Shown: positions 1-64,000 of the stretch, in pieces
Numbering within the stretch: the first letter of the stretch is position 1
Layout: each line of letters starts with the position of its first letter
From: Dechloromonas sp. HYN0024
Lineage (GTDB): Bacteria; Pseudomonadota; Gammaproteobacteria; Burkholderiales; Rhodocyclaceae
Assembly (NCBI RefSeq): GCF_003441615.1
Contig: NZ_CP031842.1
Span: 248,001-312,000 of the forward strand
Length of the DNA stretch: 64,000 nt
Reading direction: 5' to 3'
Position numbers and translations under genes: made by a program
Notes under the pieces: generated by a model
The model's input: only the letters and a program-made list of their open reading frames with translations
Told to the model about the DNA's origin: nothing
The model's database searches: none

Positions 1-755
1 TTGGGTTCGGTCAGGATGCGCACCAGCATCTCCTGCGTCAAATCGTGCAGGCGGGCGACGATGGGCAGGCGGCCGGCGAATTCGGGGATCAGGCCGAATT
101 CAAGGAGGTCGGTTGGTTTTACCCGGGCATTGAGGCGTTCGAGGATTTTCTCGTCATCGCCCGCGGTTGTCGAAATGAAGCCGAAGGTATGCGTCCGGGT
201 CAGGATGTGGTCAAGCCCGACAAAGGCCCCGCCGCAGATGAACAGGATGTTCGTGGTGTCGAGATGGCGGCCGTCCTTGAGACGGATCGGGGCGCCTTCC
301 ATGATCTTGAGCAGGGCATGCTGGACGCTTTCGCCCGAGGTGGCCCGCGCCTGGCCGCCAATGGCCTTGAGCTTGTCGACTTCGTCGACAAAGACGATAC
401 CGCGCTGGGCGCGTTCGATATCGCCATCGGCTCGGTCGAGCAGACGATGCAGGATGGCCTCGATCTCATCGCCGACAAACTGCGTCTGGGCCAGCGAGGT
501 GGCATCGGCGGTGACAAAAGGGACGGCGAGGATGCGGGCCAGTGTTTCGCAAAGCAAGGTCTTGCCGGTACCGGTCGGGCCAACCAGCAGGATGTTGCTT
601 TTGCTCAGTTCGACCGCATTGTCACCGGCATTGGCCGCCATGCGTCGGTAATGGGCGTAAATGGCGACGGCCAGCGTGCGTTTGGCGGCTTCCTGGCCGA
701 TCACGTGCTCGGAGAGCTGGCGGACGATTTCGCTGGGTTTGAGCTGGCTGGACAT
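1..755 (-). CDS. ClpX-like AAA+ ATPase lacking the zinc-binding domain (partial)
   Basis: The protein is a ClpX-family unfoldase cut by the left edge of the window, with about 251 residues visible. Translation from the ATG at 755 gives Walker A GPTGTGKT (residues 59-66), Walker B IVFVDEVDK (about 120-128), and the ClpX-like stretches ILFICGGAF and EFGLIPEFAGRLP. It begins directly at the region matching HVIGQE of ClpX, so the N-terminal four-Cys zinc domain of classical ClpX is absent. The substrate pore loop reads FVG instead of YVG. The stretch equivalent to the IGF loop that docks ClpP is short and reads TFGF, so ClpP partnership is uncertain. It follows minE by 40 bp on the same strand, which suggests a role tied to the Min operon; that role is inference. 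Confidence 0.85.
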   Translation of the reverse strand, partial: MSSQLKPSEIVRQLSEHVIGQEAAKRTLAVAIYAHYRRMAANAGDNAVELSKSNILLVGPTGTGKTLLCETLARILAVPFVTADATSLAQTQFVGDEIEAILHRLLDRADGDIERAQRGIVFVDEVDKLKAIGGQARATSGESVQHALLKIMEGAPIRLKDGRHLDTTNILFICGGAFVGLDHILTRTHTFGFISTTAGDDEKILERLNARVKPTDLLEFGLIPEFAGRLPIVARLHDLTQEMLVRILTEP

Positions 756-786
756 CGGGGCACTCCCTGTTCGGAATGCCCCGATG
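753..786 (-). promoter_or_regulatory. Hairpin covering the start codon of the ClpX-like gene
   Basis: A perfect 10-bp inverted repeat (CATCGGGGCA at 753-762, TGCCCCGATG at 777-786) continues after one mismatch into three more pairs around a six-base loop. In the minus-strand mRNA the 3' arm contains both the Shine-Dalgarno-like GGGAG and the AUG of the ClpX-like gene. There is no U-run, so it does not look like an intrinsic terminator. Translational control or an RNA-processing site between minE and the next gene is the likely role (inference). Confidence 0.55.
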
Positions 787-795
787 CTAGTCTTC

Positions 796-1053
796 TCAGC
801 CATTTTCGGGAAGTACGATATTGACTTCCAGAACCTCGTAATTTCCCTGTTTTTCGAGCGAAACGCGGATGTCCTCGGTGTTCACCTTGACGTACTTGGA
901 GATCACGGCGATCAGCTCGCGTTGCAGGTCGGGCAGGAAATTGGCGCTGCTGCCGCCACCGTCGCGCTCATGGGCGATGATCAGTTGCAGGCGCTCCTTG
1001 GCCAGATGGGCGGTTTTCGGCTTGTTGCCGAAGAGCATGGAAAGCAGCGACAT
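796..1053 (-). CDS. minE: Cell division topological specificity factor MinE
   Basis: This 85-residue protein matches the usual MinE length. The N-terminal MSLLSMLFG amphipathic segment is the membrane/MinD-interacting part, followed by [12 protein letters not shown], the anti-MinCD helix/strand, and a C-terminal topological specificity domain ending in [13 protein letters not shown]. MinE stimulates MinD ATPase and drives pole-to-pole oscillation so that the division septum forms at midcell. It starts 1 bp after the minD stop, so the two are translationally close in a minC-minD-minE operon that continues into the ClpX-like gene. Confidence 0.97.
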
Positions 1054-1054
1054 G

Positions 1055-1870
1055 TCACTTGCCTCCGAACAGGCGCTTCAACAGGCCCGGCTTGACGTAG
1101 TCGACAAAGCGCAGCGGCTTGTCCTCGCCGAGGAAGCGGGTGATCACGTCGTGGTAGGCCTCGGCGGCGTCGGACTCCTTCTGGTGGATGACCGGTGAGC
1201 CCTGATTGGAAGCCTGCAAAACTTCTTCCGATTCGGGAATGACACCGATGATCGGCACCCGGAGGATTTCCTGGATGTCCTTGTAAGACAGCATTTCGCC
1301 GGCTTCAACGCGGGTCGGGTTGTAACGCGTGATGAGCAGATGTTCCTTGACCGGCTCGCGGCCTTCGATGGCACGGCGCGACTTGGCTTGGAGAATGCCG
1401 AGGATGCGGTCCGAGTCGCGCACCGAGGAGACTTCCGGGTTGGTCACGACGAGGGCTTCGTCGGCGAAGGTCAGGGCCATCACGGCACCCGACTCGATGC
1501 CGGCCGGCGAATCGCAGACGATGTAGTCGAAACCCTGGTGTTCGAGTTCCTTGATGACTTTCTCGACGCCTTCTTCGGTCAGCGCATCCTTGTCACGCGT
1601 TTGCGAGGCGGGCAGCACGTAGAGGTTGTCGGTGTGCTTGTCCTTGATCAGGGCCTGGGTCAGCGTCGCTTCGCCATTGATGACATTGATCAGGTCATAG
1701 ACGACGCGGCGTTCGCAGCCCATGATCAGGTCGAGGTTGCGCAGGCCGACGTCGAAGTCGATGACCGCTGTCTTGAAGCCGCGCTGGGCGAGGCCGGTGG
1801 AAAAGCTGGCGCTGGTGGTGGTCTTGCCGACCCCGCCTTTGCCGGAGGTAACGACGATGATTCTGGTCAC
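1055..1870 (-). CDS. minD: Septum site-determining ATPase MinD
   Basis: MinD is the membrane-associated ParA/Mrp-type ATPase that recruits MinC and oscillates under MinE control. The 271-residue product starts with [18 protein letters not shown], the deviant Walker A motif with the signature lysine, followed by [15 protein letters not shown] and the CDSPAGIE switch region. The C-terminus [14 protein letters not shown] is the amphipathic membrane-targeting helix. It lies between minC and minE in the usual proteobacterial order. Confidence 0.98.
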
Positions 1871-1921
1871 GTGTGTTCTCGCTGGGTAAGTGGTGGAAAA
1901 AGCTCGCGTCGAAACGCGCGA

Positions 1922-2689
1922 TTAACGGAGGGCCAGGGCGGCGACGGTGAGGCGGCTTTCGCCACCTTCCTCAACAAGGCTGATGGTGGCCGGCTGGCGG
2001 GCGAGATCGGCGGGAACGCCGGCCTCGAAAGTGCGGTAGAGACCGGCCACGGAAACCAGTTCGGCTTCCAGGCTGGTGGTGAAGATACGTGCCGTCTTGT
2101 CACCGCTCGCCCCGGCCAGGGCGCGGCCGCGCAAGGGGGCGTAGACGTGGATGTGGCCGTCGGCAATCACTTCGGCACCGGCACTGATCATCGCGGTGAC
2201 GATCAGGTCGCAACCCTTGGCGTAAAAACGCTGGCCGGAGCGCAAGGGTTTGTCGAGGATGACGGTGCGCGGGGGCGGCTCAGGGGGCAGCGGGGCGGTC
2301 GGCTCGGGGGAGGCAACTGGCGCGGCGGGGGGCGTCGGTGGTTCTGCCACCCGGTGGCGGGCAGGGCGGCCGAGAGCATCACTGCTCACGGTTGGCAGGC
2401 CGGCGGCGGTTGCGCTGGCGGCCTGGGTGGCGGGCAGACCACAGGTGCCAATGGCGCTCAAGCCCGATGCGGCCAGCAGGCGGCTGATGCCAGCCCAATC
2501 GGGGTGGTCGGCGATGGGGTCGGTGAGGCTGAAATCGAGGACCGCCAGTTCGTTTTCGAAAAAGTCCGGGCTGTTGCCGGTCAATTCGGCCAGGGCTGTG
2601 TGCAGCCTGGCGGGGTCGGTGGTGCGGAGTTGCGTCTGGATGATCTTGAGGGTCGTGCCCTTGAACTGAATCGGTGCGTCTTTGGCCAT
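1922..2689 (-). CDS. minC: Septum site-determining protein MinC
   Basis: MinC inhibits FtsZ assembly away from midcell. The 255-residue product has an N-terminal MinC_N domain (about residues 1-110), a Pro/Ala-rich linker (about 110-150), and a C-terminal beta-helical domain with [15 protein letters not shown] and [21 protein letters not shown], the conserved region for dimerisation and MinD binding. The ATG at 2689 is followed by KDAPIQFKG, typical of the family. It is the first gene of the min operon and is divergent from the phosphoglycerate mutase gene across 128 bp. Confidence 0.96.
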
Positions 2690-2817
2690 GCCTGCTGCGG
2701 TGTTGCGAAAGGGGCGCGATTATCCCATAGCCAGGCAGGGCAAAAAGTGAAACTTGTGTTGCGTCTGCATTTCATCTGGGGGCGAGGCGCTGCGGCACGT
2801 CGTGACGACGAGGTAAA

Positions 2818-4485
2818 ATGACGGCTTTTGCCGAAAGCCAGCCCATGCTGAATAAGCTCTCCGCCTTTGCCGGTGTCCAAGGCCCGGTCGTCATCATCGT
2901 CATGGACGGCTACGGCTTGCCCAAAAGCGATGTCGGCAGCGCCATCGCCGCTGCCCGCAAGCCGACCCTCGACCGCCTTTTTTCCGCCTATCCGAACATC
3001 CGTCTGCGCGCCCACGGTACCGCGGTTGGCATGCCGTCCGACGACGATATGGGCAATTCGGAAGTTGGGCACAATGCCATCGGTGCCGGGCAGGTCTATA
3101 GCCAAGGCGCCTCGCTGGTGTCGAACGCCATTGCCTCCGGCGCCATCTGGCAGGGTGAGGCATGGCAGCAGATCATTGCCGGGGCCAAGGCCGGTCGAGG
3201 CGTCGTTCATTTTCTCGGGTTGTTTTCGGACGGCAACGTGCATAGCCACATTGATCACCTCAAGGCCATGGTTGTCCAGGCCAAGGCCGACGGCATCAGG
3301 ACGGTGCGCGTCCACGCCCTGCTTGACGGGCGCGATGTGCCGGAAACCAGCGCGCTGGATTACGTCATTCCCTTCGAAGCCTTCCTCGCCGCAATCAGCG
3401 ATGCCGGTTTCGATGCGCGTATCGCTTCGGGCGGTGGTCGCCAGTTCATTACGATGGACCGCTACGATGCCAACTGGTCTATGGTCGAAAAAGGCTGGAA
3501 GGCGCATGTGCTTGGGCTGGGGGCGCAGTTCCCCAATGCCACGGCGGCGGTTAACGGCCTGCGCGAGAAGCATCCGGGAACGATCGATCAGGATTTGCCG
3601 GAGTTCGTCATTGCCGACGGGGGCAAGGCCATTGGCACCATCGAGGATGGAGACGCGGTGGTTTTCTTCAACTTCCGGGGTGACCGTGCCATTGAAATCA
3701 CCCGTGCCTTTGAAGAGGCCAGTTTCGACAAGTTCGACCGTGTCCGCTCGCCGCGTGTGACCTACGCCGGCATGCTGCAGTACGACGGTGACCTCAAACT
3801 GCCGGCCCGTTTCCTCGTGGCGCCGCCAGCGATCAAGGACACCACCGGTGAATGGTTCGCAAAATCGGGGATTGCCCAATTTGCCTGCTCGGAAACGCAA
3901 AAATTCGGCCACGTCACCTATTTCTGGAATGGCAACCGTTCCGGCAAGTTCGAGGGTGAAACCTGGCAGGAAGTGCCGAGCGACGTGGTTCCCTTTGAGC
4001 AGCGGCCATGGATGAAAGCGGCCGAAATCGCCGATGCGATGATTGCCGCCATCCAGTCAGGCCTGTACAGGACGCTGCGCTGCAACTTCGCCAATGGCGA
4101 CATGGTTGGTCATACCGGCAATTTCAATGCCGCAACGCTCGCCGTCGAGGCGGTTGATCTGTCGCTGGGGCGGGTTCTGCAGGCGATCGATGCGGCCGGT
4201 GGGGTGGCCCTGATTACGGCTGACCATGGCAATGCCGATGAAATGTTCGAACTGGACAAGAAAACGAAGCAACCGGCGCTGAATGCGGATGGTACGTTCA
4301 AGGCGAAGACGGCGCACACCCTCAATCCGGTGCCGCTGATCCTCTACGATAATGTCAGTGGCGGCAAACTGGCGCTCAAGCAAACGGAAAAGGCCGGTCT
4401 GTCGAATATTGCGGCGACGGTGGCCAATCTGCTCGGGCTGGAAAAACATGCCGCCTGGGACGAAAGCGTCCTCGACATTCGATAG
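2818..4485 (+). CDS. gpmI: 2,3-bisphosphoglycerate-independent phosphoglycerate mutase, plant-type
   Basis: The enzyme interconverts 3- and 2-phosphoglycerate in glycolysis using two metal ions (Mn or similar) and a phosphoserine intermediate. Alkaline-phosphatase-fold motifs are visible: VMDGYG at the N-terminus, DDMGNSEVGHNAIGAG carrying the catalytic serine, DGRDVPE, ASGGGRQFITMDRY, NFRGDRAIE, NGDMVGHTG and TADHGNAD. At 555 residues it is longer than the roughly 510-residue E. coli/Bacillus form, and motifs such as RAHGTAVGMPSDDDMGNSE and FGHVTYFWNGNRSG resemble plant enzymes. The ATG at 2818 has GAGG 6 bp upstream; a second in-frame ATG at 2845 is also plausible. A TAAAAT box overlaps the first ATG. 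Confidence 0.95.
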   Translation: MTAFAESQPMLNKLSAFAGVQGPVVIIVMDGYGLPKSDVGSAIAAARKPTLDRLFSAYPNIRLRAHGTAVGMPSDDDMGNSEVGHNAIGAGQVYSQGASLVSNAIASGAIWQGEAWQQIIAGAKAGRGVVHFLGLFSDGNVHSHIDHLKAMVVQAKADGIRTVRVHALLDGRDVPETSALDYVIPFEAFLAAISDAGFDARIASGGGRQFITMDRYDANWSMVEKGWKAHVLGLGAQFPNATAAVNGLREKHPGTIDQDLPEFVIADGGKAIGTIEDGDAVVFFNFRGDRAIEITRAFEEASFDKFDRVRSPRVTYAGMLQYDGDLKLPARFLVAPPAIKDTTGEWFAKSGIAQFACSETQKFGHVTYFWNGNRSGKFEGETWQEVPSDVVPFEQRPWMKAAEIADAMIAAIQSGLYRTLRCNFANGDMVGHTGNFNAATLAVEAVDLSLGRVLQAIDAAGGVALITADHGNADEMFELDKKTKQPALNADGTFKAKTAHTLNPVPLILYDNVSGGKLALKQTEKAGLSNIAATVANLLGLEKHAAWDESVLDIR

Positions 4486-4501
4486 GGTTTATAGCGATCA
4501 A

Positions 4502-4546
4502 GAAAATGGGCGTCCTGCCTTGCGGCCGACGCCCATTTTTATTTTC
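4502..4546. terminator. Bidirectional intrinsic terminator
   Basis: The stem AAAATGGGCGTC pairs with GACGCCCATTTTT around a short GC-rich loop, with T-rich sequence after it on the plus strand and A-rich sequence before it. It can terminate the phosphoglycerate mutase gene and the convergent small minus-strand gene that ends at 4562. Confidence 0.85.
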
Positions 4547-4561
4547 TGTTGCCGCAGGCCG

Positions 4562-4768
4562 CTAGCTTCCCGATTTGCCTTGGGCCTTTTCGATTTCAGC
4601 TAGCAGGCGCAGGGCGCGCTCGCGGTTTTTTTCCTTGGCGGCGGCACGTTCGGCCACGTTGGCGGCCTCGTCGAGCGAGGCCTTGATCAGCGCCTCATGC
4701 GGGGTCAGGCCGCCGAGGGCGGCATTCAGCATACGCTCGACTTTCTCGTCGAGATCTTTTTCCGACAT
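4562..4768 (-). CDS. Small hypothetical charged helical protein
   Basis: This 68-residue protein, starting MSEKDLDEKVERMLNA and rich in Ala, Glu, Lys and Arg, is predicted to be mostly helical; I do not recognise the family. The ATG at 4768 is preferred over the one at 4780 because GGAGA lies 6 bp upstream of it. It is the last minus-strand gene before the shared terminator. There is no signal peptide, membrane segment or metal motif. A cytosolic role is all that can be inferred. Confidence 0.6.
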   Translation of the reverse strand: MSEKDLDEKVERMLNAALGGLTPHEALIKASLDEAANVAERAAAKEKNRERALRLLAEIEKAQGKSGS

Positions 4769-4826
4769 CGGAATCTCCATTCAGATCGGCTGCGGATTCG
4801 GCAGTTGTTCCGCCGAATTCCTGTCT

Positions 4827-5075
4827 TTACTTGACGCCGGGCTTTCGGCCCGGTGCCGGGCGTGGAATATACCCTGAAACCCGGCATTGAAACCCTTCTA
4901 TTGCCTTGCCTTTGACATAACTGGTGACGCTGCAGCGGGAAATGTCCCCGCGCGCCGATAGTTCGGTCAGTGAGGCGCGAACGTCAGCCAGTGGCATGTC
5001 GATCGCCCTGGCAATATCGAAATCGAGCAACTGGCCATGTTTCTTGAGGTGTTCGAGAACTTTTGTGGCGTGCAT
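4827..5075 (-). CDS. Small winged-helix DNA-binding-like protein
   Basis: The 82-residue product begins MHATKVLEHLKKHGQLLD and continues through a helix-turn-helix-like stretch (FDIARAIDMPLADVRASLTELSARG, summarised by ARAIDMPLADVRASL) and a basic tail. The layout is that of small winged-helix regulators such as FeoC or ArsR-like proteins, but the exact family is not recognised. I chose the ATG at 5075 over upstream alternatives because AAAGGA lies 6 bp before it and the upstream in-frame region overlaps a predicted small RNA. The target is unknown. Confidence 0.65.
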   Translation of the reverse strand: MHATKVLEHLKKHGQLLDFDIARAIDMPLADVRASLTELSARGDISRCSVTSYVKGKAIEGFQCRVSGYIPRPAPGRKPGVK

Positions 5076-5198
5076 CAGGATTCCTTTCGGTGGCCGGACC
5101 GGACTCAGCGTGCGCAGCGAACTGCGGTAACCAGGGCCGGTTTCGGCAATAAGACAAACTCCCCTCTTTTTGGTGCCGGCAGCAGGGGCTGGCATGAC

Positions 5199-5260
5199 AA
5201 AAAAAGAAGCCCGCACGGGGCGGGCTTAAATCCATTTCTTGGAGGAGATGGAGGAGACAG
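5199..5260 (-). ncRNA. Predicted small RNA with two anti-Shine-Dalgarno CUCCUCC motifs
   Basis: A short minus-strand transcription unit is bounded by a sigma-70-like promoter (-35 TTGCGG at 5289-5294, 17-bp spacer, -10 CATAAT at 5266-5271) and an intrinsic terminator (stem AAGCCCGC/GCGGGCTT at 5207-5227, then seven U at 5199-5205). The predicted RNA is about 60 nt. Its 5' part contains CUCCUCCAUCUCCUCC, two copies of a motif complementary to ribosome binding sites, as in the CUCCUCC-type Hfq-associated sRNAs of Neisseria and alphaproteobacteria. It lies between the phasin gene, which has its own terminator, and the winged-helix gene. A 13-codon reading frame, MKSVSSISSKKWI, also spans it but would start upstream of the predicted RNA start. 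Confidence 0.6.
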
Positions 5261-5265
5261 ACTTC

Positions 5266-5294
5266 ATTATGCCCAGATCGATTGTGCACCGCAA
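5266..5294 (-). promoter_or_regulatory. Sigma-70-type promoter of the predicted small RNA
   Basis: Read on the minus strand, TTGCGG (5289-5294) is separated by exactly 17 bp from CATAAT (5266-5271), five of six matches to the -10 consensus. The expected start is near 5258-5260, just upstream of the CUCCUCC repeats. Confidence 0.5.
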
Positions 5295-5390
5295 CATCTT
5301 TTGTGTATCAAATTGTGACGAGGCCGATATGGGTAATTGAAAATGCCGGTAGTTGAAGGCATGGCCTGTATCCTGGCGATTAAACGTTAA

Positions 5391-5421
5391 CGAAAAAGCC
5401 CCGCCGGGCAGGCGGGGCTTT
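5391..5421 (-). terminator. Intrinsic terminator of the phasin gene
   Basis: An 11-bp perfect stem, AAAGCCCCGCC/GGCGGGGCTTT (5395-5405 and 5411-5421), with a five-base loop is followed on the minus strand by further T residues (CTTTTTCG). It lies 26 bp after the phasin stop codon. Confidence 0.85.
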
Positions 5422-5446
5422 GCTTTCGGGAGGCCCGAAAGAGTGA

Positions 5447-5962
5447 TTACTTGGACTTCTTGGTGACGGCAGCCATGTTGGCCTGGGCAGCATCAGCAAA
5501 CTGCTTGGCAACGGTGTTCATGTTGCCGAAAGCCGAGTTGGCAGCAGCGATGGCGCTCTGGATCGCAGCAACAGCACCTTCCGAGCCAGCCGGAGCGGAC
5601 TTGGTGGCCATTTCAACCATACCGGCCATGGATTTCTGGAAGTCGCCGAACTGGGCTTCAACCATCTTGGCCAGATCCTGTTGGGTCTGGGCAGAGATTT
5701 CGTAGACCGAACGCGAGTAGGCAACGGCCTTCTCGACAGCCGGCTGGGCCAGGGCGGTCTGGGCGGCGAGGGCAGCCTTCGGGTCCTTGGCTTCCATGAC
5801 CGACTTGACGCCGGAAACGGTATCTTCCAGAGCGGCGCGGGCGGTGTTCAGGTTGAGGGCGGCGATGCGCTCGGCAGAAGCCAGGGCGGTGTTGGCAACA
5901 GACAGCAGGGAGTCAACGGTGGCTTTGTTGGCGGCGGTGAATTGTTCGGTGTTGATAGACAT
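5447..5962 (-). CDS. phaP: Phasin family protein (PHA granule coat)
   Basis: Phasins coat polyhydroxyalkanoate granules and control their number and size. The 171-residue Ala-rich, helical protein begins MSINTEQFTAANKATVDSLL and contains the betaproteobacterial phasin pattern (NLNTARAALEDT, YSRSVYEISAQTQQDL, NTVAKQFADAAQ) with a basic KKSK end; there is no signal peptide. The length fits the family. GGAG lies 7 bp before the ATG, and a TATACT -10-like box lies at 6002-6007. A PhaM homologue at 28988 supports PHA storage in this organism. Confidence 0.93.
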   Translation of the reverse strand: MSINTEQFTAANKATVDSLLSVANTALASAERIAALNLNTARAALEDTVSGVKSVMEAKDPKAALAAQTALAQPAVEKAVAYSRSVYEISAQTQQDLAKMVEAQFGDFQKSMAGMVEMATKSAPAGSEGAVAAIQSAIAAANSAFGNMNTVAKQFADAAQANMAAVTKKSK

Positions 5963-6112
5963 GTGTGTCTCCAGAAAAGGTTATCAGTGTGTTCGGAATT
6001 GAGTATAGCGCACTATTTGTAAAAATTGTGCACTGCAGCAATTTAAGTTGACTGCCACCTATCCGTTTGATTTCCTGTTGATTCCGGATTGCCCTTCGCT
6101 GGTCAGCCCAGC

Positions 6113-6379
6113 TTACTTGCGCCGGCCTGCTTTGCCTTGCCAATACTGGAATTCTGGCTCATGAACCTCAATGTCCAGTTCCATGATGGTGGTTTGCAGG
6201 CGGGCCTGCACATCGGCGACGGCCTGGTTGTAAACGAGGGGAGCAATCTCTTTAAGGAAGAAACCGAGCAGAGCACCCGCCGCGAGATTACCGATTTCTT
6301 CCTCCATGTTTTCGCTGAAATAGCGCTGGATGGAGGTGATGGCGGCGGCGCTGGCTTCTTTGGAAAGGTCGAGACTCAT
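6113..6379 (-). CDS. DUF2164 family protein
   Basis: This 88-residue protein has the arrangement of the DUF2164 family: an N-terminal segment SIQRYFSENMEEEIGNLAAGALLGFFLKEIAPLVYN (key core GNLAAGALLGFFLKEI) and a C-terminal charged helix. The function is unknown. Its start codon overlaps the stop of the upstream phosphatase gene (ATGA at 6376-6379), so it is translationally coupled to it and is the last of a three-gene minus-strand operon. Confidence 0.8.
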   Translation of the reverse strand: MSLDLSKEASAAAITSIQRYFSENMEEEIGNLAAGALLGFFLKEIAPLVYNQAVADVQARLQTTIMELDIEVHEPEFQYWQGKAGRRK

Positions 6380-6906
6380 CGATGAAATGTCCGTGGTGTT
6401 GGCGCCGGCGTTGCACTGTCGGCTGGCTCAAGCTGGCGTTTGAGTTCGTCGATCAGGCCGCTGGCAGCATCTTCAATCATCTCCAGCACCAGGTCGAAGC
6501 GGGCGCCCAGGGTCAGGTAGGGGTCCGGCACCTCGTCCTCGGTGAAACGCGTGGCGTAATCCATAAGCAACCTGATTCGCATCAATTGATCTTCCGTCGC
6601 CATGCGGCGCAGGTTGTACAGGTTGGTCCGGTCCATGGCCAGGATCAGGTCGAAGTCTTCCAGATCCTGCCAGCCGATGCGCCTGGCCCGGATGGTCGAA
6701 AGATCGTAGCCTTTTTCCCAGGCGACCCGCTGGCTGTTGGGGTCGCAGGAGTCGCCGGCGCGATAGCCGTGGGTGCCGGCCGAGGAGACTTCCACGCGGT
6801 CGCCCAGGCCGTTCTTGTCGAGCAACTGGCGCAGTACCGCTTCGGCGGTCGGCGAGCGACAAACATTGCTCATGCAGACACAGAGAATGCGGAAGGGCGT
6901 CGTCAT
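6376..6906 (-). CDS. Low-molecular-weight protein tyrosine phosphatase
   Basis: The enzyme hydrolyses phosphotyrosine in proteins. The signature C-X5-R-S is seen as CMSNVCRSP (Cys11 to Arg17), preceded by the ILCVC strand, and the general-acid aspartate is in PDPYLT. The 176 residues are slightly longer than the usual 150 to 160 because of a Pro/Thr-rich tail. Position 13 is Ser where most members have Gly (CLGNICR). The gene sits between a protein of unknown function and a DUF2164 gene. No polysaccharide genes are nearby, so the substrate cannot be inferred. Confidence 0.92.
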   Translation of the reverse strand: MTTPFRILCVCMSNVCRSPTAEAVLRQLLDKNGLGDRVEVSSAGTHGYRAGDSCDPNSQRVAWEKGYDLSTIRARRIGWQDLEDFDLILAMDRTNLYNLRRMATEDQLMRIRLLMDYATRFTEDEVPDPYLTLGARFDLVLEMIEDAASGLIDELKRQLEPADSATPAPTPRTFHR

Positions 6907-6922
6907 GGCGTCATCGGTCCAG

Positions 6923-7282
6923 CTATCTGGCGTTTCTTTCGCGCACGATGGGTGGCAGGAACTTGACCGAAAACCGCCAGCCTTCCGCCGTCGCCTTGAG
7001 GATCAGAGACTTCGATTTGGCCCCTTCGTCAAAGGCCGGATCCGGCCCGAGCAGTTCGATGGCGCCGATGCCCTTGATGACGCAGGCGCCAGGCAGCGTG
7101 ACAAAGGCCGACTCGGCAGCCACCAGGACAAAATCGCCGGCAAGCGACTCCGAGCACGACAGGCCTTTCGGGATGGCCGCCGGATTCTCCTTCCAGGCCT
7201 GGCGCAGGGCGTCCAGGGCATGGCTGAGTTCGTCGGTGATCTTTGCGGCGAGGGTGACTTCGCGCGACTTCGCATGGCTCAT
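6923..7282 (-). CDS. Hypothetical protein, first gene of the phosphatase operon
   Basis: The 119-residue product starts MSHAKSREVTLAAKITDEL. The ATG at 7282 has AGGAG about 8 bp upstream, so the longer reading frame that runs on to 7741 is not used. I do not recognise the family. It looks soluble, with an N-terminal amphipathic helix and alternating hydrophobic strands (GDFVLVAAESAFVTLPG, GWRFSVKFLPP). It ends 16 bp before the LMW-PTP start, so the two are probably co-transcribed. Confidence 0.65.
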   Translation of the reverse strand: MSHAKSREVTLAAKITDELSHALDALRQAWKENPAAIPKGLSCSESLAGDFVLVAAESAFVTLPGACVIKGIGAIELLGPDPAFDEGAKSKSLILKATAEGWRFSVKFLPPIVRERNAR

Positions 7283-7532
7283 CCAAAATCTCCTGAGTTC
7301 GTGGGTCTGGCAAGGCCACGACGGCCAGCAGAGCAATAGGATAGTCGCTGACGGGGAAAAGCGGGCATATGCGCCAACAATAATCGCCTCTGGCGGACGT
7401 TTGCCGGCGACGTTGTGCTTTATTCGGCCGAATACTTCCGTTTTTTCGAAGGGTTGCTGCCGGTCAGTGGGGTGGCTTGAATGCCTCAGGGTTTCTAGAA
7501 TGGATGCCTGACCAATCGCCAGGCTCCATCCC

Positions 7533-8291
7533 ATGCCCGAATTCCTGCTTTCTCCCGATATCTGGATCGCCTTTTTAACGCTGACTGCGCTGGAACTGGT
7601 GCTGGGCATCGACAACATCATTTTCATTTCCATCCTTGTCGACAAGTTGCCCCGTGCCCAGCAGGAACTGGCCCGGCGCATCGGCCTGTTTCTCGCCATG
7701 TTCATGCGCATCGGCCTGCTTCTGTTGCTGTCGTGGATCATCGGCCTGACCGAGCCGGTGCTGACGGTGCTCGATCATGCCATTTCCGGACGCGATATGA
7801 TTCTCATCGGGGGTGGCCTGTTCCTGATCTGGAAGAGCACGGGCGAAGTCCACCAGCTTCTCGAAGGCGAGGAGGGCAGCGAGTCGCACAAGGTGGCATC
7901 GAGTTTTGCGGGTGTCATCGCCCAGATCATGGTCATTGACCTTGTCTTCTCACTCGACTCGATCATTACGGCGGTCGGCATGGTCAGGGAGGTGGGCGTG
8001 ATGATCGCCGCCGTAGTTGCCTCGGTCGGCCTGATGATGCTCTTTGCCAGCAGCATTGGTCGCTTCGTCTCGGATCATCCGACAATCAAGATGCTCGCGC
8101 TGTCCTTCCTCGTTGTCGTCGGGGTCGTGCTGATTGCCGATGGCTTCGGCCACCACGTGCCGAAGGGCTATATCTACTTCGCCATGGCTTTCTCGGTCGG
8201 TGTCGAAATGTTGAATATCCGGATGCGCAAGAAGGTCAGCAAACCGGTCGATCTACGTGAGCCCTATGTGCGGGAGAATGAGTCGGCATAA
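7533..8291 (+). CDS. TerC family integral membrane protein
   Basis: TerC/Alx proteins are multipass membrane proteins linked to manganese or other metal export. The 252-residue product has about seven hydrophobic segments and the conserved acidic motifs ELVLGIDNIIFISI near residue 20 and VIDLVFSLDSIITAVGM near residue 135. The length suits the short TerC/YgdQ-like form without CBS domains. A TAGAAT box (7496-7501) lies 32 bp upstream with a weak -35. A GC-rich hairpin without a T-run follows the gene. Confidence 0.92.
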   Translation: MPEFLLSPDIWIAFLTLTALELVLGIDNIIFISILVDKLPRAQQELARRIGLFLAMFMRIGLLLLLSWIIGLTEPVLTVLDHAISGRDMILIGGGLFLIWKSTGEVHQLLEGEEGSESHKVASSFAGVIAQIMVIDLVFSLDSIITAVGMVREVGVMIAAVVASVGLMMLFASSIGRFVSDHPTIKMLALSFLVVVGVVLIADGFGHHVPKGYIYFAMAFSVGVEMLNIRMRKKVSKPVDLREPYVRENESA

Positions 8292-8302
8292 GCGCCTAAA
8301 CA

Positions 8303-8333
8303 CCGCCGGCAGCGTTCACCTTGCTGTCGGCGG
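8303..8333. other. GC-rich inverted repeat after the TerC gene
   Basis: CCGCCGGCAGC (8303-8313) pairs with GCTGTCGGCGG (8323-8333) with one mismatch around a nine-base loop. There is no T-run on either side, so it may stabilise or weakly terminate the TerC transcript. Confidence 0.4.
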
Positions 8334-8440
8334 GGCCTCGTGCCACGGGGCGAGATTTACCAGCGCCTAGCCTTGCCGGTTTTCCCGGATAGGCTCCGGG
8401 CGGGATGTCGACGGCGATTGATTTGGGTCAACCGAGCCCG

Positions 8441-8550
8441 GATAAATCCCATGGGATAAAAGTATCAAAATATGCGAAACTATTCCAAATAGCAAAGCCG
8501 CTCAGGAGTCGCGGCTTCCCGCCCGGCCAAGTAGCTACTGTTAGAGCTGC
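8441..8550 (+). ncRNA. Possible structured leader, resembling a c-di-GMP-I (GEMM) riboswitch
   Basis: The leader of the hybrid kinase contains GCGAAAC, a small hairpin CTATTccaAATAG, then GCAAAGCC, a second hairpin (AGCCGC...GCGGCT, 8495-8515), and finally GGCCAAGTAGCTACTG. The order GC-AAAC, hairpin, GCAAAGCC, GGCC, GTAGC echoes the conserved core of GEMM RNAs, but the loops deviate from consensus (GCGAAAC for GCAAAC, extra hairpin). A perfect 12-bp palindrome, ATCCCATGGGAT, lies at 8446-8457. The region is also open in the kinase frame, but translation there looks unlike protein. A covariance-model search would decide. Confidence 0.35.
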
Positions 8551-8554
8551 CAAT

Positions 8555-11500
8555 ATGCGCATGTCACCCAAAGGGTTTGCGGATCAAGACCAGATTCGGA
8601 CACTGGTTCTGGTGTTGATCGCCATCGTCTTATCGGTCGGCGCGATTTATGTCTGGCAATTGAACCGGGCAAACGCCGATCTTCGGGAAAAAACGCTGGC
8701 GCGGGCCTCGCGGCATGCCATTCAACTCTCCGAGGCAAGGCGAGACCAGATTTCTGCTCTGCTCAACGGGGCCGACGCGACGCTCCGCCAGTTCCGCGAT
8801 CAACTGGCCGCCAAAAACATGCCGGCAGTCCGATCGACGATGCGGACGGCATTCGAGTCATTCCCCGAAGGTTCGGTGACGCATTTTTCGCGGGTGGATG
8901 CCGATGGCTACATCAGTTTCTCCAGCCTTGATCTGAGCTCGCGCATCTATGTCGGTGATCGGGAATATTTCAAGTTTCATCAGGCGGCACGCGAAGACCG
9001 CTTGTTCATCAGCAAGCCATTTCTGGCCCGGACCGTGCAGGGGAAATGGCTGGTGTTGCTGACGCGGCCGATTTATGAAGCGGGGCGTTTTGCCGGTGTG
9101 GCGGTCATGGCGCTTTCACCCCATTATATTTCGGGGGCGCTGGCGCCAAAGGGAGGCGATCCGAACGATGTCATCACCCTGTTTTTTATGGATGGCACCT
9201 TTCTGGCGCGCAGCCACGATCTGGAAAAAGTGCTCGGTACTTCGCTGCCGATGGATCGACCGTTTCTCGCCCCGGATGCCGCATCAGAGGGTGTTTTTCG
9301 CGCCGAGGCATTTTCCGACAAGCGGGTAAGGATTTACGCCTGGCAGAAAATTGAACGGTTTTCCCTGGTTATCAATGTCGGTCTCGATGAGGCTGCCATT
9401 GTTGAGCCAATCGAGTCCGAAATCAGCCTCACGCAATGGCGGAGTGGGATCGGCATGGCCCTGATCATCGGGCTGGTCGGTCTGGTTGCGCATCTGATTA
9501 TCAGGGTGGGGCGGGACCAGAACGAGCGCGCGGCGCAGGAGTCGTTGCTACGGGCGACGCTCGATTCGACGGCGGACGGCATTCTCGTGGTTGGCGCAGA
9601 TGGCGCCATCCTGGAGTTTAATCATCGCTTTCTCGAGATGTGGCGTATCCCGGAAGCACTTGCGTCAGTTGGGCAGGATGCGGCTTTGCTGGGATTTGTG
9701 CTGGAGCAATTGGCTGATCCGGATTATTTTCTGAAAACGGTCACCGCTCTCTATCAGAGCGACGACAAGGGCTTCGATATGTTGTTGTTCAAGGATGGAC
9801 GGCAATTCGAGCGATATACCCAGGGCGTCCGGCTGACTGATCAGGAAGCCCGCCTTTGGTCTTTCCGTGACCTGACCGAGCAAAAGAAGGCGGAGGAGGA
9901 TTTCCGGGCGAGTGAGCAGAAGATGTTCACCATTCTTGAAAATCTTGATGCCTACATTTACCTAAAAGATGCCGAGGGACGCTATGTTTTTGCCAATCGC
10001 TCGGTTCGTGAGCTGTGGCATGCCAGCATGGAGGACCTCGTTGGTTTTGGTGACGAGAAATTCTTTGACGCGGCAACGGCGGCGAATATTCGGGCGAATG
10101 ATCGCCGCGTTCTGGTGGATGGCGAAACCCTGCGTACCGAGGAAATCAACACCGTACCGATGACTGGCGATACGAAGGTATTTCAATCGACCAAACTTCC
10201 CTTGCGGAACGACGATGGCAGCATCTATGCCCTGTGTGGCATCTCGATTGACGTAACCGAACAAAGACGTATCCAGCAGGCGCTGGCCGAGCGTGAAGAG
10301 CAGCTTAGATCGCTGGTCGAGGCGATTCCCGACACCATCCAGTTCAAGGATGCCGAGGGCCGCTGGCTGGTAGCCAATGAAGTTTGTCTGAAGACCTTTG
10401 GCCTTTTCGGCAAATGGTGGCAGGGCCTGACCGACACCGAGATTGGTGCGGCTCAGCCGGAACTGGCGCCGGTACTGGCCGCTTGCCGGGCGGGGGATGA
10501 CGCGGTTTGGGCTGCCGGGGAAACGACCAGACTGGTGGAAGAGGTTCCCGGCTCAGGCGGGTCGATGATCAGTTTTGATGTGATCAAGGTGCCGCTCTTT
10601 GATGAAGAAAAAATCGACGTGCCCTGGTTATTGTTGGCCGGGATATTTCGCTGCTCAAACAAGCCGAAGCCAACCAGCGAAAATTGGCCTCCCTGCTCCG
10701 CCTGATGTGTGACAACGTGCCGGACATGATCTGGGCCAAGGATATGGCGGGTCAGTATCTTTTCGCCAATCAGGCCATTTGCAGCCAGCTCCTTAACGCC
10801 TCGGATACTTCGGAGCCCCTGGGCAAGAACGATGTTTTCTTCGCCCTGCGCGAGCGGGCCAGATGCCCGGAGAATCGCGACTGGCATACCTTCGGTGAAT
10901 TGTGCCAGGACAGTGATGCGATCACCCTCGAGCGTGGCCGGGCATCGCGCTTCGAGGAGTATGGCAACGTCAAGGGGGAGCTGCTCTACCTCGATGTATT
11001 CAAGGCGCCGTTCCTCAATGAGCGTGGTGAAGTGATCGGTACGGTGGGTTGTGCCAGGGATATTACTGAGCGCAAGAAAATCGAGTCCGAGCTGAATAAT
11101 TACCGGCTGCACCTTGAAGAACAGGTCGCCGAGCGTACCACTGCCCTTTCAATTGCCAAGGAAACGGCAGAAGCGGCGAATCGGGCGAAGACGGCATTTC
11201 TCGCCAATATGAGTCATGAGTTGCGGACGCCGATGAACGGCATTATCGGTATGACCGAACTGGCCATGCGGCGAGCTACTGACGAGAAGCAGGCCGATCA
11301 GTTGCGTAAGGTAAAGCAATCCTCCCAGCACCTGCTTCGGGTTATCAACGATGTTCTCGATATCTCCAAGATCGAGGCTGAGCGACTGAGCCTTGAAAGC
11401 GTTGAATTCAGGCTGCCCGACGTGCTCGAAAGCATGCGGAATTTGATCGGTCCGGCGGCCAGGACGAAGGACATCCGGTTGATCATCAAGGTGTCGCCGG

Positions 11501-12330
11501 AACTTGATGCGCAGCCGCTCAGAGGCGACCCGCTGCGTCTTGGTCAGGTGCTCCTCAATCTGGCAAGCAACGCCATTAAATTCACCGATGAGGGCACGGT
11601 GACGCTGGATATTTCAGTTTCGGAAAGCAGTTCAACCGGGGTCCTCGTTCGTTTTGAGGTGCGGGATACCGGTATCGGCATAGCGGTGGACGACCAGGCT
11701 CGGCTGTTCCTCGCCTTCGAGCAGTCGGACAGTTCAACGACGCGACGCTATGGCGGCACCGGGCTTGGCTTGACCATCAGCAAGCGCCTGGTCCACATGA
11801 TGGATGGCGACATTGGTGTCGAGAGCCAGATCGGCAGTGGCAGCCTGTTCTGGTTTACCGCCCGCTTCGACTGGCGGGACAGTCTCGACCAGACCGTTAC
11901 AGAGGTCGCTCCGTCCATTGAAAATCAATTGCGGATGGAGTTTTCCGGGTGCAGCATTTTGTTGGTCGAGGACGAGCCGATCAATCAGGAGGTGGCGCGC
12001 GGCATGCTGGCGGAAGTGAACTGCAAGGTCTGTCTGGCGGAAGACGGGGTTGAGGCGCTCGAAATGATGCAGCGCGAAAAATTCGATCTCATTCTCATGG
12101 ACATGCAATTGCCCCGCATGAGTGGCATAGAGGCGACCAAGGCCATTCGCCGGCTGCCCGGCTGTGCCCATGTCCCGATTCTGGCGATGACGGCCAACGC
12201 CTTTGATGACGACCGAAGCCTGTGCCTCGAGGCAGGCATGAATGATCACATCGCCAAGCCTGTTGATCCGGAAGACCTCTTCCGGGTCCTGCTCAAATGG
12301 TTGCTGCTCAGTCAGCGCAAGGGCGGCTAG
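8555..12330 (+). pseudogene. Hybrid sensor histidine kinase (PDC, multiple PAS, HisKA, HATPase, REC), frameshifted
   Basis: This is a membrane sensor kinase read in two frames: the first ends at 10705, the second runs through 10684-12330. The N-terminus has a transmembrane helix (residues 14-34), a periplasmic PDC/Cache domain and a second helix near residue 300. PAS domains follow (one contains YIYLKDAEGRYVFANRSVRELW, summarised as LKDAEGRYVFANRSV), then HisKA with H-box SHELRTPMNGIIGM, HATPase motifs (NLASNAIKF, GTGLGLTISKRLV), and a receiver domain with phospho-acceptor LILMDMQLP. Six A at 10608-10613 should be seven: one added A restores KNRRALVIVGRDISLLKQAE and a single protein of about 1258 residues. 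The ATG at 8555 is preferred to 8405, which would translate the leader. Confidence 0.85.
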
Positions 12331-12353
12331 GCGGTATTGGGCTGTCTTGTGCC

Positions 12354-12923
12354 TTAGACCGGTGACAGCAGGGCGGCAACCCGGCCTGCTTCGATGCGGA
12401 TTGAGCGAAGCAGCCAGCGGGCTGCTTTTTCTTGTGCCGAGCCATCTTCGCGCAGGATATAAACCGGTTTGGCACGGAAATAATTGGTCATCAGCTGGGT
12501 GATGGCCTGGCGCGCCATCGGTTCTGATTCGGGACGGATGGCCTGTGACTGGACCGATTGGGCGACGGGATTTTCGAGAAAGAAGGCCTTGGCATTGTCA
12601 TCGTAGCGAATGCCCGAGATGCCTTCGAAAGCAACAGGAATTGCCGGATTGCCGAGCAGCGAGACATTGATGCGGGCAAATAGTGTGGCCTTCCCTTCCG
12701 GGGTGCCGAGGATGATTCTGGGCGGTTCGATCAAGGCGACGACGACGATGCCGTTGCCGTAGCTCTTTTGCATCGTGCTGCTTTTGTCCATCTGTGTCTG
12801 GATATCGGCCTCCGAGAAATAGATTTCCCGTTCGAGAAAACCGGCGCTCCAGAGGGTTCCGCTGGCGATCAGGGCCAGCGCGGCAAATACTGATTTAAAT
12901 CCGACAGTCCGTTTCATGCGCAT
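12354..12923 (-). CDS. DUF1439 (YceB-like) envelope protein
   Basis: The 189-residue product has an N-terminal hydrophobic signal (VFAALALIASGTLWSAGF) and the DUF1439 pattern of a SMP/LptE-like alpha-beta fold: YFSEADIQTQMDKS, PPRIILGTPEGKATLFARI and GISGIRYDDNAKAFFLENP. It has no lipobox cysteine, unlike E. coli YceB, so it is likely periplasmic or membrane-anchored. The start lies 3 bp after the stop of the upstream AraC-type regulator gene, so the two are co-transcribed. It converges on the hybrid kinase gene 23 bp away. The function is unknown. Confidence 0.75.
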   Translation of the reverse strand: MRMKRTVGFKSVFAALALIASGTLWSAGFLEREIYFSEADIQTQMDKSSTMQKSYGNGIVVVALIEPPRIILGTPEGKATLFARINVSLLGNPAIPVAFEGISGIRYDDNAKAFFLENPVAQSVQSQAIRPESEPMARQAITQLMTNYFRAKPVYILREDGSAQEKAARWLLRSIRIEAGRVAALLSPV

Positions 12924-12926
12924 CCT

Positions 12927-14006
12927 TCAATTGGCTCCGGCAGATTTTCCTGCCCATTTGCGTCGGTAGTGTACCGGTGCCATGCCCGTCCATTCGACAA
13001 AGGCCCGATAAAAAGCCGAGGTGTCGGCATAGCCGAGGTCGCTTGCCACCTTGGTAATCGGGTCACTGGTCTTGGTCAGTCTGGCCAGCGCCATGTCGCG
13101 GCGCAGGGCGTCCTTGATGCCGCGAAAGCTCGAGCCTTCTTCTTCCAGGCGGCGATGGATGGTGCGTGGCGAAAGATAGAGCCGGTCGGCGATTTGGTCG
13201 AGGCTCAGGGTGTCGGGTAGGGCGGCGCGCAGCAGGTCACGAACGCGGATGACCATTTCGCGGTCGCGCCGGTAGAGCGTCGTGATTTTGCCCGGGGCGC
13301 CATCGAGGAAAGTGCTCAGGGCTGCTTCGTCGCGACGGATGGGGAGTTCGAGGAGGTTGGCGTTGAAGCTGGCGATCAGGGTGCCGACACCACCGGGAAC
13401 GGTCGGTGCGAAACGCGAATCTTCGGTGAAGATGAGCGGGTAGTCTGCGGAATGGGCTGGTCGGCGGTAGGGGAAGATCACGCTGTCGAGTCCGATGCCG
13501 CGTCCGGCCAGCCAGCAGGAGAGGCCGTGCAGGAGACGCAGCAGCCACTCGAAGGCGAAGATGCGGCCGGGGTCGTCGGGGTTGTCGGCCAGCTTTCGGG
13601 TCTCGGCGATCACCAGTTCAGCACGCCCCTGGGCGCGGCGGACGCTGACCGCCAGATCGGGTAGTACGACATGCAGGAAGCGGCTGGCGCGGCTCAGCGC
13701 CTCGGCCAGCGTTGGTGCGCTCAGGCAGCCGCGGCAGAGAAACTCGAAACTGCCGAGGCGCATTGGCTGGGCGAAGAGGCCAAAGCCTTCGTCGTCGAGT
13801 TGGTGGTTCAGGCGGTTATAGAGCGCGGCGTAACGCTCGATGGGAATTCGGCTGGCGGTGTCTGCAATATCAATGTACGTGGCGCGCAGCAACGGCAGCG
13901 GATCGATCTGCCGACGTGCCAGCCCGGCCAGCATGCCGGTAACAAACCCCATGGCAACAGTGGCTTGCGTACGTGCTGGTGAATCTGGGTTGGTGCGGTG
14001 CAGCAT
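12927..14006 (-). CDS. AraC-family transcriptional regulator (OruR-like)
   Basis: The 359-residue protein has the Arabinose_bd-type N-terminal domain found in OruR/ArgR-like regulators and a C-terminal AraC helix-turn-helix domain. DNA-binding motifs include SLDQIADRLYLSPRTIHRRL (first helix-turn-helix) and ITKVASDLGYADTSAFYRAF followed by TGMAPVHYRRKW. It is divergent from icmF across 141 bp. The arrangement suggests it controls icmF in response to an acyl or amino-acid intermediate; the ligand is not evident. Confidence 0.9.
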   Translation of the reverse strand: MLHRTNPDSPARTQATVAMGFVTGMLAGLARRQIDPLPLLRATYIDIADTASRIPIERYAALYNRLNHQLDDEGFGLFAQPMRLGSFEFLCRGCLSAPTLAEALSRASRFLHVVLPDLAVSVRRAQGRAELVIAETRKLADNPDDPGRIFAFEWLLRLLHGLSCWLAGRGIGLDSVIFPYRRPAHSADYPLIFTEDSRFAPTVPGGVGTLIASFNANLLELPIRRDEAALSTFLDGAPGKITTLYRRDREMVIRVRDLLRAALPDTLSLDQIADRLYLSPRTIHRRLEEEGSSFRGIKDALRRDMALARLTKTSDPITKVASDLGYADTSAFYRAFVEWTGMAPVHYRRKWAGKSAGAN

Positions 14007-14147
14007 TTCCGGCCTTTGGGTGGCGTCAATGTCAGTACTGTATCAGGTTGGCGGAATTTGCATGATTGTCGTCATTCGCCACAATGGCAGCGGGCGAAAA
14101 GCGGCCTACCATAAGCGCCTTTCCACCTTTTCATTGAGGCAGGCGTC

Positions 14148-17100
14148 ATGACCGATCTTTCCGTTGCCAAGAAGCTTTCTCCGTACAAGCCGAAGAACAA
14201 GGTTCGTTTTGTTACGGCCGCCTCGCTGTTCGACGGCCATGATGCCTCGATCAATATCATGCGTCGCATCCTGCAATCGACCGGTTCCGAAGTGATTCAC
14301 CTCGGCCACAACCGCTCCGTGCAGGAAATCGTCAATGCCGCGCTGCAGGAAGATGTTCAGGGTATCTGCATCACCTCGTATCAGGGTGGCCACGTTGAGT
14401 TCTTCAAGTACATGATTGACCTGCTCAAGGCCAATGGTGGCGCCAACATCAAGGTCTTCGGCGGCGGTGGCGGGGTGATCGTGCCGTCCGAGATCAAGGA
14501 ACTGCACGAGTACGGCGTGACGCGCATCTACGCGCCGGAAGATGGTGTCCATATGGGCCTGCAGGGCATGATCAACGAAGTCGTGCAGAAGTCCGATTTC
14601 GATGTCGCTGATGAAGGCGTGCCCAGCGCCGAGCAGGCTCTGGCCGGCTTGAAGGCAGGTGACAAGCGTCTGCTCTCGCGGATCATCACCCTGCTCGAAA
14701 ATGGCGAAGCGCCCGCGCTCAAGGAGCCGCTGCTCAAGGCCGCCGCTGCCCTCGAAACGCCGGTCCTCGGCATTACCGGCACGGGCGGCGCCGGCAAGTC
14801 CTCGCTGACCGACGAACTGGTCCGTCGCTTCCGTCTTGATCAGGGCGATACGGTCAAGATTGGCCTGATCTCCATCGATCCGTCGCGCAAGCGCACCGGC
14901 GGCGCCCTGCTCGGCGACCGCATCCGCATGAATGCCATCGAGCATCCGAACATTTTCATGCGCTCTTTGGCCACCCGCGACACCGGGTCCGAAATTTCCG
15001 TCGCCCTCCCTGAAGTGATTGCCGCCTGCAAACTGGCCGGTTTCGATCTGGTTATCGTCGAAACCTCAGGGATTGGCCAGGGTAATGCCGCCATCGTTCC
15101 CTTTGTCGATCTGTCGCTGTACGTCATGACGCCGGAGTTCGGCGCAGCCTCGCAGCTCGAAAAGATCGACATGCTCGACTTCGCCGATTTTGTCGCCATC
15201 AACAAGTTTGATCGCAAGGGTGCCGAGGATGCGCTGCGTGATGTGCGCAAGCAATACCAGCGCAACCGTGAAGCCTTTACGACGCCGACCGAAGACATGC
15301 CGGTGTTCGGTACCCAGGCCGCCCGTTTTAACGACGATGGCGTGACTGCCCTGTATCAGGCGCTGGTCCCGGTACTGTCCGAAAAAGGCCTGAAGCTGAA
15401 GGCGGGCCAGTTGCCCATCGTTACTGTCAAGCAGTCGTCCACCCAGCGCGCCATCGTGCCGGCCCAGCGCGTCCGCTATCTGGCTGAAATCGCCGATTCC
15501 GTGCGCGGCTACCATGCCCATACAGCCGAACAAGTGAAGATCGCCCGCGAACGCCAGTCCCTGCGTGTCGCCAAGAGCCTTTTCGCCGATTGCGACAAGC
15601 CGACTGCCGATTTCGACGAAATGGTCGCCTTCAAGGATGCCCAGCAGGACCCCAAGGCCAAGAAGCTGCTCGACATGTGGCCAGCGACGGTTGAAGCCTA
15701 TGCCGGCGACGAGTACGTCGTGAAGATTCGCGACAAGGAAATCCGCACCCGGCTGACCGGCCTGTCGCTGTCCGGCACCAAGATCCGCAAGGTCATCCTG
15801 CCGACCTTTGGCGATGATGGCGAAACCCTGCGCTTCCTGATGCGTGAAAACGTTCCCGGCTCCTTCCCCTACACTGCCGGCGTTTTCGCCTTCAAGCGAG
15901 AAGGTGAAGACCCGACCCGGATGTTCGCCGGTGAAGGCGATGCCTTCCGCACCAACCGCCGCTTCAAGCGCGTCTCCGAAGGCATGCCGGCCCATCGCCT
16001 GTCCACCGCCTTCGACTCGGTCACGCTCTACGGCTGCGACCCCGACGAGCGTCCGGACATCTACGGCAAGATCGGCAACTCCGGCGTTTCCATCGCTACC
16101 CTCGACGACCTCAAGGTCCTCTACGATGGCTTCGACCTGCTCGCTCCGAGCACCTCGGTATCGATGACCATCAACGGTCCGGCGCCGATCATCCTGGCCT
16201 GTTTCTTCAACACCGCCATCGACCAGCAGATGGTCAAGTTCGAAAAGGACAACGGTCGTCAGCCGACCGAAGACGAAGCCCAGAAAATCCGCGAATGGAC
16301 GCTCAAGACCGTCCGTGGCACGGTGCAGGCCGACATTCTCAAGGAAGACCAGGGTCAGAACACCTGTATCTTCAGTACCGAATTCGCCCTCAAGATGATG
16401 GGCGACATTCAGGAGTTCTTCGTGCACAACCAGGTGCAGAACTTCTACTCGGTGTCGATCTCCGGTTATCACATCGCTGAAGCCGGCGCCAACCCGATCA
16501 GCCAGCTTGCCTTCACGCTCTCCAACGGCTTCACCTACGTTGAAAGCTACCTGGCGCGCGGCATGAAGATCGACGACTTCGCGCCCAACCTGTCCTTCTT
16601 CTTCAGCAACGGCATGGACCCGGAATACTCGGTGATCGGCCGCGTTGCCCGCCGCATCTGGGCCATCGCCATGAAGAACAAGTACGGCGCCAACGAGCGC
16701 AGCCAGAAGCTGAAGTACCACATCCAGACCTCCGGCCGCTCGCTGCATGCCCAGGAAATGGACTTCAACGACATCCGCACGACGCTGCAGGCGCTGATCG
16801 CCATCTACGACAACTGCAACTCCCTGCACACCAACGCCTACGACGAAGCGATCACCACGCCGACCGAGGAAAGTGTACGCCGCGCCATGGCCATCCAGCT
16901 CATCATCAACCGTGAGTGGGGCGTCGCCAAGAACGAGAATCCGAACCAGGGCGCTTTCGTTATCGACGAACTGACCGATCTGGTCGAAGAAGCGGTGATG
17001 AAGGAATTCGAAGCCATCGCCTCACGCGGCGGCGTCCTCGGTGCCATGGAAACCGGCTACCAGCGCGGCAAGATTCAGGAAGAGTCGATGGTTTACGAGC

Positions 17101-17411
17101 ACAAGAAGCACGACGGCTCCTACCCGATCATCGGCGTCAATACCTTCCTCAATCCGAAGGGTATGGCCCAGCAGGAAATCGAACTGGCTCGTTCCAGCGA
17201 CGAAGAAAAGCAGTCGCAGATCAAGCGCCTGCGCGACTTCCAGGCCCGCAATGCTGCTCAGTCGCCGGCCATGCTGGCCAAGCTGAAGCAGACCGTGATC
17301 GAGGACGGCAACGTCTTTGCCGTGCTGGTCGACGCCGTCAAATGCTGCTCGCTCGGTCAGATCAGCACCGCGCTGTATGAAGTAGGCGGCCAGTACCGCC
17401 GCAGCATGTAA
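14148..17411 (+). CDS. icmF: Fused isobutyryl-CoA mutase/GTPase IcmF
   Basis: IcmF is an adenosylcobalamin enzyme that interconverts isobutyryl-CoA and n-butyryl-CoA (some also pivalyl/isovaleryl-CoA) with a built-in chaperone GTPase. The 1087 residues show the B12-binding domain first ([16 protein letters not shown] with the cobalt-ligating His, then [12 protein letters not shown]), a MeaB-type GTPase (P-loop [13 protein letters not shown] near 205, [13 protein letters not shown]), and the C-terminal mutase barrel ([32 protein letters not shown]). PYTAGVF rather than the MCM-type YAGRPWTIRQ points to IcmF, not methylmalonyl-CoA mutase. The length equals that of characterised IcmF. GAGGCAGG precedes the ATG. 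The divergent AraC-type gene is a likely regulator. Confidence 0.95.
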
Positions 17412-17571
17412 TTTCATGTCCAGACCAACCGTGACTTTGTCGACTTCACCTCGCCGTGCTAATCGCACTGTCTTCGGCTTGTCTTCGCGTCACAATTGAT
17501 CTGGGCATGGAATAAAGGACTTAAAAAGGGGAATCGCAACGCCGGCGCAGGCCGGCGGGAGGAGCAAAACA

Positions 17572-17604
17572 ACACGGCGAGGCTATGTACCTCGCCGTTT
17601 TTAC
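17572..17604. terminator. Intrinsic terminator between icmF and a convergent gene
   Basis: ACGGCGAGG (17574-17582) and CCTCGCCGT (17590-17598) form a perfect 9-bp stem with a seven-base loop and TTTT follows on the plus strand; AAAACAACA upstream gives a weaker U-run on the minus strand. It lies 160 bp after icmF and beside the convergent gene ending at 17607. Confidence 0.8.
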
Positions 17605-17606
17605 GT

Positions 17607-18047
17607 CTACTTGGCGGGGGCGTTCAGCGTGGCCGCCGGCGCTGCCGGGGTGTTCAGTGGCGGAGCCACGGGCGGCGCAGTCGACACCGGCTGTTCATTG
17701 ACGGCGCGCACATCGGTGACGAAATACTCGGTTTCACCAAAGCAGTTGGTCGGCACGAACTTGTGCTGCTCGTAACTGAGCACCACGCGCTGTCCAGCCA
17801 GTGCATTGATCTTGTTGGCTATCGTTTCTTCCCGCACGGAAAACTCGAAACGATCCGGAATGGCCCCCGGCATGGTGACCATCGCCACCTCGCCTTCCCA
17901 GGTCTTGCATAACCAGCCCTTGCGCGACAGCTTCTGGATATAACCGGCCCGCTCACCGTCGGAATAACTCCAGTTCAGGGTCAGCCAGACCCAGGCGACA
18001 GCGCCGAGCAGAACGACACCGATGAAGATAAAAAAGGAACGAAGCAT
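17607..18047 (-). CDS. Hypothetical membrane-anchored protein
   Basis: The 146-residue protein has one N-terminal transmembrane helix (FFIFIGVVLLGAVAWVWLTL), a probable periplasmic domain with two cysteines (WLCKTWEGE and TNCFGETEYFV), and an Ala/Pro-rich low-complexity tail. Similar betaproteobacterial proteins are of unknown function. A CATAAT box lies about 30 bp upstream. It is followed by the terminator shared with icmF. Confidence 0.7.
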   Translation of the reverse strand: MLRSFFIFIGVVLLGAVAWVWLTLNWSYSDGERAGYIQKLSRKGWLCKTWEGEVAMVTMPGAIPDRFEFSVREETIANKINALAGQRVVLSYEQHKFVPTNCFGETEYFVTDVRAVNEQPVSTAPPVAPPLNTPAAPAATLNAPAK

Positions 18048-18206
18048 GAGGAATCCTGGAAAATTTTTTCAGGTTGCCATTATGACAAAGGAAGGGCGGG
18101 GTGTTTGCGACAGATTGGTCGGTGGATATCGCAAATATGAGACGTCAAGTCGGGGTCTTGGCAATGCGCGGGTCATTTTTTCGATGAATGGCCGGCCGCC
18201 TGATCG

Positions 18207-18881
18207 TCAGTCCCCGAACGTCCGCAGCCCATCAAGATCCAGAATATTGATCCCGCCATATTCACTACGTACCAGCCCCGCATCTTCCAGCACCTTCAGC
18301 GCCTGATTGGCCCTCTGTCGGGAAACGCCGGCGAGATAGCCGAGTTCTTCCTGCGAGATTTGCAGCAGGCGGTTGGTGCCGGGGTAGAGCACGGGGTTGA
18401 AGAGGGCGGCGAGGCCGCGCGCGATGCGGGCGTCGGTGTCGAGCATGCGCTCGTTTTCTATCATGCCGATGAACTGGCCGAGGCGCTCGTTGAGCTGGGC
18501 GATCATGTAGCGGTTGAAGGGAATACTGTGGTCGAGCAGCCACAGGAAGGTGCTGCGGCTCATGAAGGCGACACGGGTTTCGCGCAGGGCCATGACGTCG
18601 TAGCGGCGCACTTCGCTTTTGAGCAGCGAGCCTTCGCCGAACCAGCCGCCGGTGCTGATGCCGGTCAGTGAGGTGGTTTTGCCGGTCGTCCAGTGGCTGG
18701 CCATTTTGCCCAGCCCGTCGATGACGCCCATCCAGTAGTCGACCGGTTCGCCCTTCATGCAGATGAAGGCGCCGGGCGCGAAGCTGCGCTCGAAGGTGCC
18801 GGCCAGCGCCTTGTTCATTTCCTCGGCGGTTAGCGTCGGCCCCCAGACGGAGGTGCGAAGGAGTTCTTCGGCGTTCTTCAA
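18207..18881 (-). CDS. Crp/Fnr-family transcriptional regulator
   Basis: The roughly 224-residue protein has an N-terminal cyclic-nucleotide-binding-like jelly roll (FAPGAFICMKGEPVDYWMGVIDG, core GAFICMKGEPVDYWMG; then GGWFGEGSLL) and a C-terminal HTH_Crp domain (LLQISQEELGYLAGVSRQRANQALKVLEDAGLV, recognition helix SRQRANQALKVL). FNR-type iron-sulfur cysteines are not seen. The start is probably the TTG at 18881, since the longer frame reads through intergenic sequence. It is divergent from the acyl-CoA synthetase/LIV operon and is a natural candidate to control it. Confidence 0.85.
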   Translation of the reverse strand: MKNAEELLRTSVWGPTLTAEEMNKALAGTFERSFAPGAFICMKGEPVDYWMGVIDGLGKMASHWTTGKTTSLTGISTGGWFGEGSLLKSEVRRYDVMALRETRVAFMSRSTFLWLLDHSIPFNRYMIAQLNERLGQFIGMIENERMLDTDARIARGLAALFNPVLYPGTNRLLQISQEELGYLAGVSRQRANQALKVLEDAGLVRSEYGGINILDLDGLRTFGD

Positions 18882-18894
18882 TTTATTTTCTCGA

Positions 18895-18912
18895 TTGTCT
18901 GCCGGATGACAA
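18895..18912. promoter_or_regulatory. Possible operator for the Crp/Fnr regulator
   Basis: An inverted repeat TTGTC-N8-GACAA lies 14 bp upstream of the regulator start, in the 175-bp divergent region shared with the acyl-CoA synthetase operon. Position and symmetry suit autoregulation by a Crp/Fnr dimer, but the spacing is wider than the classical CRP/FNR site. Confidence 0.3.
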
Positions 18913-19056
18913 TTATACGGCGGACAGGTGCATACACTGGCTCGCAAAGTGAGAGACTGTCCGGGTGCTGCAAGGTCTGTGTAAGGCAGCAGCCCCCACA
19001 ATGATTCAAACGAACGTTAGACCGCGGACAACGAGACGCGGCGGAGGAGACTAAGA

Positions 19057-21024
19057 ATGCCCACGCAGGCGAATTTCGCCGCGCTGGATGGTTTGCATAC
19101 CTTCCCGCGGCTACTGTTTCATCACGCAAGCATCCGGCCGAATGCGCCGGCCATGCGCGAAAAATATCTCGGTATCTGGCAGACCTGGACGTGGGCCGAC
19201 GTTGCCGAACGCGTCCGTGCGCTGGCCTGTGGGTTGTCTTCGCTCGGTTTCAAGCGTGGCGACAACCTGGCCATCATCGGTGACAACCGGCCGCATCTTT
19301 ACATGATGATGACGGCTGCCCAGTGTCTGGGTGGTGTGCCGGTGCCGCTGTATCAGGATGCCGTGGCCAACGAAATGCTCTTCGTCCTGCAGGATGCCGG
19401 CATTCGCTTTGTCGTCGTCGAGGATCAGGAGCAGGTCGACAAGATGCTGGAAATCAGCGATCAGGTCGGTACCCTTGAGCACATCATTTACGACGATCCG
19501 CGCGGCATGCGGCATTACACCCAGCCCTTCCTGCACGACATCCATGAACTCATGGAAATGGGGCGGATTCATGATCGCAACCATACGTCCTTCCTGAATG
19601 CGGAAGTCGAGCTCGGCCATTTCGACGACACCTCGGTCATGCTCTACACCTCGGGCACCACCGGCAAGCCGAAGGGCGTCTGCCAGACCCACGCGGCCTT
19701 CATCGCGGCCGCCCAGGGTGGGGTCCAGGTCGACAGGCTGGACGCCGATGGCGACATCCTTTCCTATCTGCCCATGGCCTGGGTGGGTGATCACCTGTTC
19801 TCCTACGCCCAGGCGCTGGTTGCCGGTTTCACCATCAATTGTCCGGAGTCTGGCGACACGGTCATGAGCGACCTGCGCGAAATCGGCCCGACCTGCTATT
19901 TTGCCCCGCCCCGCGTTTTCGAAAGCCTGCTGACCTCGGTGATGATCCGCATGGAGGACGCGGGCAAGATCAAACAGAAAATGTTCCACCACTTCATGGC
20001 CGTGGCCAAGCGTTGCGGTTCCGATATCCTCGATGGCAAGTCGGTCGGATTGGCTGACCGCTTCCAGTACTGGCTCGGCAACCTGCTGGTCTATGGCCCG
20101 CTGCGCAACGTTCTCGGCATGAGCCGCATCAAGGTCGCCTACACGGCCGGCGCGGCGATTGGGCCGGAGCTGTTCCGCTTCTACCGTTCGATGGGCATCA
20201 ATCTCAAACAGTTCTATGGACAGACCGAAACCTGCGCCTATGTCTGCCTGCAGCCGGATGGGCAGATCAAGTTCGATTCGGTCGGCCAGCCGGCGCCGGG
20301 CGTCGAGATCAAGATTGCCGACAACGGCGAGGTACTGGTCAAGGGGCCGATGCTGCTCAAGGAGTATTACAAGCGCCCAGATGCCACGGCCGAATCGTTG
20401 AATGCCGATGGTTACTTCATGACCGGCGATGCCGGCTTCCTCGATGAAGACGGTCACCTGAAGATCATTGACCGGGCCAAGGACGTCGGCAAGCTGACCA
20501 ACGGGGCGATGTTCGCGCCCAACTACATCGAGAACAAGCTGAAGTTCTTCCAGCATGTGAAGGAGGCCGTCTGTTTCGGTCACGACCGCGACATGGTCTG
20601 CGCCTTCATCAACATCGATGTCAGTGCCGTCGGCAACTGGGCCGAACGTCGCGGCATCGCCTACTCGGGTTACGCCGACCTGGCCGGCAAGCCGGAAGTG
20701 CTGGAACTGCTCCGTGAATGCGTCGAACAGGTCAATGCCGATCTGGTGCACGACAGCATGGTGGCCGACTCGCAGATTCATCGCTTCCTGGTCCTGCACA
20801 AGGAACTCGATCCGGATGACGACGAACTGACGCGGACGCGCAAGGTGCGTCGCAATTTCGTGGCTGAAAAATACAAGGTGCTGATCGATGCGCTCTATGA
20901 GGGCAAGGCGAATCAGTTCATCGAAACCGAGGTCAAGTTCGAGGATGGCCGGCGCGGCAAGGTGTCGGCCGACCTCAGTATCATCGATGCGAAGACCTTT
21001 CCGATCGTGAAAAAGGCTGCCTGA
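19057..21024 (+). CDS. AMP-dependent long-chain-type acyl-CoA synthetase
   Basis: The enzyme activates a carboxylic acid with ATP and CoA through an acyl-adenylate. The 655-residue ANL-superfamily protein has P-loop YTSGTTGKPKG near residue 197, YGQTETCAYVC (motif A5), and the hinge-containing YFMTGDAGFLDEDGHLKIIDR. The length and C-terminal extension match the FadD15-type group often placed with LIV transporters. The ribosome binding site is GGAGGAGAC (19043-19051), exactly complementary to the predicted small RNA at 5199-5260. It starts the operon with livG 2 bp downstream. The true substrate (fatty, branched or aromatic acid) cannot be read from sequence. Confidence 0.92.
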   Translation: MPTQANFAALDGLHTFPRLLFHHASIRPNAPAMREKYLGIWQTWTWADVAERVRALACGLSSLGFKRGDNLAIIGDNRPHLYMMMTAAQCLGGVPVPLYQDAVANEMLFVLQDAGIRFVVVEDQEQVDKMLEISDQVGTLEHIIYDDPRGMRHYTQPFLHDIHELMEMGRIHDRNHTSFLNAEVELGHFDDTSVMLYTSGTTGKPKGVCQTHAAFIAAAQGGVQVDRLDADGDILSYLPMAWVGDHLFSYAQALVAGFTINCPESGDTVMSDLREIGPTCYFAPPRVFESLLTSVMIRMEDAGKIKQKMFHHFMAVAKRCGSDILDGKSVGLADRFQYWLGNLLVYGPLRNVLGMSRIKVAYTAGAAIGPELFRFYRSMGINLKQFYGQTETCAYVCLQPDGQIKFDSVGQPAPGVEIKIADNGEVLVKGPMLLKEYYKRPDATAESLNADGYFMTGDAGFLDEDGHLKIIDRAKDVGKLTNGAMFAPNYIENKLKFFQHVKEAVCFGHDRDMVCAFINIDVSAVGNWAERRGIAYSGYADLAGKPEVLELLRECVEQVNADLVHDSMVADSQIHRFLVLHKELDPDDDELTRTRKVRRNFVAEKYKVLIDALYEGKANQFIETEVKFEDGRRGKVSADLSIIDAKTFPIVKKAA

Positions 21025-21026
21025 AC

Positions 21027-21809
21027 ATGTCCAAGAAAATAGGCGACGTCATTCTCGACCTGCAGAATATTTCCCTGCGCTTCGGCGGCGTCAAGGCGCT
21101 GACCGACATTTCCTTCAATGTCCGCCAGCACGAGATCCGCGCCATCATCGGCCCGAACGGCGCTGGCAAGAGCTCGATGCTCAACGTCATCAATGGTGTC
21201 TACCACCCGCAGGAAGGCAAGATCTTCTGGCACGGTAACGAGCGCAAGCGCATGGAGCCGCACATGGCGGCCCAGCAGAACATTGCCCGCACCTTCCAGA
21301 ATATCGCCCTGTTCAAGGGTATGACCGTGCTCGACAACATCATGACCGGGCGCATCACCAAGATGAAGGCCAACTTCCTTGAGCATGCGCTGTGGTTCGG
21401 CCGTGCCAAGAACGAGGAGTTGGAACATCGCAAGAAGGTGGAGGAGGTCATCGACTTCCTCGAAATCCAGCACATCCGTAAAACGCCGGTTGGTCGGCTG
21501 CCCTACGGCCTGCAAAAGCGCGTCGAACTCGGTCGTGCCCTGGCTGCAGAACCGTCGATGCTGCTTCTCGACGAGCCGATGGCTGGCATGAACGTCGAAG
21601 AAAAGCAGGATATGTGTCGTTTCATCCTCGATGTGAACGACCAGTTCGGCACCACCATCGTTCTCATCGAACACGACATGGGCGTGGTGATGGACATTTC
21701 CGATCGCGTCGTCGTCCTCGATTACGGCAAGAAGATCGGCGATGGCGTACCGGACGACGTTAAAAATAACGAAGACGTGATCAAAGCCTATCTGGGCGCT
21801 GGTCACTAG
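21027..21809 (+). CDS. livG: LIV-type ABC transporter ATP-binding protein (LivG)
   Basis: This is one of two ATPases of a branched-chain amino acid-type (HAAT) importer. The 260-residue protein shows Walker A GPNGAGKSS, Q-loop ARTFQNIALF, a LivG-type signature LPYGLQKRVELGRAL in place of LSGGQ, Walker B MLLLDEP and H-loop LIEHDMG. The ATG follows the acyl-CoA synthetase stop by 2 bp, and livH follows by 11 bp, so the transporter is tied to an acid-activating enzyme. The substrate may therefore be a carboxylate rather than leucine. Confidence 0.93.
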   Translation: MSKKIGDVILDLQNISLRFGGVKALTDISFNVRQHEIRAIIGPNGAGKSSMLNVINGVYHPQEGKIFWHGNERKRMEPHMAAQQNIARTFQNIALFKGMTVLDNIMTGRITKMKANFLEHALWFGRAKNEELEHRKKVEEVIDFLEIQHIRKTPVGRLPYGLQKRVELGRALAAEPSMLLLDEPMAGMNVEEKQDMCRFILDVNDQFGTTIVLIEHDMGVVMDISDRVVVLDYGKKIGDGVPDDVKNNEDVIKAYLGAGH

Positions 21810-21820
21810 GAGACGGGGAC

Positions 21821-22735
21821 ATGAATTTCTTTTTCGAAGTCCTGATCGGTGGTCTGCTGTCCGGCGTCATGTATGCGCTGGTGGCCCTCGGTTTCGTGAT
21901 GATTTACAAAGCCTCCGGCGTATTCAATTTCGCTCAGGGTGCCATGGTCTATCTGGCGGCGCTGTCGGTCGTCGGCTGCATGGAGAAGGGGGCGCCGCTG
22001 TGGCTGGCGATCATTCTCGCCTTCATCATCATGACGCTGTTCGGCATTGCGACTGAAAAGTTCGTTCTGCGCAAACTGGTCAATCAGCCGCCCATTGCGC
22101 TGTTCATGGCGACCATCGGTCTGGCCTTTTTCATCGAAGGTGTGGCGCCGATGATTTTCGGCAGCGAGCCGCGGGCGCTTGAACTGGGCATCGTCGACGA
22201 GCCGATTCCCTGGGTTCTCGACAACTGGAACATGGTCATTTCCAAGTTCGACCTCGTAGCCGCTGGTGTCGCTGCCGTGCTCGTCGCCACGCTCGCCCTG
22301 TTCTTCCAGTACACCCGCATCGGCCGGGCGCTGCGGGCGGTGGCGGACGATCATCAGGCAGCGTTGTCGATCGGTATCCCGCTGCAGAACATCTGGGCAA
22401 TCGTCTGGGGCGTGGCTGGCTTCGTGGCTCTGGTGGCCGGCATGATGTGGGGTGCCCGCAATGGTGTGCAGTTTGCGCTCACTTTCACGGCGCTCAAGGC
22501 ACTGCCTGTGTTGATCCTTGGCGGCTTCACCTCAGTGCCGGGCGCCATTGTCGGCGGCCTGATCATCGGCGCCTCCGAAAAGCTGGCTGAAATCTACATT
22601 CCACCCGTCATGCAGGACCTGTTTGGGGGCAATTTTGGCGGTATCGAAGGCTGGTTCCCTTACGTACTCGCCCTGCTATTCCTGCTCGTTCGCCCCGAAG
22701 GTCTCTTCGGCGAACGCCATATCGACCGGGTTTAA
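21821..22735 (+). CDS. livH: LIV-type ABC transporter permease (LivH)
   Basis: The 304-residue inner-membrane permease has about eight hydrophobic helices and the LivH hallmarks LIGGLLSGVMYALVALGFVM at the N-terminus, NFAQGAMVYL, and GRALRAVADDHQAALSIGI (the coupling region for the ATPase). It sits between livG and livM in an uninterrupted operon. Unlike the second LivH (36165), its frame is intact. Confidence 0.93.
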   Translation: MNFFFEVLIGGLLSGVMYALVALGFVMIYKASGVFNFAQGAMVYLAALSVVGCMEKGAPLWLAIILAFIIMTLFGIATEKFVLRKLVNQPPIALFMATIGLAFFIEGVAPMIFGSEPRALELGIVDEPIPWVLDNWNMVISKFDLVAAGVAAVLVATLALFFQYTRIGRALRAVADDHQAALSIGIPLQNIWAIVWGVAGFVALVAGMMWGARNGVQFALTFTALKALPVLILGGFTSVPGAIVGGLIIGASEKLAEIYIPPVMQDLFGGNFGGIEGWFPYVLALLFLLVRPEGLFGERHIDRV

Positions 22736-22747
22736 GGGAGAAAACAC

Positions 22748-23824
22748 ATGCTTTACCGTGAAGCCGGTCAATTCAAGACGACCTACGCCGCCGACCAGCA
22801 ACTGTTTCCGATCCGCCAGGACCGGATCGGGGTCATCACCCTGCTTATCGTTGCTTTTCTTGGGGTGCCGATGTTTGCCAGTGAATACTGGTTCTCGGCC
22901 ATCCTCATCCCCTTCCTGATCTTTGCTCTGGCGGCGCTTGGCCTCAACATCCTGACCGGTTACGCCGGGCAGTTGTCGCTCGGTTCGGCCGCCTTCATGG
23001 CGGTTGGTGCTTACGCCGCCTACAACTTCCAGTTGCGTATCGAAGGCATACCCATTCTCGTCTCCTTCGCTTTGGCCGGCCTGACTGCAGCCGGCGTCGG
23101 CATCCTGTTTGGCTTGCCATCACTGCGCATCAAAGGTTTTTATCTGGCAGTGGCGACTTTGGCGGCGCAGTTCTTTATCGTCTGGTGCCTGACCAAGTTT
23201 CCCTGGCTGTCGAACAATTCATCGTCCGGGGTCATTTCGACCCAGCAACTGATTTTCTTCGGCCATGAACTGAAGACCCCGGTCGAGAAATACCTGCTGG
23301 TCCTGTCCATCGTCGTTGTCCTCGCCCTGGCTGCCAAGAACATGGTCCGCTCGACGACGGGCCGAGCGTGGATGGCGGTGCGCGATATGGACGTGGCTGC
23401 CTCGGTGATCGGTATCAAGCTGATGCCGACCAAGTTGCTGGCCTTTGCCGTCAGTTCCTTTTACTGCGGTGTGGCTGGTGCCATGTACGCCTTCTGCTAT
23501 CTCGGCTCGGTCGAACCGGATGGCTTCTCGCTCGAAATGTCCTTCAAGATTCTGTTCATGATCATTATCGGCGGGGTTGGTTCGATCATGGGTAGCTTCC
23601 TCGGCGCGGCCTTCATCCTGCTGCTGCCCATCTTTCTTGATATTGCCCTGCCGTTCTTTGCCGATCTGTTCGGGCTGCCGTTTTCCAGCGCCACCGTGTC
23701 GCATATTCAAATTACGGTGTTCGGGGCGCTGATCATGTTCTTCCTGATCGTCGAGCCGCACGGGCTGGCCCGTTTGTGGCAGATCGCCAAGGAGAAGCTT
23801 CGCTTGTGGCCGTTCCCGCACTAG
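22748..23824 (+). CDS. livM: LIV-type ABC transporter permease (LivM)
   Basis: The 358-residue permease has a cytoplasmic N-terminal segment of about 35 residues followed by roughly nine to ten membrane segments. LivM motifs are LGLNILTGYAGQLSLGSAAFM, read as LNILTGYAGQLSLGSAAF, then PSLRIKGFYLAVATLA and GRAWMAVRDMDVAASVIGI, the EAA-like loop. GGGAG lies 7 bp before the ATG. It pairs with LivH at 21821. A GC-rich hairpin separates it from the binding-protein gene. Confidence 0.93.
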   Translation: MLYREAGQFKTTYAADQQLFPIRQDRIGVITLLIVAFLGVPMFASEYWFSAILIPFLIFALAALGLNILTGYAGQLSLGSAAFMAVGAYAAYNFQLRIEGIPILVSFALAGLTAAGVGILFGLPSLRIKGFYLAVATLAAQFFIVWCLTKFPWLSNNSSSGVISTQQLIFFGHELKTPVEKYLLVLSIVVVLALAAKNMVRSTTGRAWMAVRDMDVAASVIGIKLMPTKLLAFAVSSFYCGVAGAMYAFCYLGSVEPDGFSLEMSFKILFMIIIGGVGSIMGSFLGAAFILLLPIFLDIALPFFADLFGLPFSSATVSHIQITVFGALIMFFLIVEPHGLARLWQIAKEKLRLWPFPH

Positions 23825-23838
23825 GAATGACTGTGGTT

Positions 23839-23862
23839 CAAGCGGTGGGGCCCCGCCGCTTG
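23839..23862 (+). other. Intercistronic hairpin upstream of the binding-protein gene
   Basis: CAAGCGGTGGGG (23839-23850) pairs with CCCCGCCGCTTG (23851-23862), a nearly complete palindrome with one G-U pair. There is no U-run after it. Such hairpins between transporter genes often protect the downstream mRNA and raise binding-protein levels; that role is inferred from position. Confidence 0.5.
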
Positions 23863-23887
23863 TTGTATTAACTGGAGGAGACATTCA

Positions 23888-25209
23888 ATGATCAAAAAAT
23901 TCAAACCTGCTGTTGCCGTCGCTGCGGTATCCATGGCCATGCTGTCCCAGTTTGCCGTGGCTGCCGAAGAACAGTTCTTTCCGCTGATTGACTACCGGGT
24001 CGGTCCTTATGGCTCCAACGGCCAGGCCTTCTATGGTGGTTTCATCGACTACCTCAACTACGTCAACATCAAGGAAAAGGGCGTCAACGGCGTCCAGATG
24101 ACCTACGAAGAGTGCGAAACGGAATACAACAACGCCAAGGGCGTCGAGTGCTACGAGCGCCTCAAGAGCAAAGCTGCAAAGTCGGCCGGCCCGCTGCACA
24201 CGATGTCGACCGGCATCTCCTACGCCCTGATCGACAAGTCGGCTCAGGACAAGCTGCCCTTGGCCATGATGGGCTACGGCCGCACCGATGCGGTTGACGG
24301 CTCGGTCTTCCCCTACGCCTTCCCCTAGTGACGACGTACCAGATGCAGGCCTCGGCTATCGTCAAGTTCCTCAAGGACAAGAATGGCGGCAGCCTAGCTG
24401 GCAAGAAGATCGTTTATCTGTATCACGACTCGGCCTATGGCAAGGAAGCGATCGTTGCGCTGAATGCCGAAGCCTCGCTCAACAAGTTCGAGATGGTGCA
24501 GATTCCGGTTGCCCACCCGGGTAACGAGCAGGGCGCGCAGTGGCTCAAGATTCGCCAGGAAAAGCCAGATTTCGTTATTTTCTGGGGCTGGGGCGTGATG
24601 AACCAGACGGCGCTCAAGGCTGCCCAGAAGGTCGGCTTCCCGCGGGAAAAGATGATCGGTTCGTGGTGGACCGGTTCGGAAGAAGACGTCGTGCCGGCCG
24701 GCGATGCCGCCAAGGGCTATATGGCTGCAACGTGGAACGTCGCCGGGACGCAGGTGCCGGTCATCGCCGATATCGAGAAGGTGGTTTACGGTGCCGGCAA
24801 GGGCAATATGCAGGACAAGACGAAGATCGGGACCATCCTCTATAACCGTGGCGTATCCGCTGCCGTCCTGTCGGTCGAGGCCATTCGCAAGGGCCAGGAA
24901 AAATATGGCAAGGGCAAGGCACTCAATGGCGAGCAGACCCGCTGGGCGCTGGAAAATCTCAACATCACCGATGCCCGTCTGAAGACGCTGGGTGCCACCG
25001 ATCTGTTGCCGGAAATCAAGACCTCCTGCGACAACCACGAAGGCTCTGGCAAGGTGAAAATCCAGCAGTGGGATGGTGCCAAGTGGGTACCGGTGTCCGG
25101 TTGGATCGAGGGTAACAAGGGCCTCATCCACCCGCTCTTCCAGGCTTCTGCCAAGCAGTACGCCAAGGAAAAGGGCATCACGCCGCGCGATTGCTCCAAG
25201 GAAAAATGA
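23888..25209 (+). pseudogene. LIV-type ABC transporter substrate-binding protein, frameshifted
   Basis: A periplasmic Peripla_BP_6-type receptor of about 440 residues is split by one missing base. The first part has a signal peptide (AVAVAAVSMAMLSQFAVAAEE) ending at Ala-Ala and stops at 24328 after SVFPYAFP. The second part resumes at once with TTYQMQASAIVKFLKDKNGG. Four C at 24323-24326 should be five; adding one C gives FPLVTTYQMQ and a continuous protein. Both halves keep strong coding character, so either the sequence is in error or the break is recent. The ribosome binding site is GGAGGAGAC (23874-23882), complementary to the predicted small RNA. It belongs with livGHM and livF of this operon. 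Confidence 0.85.
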
Positions 25210-25279
25210 GACGTCAGGAGAAAAGGGTGGGGGCGCGAGCCCTCGCTCTTTCTCTCCGTCCCATGAATCGGACAGACTT

Positions 25280-26110
25280 ATGACCACACAAACTGCCGCT
25301 GCTGCGGTCGACAACTACCTGAGCATCAATAATATCGAGGTCATTTATGACCACGTGATACTGGTGCTCAAAGGGGTTTCGCTCAATGTGCCGAAAGGCA
25401 AGATCGTCGCCTTGCTGGGGGCCAATGGCGCCGGAAAGTCTACGACCCTGAAGGCGATTTCCAACCTCCTGCATGCCGAGCGCGGCGATGTGACCAAGGG
25501 TTCGGTCGAGTACAAGGGTGATCGCATTGATCAGCTGACACCTAACGAGCTGGTCAAGCGCGGCGTCATCCAGGTCATGGAAGGGCGGCATTGCTTTGGC
25601 CACCTGACCATCGAGGAAAACCTGCTGACCGGCGCCTACACGCGCAGCATTTCGCGGGCCGAGTTGAAGGACAGTCTGGAAAAGGTTTATCACTATTTTC
25701 CCCGCCTCAAGACGCGGCGTACCTCGCAGGCCGGCTACACCTCCGGTGGCGAGCAGCAGATGTGCGCCATTGGCCGTGCCCTGATGGCCAAGCCGGAGAT
25801 GATCCTGCTTGACGAGCCGTCGATGGGCCTGGCGCCGCAGATTGTTGAAGAGATTTTCGAGATCGTCAAAGACCTCAATTCCCGCGAGAACGTCAGCTTC
25901 CTGCTGGCCGAGCAGAACACCATGGTTGCCCTGCGCTATGCCGATTTCGGCTACATCCTGGAAAACGGGCGGGTGGTCATGGAAGGCAATGCGGAAGACC
26001 TGCGGACGAATGAAGACGTCAAAGAGTTTTATCTGGGACTCAGTTCGGCCGGGAGAAAGTCCTTCAAGGACGTAAAGCACTACCGTCGCCGCAAACGCTG
26101 GCTATCTTAG
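25280..26110 (+). CDS. livF: LIV-type ABC transporter ATP-binding protein (LivF)
   Basis: This is the second ATPase of the transporter, 276 residues. Motifs: Walker A GANGAGKST, Q-loop VMEGRHCFGHLT, signature YTSGGEQQMCAIGRAL, Walker B MILLDEPSMGLAP and H-loop LAEQNTM. An N-terminal extension (MTTQTAAAAVDNY) and a basic C-terminus (HYRRRKRWLS) go beyond the core LivF. The ATG at 25280 is chosen because upstream in-frame sequence runs through the end of the binding-protein gene. Confidence 0.93.
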   Translation: MTTQTAAAAVDNYLSINNIEVIYDHVILVLKGVSLNVPKGKIVALLGANGAGKSTTLKAISNLLHAERGDVTKGSVEYKGDRIDQLTPNELVKRGVIQVMEGRHCFGHLTIEENLLTGAYTRSISRAELKDSLEKVYHYFPRLKTRRTSQAGYTSGGEQQMCAIGRALMAKPEMILLDEPSMGLAPQIVEEIFEIVKDLNSRENVSFLLAEQNTMVALRYADFGYILENGRVVMEGNAEDLRTNEDVKEFYLGLSSAGRKSFKDVKHYRRRKRWLS

Positions 26111-26130
26111 TCGGTTGCAGTGCGCGTTCC

Positions 26131-26289
26131 ATGGCGGCGTTGTCGGCCGGCTTGTTGGCGGGAGCCAACGGCGCCGGTCTCCGTCTTGCCCTGAAACGCT
26201 ACTTTGCAACCGAGGACTATGCGCCTCGTGACCGGGAAACCCAAAATCTGAAGCGCCATGGGCAACCGCGAAAATACGGAGAAATTTGA
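26131..26289 (+). CDS. Possible small protein between livF and the ligase gene
   Basis: An in-frame ATG at 26131 gives 52 residues: an Ala/Gly/Leu-rich start (MAALSAGLLAGANGAGL) and a charged C-terminal half (YFATEDYAPRDRETQNLKRH). The stop ends 1 bp before the ligase start codon, which would couple translation. Codon use is mixed, no clear ribosome binding site is seen, and I recognise no family. It may be spurious. Confidence 0.25.
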   Translation: MAALSAGLLAGANGAGLRLALKRYFATEDYAPRDRETQNLKRHGQPRKYGEI

Positions 26290-26290
26290 A

Positions 26291-27520
26291 ATGAGCTATT
26301 ACGATCCGCTGGAAACCCGCGACCCGGACGAGCGCGAGGCTGATCTGATGGACAAGCTGGCGCGTCAGGTAGCGCATGCCAAGGAAACGACGCATTACTA
26401 TTTTCAGTCGCTGGCCGGGGTTAATCCTTTTGAGTGCGCGACGCGCGAGGCACTTGCGAAATTGCCCCTGACCCGCAAGCGCGATCTCATCGAATTGCAG
26501 AAAAAGACGCCACCCTTCGGCGGTCTCAATGCCTTGCCCCGACACAAGGCCAAGCGGGTCTTCGCATCGCCAGGGCCGATCTACGAAATGCAGGGCCGGG
26601 ACACAGATCCCTGGCGCATGGCGCGGGTACTATACGCGGCTGGCTTTCGCGATGGCGATCTGGTGCACAACTGCTTTTCCTACCATTTCACGCCGGGTGC
26701 TTTTCTCATGGAGGGCGGAGCCCGCAAGCTCGGCTGCGCTGTTTTTCCCGGCGGTACCGGGCAGACCGAGCAACAGGTCCAGGCCATGGTCGATCTCAAG
26801 CCGGAGGCGTATACCGGGACACCTTCCTTTCTTCGCATCATTGTCGAGAAGGCCGAGGAAATGGGCGCTGACATTGGCTCGCTGCGCAAGGCCTGCGTGT
26901 CCGGCGAGGCGCTGCCCGGGGTTACTCGCCAGTGGCTCGGCGAGCGCGGCATTACGGTACGCCAGTGTTACGCCACCGCTGACATTGGTGCCATCGCCTA
27001 CGAAACCGATGCGGAAGAGGGCATGGTTGTCGAGGAGGGGGTACTCGTTGAAATCGTCCGTCCCGGTACTGGCGATCCGGTCGAGCCGGGTGAAGTTGGC
27101 GAAGTCGTGGTGACCACCTTTGATCCCGATTATCCCTTGATCCGCTTCGCCACCGGCGATCTCTCGGCCATCCTGCCTGGTCGCTCCCCCTGTGGACGTA
27201 GCAACATCCGGCTCAAGGGCTGGATGGGCCGGGCTGATCAGACGACCAAGATCAAGGGTATGTTCGTCCATCCCGAGCAGGTGGCCCAGATTGCCAGCCG
27301 GCATCCGGAAATCCATCGCATGCGTCTGGTTGTCGACAATCCCGGCGGGCAGGACCGCATGGTCCTCCATTGCGAGATTGAGGCAGGACATGAGGTGCTC
27401 GACAAGGCCTTGGTGACCAGTCTGCGTGAGGTCACCAAATTGCGTGGCGAAGTGGCATTTATTACGCCGGGGGGCTTGCCCAACGACGGGAAGGTGATTG
27501 AAGATAGCCGGACCTATTGA
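26291..27520 (+). CDS. Phenylacetate-CoA ligase-like AMP-binding enzyme
   Basis: The 409-residue protein belongs to the PaaK branch of the adenylate-forming superfamily. It begins YYDPLETRDPDEREADLM, the PaaK-type opening, and has GEALPG, YATADIGAIAYE and RLKGWMGRADQTTKIKGMFV. PaaK enzymes make aryl-CoA thioesters, but the Ser/Thr/Gly-rich ATP loop is weak here (VFASPGPIYEMQG), so the acid activated is uncertain. The ATG at 26291 has GGAG 9 bp upstream. Position at the end of the acyl-CoA synthetase/LIV operon suggests uptake followed by CoA activation of an aromatic or aliphatic acid. Confidence 0.88.
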   Translation: MSYYDPLETRDPDEREADLMDKLARQVAHAKETTHYYFQSLAGVNPFECATREALAKLPLTRKRDLIELQKKTPPFGGLNALPRHKAKRVFASPGPIYEMQGRDTDPWRMARVLYAAGFRDGDLVHNCFSYHFTPGAFLMEGGARKLGCAVFPGGTGQTEQQVQAMVDLKPEAYTGTPSFLRIIVEKAEEMGADIGSLRKACVSGEALPGVTRQWLGERGITVRQCYATADIGAIAYETDAEEGMVVEEGVLVEIVRPGTGDPVEPGEVGEVVVTTFDPDYPLIRFATGDLSAILPGRSPCGRSNIRLKGWMGRADQTTKIKGMFVHPEQVAQIASRHPEIHRMRLVVDNPGGQDRMVLHCEIEAGHEVLDKALVTSLREVTKLRGEVAFITPGGLPNDGKVIEDSRTY

Positions 27521-27534
27521 GCCGGAAAATTGCC

Positions 27535-28035
27535 ATGCGAATTCTCCTTGTTGCGCTCGCTTGCCTGACGCTGTCAGCGCAAGCTGCCGAGCCGGCGCTA
27601 CGGCCCTCGGCCCGGCTGTTGTTCAAGCAGCCAGAACTGCTGCGGACCGGTCACTGCGTTCGCTACGAGGAAGGCGGGGCCGGCTGGGTGGCAACTGATC
27701 CGGTCTTTTTCCTCAAGGGAGAGGTGCTGGCTGCCGACGTTCGTACCCGCCATCTGGGGAAATGTCCGGTCGTGTCGGGTAAAACGCTCCTGCAGTACAG
27801 CCGGGATGAGTTCAATCGCCATGTGCTGACATCACCCTGTGTTTCAGCCGATGCACCAGAACGGGATGAGCAGATTGGCGTGGTCCGTATGCGCGTCATC
27901 GACTGGGAGACGCCACATGCCAGAAAAGCCGAGAATGGCGGACGCCTGTATCGCGGCATGTTTATCGGGCAAAAGCTTGAAAAAGGTATTGAAGTCGAAC
28001 TCGAGGCTGACCTCCTGAGCGTTTGTCCAGAGTGA
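27535..28035 (+). CDS. Hypothetical exported protein
   Basis: The 166-residue product starts at the ATG at 27535 with a clear signal peptide (MRILLVALACLTLSAQA, cleavage after AQA) and has four cysteines in the mature part (HCVRYEE, GKCPVV, SPCVSA, SVCPE), compatible with two periplasmic disulfides. A TTG at 27517 overlapping the ligase stop would add six residues but spoil the signal. I do not recognise the family. Confidence 0.7.
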   Translation: MRILLVALACLTLSAQAAEPALRPSARLLFKQPELLRTGHCVRYEEGGAGWVATDPVFFLKGEVLAADVRTRHLGKCPVVSGKTLLQYSRDEFNRHVLTSPCVSADAPERDEQIGVVRMRVIDWETPHARKAENGGRLYRGMFIGQKLEKGIEVELEADLLSVCPE

Positions 28036-28084
28036 TGCGTGACCGCGCCGGGGCGCGGCATGCGGCAATCGCCGACCGGCCCTT

Positions 28085-28981
28085 ATGAACACCGCCTTGC
28101 TGCTTCTCCCGGACTTTGCCCTGATCCTGCTGGGTGTGGCCATCCGTCGCTGGATGCAGCTGGGCGACCATTTCTGGAACGGCGTCGAGAAGCTGGTGTA
28201 TTTCATCCTCTTTCCCGCGCTGCTCATCAACGCCATCATCAAGACCCGGCTTGATATCGGCGCCGCACTCCCTGTTCTGGCTACGGCACTGGCAGCGATG
28301 GGGGCGGGCATGTTGCTGGGCATTGTGCCTCGATTGTTCATCCGGCTGCCGGCCTTGACCTTCGCCTCAATGTTCCAGTGCGCCTACCGTTTTAATTCCT
28401 ACATTGCGCTGGCGGTTGCCGGCATGCTCTTCGGTTCGCCGGGCATCGCCACGATGGGGCTGATAGTCGGCGCTGCAGTACCTTTTGCCAATCTGGTTTC
28501 CGTGTGGATGCTGGCGCGCCATGGCGAGGTCGGCCTGTGGCGCGAAGTGGCACGCAATCCACTGATCTGGGGGACGGCTGCCGGCTTTCTCCTCAATCTG
28601 GCCGGATTCGTGCCACCGGCACCTCTGCAGGCTTTTCTGGGACGGTTGGCCGATGCGTCGATCGCGCTTGGCCTGATTACCGTGGGGGCGGCATTGCGTC
28701 TGGAAAGTACCCCGGAAGTGCGCTGGCTTTCCCTCTGGCTGGTGGCGGTCAAGTTGCTGGCTTTGCCTTTGGTTGCCATCGGCGTCGGTACGCTGCTCGG
28801 CCTGTCCGGGCTCAACTATCAGGTGGTGGTGCTTTTTGCCGCACTGCCGACGGCCTCATCGGCCTATATTCTGGCCATGCGCATGGGGGGCGATGGCAGG
28901 AGCGTGGCCTGGCTGATTTCGGCGACGACGCTCGGTTCGATGCTCACGCTGCCGCTCTGGGCAGCGTGGCTGGCCTCCTAG
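28085..28981 (+). CDS. AEC (auxin efflux carrier) family transporter
   Basis: The 298-residue membrane protein has about ten hydrophobic segments. It shows AEC/malonate-type features: LPDFALILLGVAIRRW at the start, FPALLINAIIKT, FQCAYRFNSYIALAVAGMLFG with the mid-helix break, and FAALPTASSAYILAMRMGGD near the end. Bacterial members export or import small carboxylates or amino acids; the substrate is unknown. It ends 6 bp from the convergent PhaM-like gene. Confidence 0.88.
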   Translation: MNTALLLLPDFALILLGVAIRRWMQLGDHFWNGVEKLVYFILFPALLINAIIKTRLDIGAALPVLATALAAMGAGMLLGIVPRLFIRLPALTFASMFQCAYRFNSYIALAVAGMLFGSPGIATMGLIVGAAVPFANLVSVWMLARHGEVGLWREVARNPLIWGTAAGFLLNLAGFVPPAPLQAFLGRLADASIALGLITVGAALRLESTPEVRWLSLWLVAVKLLALPLVAIGVGTLLGLSGLNYQVVVLFAALPTASSAYILAMRMGGDGRSVAWLISATTLGSMLTLPLWAAWLAS

Positions 28982-28987
28982 TTCTAA

Positions 28988-29482
28988 CTATTTCTTGGCG
29001 GCCGGGCGCTTCGCCTTCGGCTGCGTAGCGGCTTCGGCAGCAGCAGCCTGGGCGGCTGCCTCGGCACTTTGCTGCATCTGCTCACGCATCTGCTGCATCA
29101 TCTGCCAGGGCCACATGGCCGCATCAGAAATGGGGCTGTTTTCCGGATGAATGGCACCCTGGAAGAAATTCGGCTGGGCAGCGGCCGGGGGCGCTTCGGG
29201 GGCTGCTTCAGGCGTCATCGACTTGGCGGATTCCGAGGCCATTTTGCCCATCGCCTGCACAGCGCCAACCGTGGTCCGTTGCATTTCAAGACCCTGGATG
29301 GTCATCTGCAGCATTGACAGGTTCATGCGCAGCCAGCCTTCGACTGCCTTCATGTCCTTGATGCGCTTGTCGAGCTCTTCGACATCGAATGTTGGTGCGA
29401 CCATGCCGGGAAGGGAGAAGCCCATATTGCCCCACATGTTTCGCATGAAATTGAGCGGGTCGTGTACCTGATTGTCGGACAT
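28988..29482 (-). CDS. phaM: PhaM-like polyhydroxyalkanoate granule-associated protein
   Basis: The 164-residue protein has the PhaM layout: an N-terminal NFMRNMWGNMG motif, a helical central segment (EELDKRIKDMKAVEGWLRMN), and a basic Ala/Lys/Pro-rich C-terminus (ATQPKAKRPAAKK) like the DNA-binding tail of Ralstonia PhaM, which activates PHA synthase and tethers granules to the nucleoid. The ATG at 29482 has AAGGAG 6 bp upstream, which excludes the longer frame. The phasin at 5447 is functionally linked. Confidence 0.85.
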   Translation of the reverse strand: MSDNQVHDPLNFMRNMWGNMGFSLPGMVAPTFDVEELDKRIKDMKAVEGWLRMNLSMLQMTIQGLEMQRTTVGAVQAMGKMASESAKSMTPEAAPEAPPAAAQPNFFQGAIHPENSPISDAAMWPWQMMQQMREQMQQSAEAAAQAAAAEAATQPKAKRPAAKK

Positions 29483-29572
29483 CTCGTTCTCCTTCGCGTT
29501 GTATCTCATTATCTTAAACCACTTATTAAGGCAAAAATGATAAATTGCTAATCTATCGAACAAGGGGGACCT

Positions 29573-30235
29573 ATGTTGAAGCTGTTGGTGGTAGAAGATC
29601 ACGCGCTGGTTCGGGAGGGTTTGGTGCGCTTGCTCGGTCAGGTTGAACCGGGGGCGCAGGTGCACGAGAGCGGGGACTTCGAGTCGGCGCTGAACGTCCT
29701 GGATGGCGAGGGTGAGTTTGATCTGGTATTGCTCGATCTCGCTTTACCCGGCATTGATGGTTTTGCCGGCCTGGATATCCTGCGCCGGCGTTACCCGGCG
29801 ATGCCGGTGGCCGTGGTGTCGGCTTTCGACGATATGCCGACGATCACCCGGGTCCTCAATCTCGGGGCTTCCGGCTTCATTCCCAAGGCCTTTTCCGGCG
29901 AAGCGCTTCTGGCCGCGGTGCGCGATGTTCTGGCGGGCAACATTTTCCGGCCGGCCGGTCAGCTGGTGTCGCAAATGGACGATATGACGCCGGTTGCACC
30001 GTCGAAAATGAGTGTGCGGCCAGACGAAATCGGCCTGACCGATCGCCAGGGCCAGGTCCTCGGACTCATGGTACGCGGCATGTCGAATCGCGATATCGCC
30101 GAACAGCTGGGGTTGTCCGAAGGCACCGTCAAGATTCACGCGACGGCAGTATTCAAGGCCCTCGGGGTCAGCAGCCGGACTCAGGCGCTGGTCGCCGTGG
30201 CCCGTTATGGCATCGATTTCGAAAGCGTCTTCTGA
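29573..30235 (+). CDS. LuxR/NarL-family response regulator
   Basis: The 220-residue two-component regulator has a receiver domain with acidic pair E8/D9, phospho-acceptor Asp55 (LVLLDLALPG) and the conserved Lys in GFIPKAFSG, and a C-terminal GerE helix-turn-helix (LTDRQGQVLGLMVRGMSNRDIAEQLGLSEGTVKIHATAV, key part SNRDIAEQLGLSEGTVKIHA). Its 3' end overlaps the convergent histidine kinase gene by 31 bp; that kinase is the obvious partner. Confidence 0.93.
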   Translation: MLKLLVVEDHALVREGLVRLLGQVEPGAQVHESGDFESALNVLDGEGEFDLVLLDLALPGIDGFAGLDILRRRYPAMPVAVVSAFDDMPTITRVLNLGASGFIPKAFSGEALLAAVRDVLAGNIFRPAGQLVSQMDDMTPVAPSKMSVRPDEIGLTDRQGQVLGLMVRGMSNRDIAEQLGLSEGTVKIHATAVFKALGVSSRTQALVAVARYGIDFESVF

Positions 30236-32301
30236 AGTTGATTGATTAGCGCCCGCAGTTTGGCCGGGCGCACCGACGTTGGAAGAAGGTGGGCTCCGGG
30301 GGGCAGGGGTTCTCCACCTGTGTCGGCCAGAACGATCAGGGGGTTGCCGGTGGCCTGTGCAGCGCTGAGGGTTTCGGCCTCGCCCCCGTCAATGATGAGC
30401 ACGGCATTTTTTGGGAGCGCCTGGGTCGCTTCGCCACGGGCGGTGCTGACGGCGTAGCCCCAGCTCTTGAGAAGTTCGATGCAGGCCTGCATGTCTTCCG
30501 AGTCGCCCATGCAATGCACGCTGTCCCCCGATGGTGGCTGGCTCGCCGGTTGATCGGCTTCGGCCAGCGGTGAGGCGGCGGCAAGGCGTAATGAAAAGGT
30601 GGTTCCCTCGCCGACCCGTGAGCGCAGTGCAACCTGAATGTCGAGTGCGCGTGCCAGTCGGTCGACGATGGAAAGTCCGAGACCCAATCCCTTGTTGTGT
30701 TCCCGTGCCGTGTTGCCGACCTGATAAAACTCGGCAAAGATCGCGGCCTGATGCTCGCGGGCGATGCCGATGCCACTGTCGCGCACTTCGATCAGGATCT
30801 GATCGCCGCGCCGTCGGGCGGAGACAAGAACACGGCCTCCGGGTGAGGTGTAGCGCAGGGCATTGGAAACCAGATTGGCGATCATCCGGTCGACCAGCAG
30901 CGGATCAGTATTGGCCCATAGTTCGGTAGGGCGGAAGCGCAGCGCGATATTGCGATCAGCAGCGGCCCGCCGGAAGGAGTTGTTGATCCGTTCGAACAGC
31001 GGCTGAAGCGGGAAAGGTCGGCGATCCGGCTTGATCCCCGCGACATCGAGGCGGGAAATGTCGAGGAGTGAGTCGAGCAGTTCGCCGAGCATGCTGGTCG
31101 ATGCCGCGATCTGTTCGGCCAGTCGTGGCAGTTCGGTGGGCGTTCGGCCATGACGGACCTGACGTTGAAGATCGGCCGAAAAGAGTGAAAGGGCGTGCAG
31201 TGGCTGTCGCAGGTCGTGACTGGCGGCGGCGAGAAAGCGGCTTTTTGCCGTGTTGGCGCGTTCGGCTGCATCCTTTTGGCCGGCCAGTTCGACGGTTGCT
31301 GCGCGGATACGTTCTTCGAGATGGTCGTGACTGGCGGCAAGCTCTGCCGTCATGGTCGACATGTCGCGCATCTGGCGGCGGACGAGCAGGGCGCCGACGA
31401 GGAGCACAACGGTGACCAGCAAGCCGAGCGTGGACAGTTCGAAGAGACGGCTGTGCCAGGCAGTCAGCAAGGTTTTTTCAGGGATGGCGGTGAGGATGTG
31501 CAGGTCGGAAAAACCGGGTACGCCGGATATCGAGACGAGCAGCCCATTGCTTCGGGCCATCCCGTTTGCGAGGGTCAGGTTGCGCAATTTCCCGTCAAAC
31601 AGCGCATTGCCCGCCTGGGCGCCGAGGATGGATGATTGCCGGCTCAGATCACTGGGGCGGCAGGAGGCGATGATCGCACCCTGGGCATTGGTCAGTACCG
31701 CTTCCGAATCGTCGGTCAGCCGGTTTGGCCAGCAAAAATCCTGCAGGTAGGCGGGTTCGATGGTGGCGAAAGCAACGCCGGTGAAGGTGCCCTTGTCTCC
31801 GGTCAGGCGGCGAGCCAGCGCGTAGGTGTAGTGACCGGAATTACGGCTGACGTAGGGGCCGAAAGTGGTCGCCTCGGCACCCTTTTCAAGGGTGATGAAG
31901 TAGGGGCGATCCTTGACGCTGATGAGCGGCGTCGGAAACTGGGTGGAAATGAAACGCTGGTTGCCCTGCCGGTCAAAAACGATCAGGTCGCGCAACTGCG
32001 GCATGGCTCGCGAGTGGCGCTGGGCGACATATTCCCAACCTTTGGCCGAACTCCAGTCCTCCCAGTCGCGACGGTTGTGCGACAGGTCAGTGGCTGTCTC
32101 CCGGAGGAGGACGTCGACGGCCTCGAAGCTGCGTGCGGTGTGCTCGGCCATCATGATGCCGAAGTGCTGCAGGCGACGTTCGCCGGCTTCGATGTCGTTA
32201 TGGCGGGCCAGGGTCAGGTCGACAAGAAAGACCAGGAGCACTATCAGCGTGCTGGCCAGGGCGACAGTCAGCGCAAGGGTCTCAGGCTTTCTCGTCAGCA
32301 T
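30205..32301 (-). CDS. Sensor histidine kinase with Cache domain and degenerate receiver
   Basis: The 698-residue kinase has an N-terminal transmembrane helix (ALTVALASTLIVLLVFLV), a periplasmic dCache/PDC-type domain (PYFITLEKG, FGPYVSRNSGHYTYALAR), a second helix near residue 290, HisKA with H-box AASHDLRQPLHALSLF, and HATPase motifs (MIANLVSNALRYTS, DSGIGIA, GLGLGLSIV). The C-terminal 120 residues look like a receiver domain that has lost the acidic pocket and conserved lysine (HCMGDSED, LPTSVRP), so it is probably a pseudo-receiver. The ATG at 32301 is 6 bp after the upstream stop; a TTG at 32322 is an alternative. Confidence 0.9.
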   Translation of the reverse strand: MLTRKPETLALTVALASTLIVLLVFLVDLTLARHNDIEAGERRLQHFGIMMAEHTARSFEAVDVLLRETATDLSHNRRDWEDWSSAKGWEYVAQRHSRAMPQLRDLIVFDRQGNQRFISTQFPTPLISVKDRPYFITLEKGAEATTFGPYVSRNSGHYTYALARRLTGDKGTFTGVAFATIEPAYLQDFCWPNRLTDDSEAVLTNAQGAIIASCRPSDLSRQSSILGAQAGNALFDGKLRNLTLANGMARSNGLLVSISGVPGFSDLHILTAIPEKTLLTAWHSRLFELSTLGLLVTVVLLVGALLVRRQMRDMSTMTAELAASHDHLEERIRAATVELAGQKDAAERANTAKSRFLAAASHDLRQPLHALSLFSADLQRQVRHGRTPTELPRLAEQIAASTSMLGELLDSLLDISRLDVAGIKPDRRPFPLQPLFERINNSFRRAAADRNIALRFRPTELWANTDPLLVDRMIANLVSNALRYTSPGGRVLVSARRRGDQILIEVRDSGIGIAREHQAAIFAEFYQVGNTAREHNKGLGLGLSIVDRLARALDIQVALRSRVGEGTTFSLRLAAASPLAEADQPASQPPSGDSVHCMGDSEDMQACIELLKSWGYAVSTARGEATQALPKNAVLIIDGGEAETLSAAQATGNPLIVLADTGGEPLPPGAHLLPTSVRPAKLRALINQLQKTLSKSMP

Positions 32302-32306
32302 CTTGG

Positions 32307-33056
32307 CTAGAGCTGGTAGCAATAGAGCGGCCGGGGGGGCACGCAGTCAACGTCAATGATGCGATCCGGTGCGACCCCGGGAACCGGAAAAGTATTGCTG
32401 ATGAAGAGGCTACCGGCTGGCATTTCGGCCCTGACCTTATCCCATAGTCGAGGCATTGGTGCTGGTGAGAGAAAGGCGTATACGACGTCGTAATCGTTCA
32501 ACGGGGTCTGCCACAGATCGTCCCAGCGCCAGCGAATGTTGGGGCGGCCGAGGCTAAAGAATCGGCCGACCAGCCAGGTCAGCGGGGCGTTCTCGACGCC
32601 GGTGAATCGGCTGTCGGGGAGTGCGTCGGCGAGCGGTACAGTGGTGCTGCCGAGGCCGGCGCCAAGGTCAAGGAAGCGGCTGGGTCCTCGCTCGGCCAGT
32701 AGTTCGGCCAGCGCGCCGACGGTCTGCCGGTTCGACAGGTAGAGCGGAACCTGCCCGGAGAGCGCGCCGCGAAAGACAAGCAGGAGCAGAATGGCCCCGA
32801 AGAGGAACCAGTTGGGGTCAATGGCCTGGGTGTGGGTGAACCAGACGAGCGGCATGAAGCCGGCGTGAATGACCCGCCACCACCAGGGCTGACGCGACAG
32901 CGTTGCAAAAAACAGGGCGACGCCCCCAATAGCGAGGCTGGTTTCCAGCCACGGCAGGGCGCTGGCCTGCCAGCCGTAATAGGGCCAGGCAATGGACAAA
33001 ACCAGAATGACGGCTGCGCCTTGCAGGGCGAACTGGCGTTTGGGTGTTGAGGACAT
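32307..33056 (-). CDS. Membrane-anchored class I SAM-dependent methyltransferase
   Basis: The 249-residue protein has three to four N-terminal hydrophobic segments (GAAVILVLSIAWPYY, SLAIGGVALFFATL, WFLFGAILLLLVF), then a SAM-binding domain with motif I FLDLGAGLGSTTVPLA and a following acidic loop FTGVENAP. The substrate is unknown. It lies 5 bp upstream of the sensor kinase gene on the same strand, so the two are probably co-transcribed. The 237 bp upstream (33057-33293) contain no recognisable gene. Confidence 0.78.
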   Translation of the reverse strand: MSSTPKRQFALQGAAVILVLSIAWPYYGWQASALPWLETSLAIGGVALFFATLSRQPWWWRVIHAGFMPLVWFTHTQAIDPNWFLFGAILLLLVFRGALSGQVPLYLSNRQTVGALAELLAERGPSRFLDLGAGLGSTTVPLADALPDSRFTGVENAPLTWLVGRFFSLGRPNIRWRWDDLWQTPLNDYDVVYAFLSPAPMPRLWDKVRAEMPAGSLFISNTFPVPGVAPDRIIDVDCVPPRPLYCYQL

Positions 33057-33293
33057 CTGCCAATTTTATGCCATCAAGGCCGATCTCGCCCCTTCTCTCT
33101 CAGGCTCCGCCGGCGCTGCCGCCCGGTAGACCTTTGAGTCGGAGGCACGGGTTGCGGCTGGGGCGACCGCAGATGGAGGCCTAGGGGCAGGGATGGAGTC
33201 GTCGCGGCGATACTGGGGACCCGCCGAGTTGCCTAGGGAAAAGCAGTGCCGGAATGCTGCGGCAGTAACTGGGACAACATTTCAGGGAAGGGG

Positions 33294-34631
33294 TCAGGTG
33301 AGGAATTTGGTGGCCTGATCAAGATCCTGGTGAGTATGCCCTTCATACAGCGCGGAGACGAATTTTCGCCAGACCAGATCTGGTTCGCCAATGCGGAAGC
33401 CGCAGTAGTATTGATCGTTGGCGTCGATTTCCTGAACGGCCTGGACGGTCAGGCGGGAGACTTCATTGAGGCCGAGCCGGACGGTGGCGGTGAGCCATAC
33501 ATTGGCGGGAATCTGCCGGTCAATTCTGGCCCGGAAACCAAAGCGGGCGATCTCGATGATTTCGATATTGATCGGTTTCTCGAAGAGCGTTGTCGCATTG
33601 CTCAGGCGTCCAGGACACTTGACCGAAAAGCGTCGGTGCTGGCGAATTTTTTTGGCCGCCCCATGGGTGGGGAGTTTCGGGAGAATGCCGGAATAAGCTG
33701 GCAGATCATAGATCAGGTGGAGTAGCGATTTTTTGCGATCACTCAGCTTGTCGAAGACCTGCGTTTTCTGGTTGAAGAAGTAGTCGATCAGATCGGGGGT
33801 CAATACCGGGTCGTTGGTGGTGAAAAACCGGCGGTTGGGAATCTGGATGTTGGCCAGCCGGGTTTCAACAAAATAATGGTAAAGATTGCGGTTGGGCGGT
33901 TTCCCGGCATAGGTCTGGCGCATTTTCTCCGGTGCATGCTTGAGGTCGAGTGTGGCGCCGATGGCCGGCGCACCATTCACAAAGTCGTATTTCTCGACGA
34001 CGTTGGCGGCCAGGCGCTTGAAGAAGAGCAGCGACTCGTACATCTCGATATGGCGGGGATTGACGGCAATGACCAGGTGGCGGGTATCGAAGAAGGTCGT
34101 GCAGTATTCGTACATGAACTTCATCAGGGGGAAAAGAATGGTTCCCCCGGTCCGCCGGAAGCGCCGATGTACGGCGAGGGCCGAAACTTCGGCGATATTG
34201 CCTTTTTTCTCGCGGACGCTGGTCAGGTCGAAGATGTGCTGAAGCGGAAAGCCGATGGCACTTTCCCGGATCAGTGAAAGCGTGCCAACGACCTGGTCGT
34301 CGAGTTTGGCGCAGAGGGTCGTGGTGGTCGGCAGGGCGTGATAAAGCGTGACCCGCATGCCGGAAGGATCCGGCGTCATGAAGCCACTGCTGACATAAGC
34401 GTCGTGCAGGAGCTTGAAACAGGCTTCGAGTTCCTCGCGGGTTTCGGCGATTTTGAGAACCAGACGTTTGTTCGGTTCGGGATCGCAGTCGATGAAGGAA
34501 CGATAGACGTTGTGACGGCTCTTCTGTGGCAGCAAGGAGAAGATCTTGCGGGCAGTCTTGCTGAAATAGAAACGCAAACGGGCGAGGGCCGGCATCAATG
34601 ACTCTGGGGGGATAAAATACGCTTTTATCAT
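33294..34631 (-). CDS. N-acyl amino acid synthase-like (GNAT) protein fused to a PilZ domain
   Basis: The 445-residue protein combines two domains. Residues about 55-260 resemble the GNAT-fold N-acyl amino acid/homoserine lactone synthase group (FeeM-like): LKIAETREELEACFKLLHDAY, IAEVSALAVHRRFRRTG and VIAVNPRHIEMYESLLFF. The C-terminal 110 residues look like PilZ, with the c-di-GMP-binding RxxxR as RQHRR; the D/NxSxxG motif is degenerate (EIARFG). This suggests an acyl-conjugate synthase gated by c-di-GMP (inference). The start is uncertain: ATG 34631 or ATG 34595, with an inverted repeat GATAAAA...TTTTATC between them. It is divergent from the second LIV operon. Confidence 0.75.
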   Translation of the reverse strand: MIKAYFIPPESLMPALARLRFYFSKTARKIFSLLPQKSRHNVYRSFIDCDPEPNKRLVLKIAETREELEACFKLLHDAYVSSGFMTPDPSGMRVTLYHALPTTTTLCAKLDDQVVGTLSLIRESAIGFPLQHIFDLTSVREKKGNIAEVSALAVHRRFRRTGGTILFPLMKFMYEYCTTFFDTRHLVIAVNPRHIEMYESLLFFKRLAANVVEKYDFVNGAPAIGATLDLKHAPEKMRQTYAGKPPNRNLYHYFVETRLANIQIPNRRFFTTNDPVLTPDLIDYFFNQKTQVFDKLSDRKKSLLHLIYDLPAYSGILPKLPTHGAAKKIRQHRRFSVKCPGRLSNATTLFEKPINIEIIEIARFGFRARIDRQIPANVWLTATVRLGLNEVSRLTVQAVQEIDANDQYYCGFRIGEPDLVWRKFVSALYEGHTHQDLDQATKFLT

Positions 34632-34643
34632 ACCATCTTATGA

Positions 34644-34672
34644 TTGACAGGCACGAGGCGGCTCCGGACAAT
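34644..34672 (+). promoter_or_regulatory. Sigma-70 promoter of the second LIV operon
   Basis: A perfect -35 TTGACA (34644-34649) is followed after 17 bp by GACAAT (34667-34672). The predicted start near 34679 leaves a leader of about 32 nt carrying AGGAG ahead of the binding-protein ATG at 34711. Confidence 0.6.
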
Positions 34673-34710
34673 CAGCGGGTGCTTTTTCCCTCAGATCAGG
34701 AGCCCCCCCG

Positions 34711-36093
34711 ATGCATGCCAAGCTTTCCGTAGTTGCCCTCTCCGTTGCTGCTGCTTTTGCCCTGTCTGCCTGCGGACAGAAGGAAGAGCCCAAGCCCGTT
34801 GCTGCTCCGGTGCCGGCTGCCAAGCCCGAAGTCGTTGTCAAGCTCGGGCATGTCGCCCCGATGACTGGCCCGCAGGCGCATCTGGGCAAGGACAACGAAA
34901 ACGGTGCAGTACTGGCGGTCGAGGAATTGAACGCCAAGGGGATGGAAGTCGGTGGTGCCAAGGTCAAATTTGAACTGATCAACGAAGATGATCAGGCCGA
35001 TCCCAAGCAGGGCTCCATCGTTGCCCAGAAGCTCGTCGATGCCAAGGTGAACGGCGTTATTGGCCACCTCAATTCCGGTACCACCATCCCGGCCTCCAAG
35101 CTCTATGCCGATGCGGGCATTCCGCAGATTTCCGGTTCGGCGACCAATCCGAAGTACACGCAGCAGGGTTTCGCCACGGCATTCCGGGTCATGGCCAACG
35201 ATGTTCAGCAGGGCAAGAGCCTGGGCGAATTTGCCGTCAAGCAGGGCGTCAAGACGGTGGCTATTGTTGATGACCGTACCGCTTACGGCCAGGGTCTGGC
35301 CGACGAATTCAAGAAAGCCGCCGAAGCATCCGGCATCAAGATTGTCGCCACCGAATACACCAACGACAAGGCCACCGATTTCAAGGCCATTCTGACCAAG
35401 ATCAAGTCGACCAAGGCCGAAATGGTCTTCTTCGGTGGCATGGATGCCCAAGGTGGCCCGATGGCCAAGCAGATGAAGGAACTTGGCATCAAGGCTAAAT
35501 TCCTCGGTGGCGATGGCATCTGTACGCCGGAATTCATGAAGCTCGGTGGTGCCGCCACCGAAGGCCAGTTCTGCTCGCTGCCCGGCATGCCCCTCGAAAA
35601 GCTGGCGAAGGGTCCGGAGTTCCGGGAGAGATTTACCAAGAAGTTCGGCGCAGAAATTCAGCTTTACGCACCGTATGTCTATGATGCCGTAATGGTCATG
35701 GCCGACTCGATGAAGCGGGCCGATTCGGTTGATCCGGCCAAGTATCTGCCGGCCATTGGCAAGACCAAGTACGATGGTGTCACAGCCCAGATCGAGTTCG
35801 ATGCTCAGGGTGATCTCAAGGGCGGTGCCATTTCCATCTACAAGTATGCGGGTGGCAAGCTCGAATATGTCGAGACGCTGGGCGGTAGTCCGCTCGAGGC
35901 CGCGAAAGCCGATCTCAAGGAAGCTGTCGCTGACGTGAAGGACGCCGCCAAGGCGGTTGCCGGTGCAGCCAGCGCCGTCGGCAAGGAGGCTGTCGGCGAA
36001 GCCAAGGAAGCGGCCAAGGAGGTCGTCAAGGCCGGTGCTGCAGCCGTCAAGGATGCGGCTGAAGCGACCAAGGCGGCGGCAGAAAAGAAGTAA
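34711..36093 (+). CDS. livK: LIV-type ABC transporter substrate-binding lipoprotein with helical tail
   Basis: The 460-residue binding protein has a lipoprotein signal (AAAFALSACG, lipidated Cys21), a Pro/Ala linker, and a Peripla_BP_6 fold (VKLGHVAPMTGPQAHLGKDNENGA, then GHLNSGTTIPASKLYADAGI; core motifs GHVAPMTGP and NSGTTIPAS). An extra C-terminal tail of about 68 residues is almost wholly Ala/Lys/Glu/Val in 11-residue-like repeats (KEAVADVKDAAKAVAGAA), predicted to form a long amphipathic helix. Most family members end near residue 390. AGGAG precedes the ATG. It is the first gene of a complete livKHMGF operon. Confidence 0.92.
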   Translation: MHAKLSVVALSVAAAFALSACGQKEEPKPVAAPVPAAKPEVVVKLGHVAPMTGPQAHLGKDNENGAVLAVEELNAKGMEVGGAKVKFELINEDDQADPKQGSIVAQKLVDAKVNGVIGHLNSGTTIPASKLYADAGIPQISGSATNPKYTQQGFATAFRVMANDVQQGKSLGEFAVKQGVKTVAIVDDRTAYGQGLADEFKKAAEASGIKIVATEYTNDKATDFKAILTKIKSTKAEMVFFGGMDAQGGPMAKQMKELGIKAKFLGGDGICTPEFMKLGGAATEGQFCSLPGMPLEKLAKGPEFRERFTKKFGAEIQLYAPYVYDAVMVMADSMKRADSVDPAKYLPAIGKTKYDGVTAQIEFDAQGDLKGGAISIYKYAGGKLEYVETLGGSPLEAAKADLKEAVADVKDAAKAVAGAASAVGKEAVGEAKEAAKEVVKAGAAAVKDAAEATKAAAEKK

Positions 36094-36111
36094 TCGTTTA
36101 ATCCGCTGCAT

Positions 36112-36139
36112 GGAAACGGCACCGCAAGGTGCCGTTTCC
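36112..36139 (+). other. Intercistronic hairpin with GCAA tetraloop
   Basis: A perfect 12-bp stem GGAAACGGCACC/GGTGCCGTTTCC encloses a GCAA tetraloop. It lies 18 bp after the binding-protein stop and 25 bp before the livH start, with no U-run. It probably stabilises the abundant binding-protein mRNA or partly blocks read-through into the permease genes. Confidence 0.6.
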
Positions 36140-36164
36140 TTATGGTTCACCAGAAAAAGACTAA

Positions 36165-37089
36165 ATGGATATTTTTCTCCAGCAGATCATTAATGGTCTC
36201 GTTCAGGGCAGCATTTACGCGCTGGTCGCGCTCGGCTACACGATGGTCTACGGGATCATGGGGCTGATCAATTTTGCCCATGGCGAGGTGGTGATGATTG
36301 GAACGTTGGTCACCATTACCGTCGCCGGATCACTGATCAAGGCCGGCATGCCGGTGGCACTGGCCGGACTGGCCGGGCTGATGGCGGCGGTGCTGGTGTG
36401 CATGGCGCTTGGCTGGGCGCTGGAGCGCGTTGCCTATCGGCCGCTGCGCCATGCGCCACGTCTGACGCCGCTGATTACGGCAATCGGCATGTCTATTGTC
36501 CTGCAAAATTTGGCGATGATGATCTGGGGGCGCAATTACCTGACTTTCCCGGCCTTGCTGCCGAAAATTGATTTCGAATTGGCTGGCGCCAATTTCACCG
36601 CCATCCAGGTCATCATCGTGCTCGTCTCGGCGGCAACGATGGGGGGGGCTGCTTCTCCTCGTCTATCGCACCAAACTTGGCATGGCCATGCGCGCCACGG
36701 CGCAAAATCCGGCGGTGGCCAGTCTGATGGGCGTCAACATCAACCGCGTCATCGCTGCCGCTTTCGTCATCGGCTCGGCGCTGGGGGCGGTGGCCGGTGT
36801 CATGGTGGGCACCTATTACGAAATTGCTCACTACCAGATGGGTTTCATGCTTGGTCTCAAGGCTTTCACGGCGGCGGTGCTCGGCGGCATCGGCAATCTC
36901 GCCGGGGCCATGCTCGGTGGCATCCTGCTCGGCATCATTGAGGCGCTGGGTGCGGGTTATATCGGCGACCTGACCGGCGGCTTCCTCGGCAGTCACTATC
37001 AGGATATTTTTGCCTTCGTGGTGCTGATCGTCGTGCTGATGTTCAAGCCTTCGGGGCTGTTTGGCGAAAAGACGGGGGACCGGGCATGA
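36165..37089 (+). pseudogene. livH: LIV-type ABC transporter permease (LivH), frameshifted
   Basis: This LivH permease should be about 307 residues but is split. The first frame begins MDIFLQQIINGLVQGSIYAL and carries NFAHGEVVMIGTLV; it goes off frame after AATMGG. The second frame continues LLLLVYRTKLGMAMRATAQN and runs to the end with the conserved VLMFKPSGLFGEK. Eight G at 36641-36648 should be seven. The break lies just before the coupling loop, so as read the product would be inactive. The rest of the operon is intact, which favours a sequence error or slippage. Its stop overlaps the livM start. Confidence 0.88.
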
Positions 37090-38147
37090 AATCCAGTCAG
37101 TTTTTCCGGTCGGGTGCGGGTGTTGTGCTGGCTGCTGCGCTCCTCATTGCCCTGCCGTTTGTCGCTGCGCTGGGCGGGCAGGCCTGGGTGCGTATCCTCG
37201 ATTTCGCCATCCTGTACGTTTTCCTTGCCCTTGGCCTCAACATCGTCGTCGGTCTGGCCGGCCTGCTCGATCTCGGCTACATCGCTTTCTACGCTGTCGG
37301 TGCCTACACCTGGGCCTTGCTGGCCAGCCCGCATTTCGGACTGCATTGGCCGATCTGGGCGATTTTGCCGCTCGGTGCCGGGTTGGCCTGTTTTGCCGGC
37401 GTCCTGCTTGGTTCGCCGACGCTGAAGCTGCGTGGCGACTATCTGGCCATTGTGACGCTCGGCTTCGGCGAAATCGTCCGCATCTTTCTCAATAACCTCA
37501 ACGCACCAATCAATGTCACCAACGGCCCCCAGGGCATCACGCTGATCGATCCGGTCAGTTTCGGTGCTTTCAAGTTCTCGGGGACGACACAGATTTTGGG
37601 TTTTTCGCTGAGCGGTCCGCAGAAGTACTACTTCCTTCTGGTCGCTTTGGCCATCCTCGTTATCATCATCAACATCCGTCTGCAGAATTCACGGATCGGC
37701 CGGGCCTGGCAGGCCATCCGCGAGGATGAAATCGCCGCCAAGGCAATTGGTATCAACACGCGCAACCTCAAGTTGCTGGCCTTCGCCATGGGGGCCAGTT
37801 TCGGCGGTGTTGCCGGCGGCATTTTTTCCGCCATGCAGGGGTTTGTATCGCCGGAAAGTTTTTCGCTGATCGAGTCGATCATGATCCTGGCCATGGTGGT
37901 GCTCGGCGGCATGGGGCATATCCCCGGCGTCATCCTTGGCGCGGTGTTGCTGACAGTGTTGCCGGAAGTCCTGCGTTATGGCGTCGGCCCCTTGCAGATG
38001 GCGGTTTTCGGCAAGATGCTGGTGGATCCGGAAAGTCTGCGCATGCTGGTCTTCGGCCTGGCCCTGGTCCTCGTCATGCGTTTCAAGCCAGCCGGGCTGT
38101 GGCCATCGCCGGAGCGTCAGCGGGAATTGACTGAGGCCAAGTCATGA
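37086..38147 (+). CDS. livM: LIV-type ABC transporter permease (LivM)
   Basis: The 353-residue permease begins overlapping the livH stop (ATGA at 37086-37089). LivM motifs are LGLNIVVGLAGLLDLGYIAFYAVGAY (core NIVVGLAGLLDLGYIAFYAV), LKLRGDYLAIVTLGFGEIVR, and the coupling loop GRAWQAIREDEIAAKAIGIN. About ten membrane segments are visible. It works with LivH at 36165 and the ATPases that follow. Confidence 0.94.
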   Translation: MKSSQFFRSGAGVVLAAALLIALPFVAALGGQAWVRILDFAILYVFLALGLNIVVGLAGLLDLGYIAFYAVGAYTWALLASPHFGLHWPIWAILPLGAGLACFAGVLLGSPTLKLRGDYLAIVTLGFGEIVRIFLNNLNAPINVTNGPQGITLIDPVSFGAFKFSGTTQILGFSLSGPQKYYFLLVALAILVIIINIRLQNSRIGRAWQAIREDEIAAKAIGINTRNLKLLAFAMGASFGGVAGGIFSAMQGFVSPESFSLIESIMILAMVVLGGMGHIPGVILGAVLLTVLPEVLRYGVGPLQMAVFGKMLVDPESLRMLVFGLALVLVMRFKPAGLWPSPERQRELTEAKS

Positions 38148-38905
38148 GCCCCGTTCTGCTTGAGGCGAAAGCCATCGCCAAGCATTTTGGTGGCGTCAAG
38201 GCGTTGCAGGACGTCTCGTTGTCGATCCGCCATGGCGAAATTTATGGTCTGATCGGCCCGAACGGGGCTGGCAAGACCACCTTTTTTAACTGCATGACCG
38301 GCCTTTATGTGCCGGATGGCGGTGGTTTTGTCTTTGACGGCAAACCGCTCGTCGCCGATGCGCCGGATCAGGCCGCTGAGCGTGGTATCGCCCGCACTTT
38401 CCAGAACATCCGCCTGTTCGGCAACATGACGGCACTGGAAAATGTCATGGTCGGCCGTCACGTGCGGACTAGGGCCGGGGTGATCGGGGCGATGTTCCGC
38501 AATGCCGCGACGCGGGCCGAAGAGGCTGCGATTCGCCAGCGCGCCATTGATCTGCTGCACTATGTACGGATCGAGGAGCGGGCCGACGATCTGGCCAAGA
38601 ATCTCTCTTATGGTGATCAGCGCCGTCTGGAAATTGCCCGCGCCCTGGCCACCGAGCCGAAACTGCTTTGTCTGGATGAGCCGGCCGCCGGCATGAATGC
38701 CACCGAAACCGAACAACTGCGTGACCTGATCGATGGCATCCGTCGCGACGGCACGACCATCCTGCTCATCGAGCATGACGTCAAGCTGGTCATGGGCCTG
38801 TGCGACCGCGTTGCCGTCCTCGACTATGGCGCCTTGGTGATCGAGGATGTGCCGGCCGTCGTGCAAAAAGATCAACGCGTTATCGAGGCTTACCTAGGTG
38901 CTTGA
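38144..38905 (+). CDS. livG: LIV-type ABC transporter ATP-binding protein (LivG)
   Basis: The 253-residue ATPase has Walker A GPNGAGKTT, Q-loop ARTFQNIRLFGNMT, LivG-type signature LSYGDQRRLEIARAL, Walker B LLCLDEPAAGMN and H-loop LIEHDVK. The ATG overlaps the livM stop by 4 bp, and the gene overlaps livF by 8 bp. Compared with the first LivG (21027) the signature differs (LSYGDQ against LPYGLQ), so the two transporters belong to different subgroups. Confidence 0.95.
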   Translation: MSPVLLEAKAIAKHFGGVKALQDVSLSIRHGEIYGLIGPNGAGKTTFFNCMTGLYVPDGGGFVFDGKPLVADAPDQAAERGIARTFQNIRLFGNMTALENVMVGRHVRTRAGVIGAMFRNAATRAEEAAIRQRAIDLLHYVRIEERADDLAKNLSYGDQRRLEIARALATEPKLLCLDEPAAGMNATETEQLRDLIDGIRRDGTTILLIEHDVKLVMGLCDRVAVLDYGALVIEDVPAVVQKDQRVIEAYLGA

Positions 38906-39602
38906 AGTAACCGGACTCCACGTCGCCTATGGCGGCATTCAGGCGGTGCGCAGCATCACCTTCCACGTCAATGAGGGCGAAACGGTCGCACTGATTGGTG
39001 CCAACGGCGCTGGCAAGACGAGTACCTTGAAGGCGATTGCGCGGGTGCTCGATGCGGTCGGCGGTGATGTGCATTTTTGCGGCGAAAAGATCAGCCGCAT
39101 CGCGCCGCACGACATCATTCGCAAAGGCATCGCGCTCGTTCCCGAAGGGCGGGGCGTCTTTCCTCGTCTGACCGTGCTGGAAAACCTGCACATGGGGGCC
39201 TTTATCCGTACCGATCCAGCCGAGGTCGAAAACGATCTGCTCAAGGTCTACGGCTATTTCCCCCGCCTCAAGGAGCGCGCAGCTCAGCTAGCCGGCACCT
39301 TGTCCGGGGGAGAGCAGCAGATGCTGGCGATTGGTCGTGCCTTGATGAGCCGACCGAAGATGCTGCTGCTTGACGAGCCATCGATGGGGCTGGCACCCAT
39401 CATGGTCCAGAAGATCTTCGAGGTCATTCGTGCTGTCGCCGCTGATGGCATGACCATCCTTCTCATTGAGCAGAACGCACGGCTGGCATTGCAATCGAGC
39501 CAGCGCGGCTACGTCATGGAGAGCGGAGAGATTACATTCAATGGTGAATCGGCGATGTTGCTCGATGATCCCAAGGTTCGTGCCGCTTATCTCGGCGAAT
39601 GA
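38898..39602 (+). CDS. livF: LIV-type ABC transporter ATP-binding protein (LivF)
   Basis: The 234-residue ATPase has Walker A GANGAGKTS, VPEGRGVFPRLTVLENL, signature LSGGEQQMLAIGRAL, Walker B MLLLDEPSMGLAP and H-loop LIEQNA. The start is the GTG at 38898 inside the livG 3' end. It completes the second HAAT transporter, which has the canonical leucine/isoleucine/valine order. Confidence 0.94.
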   Translation: MLEVTGLHVAYGGIQAVRSITFHVNEGETVALIGANGAGKTSTLKAIARVLDAVGGDVHFCGEKISRIAPHDIIRKGIALVPEGRGVFPRLTVLENLHMGAFIRTDPAEVENDLLKVYGYFPRLKERAAQLAGTLSGGEQQMLAIGRALMSRPKMLLLDEPSMGLAPIMVQKIFEVIRAVAADGMTILLIEQNARLALQSSQRGYVMESGEITFNGESAMLLDDPKVRAAYLGE

Positions 39603-39633
39603 ATCGGATGCCCTCGTTCGGTCGGCGGTTTTC

Positions 39634-40479
39634 GTGAACGTCATCCCCTTCCCGTCGCTGGCCTGTCCGCTCGATGGGGCCCCGCTGTTCGGCCACGGCC
39701 CGGCCTGGCGCTGTGCAGCCGGCCACAGTTTTGACATCGCCAGCCAGGGCTATGGCAACCTGCTCCCGGTTCAGCAAAAGCGTTCACGCGACCCCGGGGA
39801 CAGCAAGGAAATGGTCGCTGCCCGCCGTCGTTTTCTCAACGCCGGGCATTACCAGCCGATTGCCGCCGCGGTCAGCCGGGCTGTGCTGGACGGACTTCCC
39901 GATGACGCGACGATCAGTTGCCTCGATGCTGGCTGCGGCGAGGGCTACTACCTGCGTCAGCTCGCTGCGGCGCAGGATAATGGACAAACCTTGGCGGTGC
40001 TCGGGCTGGATATTTCGAAGTGGGCAGTCCTGTCGGCGGCCAAGCAGGACCAGCGGCCGAACTGGATTGTCGGCACCAACGCCCATTTGCCCGTCCTGGC
40101 GAAGACGCTGGACCGGGTGCTGTGCATGTTCGGGTTTCCGGTCTATGCCGAGTTTGCCCGTGTTCTCAAACCTGGCGGCCGGTTGTTGCAGGTAGACGCC
40201 GGGCCCGACCATTTGCGCGAGCTGCGTGAAATCATCTACCCGGCGCTGAAACCCGAGCGCGCTGCTGATCAGCAGGTGCCGGCCGGCTTTTGTCGCCTGT
40301 CCATGGAAACCGTCCGTTTTTCCCTGTGCCTTGATAGTCAGGAACTGATTGCCGATCTGCTGGCCATGACGCCACATCTCTATCGTGCCAGCGCCGAAGG
40401 ACGGGGGCGAGCGGCAGCGCTGACCACGCTGGCAGTGACGGTGGACGTCCGTCTGACAAGTTTTGGCCGGGAAGCCTGA
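39634..40479 (+). CDS. rlmA: 23S rRNA (guanine-N1)-methyltransferase RlmA-like
   Basis: The 281-residue protein closely follows RlmA, which methylates G745 of 23S rRNA: GYGNLLPVQQKRSRDPGDSKEM, AGHYQPI, SAM motif CLDAGCGEGYYLRQL, LDISKWAV and LKPGGRLLQV. RlmA normally has an N-terminal zinc site of C-x2-C, C, H; here the first knuckle reads CPLD, so one ligand is Asp instead of Cys, while WRCAAGHSFD is kept. I place the start at GTG 39634, 32 bp after livF; the longer in-frame reading overlaps livF. Confidence 0.88.
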   Translation: MNVIPFPSLACPLDGAPLFGHGPAWRCAAGHSFDIASQGYGNLLPVQQKRSRDPGDSKEMVAARRRFLNAGHYQPIAAAVSRAVLDGLPDDATISCLDAGCGEGYYLRQLAAAQDNGQTLAVLGLDISKWAVLSAAKQDQRPNWIVGTNAHLPVLAKTLDRVLCMFGFPVYAEFARVLKPGGRLLQVDAGPDHLRELREIIYPALKPERAADQQVPAGFCRLSMETVRFSLCLDSQELIADLLAMTPHLYRASAEGRGRAAALTTLAVTVDVRLTSFGREA

Positions 40480-40569
40480 GTTCACCCGCGGTTTTTTAGC
40501 TGGATCAAACGATTTACCACCCGGCGGGAGGACAATGCCCGACATCGCCATTTACCGGAACGCCGAGCC

Positions 40570-41202
40570 ATGAAATTTCGCCACCTGTCCGCCGCACTGG
40601 CTGTCTTGTTGCTTGCCACCGCCCTGCTGGCCGACGAGGTAAAACCGGTCGATGCAGCACCAAAAATGGCTTTCGGACTGATGATGAAGCAGGGCGACCG
40701 GCTGATTTTCTCGCCTTGTCGTGACCGCAGTTACGCCAATGTCGAGGATGTCTCGCCCGATGGCAGTGTGACGGCGGTACTCACCAGCCTCGGTCTTGAT
40801 GCAGGCAAGCGGCTATACGTTGAACTGCTTGGCGTGCTCGATAACGGCACGCTGAAAGCCTCGGCCTTCAACATGGCGCGCGTCGAAGGGCGCTGCCAGA
40901 TGCCGGGGGGCAAGGAAGAGTCATGGAGGGCCGCCGGCAACGACCCCGCCTGGGCGCTGGTGGCGGGGGGCGAGCATGTCCGTCTGCAACGCTATGGCAA
41001 GCCTGATGTGGTGCTGCCCTATGCCGAATTCCGGATGGATGGCCGGTACGCCCGCTATGACGGGACTGGCGACAATCTCAAGCTGACAGTCAGTCTGGAG
41101 AAGACGATCTGTCGTGATGCCCAGGCCAATGGCGCTTTCGCCTGGACCGCGTCGGTCGGGGTGAACGGCCAGGTTCTCAAGGGCTGCGCCTGGCAGCGTT
41201 GA
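40570..41202 (+). CDS. Hypothetical exported protein
   Basis: The 210-residue product has a signal peptide (LSAALAVLLLATALLADE) and a mature domain with three cysteines (SPCRDRSY, EGRCQMPGG, KTICRD, plus GCAWQR near the end) and a repeated beta-strand pattern. The layout recalls the COG3650/META-like envelope proteins, but the match is not firm. It stands alone between rlmA and a convergent reductase gene. Confidence 0.65.
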   Translation: MKFRHLSAALAVLLLATALLADEVKPVDAAPKMAFGLMMKQGDRLIFSPCRDRSYANVEDVSPDGSVTAVLTSLGLDAGKRLYVELLGVLDNGTLKASAFNMARVEGRCQMPGGKEESWRAAGNDPAWALVAGGEHVRLQRYGKPDVVLPYAEFRMDGRYARYDGTGDNLKLTVSLEKTICRDAQANGAFAWTASVGVNGQVLKGCAWQR

Positions 41203-41238
41203 GCGTTCGCCGTGTTGTGACGCTTGGCTGGCTTCTGA

Positions 41239-42252
41239 TCAGGTCGTTGAGAAGGTGAAGGCGTCGGCGAAGAATTCTTCTTCCGGCAAGCCTTGCGCCA
41301 CGAAATCGCGTCTGGCCGCATCGATCATTACCGGTGCGCCGCAGGCATAGACCTGATAGCGGGATAAATCGGGGAAGTCGGTCAGCACAGCGGCATGGAC
41401 GAAGCCGGTACGACCACTCCAGGCATCATCGGCAGCGGGTTCGGAGAGCACCGGCACATAGGTGATATTGGCGTGCTCGGCCGCCCACTTTTCCGGCAAC
41501 TCGTTTTGGTAGAGATCGATGCGCGCCTTGGTGCCCCAGTAGATGGCTATCGGGCGCTGGCAGTTCTCGGCGATGGCGTGTTCGACGATGGCCTTGATCG
41601 GCGCGAAGCCGGTACCGCCGGCGAGCAGGATCATCGGCTTTTTTGAGTCTTCGCGCAGGTAGAAGCTGCCGTGCGGGCCATTGAAGCGCAGGATGTCGCG
41701 GACCTTGAGGCTTGAAAACACCTGTTCGGTGAACAGGCCACCCGCTACGTGGCGGATGTGCAGTTGCAGCACGGCATCATCGTGTGGCGCATTGGCCAGC
41801 GAATAGCTGCGTTTTTTGCCATCCTTGAGGAGGATGTCGATGTATTGCCCGGCCCAGAACTGCAGGCGTTCGTTGGCTGGCAAACGGAGGTGAAGTTCGA
41901 TGACATCCGGGGCCAGCTTCTCGAGCTTTTCGATACGCGAGGGCATGGTCTTGACCGGAATGTCGCGGGCCGAGCCGAGCTGCTTGCATTCGATAACCAG
42001 ATCGGACTGCGCCGTGGCGCAGCAGTAGAGCGTCAGGCCAGCGGCCTTTTCGTCGTCCTTGAGGGCGTGCGGCTGTGACTTGCCGTGGTCGACCTCGCCA
42101 CTCACCACTTTGCCCTTGCAAGCACCACAGGCCCCATCCTTGCAGCCATAGGGCAGGGTCAGGCCCTGACGCAGCGCCGCGTCGAGCAGGGTTTCGCCGC
42201 TTTCAGCCGCGAACTCGCGGCCGCTCGGCTGAACAGTGATGTGGTAGCTCAT
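41239..42252 (-). CDS. 2Fe-2S/FAD-dependent oxidoreductase (CDP-6-deoxy-glucoseen reductase-like)
   Basis: The 337-residue electron-transfer protein has an N-terminal plant-type ferredoxin domain with four cluster cysteines (YGCKDGACGACKGKV, then LYCCA), then a ferredoxin-NADP reductase module with flavin motif RSYSLAN, NAD-binding LLAGGTGFAPIKAI and CGAP near the end. The domain order matches AscD/UbiB-like CDP-6-deoxy-delta-3,4-glucoseen reductases and phenol/methane monooxygenase reductases. No monooxygenase or sugar cluster is nearby, so the partner is unknown. The ATG at 42252 has AAGGGG 6 bp upstream. Confidence 0.88.
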   Translation of the reverse strand: MSYHITVQPSGREFAAESGETLLDAALRQGLTLPYGCKDGACGACKGKVVSGEVDHGKSQPHALKDDEKAAGLTLYCCATAQSDLVIECKQLGSARDIPVKTMPSRIEKLEKLAPDVIELHLRLPANERLQFWAGQYIDILLKDGKKRSYSLANAPHDDAVLQLHIRHVAGGLFTEQVFSSLKVRDILRFNGPHGSFYLREDSKKPMILLAGGTGFAPIKAIVEHAIAENCQRPIAIYWGTKARIDLYQNELPEKWAAEHANITYVPVLSEPAADDAWSGRTGFVHAAVLTDFPDLSRYQVYACGAPVMIDAARRDFVAQGLPEEEFFADAFTFSTT

Positions 42253-42285
42253 AAAATCCCCTTGGTCGTCGGCTACAATGCCGGC

Positions 42286-43185
42286 GTGCAAAAAATCCTG
42301 ATTGTCGGCAGCGGAGACGTTGCCCGCCGCATTCTCTCCCGCCTTGCCCTGCGCCCCTCCCGTGCCCGCGTTTTCGCCTTGCTGCGCGATCCGGCACGGG
42401 CAGCCGCATGGCGTGACGCAGGAGCGACGCCGGTGCTGGCTGACCTTGACGACCGGGCCAGTTTGCAGCGCCTGGCCGGGCTGGCCGATGACGTGCTGCA
42501 TCTGGCTCCGCCGCCCGGCGAAGGCCGCTTCGACACCCGAACGCGCAATCTGCTGGCCGCTTTGAGCAAGGGCAAAAGTCTACCACGGCGACTGATCTAC
42601 GTAAGCACCACGGGGGTGTACGGCGACTGTGGCGGGGCGCAGATCGATGAAACACGCCACCTTAACCCCGAGAGTTCGCGGGCTGGCCGCCGGGTCGATG
42701 CCGAGAGCTGCCTGCGCGCCTGGGGGCTGCGCACCGGGGTCAGGGTCAGCATCCTGCGCGCCCCGGGTATTTATGCCGCCGACCGCCTGCCGGTCGACCG
42801 GTTGAGCCGGGGCATGCCGGCCTTGCGTGAGGCAGATGATGCCTACACCAACCATATCCACGCTGACGATCTGGCTGCTGCCTGTATTGCCGCCTTGCGT
42901 CACGGTGGTACCAACCGCGTCTACAATGTCGTCGATGATTCCGACCTGAAGATGGCTGACTATTTCGACCGGGTTGCCGATGCCTTTGCCCTCCCTCAGG
43001 CGCCGCGAATTTCGCGGGAGGAGGCCGAGCAACGACTGTCGCCGGTGCAGATGTCCTTCATGCGCGAATCCCGCCGCATCGGTAACGGGCGGCTTAAAAA
43101 CGAATTAAAACTGCGTCTTGCCTACCCGACGGTTGATGTCGGGATAGCTGATTCGCTAGCCAGGAGAAACGCATGCTTGTCGTGA
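42286..43185 (+). CDS. NAD(P)-binding epimerase/reductase family protein
   Basis: The 299-residue extended SDR-like protein starts QKILIVGSGDVARRI, a Rossmann GxGxxA loop, and has LIYVSTTGVYGDCGG and a downstream NHIHADDLAAACIAAL typical of SDR epimerases (YeeZ-like). The usual catalytic YxxxK is not evident (RVDAESCLRAW in its place), so it may bind nucleotide without epimerase activity. The start is the GTG at 42286. A TACAAT box at 42274-42279 sits only 6 bp before it, so the message may be leaderless. It overlaps the next gene by 13 bp. Confidence 0.82.
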   Translation: MQKILIVGSGDVARRILSRLALRPSRARVFALLRDPARAAAWRDAGATPVLADLDDRASLQRLAGLADDVLHLAPPPGEGRFDTRTRNLLAALSKGKSLPRRLIYVSTTGVYGDCGGAQIDETRHLNPESSRAGRRVDAESCLRAWGLRTGVRVSILRAPGIYAADRLPVDRLSRGMPALREADDAYTNHIHADDLAAACIAALRHGGTNRVYNVVDDSDLKMADYFDRVADAFALPQAPRISREEAEQRLSPVQMSFMRESRRIGNGRLKNELKLRLAYPTVDVGIADSLARRNACLS

Positions 43186-43589
43186 AGACGTTGCATATCT
43201 GGATGGTCATTTCATGGTTTGCCGGCCTGTTCTACCTGCCGCGCATCTTTGTCAATCTGGCCATGGTGCCGGCCGACAGTGTCGCCGAGCGTGACCGTCT
43301 GTTGCTGATGGCCGGCAAGCTGTACAAGTTCATGACGCCACTCGGCGTTCTGGCCATTGCCCTGGGTTTCTGGCTGTGGTTTGGCTACGGGTTTTCCGGT
43401 GGCTGGTTGCACGCCAAGACGACGCTGGTGGCTGTTCTGGCGGTGTATCACTGGCACTGCGGTCGCGTTCTCCAGCAGTTTCAGGGGGGCGGGAACAAGA
43501 AGACCCACATCTGGTACCGCTTTTATAACGAACTGCCGGTCATCGTCCTGTTGATCGTTCTATTCCTCGTCGTCCTCAAGCCATTCTGA
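43173..43589 (+). CDS. hemJ: HemJ/CopD-like membrane protein (protoporphyrinogen oxidase-like)
   Basis: The 138-residue protein has four hydrophobic helices. MLVVKTLHIWMVISWFAGLFYLPRIFV (core LHIWMVISWFAGLFYLPRIF) and the C-terminal YRFYNELPVIVLL match HemJ, the protoporphyrinogen IX oxidase. HemJ proteins usually read LPRLFVYHA here; this one reads LPRIFVNLA, so the second conserved His is missing and the assignment could instead be a CopD relative. It overlaps the preceding epimerase gene and lies 1 bp before the methyltransferase start. Confidence 0.78.
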   Translation: MLVVKTLHIWMVISWFAGLFYLPRIFVNLAMVPADSVAERDRLLLMAGKLYKFMTPLGVLAIALGFWLWFGYGFSGGWLHAKTTLVAVLAVYHWHCGRVLQQFQGGGNKKTHIWYRFYNELPVIVLLIVLFLVVLKPF

Positions 43590-43590
43590 C

Positions 43591-44733
43591 ATGAACAAAT
43601 ATTTTGCTATCTGCCCGCGCGGGCTGGAAGAACATCTGCTCGAAGAACTGCGTGACGTCGGCGGTGAAGAGTTGCGGACGACGCATGGCGGCGTTTTCTT
43701 CAGTGGTGACTGGTCGGTCTGCTATCGCGCCAACCTTGAATCCCGGCTGGCGACACGCATCCTGTGGCATATCGTCAAGGGACCGTACGCCAAGGAAGAC
43801 GATATCTATCGACTGGCCGTCCGCCAGTTGTGGCCGAATCATTTCGATGTGACGCGGACGATGCGCGTGGTGACGACGGCGATCAAGTGTCCGCTCAAAT
43901 CGCTCGACTTCGTCACGCTGCGTGTCAAGGACGCCATCTGCGACCGTTTTCGCGAGGATCGCGGTGACCGCCCGAATATTGAAACACGCCATCCGGATGT
44001 CAGCATCCATGTCTTTTTGTCCGAAAACGAATGCACGCTGTATCTCGATACTTCCGGCCAGCCCTTGTGGCAGCGTGGTTTTCGCAAGGCCAGCGTAGAT
44101 GCGCCGCTGAAGGAAAACCTGGCTGCCGGGATTCTGAAAATCACTGGCTGGAAGCCCGGCATACCCCTGGTTGATCCCATGTGCGGCAGTGGTACCTTCC
44201 TGCTTGAGGCGGTGCAGATTGCGCTCGACCGCGCCCCCGGACTGGATCGTGGTTTTGCCTTTGAAATGCTGCGCAATTTCGAGGCCCTCAACTGGGCGAA
44301 CATTCGCCAGGCCGCCGATGCTCGCGTCAAGCCGGCCGAGCCGATGGATATCCGGGGCTACGACATTGACGACAAGGCTGTGCGAGCGACCCGGCGCAAT
44401 CTTCAGGAAGCTGGCTTTGGCAATGTCGTGACGGTGGATCGGGAAGACCTGCTGGAAACACAGCCGCTCACCGATCACGGCATTCTGGTGACCAATCCAC
44501 CCTACGGTGAGCGGATCGGCGAACAGGATGAACTGGCCGCTTTCTATCCCGAGCTCGGTTCGGCGCTGAAAAAACATTGGGCTGGCTGGAACTGTTTCTT
44601 CTTCACAGCTGACCTGCGTTTGCCTAAACTGGTCGGACTCAAGCCGAGTCGCAAAACGCCATTGTTCAACGGTCCGCTCGAGTGCCGCCTGTTTGAAATT
44701 CGCATGGTCGCGGGGAGCAATCGCAAGCCGTGA
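43591..44733 (+). CDS. THUMP-domain RNA methyltransferase (RlmL/RlmKL N-terminal-like)
   Basis: The 380-residue protein has an N-terminal ferredoxin-like plus THUMP RNA-binding region (about 1-160) and a methyltransferase domain with SAM motif PMCGSGTFLLE and catalytic NPPYGER. This is the RlmL-type m2G methyltransferase of 23S rRNA. The E. coli enzyme is fused to RlmK (about 700 residues); here only the RlmL part is present, as in many betaproteobacteria. It follows hemJ by 1 bp. Confidence 0.92.
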   Translation: MNKYFAICPRGLEEHLLEELRDVGGEELRTTHGGVFFSGDWSVCYRANLESRLATRILWHIVKGPYAKEDDIYRLAVRQLWPNHFDVTRTMRVVTTAIKCPLKSLDFVTLRVKDAICDRFREDRGDRPNIETRHPDVSIHVFLSENECTLYLDTSGQPLWQRGFRKASVDAPLKENLAAGILKITGWKPGIPLVDPMCGSGTFLLEAVQIALDRAPGLDRGFAFEMLRNFEALNWANIRQAADARVKPAEPMDIRGYDIDDKAVRATRRNLQEAGFGNVVTVDREDLLETQPLTDHGILVTNPPYGERIGEQDELAAFYPELGSALKKHWAGWNCFFFTADLRLPKLVGLKPSRKTPLFNGPLECRLFEIRMVAGSNRKP

Positions 44734-44838
44734 TGGCTGCCATGCAGCAGGCATGGGATTTGATCCTCGTCAGCTTATGGCTTGAGCCGGCATGCGAGGA
44801 TGATGGTTTTGCCAAAATATAATTTCAGGAGATAGCAG

Positions 44839-46134
44839 ATGTCAGTTCAGGCTTTGTACCAGCAAAAACGTATGTCCGCCGCCGATGCCATTCGTGTTGT
44901 CAAGAATGGTGACACCATTGTTGTCCCGACGGCGGTCGGGGAGCCGCCCAGCCTGCTGACTGCCCTCTCCGATGCCCGTCGCGATTTCCGTGATGTGCAG
45001 ATTTCGCAGATTCTTGCTGTCCGGAAGTACGGCTATCTCGACCCCGAAACGGTCGAGCATGTTCGTCACACTGCCTATTTCTACAGCGGTGCGACGCGTC
45101 CGGGTGCCAAGGAAGGTTGGGTCGATTTCATTCCGGCTTATTTTTCGGAAATGCCGGAGTTGCTCAATCGCGGCCTGATGCCGGCCGATGTCGTATTCAG
45201 CATGGCCTCGCCGATGGATGAGCACGGATTCTTCTCGCTGGCGCTGGCCGCCGACTACACCATGGCGGCGATTCGTCGGGCGCGCGTCGTGGTGCTTGAA
45301 GTCAATCCGAACGTACCTTTCGCCAATGGCGACTGCCATATTCATGTTTCACAGGTGGCGGCGCTGTGCGAGAGCGATGATCCGATTCTCGAAGTCGGCC
45401 TGCCCAAAATTGGTCCGGTTCAGGAGGCCATCGGCAAGTACGTCGCCGACATGATCCCCGATGGGGCAACGCTGCAGATCGGCTATGGCGGCATTCCTGA
45501 CGCCGTGGTCATGCAACTGACTGACAAGCGCGATCTCGGTATCCATACCGAAATGGTCGGCGATGGCATCATGTCGCTGGTCGAGGCGGGTGTCGTCACC
45601 AACCGGAAAAAGAACTACCACCAGGGCAAGATGCTGGCTACTTTCGCGCTCGGTTCGAAGAAGCTCTACCAGTTCATGCACCGCAATCCGGCCCTCGAGA
45701 TGCATCCGGTCGATTTCACCAATGACCCCTATCTGGCTGGCAAGAACGACAACCTGCATGCCATCAACGCGACGATGCAGATCGACTTTCTCGGCCAGTG
45801 CGGCTCGGAAAGTCTCGGTCCGATTCCCTACTCGGGTACCGGCGGTCAGTCCGATTTCGTGCGGGCAGCCAACCGCTCCAATGGTGGCAAGGCTTTCATC
45901 GTGCTGCCGTCAACGGCCAAGGATGACACCATTTCCCGCATCGTCCCGACGCTGTCGCCGGGAACTCATGTGTCGACCAGCAAGAATGATATCAACTATG
46001 TCGTCACCGAATTCGGGGTGGCTCAGCTGCGCGGCAAAACCGCCAAGCAACGTACCGAGGCACTGATCGGCATCGCCCATCCGAATTTCCGCAGCGAGCT
46101 GCGTGAAGCGGCAAAACGCCTGAAATTGCTGTGA
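44839..46134 (+). CDS. Acetyl-CoA hydrolase/4-hydroxybutyrate CoA-transferase family protein
   Basis: The 431-residue family I CoA-transferase shows VGEPPSLLTAL, SMASPMDEHGFFSLALAADY, LQIGYGGIPDAV, the catalytic glutamate in GIHTEMVGDG, and the C-terminal GTGGQSDFVRAA and YVVTEFGVAQLRGK. Members move CoA between acetyl-CoA and butyrate, 4-hydroxybutyrate, succinate or propionate. A butyryl/propionyl role would fit IcmF and PHA storage in this genome but is not proved. AGGAG precedes the ATG. It is a single-gene unit. Confidence 0.9.
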   Translation: MSVQALYQQKRMSAADAIRVVKNGDTIVVPTAVGEPPSLLTALSDARRDFRDVQISQILAVRKYGYLDPETVEHVRHTAYFYSGATRPGAKEGWVDFIPAYFSEMPELLNRGLMPADVVFSMASPMDEHGFFSLALAADYTMAAIRRARVVVLEVNPNVPFANGDCHIHVSQVAALCESDDPILEVGLPKIGPVQEAIGKYVADMIPDGATLQIGYGGIPDAVVMQLTDKRDLGIHTEMVGDGIMSLVEAGVVTNRKKNYHQGKMLATFALGSKKLYQFMHRNPALEMHPVDFTNDPYLAGKNDNLHAINATMQIDFLGQCGSESLGPIPYSGTGGQSDFVRAANRSNGGKAFIVLPSTAKDDTISRIVPTLSPGTHVSTSKNDINYVVTEFGVAQLRGKTAKQRTEALIGIAHPNFRSELREAAKRLKLL

Positions 46135-46225
46135 TTGGCGCTTACAAACAGTAGCAATTTTGTTTCCCCGGTTTGCCGATAATTGGCTATCTTGTAAGTG
46201 AGTTATTGGTAAATCGGGTATTGCT

Positions 46226-46567
46226 ATGAAACTGCAAAAATATATCGTCGTATTGCTGGCCTTGCTGTTGGTCGGCATGAACGGCGCTTGGGCGCATGGC
46301 CGTTCACATTTCGGCGTCTATGTCGGACCACCTGTCTGGGGACCGGTCTGGTATCCCCCGCCGTATTACTACCCGCCTCGGGTGATCGTTGTGCCCCCCG
46401 CCCAGCCGCCAGTCTATATCGAGCAGCAGGACGCGGCACCGGCAGCCGCCCCGGAGTCTGGTGGGCAGCAATACTGGTATTACTGCGCTAGCGCCAAGGG
46501 CTATTACCCTTACATCAAGGACTGCCCGGGTGGCTGGCAAAAAATTCTGCCGCAACCGGAGAGATGA
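46226..46567 (+). CDS. Small Pro/Tyr-rich exported protein
   Basis: The 113-residue protein has a signal peptide ending AWA-H and a Pro/Tyr/Val-rich stretch (WYPPPYYYPPRVIVVPP), then a conserved-looking module YWYYCASAKGYYPYIKDC with two cysteines that may form a disulfide. Proteins of this pattern are common in betaproteobacteria and of unknown function. It overlaps the next gene by 4 bp (ATGA). Confidence 0.75.
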   Translation: MKLQKYIVVLLALLLVGMNGAWAHGRSHFGVYVGPPVWGPVWYPPPYYYPPRVIVVPPAQPPVYIEQQDAAPAAAPESGGQQYWYYCASAKGYYPYIKDCPGGWQKILPQPER

Positions 46568-47106
46568 AAATGACCGAACATAATATTGTTGCCAAGCGCC
46601 TTGGGCTTGTTGTCGGTGCTGTCTTTCTGGGTGCCTGTACCGTTTTTCCGACAGGGCCAACAGTCATGGTTCTGCCCGGTACCGGCTATTCGATCGAAGC
46701 CTTCCGCGGCGACGACATGGCCTGCCGTGAATATGCCCATTATCAGATTGGCGGCAAGACGGCTGAAAATGCATCCAGGGAATCGGCGATCACCAGTGCC
46801 GCCGTCGGAACGGCCATCGGTGCAGTGGCCGGGGCCGCTATCGGCGGGCATCGCGGTGTTGGTGCCGGGGCCGGGGCTGGCTTGCTGCTCGGTAGTGCCG
46901 TTGGCGCTGACAGCGCCCGTGCCTCGGGTGTAGGTACCCAGCGTCAATACGACAATGCGTACATCCAGTGCATGTACGCCAAGGGACACCGTGTGCCGGT
47001 GCCGGCCAACATGGCGGTTCCGCGATCTACAGCGCGGACGCCAGATGCCAGCATCCCGCCGCCGCCGCCGGGTTCACCGCCGCCACCGCCGCCCAACGTC
47101 CGATAG
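46564..47106 (+). CDS. Glycine-zipper envelope lipoprotein
   Basis: The 180-residue protein has a lipobox (VFLGACTVF), a mature domain with DDMACREYAHYQIGG, and a glycine-zipper hairpin (AVGTAIGAVAGAAIGG and GAGAGAGLLLGSAVGAD) like YMGG/Rick_17kDa proteins that insert in the outer membrane, followed by a poly-Pro tail. It is translationally coupled to the small exported protein upstream, so the pair probably acts together in the envelope. A strong terminator follows. Confidence 0.82.
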   Translation: MKMTEHNIVAKRLGLVVGAVFLGACTVFPTGPTVMVLPGTGYSIEAFRGDDMACREYAHYQIGGKTAENASRESAITSAAVGTAIGAVAGAAIGGHRGVGAGAGAGLLLGSAVGADSARASGVGTQRQYDNAYIQCMYAKGHRVPVPANMAVPRSTARTPDASIPPPPPGSPPPPPPNVR

Positions 47107-47117
47107 GTTTTGCCCAG

Positions 47118-47149
47118 AAAAATGCCCGGTATCCGTTACCGGGCATTTT
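47118..47149. terminator. Bidirectional intrinsic terminator
   Basis: AAAATGCCCGGTA and TACCGGGCATTTT form a long stem with a short loop. T-runs lie on both sides, so it serves both the glycine-zipper gene and the convergent lipA transcript. Confidence 0.88.
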
Positions 47150-47192
47150 GTTTTGGTCGGCCTTTGCGGCTGACGATATACCACGTGCGATA

Positions 47193-48164
47193 TCAGGCAA
47201 CCCCGGCGCTGTGTGCCTGCTGGTCGGCCCAGTAGCTTGAACGAACCATCGGGGCACAAGCAGCACCCGTAAACCCCATCTTCTTGGCTTCTTCCTCAAA
47301 CATCTTGAAGGTGTCAGGATGAACGTAGCGGGTGACCGGCAGGTGATGGCCGGATGGGGCAAGATACTGGCCGATGGTGAGCATTTCGACGTTATGGGCG
47401 CGCAGGTCGCGCATGACGTCGAGAATTTCTTCATCGGTTTCACCGAGACCGACCATCAGGCCGGATTTCGTTGAAACGGCAGGATAGCGGGCCTTGAATT
47501 GTTTCAGGAATTCCAGCGAGTGCTTGTAGTCAGCGCCGGGGCGGGCCTGCTTGTAGAGGCGGGGCACAGTTTCCATGTTGTGGTTGAGGACGTCGGGCAG
47601 GGCGCCGCCGAGGACATCGAGGGCGACATCCATGCGGCCACGAAAGTCGGGAACCAGGGTTTCAACGGTGGTGGTCGGCGACAGTTCGCGGACATGGCTG
47701 ATCACGTCGACAAAGTGCTGGGCGCCGCCATCGCGCAGATCGTCACGGTCGACGCTGGTGATCACGACATAACGAAGCTTGAGCATGGCGACTGATTCCG
47801 CCAGTTCCCGGGGCTCCTCCGGATTGGGCGGCAGCGGTTGGCCGTGGCCGACGTCGCAGAACGGGCAGCGGCGGGTGCAGATGTCGCCGAGGATCATGAA
47901 GGTTGCCGTGCCGCGCCCGAAGCATTCACCGATGTTGGGGCAGGCCGCTTCTTCGCAGACGGTGTGCAGTTTCTTCTCGCGCAGCATGGTCTTGATTTCG
48001 CCGAAGCGACCGGCGCTGTTGCCGGCCTTGACGCGTATCCACTCGGGTTTGCGCAGCGGGGTGTCGACCGGCACGATCTTGATCGGGATGCGCGCCGTTT
48101 TTAGTTCGCCCTTTTGTTTGACACCTTTTTGCTTGGTGCTGCCGGGGTTGTCGTTCTCAGCCAT
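47193..48164 (-). CDS. lipA: Lipoyl synthase
   Basis: LipA is a radical-SAM enzyme that inserts two sulfurs into protein-bound octanoyl groups. The 323-residue protein has the auxiliary-cluster motif [12 protein letters not shown] (C-x4-C-x5-C) and the radical-SAM motif CTRRCPFC (C-x3-C-x2-C), and ends with the conserved SSYWADQQ. The ATG at 48164, MAENDNPG, overlaps the lipB stop at 48157 by 8 bp, so the two are coupled. The N-terminal Lys-rich segment is dispensable in the family. Confidence 0.97.
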
Positions 48165-48774
48165 GTTGTTTGTCCAGTTGCTGTCGCAAGTATTGAGAGA
48201 GTTGCTCGCCGGCCTCATGAGCCGTGAGCGGAATGTTCAGGTCTTTGGTCTGGATGACTTTCAGCCCGGCATAGCCGCAGGGATTGATGGCGGCGAAGGG
48301 GGAAAGATCCATGTCGACGTTGAGCGAGACGCCATGATACGAACAGCCGTTACGGATACGCAGGCCGAGCGCGGCGATCTTGGCGTCACCAACATAGACG
48401 CCGGGCGCCCCGTCGCGTCGTTCGGCGGTGACGCCGTATTGGCCCAGCAGATCGATGACCGCCTGCTCGATGGCAGTAACCAGTTCGCGTACCTTGAGTT
48501 TCAGGCGGGCGAGGTCAAGCAGCAGGTAAAGCACAACCTGACCGGGGCCGTGGTAGGTGACCTGGCCGCCGCGGTCGATCTTGACGATGGGGATGCCGAC
48601 ATCGTGCAGGATGTGTTCCGGCTTGCCGGCCTGACCGAGGGTATAGACCGGCGGGTGTTCGACGATCCAGATTTCGTCTGGCGTCGCGCTTGTCCGGGTT
48701 GCCGTGAAATCCTGCATGGCCTGGAAGGTCGGCGCGTAATCGACATGCCCCAGACGTTTGATGATGGGTGTCAC
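48157..48774 (-). CDS. lipB: Octanoyl-[ACP]:protein N-octanoyltransferase
   Basis: LipB moves octanoyl from ACP to lipoyl domains. The 205-residue protein has [18 protein letters not shown], a basic site in [21 protein letters not shown] (the catalytic Lys), and NPCGYAGL with the catalytic cysteine. It sits in the classical ybeD-lipB-lipA order, 6 bp after the DUF493 gene. Confidence 0.96.
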
Positions 48775-48780
48775 GGAGGT

Positions 48781-49050
48781 TTAGAGCACGACCTTGATGA
48801 GCGGGTGGCCGCTCAGGTCGGTATAGAGCGCATCGAGTTGCGGCTTGGAGCGGGCGACCACCGTGCACGTCAGGCTCAGGTAGTTGCCGCCCGAGCTGGC
48901 GCGCATTTCCATGGTGGCACCGTCGAAGTCCGGCGCGTGAACGGTGACGATGTCGAGGACGACCTGGGCCAGACCATCATCGGCCTTGCCCATGATTTTC
49001 AGGGGGAATTCACAGGGAAATTCGAGAAGCGTGTCCTTGTACGAAGCCAT
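48781..49050 (-). CDS. ybeD: DUF493 (YbeD) family protein
   Basis: The 89-residue ACT-like protein matches YbeD: LLEFPCEFPLKIMGKA at the N-terminus and SSGGNYLSLTCTVVARSKPQ in the second half. The function is not known; YbeD is almost always encoded next to lipB and dacA, as here, and has a ferredoxin-like regulatory fold. It starts 1 bp after the aminotransferase stop. Confidence 0.92.
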   Translation of the reverse strand: MASYKDTLLEFPCEFPLKIMGKADDGLAQVVLDIVTVHAPDFDGATMEMRASSGGNYLSLTCTVVARSKPQLDALYTDLSGHPLIKVVL

Positions 49051-49051
49051 T

Positions 49052-49939
49052 TCAGCCTTTACGCATTACGGTGTTCTTGAAATCCTGATACCACTGCCAC
49101 ATCTGCTGCCCGAGTGGGCCGGGCTGGCCGGCATGGGGTCCATTGCCGACCGGTTTGCCGTCCAGCGTCGTGATGGCGAGGATTTCTTTGGTTGATGAGG
49201 TCATCCAGACCTCGTCGGCAGCGCGAAGTTCAGTTTCTTCGATTTCTGCGATTCTGACGGGTTGGCCATGTTGCGCTGCCAGTTCAAGGATGACGTCGTA
49301 GGTGATGCCGGGCAGCATCAGCTCGGTCTTGGGTGGGGCGCACAGGACGCCGTCCCTGACCACGAAGATGTTTGATGCAGCCCCTTCCTTCATGTAGCCG
49401 TCGCGCATCAGCAGGGCCTCGGCACAGCCTTGCTCGACGGCTTGTTGCCGGGCCAGCACGTTGGCCAGCAGGGAGATGACCTTGAGGTCGCAACGTGCCC
49501 AGCGCAGGTCGGGCACCGTGATCGCGGCAACCCCCTTGGTGCGCACATCGGCCGGCGTTGTCACCAAAGGCGAGGCGAAGGCAAAGGCGGTTGGCGGCAC
49601 GGTGGCGGGCGGGAAGGCATGATCCCGCTTGTTGTCGGCACCGCGGCTGACTTGCAGGTAGATCGACTGGTCGCTCCAGGGCGCACCTTCGATCAGTTTG
49701 ACCACCACCGCTTTCCAGCCATCGGTCGTCAGGGGGTTGGTCAGCCTGATCCCGTCCAGTGTGGATTGAAGTCGCTTGAGGTGCTCTTCGATGCGGAAAG
49801 CCCGCCGGGAATAGACCGGGATCACCTCATAGACACCATCGCCGTACAGAAAGCCGCGGTCGAGCGGCGAAATGCCCGCTTCGGCCAAAGGCAGGAACTG
49901 TCCGTTAAGGTAAACGGGATCGGCGACGTAAGGGGTCAC
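49052..49939 (-). CDS. dat: D-amino-acid (class IV) aminotransferase
   Basis: This 295-residue PLP enzyme of fold type IV makes D-glutamate or D-alanine from 2-oxo acids, or may serve branched-chain substrates. The PLP lysine lies in CDLKVISLLANVLARQ, with the phosphate/substrate motif EGAASNIFVV and RGFLYGDGVYEVIPVY near the N-terminus. Placement between dacC and ybeD supports a role in cell-wall D-amino acid supply. Confidence 0.9.
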   Translation of the reverse strand: MTPYVADPVYLNGQFLPLAEAGISPLDRGFLYGDGVYEVIPVYSRRAFRIEEHLKRLQSTLDGIRLTNPLTTDGWKAVVVKLIEGAPWSDQSIYLQVSRGADNKRDHAFPPATVPPTAFAFASPLVTTPADVRTKGVAAITVPDLRWARCDLKVISLLANVLARQQAVEQGCAEALLMRDGYMKEGAASNIFVVRDGVLCAPPKTELMLPGITYDVILELAAQHGQPVRIAEIEETELRAADEVWMTSSTKEILAITTLDGKPVGNGPHAGQPGPLGQQMWQWYQDFKNTVMRKG

Positions 49940-49942
49940 GAC

Positions 49943-51082
49943 TTAGTTGAACCAGAGGCGGATGGTATCCATGATACGAATGAAGATGTTGCCGATTTCC
50001 ACTTTTTCAAGGGCGGCGACGGGATATTCGCCATAAACCTTGCCGTCGATGGTGACCTTGAGCATGCCAAGTTTCTGGCCGGCCTCGATCGGGGCGATCA
50101 GGCGGGGTTCGGCGACGAATTCTGAGTTGACCTTGTCGGCGTAGCCTTTGGGCACGGCGATCGCCAGATCGCTGGTGAAGCCGGCCTTGACCTCGCGCTG
50201 AGCCCCCTTCCAGACGCGTAGCGTGGCGACGGCCTGGCCCCTGGCGTACAGCGACACGGCGTCGTAGGAGATGTAGCCCCAGTTCAGCAGTTTCTGCGAC
50301 TCGCTGGCCCGGGCGCTATCCGAGGTCGTCCCGAGAACGACCGAGAGCAGGCGACGCTTGTCGCGCAGGGCCGAGGAGATCAGACAGTAGCCGGCCGCTT
50401 CGGTATGGCCGGTCTTGACGCCATCAACCGTAGGGTCGAGATAGAGCAGACGGTTGCGGTTCGGCTGGGTGATCTTGTTGTAGGTGTATTCCTTCATCGA
50501 GTAGTACTTTTTGTACTCCTCGGGGAAGTCGCGGATCAGTGCCGAGGCAAGCAGGGAGAGGTCGCGCGCCGTGGTGTAGTGGGCAGGGTCGGGCAAACCG
50601 GTCGAATTGCGGAAGCTGGAGGCATTCATGCCCAGGCGCTGGGCTTCACGATTCATCATCTGGGCGAAGTTCTCCTCGCTGCCGGCGATGCCTTCGGCCA
50701 GCGTGACGCAGGCATCATTGCCCGACTGGACGATCATGCCCTTGATCAGGTCTTCGACCGCTACTTGCGTATCGACCCGGACGAACATCTTCGATCCACC
50801 GGTACGCCAGGCTTTTTCCGAGACCGGCAGGGGCTGTTCAAGGGCCAGGGTTTTCTTGTGCAGGGCGGCGAAGGTCAGGTAAGCCGTCATCAGCTTGGTC
50901 AGCGAGGCGGGCTCAAGCCGCTCGTCTGATTTTTCGGCGGTGAGCACCTGATTCGAGCCGACTTCGAGCAGCAACCAGGACTTGGCGGCGAGCGTCGGGG
51001 GAGCGGGGAGTTGCTGAGCCAGGGCTTGGGCGGCGAAAACGAGGCTCAGGGCGAGGAAGGCGGTCTTGCGGAACTGCGACAT
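49943..51082 (-). CDS. dacC: D-alanyl-D-alanine carboxypeptidase (PBP5/6 type)
   Basis: The enzyme trims the terminal D-Ala of peptidoglycan pentapeptides in the periplasm. The 379-residue protein has a signal peptide (AFLALSLVFAAQALA), active-site ASLTKL (Ser-x-x-Lys), SGN, and VKTGHT (KTG box), then the PBP5 C-terminal beta domain and an amphipathic anchor IFIRIMDTIRLWFN. The ATG at 51082 (MSQFRKTAF) is preferred over the longer frame. It is the first gene of a cluster running dacC-dat-ybeD-lipB-lipA. Confidence 0.95.
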   Translation of the reverse strand: MSQFRKTAFLALSLVFAAQALAQQLPAPPTLAAKSWLLLEVGSNQVLTAEKSDERLEPASLTKLMTAYLTFAALHKKTLALEQPLPVSEKAWRTGGSKMFVRVDTQVAVEDLIKGMIVQSGNDACVTLAEGIAGSEENFAQMMNREAQRLGMNASSFRNSTGLPDPAHYTTARDLSLLASALIRDFPEEYKKYYSMKEYTYNKITQPNRNRLLYLDPTVDGVKTGHTEAAGYCLISSALRDKRRLLSVVLGTTSDSARASESQKLLNWGYISYDAVSLYARGQAVATLRVWKGAQREVKAGFTSDLAIAVPKGYADKVNSEFVAEPRLIAPIEAGQKLGMLKVTIDGKVYGEYPVAALEKVEIGNIFIRIMDTIRLWFN

Positions 51083-51118
51083 TGGCGTTGTACTTTGATT
51101 GGCGTTGGGGGGAAGCAA

Positions 51119-52027
51119 TTATACCCTTGGCTCAAGGACGCCTTGCGGCGCAGCAGCGCAAAGCACCTCGACGGCGGGGTGGCGGATGCGCCGCTCGTTG
51201 GAGATGGCGTAGATGAGTTCGCTGACGCCGCTCATGGCCCCGAGCGGCACTGCTTCCAGCTGGTGGGCGACTTGCTCGGCCAGGGCCAGCGGAGCCGGAA
51301 AGATGCCCAGCCCGCCGCGCCCGAAGGTGGTCAGTAAGGCGCTGTCTTCGAATTCCCCGACGATTTTTGGCAGGATATTGGTGCTTTCGAGCCAGCGATC
51401 GATACGGCCACGCAGTGCATTGTGGCGGGTTGGCAGGAGGAGTGGGGCACCCTCCAGGCAGGCCGGGAAATTGTCCCGGTAGCGTTCGGCCAATGCCGGG
51501 ATGGCGAACAGACCGGTGGCGAATTCGCCCAGCGGCGTGCTGAACACCTTGAGATTGGCGCTGGCCGGGGCGGGCCGGTCGGTCAGTACGACATCGAGTC
51601 GATGCAGGGCGAGGTCGGCGAGCAAGGTTTCAAATTCGCCTTCATCGCAGATCAGGCGCACATCGGTCGGCATGCTGGTGACGGTCGATAGCAGGCGATA
51701 GGCGAGCAACTTGGGGATGCCATCGGAAATCCCGGCGCGCAGGCGCAGCGTCGACGCGCTGCCACTGCTTTCGACCGCCTCGGTGAGGGCTTCGCCGAGC
51801 TGGAAAATCTGATCGGCGTAGCCCTGTGCTACCCGACCTGCCTCGCTGAGGACCAATCCCCGTCCCTGACTGTTGAACAGTGCCTTGCCGAGCTGCTTTT
51901 CGAGCAGCGAAAGCTGGCCGCTGATGGTTTGGACCGCAACGCCAAGTCGATCGGCGGCGCGAGTGATGCTGCCTTCCTGAGCAACGACCCAGAAATAATG
52001 GAGATGTTTATAGTTGAGTGGCGTCAT
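51119..52027 (-). CDS. nhaR: LysR-family regulator, NhaR-like
   Basis: The 302-residue protein opens [42 protein letters not shown]; its [17 protein letters not shown] and QTISGQL match NhaR, the Na+-responsive activator of nhaA and osmotic genes. The C-terminal LysR substrate domain follows. No nhaA is nearby, so the target here is unknown; the divergent htpX, 99 bp away, is a candidate. It is 36 bp upstream of dacC on the same strand. Confidence 0.87.
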
Positions 52028-52126
52028 TTGTTATCGAAAAAATCGAAGTATTGTTCAATTTTGATCAGTTTTTTGCTTTGGTGCAATGTTCTATCATCGC
52101 GGCGTTGCTCATTTGTGGAGTTCACC

Positions 52127-53002
52127 ATGAAACGTATCTTTCTCTTTCTTGCTACCAACCTGGCGGTCATGCTGGTGCTCAGCGTCGCTACCAGCTTGCT
52201 TGGCGTCAATCGCTTCCTGACCGCGAACGGCCTCAATGTCGGCATGCTGTTTGTCTTTGCCGCCGTGATCGGCTTTGGCGGTGCCTTCATTTCGCTGCTG
52301 ATGTCGAAAACCATGGCCAAATGGAGTACCGGGGCACGGGTTATCGAGTCGCCCAGTTCATCGACGGAAATGTGGCTGGTTGACACGGTCGCCCGTTTGT
52401 CCAAACGGGCCGGTCTGCCCATGCCGGAGGTCGCCATCTACGACGGTGAGCCGAATGCCTTTGCCACCGGCGCCAGCAAAAACAGTTCGCTGGTCGCCGT
52501 ATCGACCGGTCTGCTCCAGGGTATGACGCGTGATGAAGCTGAAGCCGTATTGGCCCACGAGGTCGCCCACATTGCCAATGGTGACATGGTGACGATGACC
52601 CTCATTCAGGGGGTGGTGAATACCTTCGTTGTCTTCCTGTCCCGCATCGTCGGCTATGTGGTCGATGGCTTCCTGCGGCGCGGTGATAGCGAAAATTCCG
52701 GGCCGGGCATTGGCTACATGGTGACCAGCATGATCTGCGAAGTGGTCTTCGGCTTGCTCGCCAGCATCCTCGTTGCCTGGTTCTCGCGGCAGCGCGAGTT
52801 TCGTGCCGATGCCGGTGCCGCCGGCCTGATGGGCTCGCCGGTGCCGATGCAGAATGCTTTGCGTCGCCTGGGCAGCCTGCATACCGATCCCTTGCCGCAA
52901 AGCATGGCGGCTTCGGGAATTGCCGGTGGCAGCAGCTGGATGGCGCTGTTTTCGACCCATCCGCCGCTGGAAGAACGGATTGCTGCACTGGGCGGTCGTT
53001 AA
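52127..53002 (+). CDS. htpX: Membrane metalloprotease HtpX
   Basis: HtpX is a heat-shock zinc protease of the inner membrane that degrades misfolded membrane proteins. The 291-residue protein shows two N-terminal helices, the zinc motif HEVAH (residues 144-148), two further helices, and the third zinc ligand in EFRADAGAA. The ATG at 52127 with GGAG 8 bp upstream is preferred to the much longer open frame that runs through the promoter region. Confidence 0.96.
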
Positions 53003-53016
53003 TCGTCGTCCTCCAA

Positions 53017-53032
53017 TGGCACGCGCTTTGCT
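53017..53032 (+). promoter_or_regulatory. Sigma-54-type promoter sequence before the efflux operon
   Basis: TGGCACG-CGCT-TTGCT matches the -24/-12 consensus (TGGCACG-N4-TTGCW) at every defined base with correct spacing. It lies between htpX and the outer-membrane factor gene. The expected start near 53043 is at or just before the ATG codons at 53044/53047, so the message would be nearly leaderless, which is a difficulty for this reading. Confidence 0.45.
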
Positions 53033-53037
53033 AAGTA

Positions 53038-54282
53038 ATGCTTATGATGCAATGCACAAAAGTACTGACCTTCGCCTTGGGCTGCGCTGCGACACTCGCC
53101 GTGGCGCAGCCCGAATACGACCTGGCGAAACTTGAAGCCCTGGCGCTTTCCACCAGCCGCACTGTTATGGCAGCTCGTGAACAGATTACGGTGGCGCGAT
53201 CTGCGGTAGATAGTGCCGCAGCCTTTCCCAATCCGGAGCTTGAATATCTGGGGGGGACGGTGCGCAGCCGCGGAGTGGGCGGCAATACCGGCGACGCTCG
53301 CAGCATCACCTTGACCCAGCCGCTCGATATGCCGTGGCGGCGGACGGCGCGGATTGGCGTGGCGGAAGCCGGGCTGGATTCGACGGCGGCAGTGGTCAAG
53401 GCGTTCGAGGCAGATGCGTTGGCGCGCCTCCGTTTGCGTTATTTCGAAGTGCTGCGCCGCGATGTTGAATTGAGTAATACCCGAGAAGATATGGCTGCCA
53501 TGGAGAGTGTGCGCTCACGCATCGCACTCCGTGTGGACACTGGCGAAGCGCCACGTTTTGAACTGATCAAAGCCGATGCCGAGTTGCTGAATGTGCAGAA
53601 AATCGCGCAGGCGGCTGGCTTTCGGCGGGAGCAGGCGCGGTTGCAATTGCGCCAGAGCGTCGGCGAAGGCTTGTCCGCTGATTTTGTCCTGCGCGGCAAC
53701 CTGAGAGACCCCCTGGATGTGCCCCCGCTTGGTGCGTTGCGCAAACAACTGGCTGAATCAAGCCCTGATTTGGCGCGGGCACGCGCCGAAATGGTGCGGG
53801 CGCAACATCAGCTTGATCTTGAGCGGCGTCAGCGCTGGCCAAATGTGGCCCTGAAAGCGGGTCTCGATGAAGATCCGGAGACCCGGGTCAGCAAGTTCGG
53901 CGTGGTGGTCTCGATCCCATTGTGGGATAGACGCCACGGTCCGGTTGGCGAAGCATCGGCCCAACTGTCGCGGGCCCGCCACGAGTTGGCGGCACAGGAG
54001 TTTTCACTGCCGCAGCAACTCGAGATTGCTTTCCAGCAATATGAAATCGCCCAGGCGCAGGTTGGCGCACTCGAGTCAGGCATCCTCCGCCAGGCCGAGG
54101 CGGCCGTGACGGTGGCCGAGGCCGCTTATCGTTTTGGCGAGCGCGGGTTTCTCGAGGTTCTCGATGCCCAGCGGGTGTTTCGTGCGGCGCGGGCAGAACT
54201 GATTACGGCGCGTTATGAACTGGCTTCGGCCTGGGTTGAAATTGAACGACTGCGGGCCCTGCCGGGAGGAAAAGAACAATGA
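53038..54282 (+). CDS. TolC-family outer-membrane factor of a heavy-metal efflux system
   Basis: The roughly 414-residue CusC/CzcC-type outer-membrane channel has a signal sequence (VLTFALGCAATLAVAQ) and two internal OEP repeats (SRTVMAAREQITVARSAVDSAAAFPNPEL and a second near residue 320; NPEL is the usual hallmark). It forms the exit duct for the RND pump downstream. ATGs at 53038, 53044 and 53047 are all possible starts. It overlaps the adaptor gene by 4 bp (ATGA). Confidence 0.87.
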   Translation: MLMMQCTKVLTFALGCAATLAVAQPEYDLAKLEALALSTSRTVMAAREQITVARSAVDSAAAFPNPELEYLGGTVRSRGVGGNTGDARSITLTQPLDMPWRRTARIGVAEAGLDSTAAVVKAFEADALARLRLRYFEVLRRDVELSNTREDMAAMESVRSRIALRVDTGEAPRFELIKADAELLNVQKIAQAAGFRREQARLQLRQSVGEGLSADFVLRGNLRDPLDVPPLGALRKQLAESSPDLARARAEMVRAQHQLDLERRQRWPNVALKAGLDEDPETRVSKFGVVVSIPLWDRRHGPVGEASAQLSRARHELAAQEFSLPQQLEIAFQQYEIAQAQVGALESGILRQAEAAVTVAEAAYRFGERGFLEVLDAQRVFRAARAELITARYELASAWVEIERLRALPGGKEQ

Positions 54283-55417
54283 AAGAATTCCTGTTTCTGT
54301 TGTTGGTTGTAACCGCGCTGAGCGGCTGCAATCAGGAGCATAAAAAGGCCGCCGCGCCCCAGGTGCACGATCCAATGGCGGTTTCTCCGTCGCCGGCGTT
54401 GTTGGGGCAGCTCAGGATCAGTGCAGTCAACACCCAGCCTGTGGCCGAAACCTTGCGGGTTAGCGGCCGCATAGACTTTGACGAGCAGCGTTTGGCTCGC
54501 ATTGGTGCGACGGTGACCGGTCGGGTCACAGACATCGATGCCCTGCTCGGGCAAAGCGTCAAAAAGGAGAGGTTCTGGCCCGCCTGAACAGCAGCGAACT
54601 GTCCAGTCAGCAACTGGAGTATCTCAAGGCGCGCTCCCAGCTTGAACTCAATCGCCGTAATGCCGAGCGCGCCAGGGCGTTGTTTGAGGCCGATGTGATC
54701 AGCGCGGCTGAACTGCAGCGTCGGGAAAGCGAATTTCATATTTCGACCGCCGAAACACGGGCGGCCAGTGATCAGTTGCAATTGCTCGGCGTCAGTCCGG
54801 GGGCGATTGATCGCCTGGCCAAACAGGGGGCTGTCAACTCGGTAACACCGGTGGCGGCAACCCTGAGTGGTGTCGTCGTCGAGCGCAAGCTGGCGCAGGG
54901 GCAGGTGGTGCAGCCAGCCGACGCCCTGTTTGTGGTGGCTGATCTCTCCCGATTGTGGGCGGTTGCGCAGGTGCCGGAGCAGCAGGTTAGCCAGGTCAAG
55001 GCCGGGCAGTCGGTGAGTATTGAGGTGCCGGCTCTGGGCAACGAAAAGCTGGTCGGTAAATTGATTTTTGTCGGTCAGACCATCGATCCCGAAACGCGTA
55101 CCGTTCTGGTGCGTACCGAACTGGATAACCGGGACGGTCGTCTCAAGCCGGCCATGCTGGCTTCAATGCTGATCGAGGCGAAGCCAGTCGAGCGTCTGGT
55201 TGTGCCTGCCGGTGCCGTGGTTCGCGAAAATGATGAGGATCACGTTTTTGTGGCCGGGGAAAATGGCATTTTTCGCCTCGTCAAGGTCAAGCTAGGGCCG
55301 GATCAGGGTGGGGTTCGGGTGGTGCTTTCCGGTCTCAAGGCCGGCGAGAAGTTGGTGGTCGATGGTGCTTTCCATCTCAACAACGAGCGTAATCGCAAGG
55401 AAATGGAGGGCGCGTGA
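54279..55417 (+). pseudogene. Efflux RND periplasmic adaptor (membrane fusion protein), frameshifted
   Basis: This is a CzcB/CusB-type lipoprotein adaptor of about 379 residues, split by one base. The first frame has the signal/lipobox VVTALSGCNQE and runs to GQSVKKERFWPA, where a missing G in the run at 54566-54567 causes a stop at 54587. The other frame continues from EVLARLNSSELSSQQLEYLKA through a coiled-coil hairpin and beta-barrel (VVERKLAQGQVVQPADALFVVADLSRLW, key AQGQVVQPADALF) to the end. Adding one G restores KKGEVLARL, the standard lipoyl-domain motif. Neighbouring genes are intact, so an error is likelier than decay. Confidence 0.85.
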
Positions 55418-58400
55418 TCGAGTCCCTTGTACGTGCGGCGCTCAAGCAGCGCCTCGTTGTTGCGGTAGTTGCCACCGTCCTGTTCTTTTTCGGTCTGGAT
55501 GCGGCGCGCCATTTGTCGGTCGATGCCTTTCCTGATGTCACCAATGTTCAGGTCCAGATTGCCACCGAGGCCTCCGGGCGTTCGCCGGAGGAAGTAGAGC
55601 GTTTCGCGACCGTGCCGCTCGAAGTGGCGATGACCGGGCTGCCCGGGCTGGAGGAAATGCGTTCGCTGAACAAGCCGGGCCTGTCGCTGATTACACTGGT
55701 CTTCAATGACAAGACAGACGTCTATTTTGCCCGCCAACTGGTCATGGAGCGCCTGCTCGAAGTTGGGTCCCGCTTGCCGGCGGGTATCACGCCGGTGCTT
55801 GGTCCGGTGTCGACCGGTCTCGGTGAAGTCTATCAATACACGCTGGAGCGTGCGGATGACGGCGATCAGACGCTCAGTGAAGAAGAACTGATGAAGCGCC
55901 GGATCGCCCAGGACTGGGTGGTTCGTCCCCTGTTGCGTTCGATTCCAGGGGTCGCCGAGATCAATTCTCAAGGCGGCTTTGCCAAGCAATATCAGGTGCT
56001 GGTCAATCCCGACAAGCTGCGCCATTTCGGACTGAGTGTCGCCGATGTTTATCAGGCCGTGGGGCGCAACAATGCCAATGCCGGGGGCGGCGTCCTGCCG
56101 CAATATGCCGAGCAATATCTGATTCGTGGCGTTGGCCTGGTCCGTGACCTGGGCGATCTGCGGGCTATCGTGCTCAAGGAGAAAGAAGGTGTGCCGGTGT
56201 ACGTCGGTGATGTGGCCGATGTGCAAATCGGCCATGAGGTGCGCCAGGGCGCCGTGATCAAGAACGGGACAACGGAAGCGGTTGGTGGTGTCGTGATGAT
56301 GATCGCCGGCGGCAACGCCAAGGAGGTGGTCAGCCGGGTCAAGGCGCGGGTCCAGGAAATTAATCGCAAGGGAATGTTGCCCGATGGCCTGAAAATTGAG
56401 CCGTACTATGATCGTTCCGAGTTGGTCGATGCGGCCCTCTGGACAGTGACCAAGGTTTTGCTCGAAGGTGTGATGCTGGTTGTGGTCGTGCTTTTTCTCT
56501 TCCTCGGGGACGTGCGTTCATCGCTTATCGTCGTTGGGACGCTGGTGCTGACGCCGTTGCTGACATTTATGGCGATGAACAGGCTGGGCATATCGGCCAA
56601 TCTGATGTCGCTCGGCGGCCTGGCCATAGCCATCGGCTTGATGGTCGACGGCTCGGTGGTCGTGGTCGAAAATGCCTTCCTCCAGCTTGGCCGTCATGCC
56701 AGGAGCGGTGATGGCCAGATACGGGTGATTCTGCGTGCCGTGGTCGAGGTGGCAACGCCGGTTATTTTCGGTGTCGGCATCATTATTCTGGTCTTCCTCC
56801 CGCTGATGACCCTGCAGGGTATGGAGGGCAAGATGTTCGCGCCACTGGCCTACACCATCGCCATTGCCCTGGCTATTTCGCTGGTGTTGTCGATGACGCT
56901 GACGCCGGTAATGTCGACCTACCTGCTCAAGCCGCCAGCGCATGATGGGGATCACGACACAAAGCTGATCGCCATCATGAAGCAGCGCTACCTGAAAATG
57001 CTCCACTGGGCTCTTGGTAACGAGCGCAAGACGGTGATCATGGCGGTCGGGGCTTTCGTCCTGACCATCGCCACCTTGCCCTTCCTGGGCACGGCCTTCA
57101 TCCCGGAAATGAAGGAAGGCTCGGTGGTGCCCGGCATCAACCGCGTGCCGAACATCTCCCTCGATGAGTCGGTCAAGATGGAAATGGAAGCCATGCGTCT
57201 GGTCATGCAGGTGCCGGGTGTCAAGTCGGCGGTTTCCGGGGTTGGGCGTGGCGAGTCGCCGGCTGATCCACAAGGGCCAAATGAATCAACGCCCATTGTC
57301 AGCCTTAAACCGCGTAGCGAATGGCCCTCTGGCTGGACCCAGGAGACCATTCAGGATGCCATGCGCGAGAAGTTGAAAGCCTTGCCGGGCGTTCAGGTGG
57401 TCATGGCGCAGCCGATTTCGGATCGGGTGGACGAAATGGTGACGGGGGTTCGCTCGGATATTGCCGTCAAGGTCTTTGGCGACGATCTCGATCAGTTGAA
57501 AAGAATTGCCGGCCAGATTGGCAAGGTCGCCCAGACCCTTGAGGGGGCGGAGGACTTGCGTATCGAGCGGATCAGCGGCCAGCAGTACTTGTCCGTTGAA
57601 ATCGACCGGCAGGCGATTGCCCGACTCGGTCTCAACGTATCGGATGTCAACGACCTGCTCGAAACGGCCGTGGGCGGCAAGGTGGCGACCGAGATTTTTG
57701 AGGGCGAACGACGCTTCCCGGGCGTGGTCCGCTTGCCGGAGCGGTTTCGCAATAACGTCGAGGAAATTTCGAACATTCTGATCACCTCGCGAAGTGGGGC
57801 GCAGGCTCGCCTGGCAGATGTCGCCAAGATCAGCGTCATGGATGGCCCGGCCCAGATTTCGCGGGAACTCGGCAAACGGCGCATCGTGGTCGGCGTCAAC
57901 GTCAAGGACAGGGACCTGGGCAGCTTTGTCGCCGAGCTGCAGGAGAAAGTCGATGGCCAGATCAAGTTGCCAGAGGGCTACTATCTCGAGTGGGGCGGGC
58001 AGTTCCAGAATATGGAGCGGGCGCTCGGCCACCTGAAGATCATTATCCCGATCACCATCGCGGCCATTTTCTTCCTGCTCTTCCTGCTTTTCAATTCGCT
58101 GCGTTTTGCCACGCTGATCATCACCGTGCTGCCTTTTGCCTCCATCGGCGGGATCATCGGCCTGTTCGTCAGCGGCGAATACCTGTCGGTGCCAGCCTCG
58201 GTCGGCTTCATTGCCCTGTGGGGCATTGCCGTGCTCAATGGCGTGGTGCTCGTCTCGTACATCCGCGGTCTGCGGGATGAGGGGCGCAGTGTGCGCGAGG
58301 CGGTGGTCGAAGGGGCTACGCTGCGTTTCCGCCCGGTCATGATGACGGCAACCGTGGCCATGCTGGGCCTCATCCCCTTCCTGTTTTCCAGCGGCCCCGG

Positions 58401-58524
58401 CTCCGAGGTGCAGCGCCCTCTGGCGATTGTCGTTATCGGCGGCCTGATCACCTGCACACTGCTGACGCTGCTGGTTTTGCCGACAATTTATCGCTGGTTT
58501 GACGAAGACGAGGTTCAGGCATGA
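55414..58524 (+). CDS. Heavy-metal efflux RND transporter (CzcA/CusA family)
   Basis: The 1036-residue proton-driven inner-membrane pump has twelve helices and two large periplasmic loops. Family motifs: VDAFPDVTNVQVQI near residue 35, SGRSPEEVERFVTVPLE-like SPEEVERFATVPLEVAM, and the fourth helix AIAIGLMVDGSVVVVENAF, which keeps the Asp and Glu of the proton relay but has Ala where CzcA has the first Asp (DFG), so metal specificity is open. The start is the GTG at 55414 overlapping the adaptor stop. It completes the tripartite pump and overlaps the PII-like gene. Confidence 0.92.
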   Translation: MIESLVRAALKQRLVVAVVATVLFFFGLDAARHLSVDAFPDVTNVQVQIATEASGRSPEEVERFATVPLEVAMTGLPGLEEMRSLNKPGLSLITLVFNDKTDVYFARQLVMERLLEVGSRLPAGITPVLGPVSTGLGEVYQYTLERADDGDQTLSEEELMKRRIAQDWVVRPLLRSIPGVAEINSQGGFAKQYQVLVNPDKLRHFGLSVADVYQAVGRNNANAGGGVLPQYAEQYLIRGVGLVRDLGDLRAIVLKEKEGVPVYVGDVADVQIGHEVRQGAVIKNGTTEAVGGVVMMIAGGNAKEVVSRVKARVQEINRKGMLPDGLKIEPYYDRSELVDAALWTVTKVLLEGVMLVVVVLFLFLGDVRSSLIVVGTLVLTPLLTFMAMNRLGISANLMSLGGLAIAIGLMVDGSVVVVENAFLQLGRHARSGDGQIRVILRAVVEVATPVIFGVGIIILVFLPLMTLQGMEGKMFAPLAYTIAIALAISLVLSMTLTPVMSTYLLKPPAHDGDHDTKLIAIMKQRYLKMLHWALGNERKTVIMAVGAFVLTIATLPFLGTAFIPEMKEGSVVPGINRVPNISLDESVKMEMEAMRLVMQVPGVKSAVSGVGRGESPADPQGPNESTPIVSLKPRSEWPSGWTQETIQDAMREKLKALPGVQVVMAQPISDRVDEMVTGVRSDIAVKVFGDDLDQLKRIAGQIGKVAQTLEGAEDLRIERISGQQYLSVEIDRQAIARLGLNVSDVNDLLETAVGGKVATEIFEGERRFPGVVRLPERFRNNVEEISNILITSRSGAQARLADVAKISVMDGPAQISRELGKRRIVVGVNVKDRDLGSFVAELQEKVDGQIKLPEGYYLEWGGQFQNMERALGHLKIIIPITIAAIFFLLFLLFNSLRFATLIITVLPFASIGGIIGLFVSGEYLSVPASVGFIALWGIAVLNGVVLVSYIRGLRDEGRSVREAVVEGATLRFRPVMMTATVAMLGLIPFLFSSGPGSEVQRPLAIVVIGGLITCTLLTLLVLPTIYRWFDEDEVQA

Positions 58525-58862
58525 AAGAGATCAAGGCGGTTATCCGTCCCAACAAACTCGCCATGTTGCGTGATGCGCTGGTGCTGTTGCCTGGCTTCCC
58601 GGGTATGACGGTGAGCAAGGTCGAGGGGTGCAGCGCGCCGTCGCGGCACGTGCCGGCGCGGAGCCGGATCAAGGAGGAGCTAACCGACTACACGCCCAAG
58701 GTTCGGATTGAAATCGTCGCGCCGGATGAGGTGGCAGAAATCCTTTTTCAGCGTATCACCGAGGTGGCACAGACCGGGCATTACGGCGACGGGCTGGTCT
58801 GGGTCACTGATGTCGAGCGGGCTGCGTTTATTTTCAAAACAACCCCAGGGCCCGAAAAATAG
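58521..58862 (+). CDS. PII-like signalling protein linked to the metal-efflux pump
   Basis: The 113-residue protein has the PII fold motifs MKEIKAVIRPNKLAMLRDAL at the N-terminus, PKVRIEIVAPDEVAEILF, and AQTGHYGDGLVWVTDVE near the end (the latter like PII AQTGKIGDGKIFV). The T-loop (APSRHVPARSRIKEELTDY) lacks the uridylylated Tyr51 position of GlnB/GlnK. This pattern, next to a CusA-type gene, fits the PII-NG group. It may sense ATP/2-oxoglutarate or metal and modulate the pump (inference). It overlaps the pump stop by 4 bp. Confidence 0.88.
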   Translation: MKEIKAVIRPNKLAMLRDALVLLPGFPGMTVSKVEGCSAPSRHVPARSRIKEELTDYTPKVRIEIVAPDEVAEILFQRITEVAQTGHYGDGLVWVTDVERAAFIFKTTPGPEK

Positions 58863-58981
58863 AGACGATTCAGCGTATTACTTTTGTCTGGTGTGGAAAA
58901 TTTCACAGGTGAATTGGGCAGGATTTCCTAAAATTCCGACATGATTATTCCCCCTTGCGGGGTTAGGCGAGTCGGAAACTT

Positions 58982-59644
58982 ATGGAACATCTGCTCAATC
59001 CGGGAATCGGAAGGCCCTTGATGTCCTCGCTCGAGTTACAGGAGGGCATTGCCAGCTTGTCGCGTGGTGCCTTTTTCAAGGAGGCTCCCCTCGACATGAT
59101 GCTCAGCATCCTGACCGAGGCGGCGGCGGAACGCTCCGGCGTTGAGCGCGTCAGTATCTGGGCGCTCAATGACGAGCATCAGGAACTCGTCTGTCTCGAT
59201 CTCTACGAGATGTCGGCTCGCCGCCACAGCAAGGGTGAGAGCCTGCGAGCCAGCCAGTATCCGTCTTACTTCCGGGCCTTGCATGAAGGCCGCAGCATTG
59301 CCGCCGACGATGCCTATGTTCATCCTCTGACCACAGAGTTTCTTGCTAGCTACCTGCCGCAGCATGATGTAACGGCCAAGCTTGATATGCCGATTCACAT
59401 CCGTGGTGAACTTCAGGGCGTACTTTGTCTTGAACAGGTCGCTTCGCGCCAGCCGTGGGCGTCAGCCCATGTCCTGTTTGCCCAGGCGGTGGCCAATCTG
59501 GTGACCCTTGCGCTGGTTGAGCATGAGGCGAATGAGGCACGGCGTCAGGCGCAAATTGCCAGCGAGCAACTCAAGGCAATTTTTGATGCCTCCCGGGAGC
59601 GTGCTGTCTTTGGTGGTGGGCTGGCCCTGGCGGCAGGCCACTAG
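58982..59644 (+). CDS. GAF-domain protein
   Basis: The 220-residue protein is essentially a single GAF domain (about residues 30-185): GVERVSIWALNDEHQELVCLDLYE, then KLDMPIHIRGELQGVLCLEQV, the classic GAF ending. A C-terminal helix EHEANEARRQAQIASEQLKAIF suggests it once linked, or pairs, to an output domain, but none follows before the stop. The ligand is unknown. The upstream 119 bp contain no gene and a TAAAAT-like box at 58932. Confidence 0.8.
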   Translation: MEHLLNPGIGRPLMSSLELQEGIASLSRGAFFKEAPLDMMLSILTEAAAERSGVERVSIWALNDEHQELVCLDLYEMSARRHSKGESLRASQYPSYFRALHEGRSIAADDAYVHPLTTEFLASYLPQHDVTAKLDMPIHIRGELQGVLCLEQVASRQPWASAHVLFAQAVANLVTLALVEHEANEARRQAQIASEQLKAIFDASRERAVFGGGLALAAGH

Positions 59645-59705
59645 ACCTGCGGTTGGGCTGGTGACGGGCGTGTCTGATGCAGGCCCGCCGGTAAGGTTGC
59701 CAGAT

Positions 59706-60452
59706 TCAGCCCCGAATGCAGGCTAGGGCTGCACCGAGTTCCCCCAGTCTTTGCTCAATACTGGCTCTGACAGCACCATCCTCGAGATTGCCGGCTTGTT
59801 GGCCGATCAACCCGGTGAGGTGCCGGGCCAGGTGCATGACACCCCATAGCTCGAGCAGCTCAGCCTGGTCGGTCAGCTTCCGGGCTTCGACAGACAGGGC
59901 ATAAGCATCCGGCGGCAGGGCCGCCAGGGCATCCCGCATCAACTGGATCTGTTCGCTGGCTTCGTTTACAAATAACTGGTCGAGGATGGCCGAGCGCTCG
60001 TCGCTCGTCGTCGCCGTGGCGCAGGCTTCCAGTCGCTTGGCAAAATGGCTGGCGCGTTCGCCAAAGGCGGTATGTTCAAGGCCGGCGGCATCATCCAGGC
60101 ATTCGATGCAGGCCGTAATTGCCGCGATCAGGCGGGGTGTTGGGGATGTTTCTTCAAGACGGTCGGCGGCGCAGGCCAGGGCTTCGCCGAGGCGAAGACA
60201 ATCGGCGTCGGCGGTTTCGATGGCGATGGCGTAGAGACTGAAAATGGCCGGTCTGACATTGTCAGCCGCATGACGCTCCGACCAGGCCGTGGCCAGATGG
60301 CGGCTGGCGGCGATCCAGCGGGTATTGAGCTTAGGGTCGAAGCGTGCCTTGCGTGGCGTGCGGACCCAGGGCAGGATCGCCGCAGTCGCCTCCAGGGTGG
60401 GGGCGAGCGCGGCGCGGGTTTCCTCGAGTTCGTGCTCGGGGATGTCCGCCAT
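59706..60452 (-). CDS. Hypothetical all-helical protein
   Basis: The 248-residue protein is rich in Ala, Leu and Glu and predicted to be wholly helical. A few segments (LMRDALAALPPDAYALSVEA, LWGVMHLARHLTGLI) recall Hpt/CheA-like or VieB-type helical bundles, but no phospho-acceptor His motif is clear. I do not assign a function. It starts 6 bp after the VOC gene stop and is likely the last gene of the lgt operon. Confidence 0.6.
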   Translation of the reverse strand: MADIPEHELEETRAALAPTLEATAAILPWVRTPRKARFDPKLNTRWIAASRHLATAWSERHAADNVRPAIFSLYAIAIETADADCLRLGEALACAADRLEETSPTPRLIAAITACIECLDDAAGLEHTAFGERASHFAKRLEACATATTSDERSAILDQLFVNEASEQIQLMRDALAALPPDAYALSVEARKLTDQAELLELWGVMHLARHLTGLIGQQAGNLEDGAVRASIEQRLGELGAALACIRG

Positions 60453-60458
60453 GAAGGC

Positions 60459-60935
60459 TTATTGGGCGGCCAGTTTGGCGAAAGCCGACACGACTTCCGG
60501 CGGCGCCTGAACCAGTTCGATGAGGACACCTTCGCCGCCGATCGGGAACTCCTCGTTGCCCTTCGGGTGCAGGAAGGTAATGTCGAAACCGGCGGCGCCC
60601 TTGCGAATGCCGCCCGGGGCGAAGCGCACGCCATTGGCCGAGAGCCATTCGACGGCCTTGGGCAGGTCGTCGATCCACAAGCCGACATGGTTGAGCGGCG
60701 TGGTGTGCACGGCCGGCTTCTTTTCCGGATCGAGCGGCTGCATCAGGTCGACTTCGACCTTGAAGGGGCCACTACCCATGGCGCAGATGTCTTCGTCGAC
60801 ATTTTCTCGCTCGGAAACAAAGGTGCTGGTGATTTCCAGGCCGAATTTCTCGACCCACAGGGTGCGCAGCTTTTCTTTGGAGGGGCCGCCGATGGCGATT
60901 TGCTGAATGCCGAGAACCTTGAACGGACGTGTCAT
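60459..60935 (-). CDS. VOC-superfamily protein (glyoxalase/methylmalonyl-CoA epimerase-like)
   Basis: The 158-residue protein has two VOC beta-alpha-beta-beta-beta modules. Possible metal ligands are Gln in GIQQIAIG, Glu in [10 protein letters not shown], His in [10 protein letters not shown] and Glu in LIELVQAP. The first ligand is His in methylmalonyl-CoA epimerase and glyoxalase I, so the activity is not certain. An acyl-CoA epimerase role would suit IcmF metabolism. The ATG at 60935 is chosen from MTRPFKVLG. It lies between lgt and the hypothetical helical gene. Confidence 0.8.
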
Positions 60936-60975
60936 GAGTCGATTCCTGTTGTGTGGTGAATAACGTAATCCATAA

Positions 60976-61767
60976 TTATAGAGATTTCCTGCGGTAGGCG
61001 AGCACCAGCAACGCGACGCCAATCAGCATCATTGGCAGGGACAGCCACTGGCCCATGCTGATCGTGTAGGACTGGCCGAAAATGCCGGCGTCCGGTTCGC
61101 GGAAGAATTCGGTGATGAAGCGGAAGCAGCCGTAGCCGACCAGGAAAGCGCCGGATACGGCGCTACGCGGTCGGGACTGCCTGGAATAAAGCCACAAGAT
61201 CACAAACAGCGAAAAGCCTTCGAGGCCTATGTGATAGAGCTGCGAGGGGTGACGGGGCAGCATGTCCCCGGCTTGCGGGAAGACCATGGCCCACGGCAGG
61301 CTGGCGTCGGTGACGCGCCCCCACAGTTCGCCGTTGATGAAATTGCCGAGGCGGCCGGCGGCAAGACCGAGTGGAACGAGTGGGGCGACAAAGTCGGTGA
61401 TGTCCCACCAGTTCACATCCTGTTTTTTCGCCCACAGCCCGAGCGCCACCAGGACACCGATAAATCCGCCATGAAAGCTCATGCCGCCCTTCCAGACGGC
61501 AAGGATTTCGAGCGGGTTGCTCAGGTAATAAGCCGGGTCGTAGAAGAAAACCTGCCCGAGGCGACCACCGACGATGACCCCGAGCATGCCGTAGAAGAGC
61601 AGGTCGTCGAGTTGCTCGACGCTGAGGGTCGATGAACCATGCTTGATGCGGTAGCGCCCAAGAAAAATAAACTGAACGAAGGCAAGGAGATACATCAAAC
61701 CGTACCAGCGTACCGACAGGGGGCCGAGCGAAAAGGCGACGGGGTCGAACTGCGGGTGAAGAAGCAT
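60976..61767 (-). CDS. lgt: Prolipoprotein diacylglyceryl transferase
   Basis: Lgt adds diacylglyceryl to the lipobox cysteine of prelipoproteins at the inner membrane. The 263-residue protein has about seven helices and the family signature [14 protein letters not shown], with FHGGF and [12 protein letters not shown] near the active site. The ATG at 61767 ([13 protein letters not shown]) is preferred over the longer frame. It heads a minus-strand operon with the VOC gene and is divergent from ilvD. Confidence 0.96.
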
Positions 61768-61853
61768 CGAAGGTTCAGAGTGGGCTAGAATTAGCCGATT
61801 ATAGTTCGCGTCCGATGACAAGACATCGACGCCAGTTTCCGACGGAGATTTCC

Positions 61854-63710
61854 ATGCCCCATTATCGCTCCCGCACCTCGACCCACGGCCGTAACATGGC
61901 CGGCGCCCGCTCCCTGTGGCGCGCCACAGGCATGAAGGATGGCGACTTCGGCAAGCCGATCATTGCTGTGGTCAATAGTTTCACCCAGTTCGTGCCGGGC
62001 CATGTGCACCTCAAGGACATGGGGCAGCTGGTGGCGCGCGAGATCGAAGCGGCCGGCGGCGTGGCCAAGGAATTCAATACCATCGCTATCGACGATGGCA
62101 TCGCCATGGGCCATAGCGGCATGCTGTACTCGCTGCCCAGTCGCGACCTGATTGCCGATTCGGTTGAGTACATGGTCAACGCCCATTGCGCCGACGCCAT
62201 GGTCTGCATCTCCAATTGCGACAAGATCACGCCGGGTATGCTGATGGCCGCCATGCGCCTCAATATCCCGGTTATCTTCGTGTCCGGCGGACCGATGGAG
62301 GCCGGCAAGGTCAAGATTCAGGGCAACGTTGTGCACCTTGATCTCGTCGATGCCATGGTCAAGGCAGCGGATGCCGCTGTTTCTCAGGCTGATCTCGATG
62401 ATATCGAACGCTCTGCCTGCCCAACCTGCGGCTCCTGTTCCGGCATGTTTACCGCCAACTCGATGAACTGCCTGACCGAAGCTTTCGGTCTCAGTCTGCC
62501 GGGCAACGGTACGGTCGTTGCCACGCATGCTGACCGCAAACAACTTTTCCTGCGCGCCGGTCGGCAGATTGTCGAGCTGTGCAAGCGCTATTACGAAGAA
62601 GATGATGCCTCGGTGCTGCCGCGCTCGATCGCCACCAAGGCGGCCTTCGAGAATGCCATGACCCTTGATGTTGCGATGGGCGGCTCGACCAATACTGTCC
62701 TCCACATTCTGGCCACGGCGCAGGAAGCCGGCGTCGATTTCACGATGGCCGACATTGACCGCATTTCCCGTGCCGTTCCCTGCTTGTGCAAGGTGGCGCC
62801 GATGACTGACAAGTACCACATTGAGGATGTGCATCGTGCGGGCGGCATCATGGGCATCCTCGGCGAACTCGACCGGGCTGGCCTGATTGACCGTGACGTG
62901 CCGACCGTCCATATCAAGAATATCGGCGAGGCCATCGATCGCTGGGACATCGTTCGTGAACACGACGTCAAGGTGCATGAATTTTTCAAGGCTGCGCCGG
63001 GCGGCGTGCCGACTCAGGTCGCCTTCTCGCAGGATCGGCGCTTCAACGAGCTTGATCTGGATCGTACCAACGGCTGTATCCGCAACAAGGCCAATGCCTT
63101 CTCGCAAGAGGGGGGGCTTGCCGTGCTCTACGGCAACATCGCGGTCGACGGCTGTATCGTCAAGACGGCCGGGGTCGACGAATCGATCTGGAAGTTCACC
63201 GGCAAGGCGCGCGTGTTTGAAAGCCAGGATGCTGCAGTCGAGGCCATTCTGGGCGAACGCATCGTTGCCGGCGACATTGTCGTGATCCGCTACGAAGGCC
63301 CGAAGGGCGGTCCCGGTATGCAGGAAATGCTCTATCCGACCTCCTATCTGAAGTCGATGGGTCTCGGTAAAGCCTGCGCACTGCTGACCGACGGCCGTTT
63401 CTCCGGTGGTACGTCAGGGCTGTCGATTGGCCATGCGTCACCGGAGGCCGCCGATGGGGGCGCCATCGGCCTGGTGGAAGAGGGCGATACCATCGAAATC
63501 GACATCCCGAATCGCCGCATTCATTTGGCCATTTCAGAAGGCGAACTGGTCAACCGTCGCGTCGCCATGGATGCCAAGGGCGACGCCGCCTGGCAGCCGG
63601 TCGATCGTCAGCGTACTGTCTCGGCGGCACTGCAGGCCTACGCCCTGATGGCCACTTCGGCTGACAAGGGTGCTGTGCGCGACGTCAAGCAGATTCAGCG
63701 CCGCAAATGA
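61854..63710 (+). CDS. ilvD: Dihydroxy-acid dehydratase
   Basis: IlvD dehydrates 2,3-dihydroxy-isovalerate and -methylvalerate in valine/isoleucine synthesis. The 618-residue protein matches the E. coli-length enzyme, with cluster cysteines in NCDKITPGM and [17 protein letters not shown], and GGPMEAGK and [19 protein letters not shown] lies 8 bp before the ATG at 61854; an upstream in-frame ATG at 61815 lacks such a site. The stop overlaps the start of the next gene. Confidence 0.97.
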
Positions 63711-64000
63711 CCCTGGCGGTCTGGCTCGGGTTTCTGCTGGCATCGATCCTGATTGCCGTCACGCCCGGGCCGGGAGCCGTCATCAGCATGAGCACTGGCA
63801 TGCGGCATGGCTATTGGGCTGCGCTGATGGCGATACTTGGCCTGCAGACGGCAATTTTGATCCATCTGCTGATCGTGGCGCTGGGTCTCGGTGCTTTGGT
63901 CGCCGCGTCCGAAACGGCATTTTCGGTGGTCAAGTTTCTCGGTGCGGCTTACCTCGTTTGGCTCGGATTCCAGAAGTGGCGGGCACCGGTAGTGCCGGTG
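63707..64000 (+). CDS. LysE/RhtB-family amino acid exporter (partial)
   Basis: The first 98 codons of a LysE-type transporter run off the right edge. The N-terminus has [25 protein letters not shown], with the family motif TPGP and a following [23 protein letters not shown] helix pair and [16 protein letters not shown] (core [14 protein letters not shown]). The ATG overlaps the ilvD stop (ATGA at 63707-63710), which suggests coupling of branched-chain amino acid synthesis and export. Confidence 0.88.

Follow-up and report, generated by a model that had tools for sequence, protein, structure and literature searches.

The window analyzed here, a stretch of 64,000 nucleotides from the one-contig, 3.26 Mb genome of Dechloromonas sp. 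HYN0024, carries on its minus strand a compact unit that reads from 5294 to 5199 and lies downstream of a phasin gene. Its features, together with those of the predicted target genes, are:

5199..5227, minus strand: intrinsic terminator, stem 5227-5207 with a U tract to 5199 (sequence and terminator scan)
5201..5259, minus strand: RF02278 sRNA with two hairpins, about 60 nt (cmscan and predicted fold; 5' end inferred at 5259)
5241..5247, minus strand: anti-Shine-Dalgarno (anti-SD) site 2, CUCCUCC, within the first hairpin, 5 of its 7 nt single-stranded in the predicted fold (sequence and RF02278 alignment)
5250..5259, minus strand: anti-SD site 1, UGUCUCCUCC, its first 7 nt single-stranded in the predicted fold (sequence)
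5266..5271, minus strand: -10 element CATAAT (sequence)
5289..5294, minus strand: -35 element TTGCGG, within the PhaR-type palindrome (sequence)
5281..5297, minus strand: PhaR-type palindrome ATGTTGCGGTGCACAAT, two mismatches to the Cupriavidus necator consensus YTKNTGCRNYGCANMAR, conserved in relatives
5447..5962, minus strand: phasin gene (PF09361, Pfam E 8.7e-27), on the same strand as the sRNA and upstream of it
6025..6041, minus strand: PhaR-type box of the phasin gene, TTGCTGCAGTGCACAAT, one mismatch to YTKNTGCRNYGCANMAR
19043..19051, plus strand: predicted target site GGAGGAGAC, 9 nt, SD of an acyl-CoA synthetase ORF at 19057-21024 (PF00501)
23873..23883, plus strand: predicted target site TGGAGGAGACA, matching the 5' end of the RNA over 11 nt and forming the SD of the LIV-binding-protein ORF at 23888 (PF13458)

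The elements described by a first-pass annotation, namely a TTGCGG/CATAAT promoter with a 17-nt spacer, two CUCCUCC stretches and a terminator with seven U in a unit of about 60 nt, are all found on the minus strand. The CATAAT hexamer is followed by six nucleotides, then by UGUCUCCUCCAUCUCCUCC and its continuation, a hairpin, a G+C-rich terminator stem and seven T at 5205-5199; the RNA probably starts at T5259, and the molecule from 5201 to 5259 has a predicted folding energy of -19.2 kcal/mol. The terminator scan returned 12 terminator-like sites between 4000 and 7000 against 3.8 expected, with the 5227-5207 stem ranking first in the list, and assigned the phasin gene a terminator-like hairpin of its own at 5412-5400. 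TTGCGG is a poor -35 element, and a sigma-70 scan called no promoter between 4000 and 7000. The abundance of CTCCTCC in the window was rejected as evidence, as its 12 occurrences do not rise above shuffled sequences (9.0 expected; 20 of 100 shuffles reach 12).

Membership of the RF02278 family

A cmscan search of the window against all of Rfam yielded a single match above cut-off, at 5201-5259 on the minus strand, to RF02278, "Betaproteobacteria toxic small RNA" (55.1 bits against a gathering threshold of 50, E 2.4e-8), with the model spanned in full from 1 to 64. Given this E-value, the unit lies far beyond chance, and it displays the two hairpins, the second being the intrinsic terminator, and the CU-rich anti-SD stretches of that family. 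The window sRNA is a new copy of a described RNA family. Profile searches recovered RF02278 at E<=1e-3 in 141 of 150 genomes of Rhodocyclaceae, the window's GTDB family (above cut-off in 112), and in 128 of 200 genomes of its GTDB order (above cut-off in 75). Thus, the stand-alone anti-SD RNA with its own promoter and terminator, as originally proposed, is borne out, whereas the relatives named for it, from Neisseria and alphaproteobacteria, formed an incomplete list that missed the described betaproteobacterial family. The source genome has a second copy at 564492-564555 (64.1 bits), situated between what we take to be coq7/osmC-like and rplM/rpsI-like ORFs.

Published work refers to the family as toxic sRNA, double-hairpin RNA, NcS27 and S17 (PMC5688073, PMC4603805, PMC7011215, PMC11722255, PMC10987360), its members including ncS03, ncS05, ncS27 and ncS62 of Burkholderia cenocepacia and Hsnc059, Hsnc063, Hsnc086 and Hsnc107 of Herbaspirillum seropedicae (PMC5688073, PMC7011215). 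Its function was called unknown when these RNAs were mapped in B. cenocepacia (PMC4603805), and since then only some members, NcS27 and S17, have been studied. Like the double-hairpin RNAs, the window sRNA combines a covariance match, two hairpins, the UGUCUCCUCC 5' end and a terminator, and for both, targets are predicted at the ribosome-binding sites of transport and carbon-metabolism genes (PMC5688073, PMC7011215). Bordetella pertussis S17, which its authors regard, together with S17S, as a homologue of the RF02278 RNAs, is reported to be Bvg- and Hfq-dependent; its predicted sites of action are likewise ribosome-binding sites, many belonging to transporter genes, with direct repression demonstrated for BP2158 (PMC11722255). 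S17 also adjoins coq7 (PMC11722255), the same neighbor as that of the second copy in the source genome. S17S is processed from the longer S17L, whereas the window copy has instead a predicted promoter directly at the RNA start.

Ribosome-binding sites as predicted targets

The claim that the RNA is exactly complementary to the SDs of the ORFs at 19057 and 23888 holds, with GGAGGAGAC confirmed as the SD of both. Among the 12 GGAGGAG sites of the window, only these two SDs, besides the complement of the sRNA gene itself, are followed by an ATG at a distance of about 7 nt. Across the source genome, GGAGGAG-N5..11-ATG has 36 matches against 14 in a reversed control, and 8 of the 36 continue with AC and 6 with ACA. 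The eight GGAGGAGAC SDs precede genes for two AMP-binding synthetases, the LIV-binding protein, two DctP proteins, a chalcone-isomerase-like protein, a tautomerase and a PilZ protein. Over the 150 Rhodocyclaceae genomes, GGAGGAGACA-N2..8-ATG, in which the ATG need not be a real start, has 528 matches (127 genomes), at least 9 of them contributed by the complement of the sRNA gene itself (9 of 140 loci examined), as against 188 (97 genomes) and 99 (72 genomes) when ACA is replaced by AAC and CAA, respectively.

Separately, we observed that the LIV-binding-protein gene (23888-25209, plus strand) is interrupted: its frame stops at 24326-24328 and the remainder, 24328-25209, lies in another frame, with the two PF13458 fragments directly adjoining each other along the profile. 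This represents either a pseudogene or an assembly error, and it counts against the regulatory reading proposed below.

The PhaR-type box and its conservation

The left arm of ATGTTGCGGTGCACAAT is the -35 element of the sRNA promoter, the palindrome overlapping both the -35 and the spacer, and it contains the exact core TGCGGTGCA at 5285-5293 on the minus strand. YTKNTGCRNYGCANMAR is the palindromic consensus deduced for PhaR, the phasin regulator and PHB-granule sensor of C. necator, with up to three mismatches allowed (PMC12849132); with two mismatches and an exact core, the predicted operator falls within that published limit. Taken alone, the box would be weak evidence; by chance, 17.4 boxes with two or fewer mismatches are expected per 64 kb when each palindrome is counted on both strands. 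The source genome encodes a PhaR protein (PF07879, E 5.8e-29, G000:C1:1945452-1945631, minus strand). Boxes with an exact core and at most two mismatches occur within 250 nt upstream of four of its five above-cut-off phasin genes, and two such boxes precede phaR itself; none was found within 250 nt upstream of its three phaC genes. A motif of the form TG[N]TGC[N]3GCAA lies inside the DNase footprint of PhbF of Herbaspirillum (PMC3206438). The TTGYNNTGCACAA motif alone was rejected as a marker of the PhaR regulon, because several of the eight exact sites examined elsewhere in the genome are intragenic. One-mismatch TTGYNNTGCACAA palindromes, with both strands matching, at G000:C1:347627-347642 and 3009426-3009440 are possible further PhaR sites. 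Within the window, a one-mismatch PhaR-type palindrome at 13990-14006 lies about 140 nt upstream of the ORF at 14148, which is presumably mutase-like.

We then considered the core TGCRNYGCA across the family. From 208 RF02278 copies, 4 were dropped and 160 nt upstream were scanned in the remaining 204; a further 14 copies, of which 13 were kept, enlarged the counts for phaR+ genomes of other families and for phaR- genomes. In the dropped copies (L012, L016, L137 and L228 of the first set, L401 of the second) the start motif of the RNA was not located at the assumed position, which for L012 and L016, both beginning at a contig end, was an incorrect one. The exact core is found upstream of 115 of 138 copies in phaR+ Rhodocyclaceae, these copies being the strongest RF02278 matches listed minus ten (shuffle mean 4.3; downstream control 2 of 136). 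In other phaR+ families it precedes 27 of 42 copies (shuffle 1.2; downstream 6 of 42; enlarged set 33 of 54), as against 1 of 24 copies in phaR- genomes (shuffle 0.3; downstream 0 of 24; enlarged set 1 of 25), where the copies outside Rhodocyclaceae are a selection among the order-level matches listed, phaR- genomes were picked deliberately, and phaR- denotes no PF07879 match in the genome, some of these genomes being drafts. In offset windows at phaR+ loci, the core is seen at -160..0 in 148 of 192, at -320..-160 in 60 of 192, and in 0-8% elsewhere. Copies in the S17 context (coq7/osmC/rplM) have the core in 106 of 129 phaR+ cases and in 0 of 7 phaR- cases. Outside Rhodocyclaceae, 12 of 12 sampled phaR+ families had the core at one or more copies, versus 0 of 10 phaR- families (Fisher 1.5e-6), with f10 and f43 being counted in both groups.

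The predicted operator is conserved among relatives and missing from genomes lacking phaR, with two exceptions in Rhodocyclaceae drafts in which no phaR was detected: the exact core is present in G330 (90% complete), and a box with one mismatch in G211 (96% complete). Conversely, the exact core is missing upstream of 23 of the 138 phaR+ Rhodocyclaceae copies and 21 of the 54 other phaR+ copies, and in multi-copy genomes the additional RF02278 copies often lack it. The association of the core with phaR appears only partly independent, because phaR presence follows lineage. The contrasts within f10 and f43 were rejected as weak support, given G142, a phaR+ genome without the core upstream of the sRNA, and G088, also phaR+, with only a distant 4-mismatch site. 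In the phaR- lineages represented by L198, L200, L201, L206, L208 and L210, the rplM-linked sRNA is retained with an upstream region devoid of the box, and a TATTAGANAAT-like -10 is present upstream of it in four of the six loci.

Two promoter architectures can be distinguished. In 35 Rhodocyclaceae copies the core begins at -34/-33, overlapping the -35, and a -10-like hexamer (A2, T6 and at most three mismatches to TATAAT) lies 13 nt past the core in 29 of the 37 Rhodocyclaceae copies of the window's promoter class. A conserved promoter and terminator in relatives, the lack of which the first-pass annotation had named as grounds for abandoning its reading, were looked for and found. In 80 of 130 occurrences the core is instead situated at -111..-77, mostly in copies of the S17-context class and often just upstream of another TTGC; this position would fit a longer precursor, as reported for S17L, the promoter of which is given as TTGCAT, 17 bp, TACTAT (PMC11722255). 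Adjacency to a phasin gene was rejected as a functional link: with about 0.5-1.5 kb searched on each side, a phasin was found near only 1 of the 37 Rhodocyclaceae copies with the operator at the RNA start, namely that of the window, and it lies about 2 kb away at the related locus L352 and about 5 kb away at L272. Hence, the tie between carbon uptake and storage suggested by the first-pass annotation draws support from the conserved PhaR-type operator and not from the phasin neighborhood, leaving its interpretation as a whole partly supported.

A proposed PHB-responsive switch and its alternatives

Together, these observations make it quite likely that the window encodes an RF02278 anti-SD sRNA under a PhaR operator, which is derepressed by PHB and blocks the translation of uptake and acyl-CoA synthetase genes. 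We propose that when there is little PHB, PhaR would occupy the palindrome over the -35 and spacer, repressing the sRNA along with the phasin genes and phaR. As PHB granules form, PhaR would be titrated, and phasins and sRNA, the latter probably transcribed from 5259, would be made together. The UGUCUCCUCC end and the CUCCUCC of the first hairpin might then pair with SDs reading GGAGGAGACA and block translation of mRNAs for substrate-binding proteins (LIV, DctP) and acyl-CoA synthetases, including the ORFs at 19057 and 23888, such that carbon import and activation would be restrained during storage. The sign of the control, i.e. repression, is less sure because C. necator PhaR has also been reported as an activator, of phaP3 (PMC12849132). 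The reported Bvg and Hfq dependence of B. pertussis S17, in a paper that never uses the word PhaR (PMC11722255), also speaks against this reading.

Several other explanations deserve consideration. That this is an ordinary RF02278 sRNA with a plain sigma-70 promoter, and that the TGCA palindrome reflects no more than a variant -35 together with chance or the background of the lineage, appears improbable: although TTGC doubles as the left half of the -35, a box with at most two mismatches is often expected by chance, and many extra copies in other families lack it, the right half-site YGCA falls in the spacer, where it has no sigma-70 role, and is conserved all the same. Moreover, the enrichment stands far above that in shuffles, offset windows and phaR- genomes, and most boxes in the S17 context sit 77-111 nt before the 5' end of the RNA. 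The fact that phaR presence tracks lineage would allow the box to be bound by some other transcription factor, one with a TGCA-type palindrome whose occurrence in lineages that make PHB is coincidental. Such a factor is highly improbable, given that the same box is present at four of five phasin genes and phaR of the source genome and fits the C. necator PhaR consensus, the Herbaspirillum PhbF footprint motif and the EMSA-tested mmgR box of Sinorhizobium meliloti. The notion of a short-peptide gene or a 3'-UTR fragment of the phasin mRNA, which might be raised by the position of the element, on the strand of the phasin gene and downstream of it, and by a 101-aa GTG ORF running across it, is barely tenable in the face of the terminator-like hairpin of the phasin gene, the promoter carried by the unit itself, the RF02278 covariance match and the lack of a phasin in the roughly 0.5-1.5 kb searched on each side of the other 36 copies of the class.

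It is also conceivable, albeit unlikely, that PhaR controls the sRNA but with the aim of a general damping of growth and translation, a "toxic" sRNA for shutdown in starvation, rather than of controlling uptake. The family is named after growth inhibition in E. coli, overexpression of NcS27 slowed growth (PMC5688073), and a review has NcS27 regulating a shutdown of metabolism under nutrient deprivation (PMC10987360). Nevertheless, five of the eight GGAGGAGAC SDs in the source genome precede uptake or acyl-CoA genes, and the chalcone-isomerase-like target is directly upstream of one such gene, with only the tautomerase and PilZ genes remaining.

This proposed circuit has a parallel in MmgR (alpha-r8, RF00519) of S. 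meliloti, a short Hfq-dependent sRNA repressed by PhaR/AniA via a promoter palindrome (PMC12542648, PMC8401924); purified PhaR binds the mmgR promoter in EMSA (PMC12542648). The mmgR box ATTGTGCACCGCAGCAT and the window box ATTGTGCACCGCAACAT differ at one of 17 positions. However, MmgR belongs to another, alphaproteobacterial Rfam family and has a reported effect on phasin levels; homology of the window sRNA to it was rejected, the RF00519 score being 15.3 bits against a gathering threshold of 41. Hence, we suggest that the window sRNA works like MmgR without being a member of its family. The phaP1 gene of C. necator, which is PhaR-controlled, shares with the window sRNA the operator consensus and its position in the promoter (PMC12849132), but is a protein-coding target whereas the window unit specifies an sRNA.

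The PhaR-type operator at RF02278 promoters is a new result: among open-licence papers in PMC we found none linking RF02278 to PhaR, a word that is absent from the main text of the four papers found to mention RF02278 (PMC4603805, PMC5688073, PMC7011215, PMC11722255). One of these describes an upstream motif shared by three of four homologues, with no regulator named in that description, and reports that in glucose medium ncS03, ncS05 and ncS27 of B. cenocepacia rise 8.0-, 6.9- and 4.3-fold, respectively (PMC5688073); the words PHB and phasin are likewise absent from it. This rise would fit a release from PhaR. We consider it likely that, across Betaproteobacteria, PhaR places the RF02278 family as a whole under the control of PHB granules as one arm of carbon regulation, in which both stand-alone and S17 copies are derepressed with the phasins and silence uptake and acyl-CoA-activation genes with GGAGGAGACA SDs. 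If true, Betaproteobacteria would have their own equivalent of PhaR-MmgR, resting on another RNA family, and the reported induction in glucose medium would be explained. With the conserved predicted operator, the family would have stored PHB as its defined input, with the testable logic that uptake and acyl-CoA activation go down when storage is on. On this view, carbon uptake should be wrongly set in PHB mutants by way of the RF02278 RNA, which the literature searched does not consider from this angle. The predicted operator extends from Rhodocyclaceae as far as Burkholderia and Cupriavidus, genera of applied interest as PHB producers.

A scan of GTDB genomes by pattern alone, GGAGGAGACA-N12..42-TGCRNYGCA, returned at least 119 stretches. 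Among the matches listed, and with the split being our own assignment, a terminator-like sequence follows the pattern in 57 of 66 betaproteobacterial stretches versus 0 of 53 others, and the gap is 24-25 in 42 of those 57. Eight alphaproteobacterial stretches that were scanned matched neither RF00519 nor RF02278, while 14 of 18 named betaproteobacterial stretches tested passed RF02278, including those of Zoogloea, Azonexus, Cupriavidus, Massilia, Burkholderia, Paraburkholderia, Caballeronia and Janthinobacterium. As a separate observation, the locus L097 (G241:C1:3304900-3310000) contains five RF02278 copies in about 3.5 kb, four of which each have their own PhaR-type box at -34.
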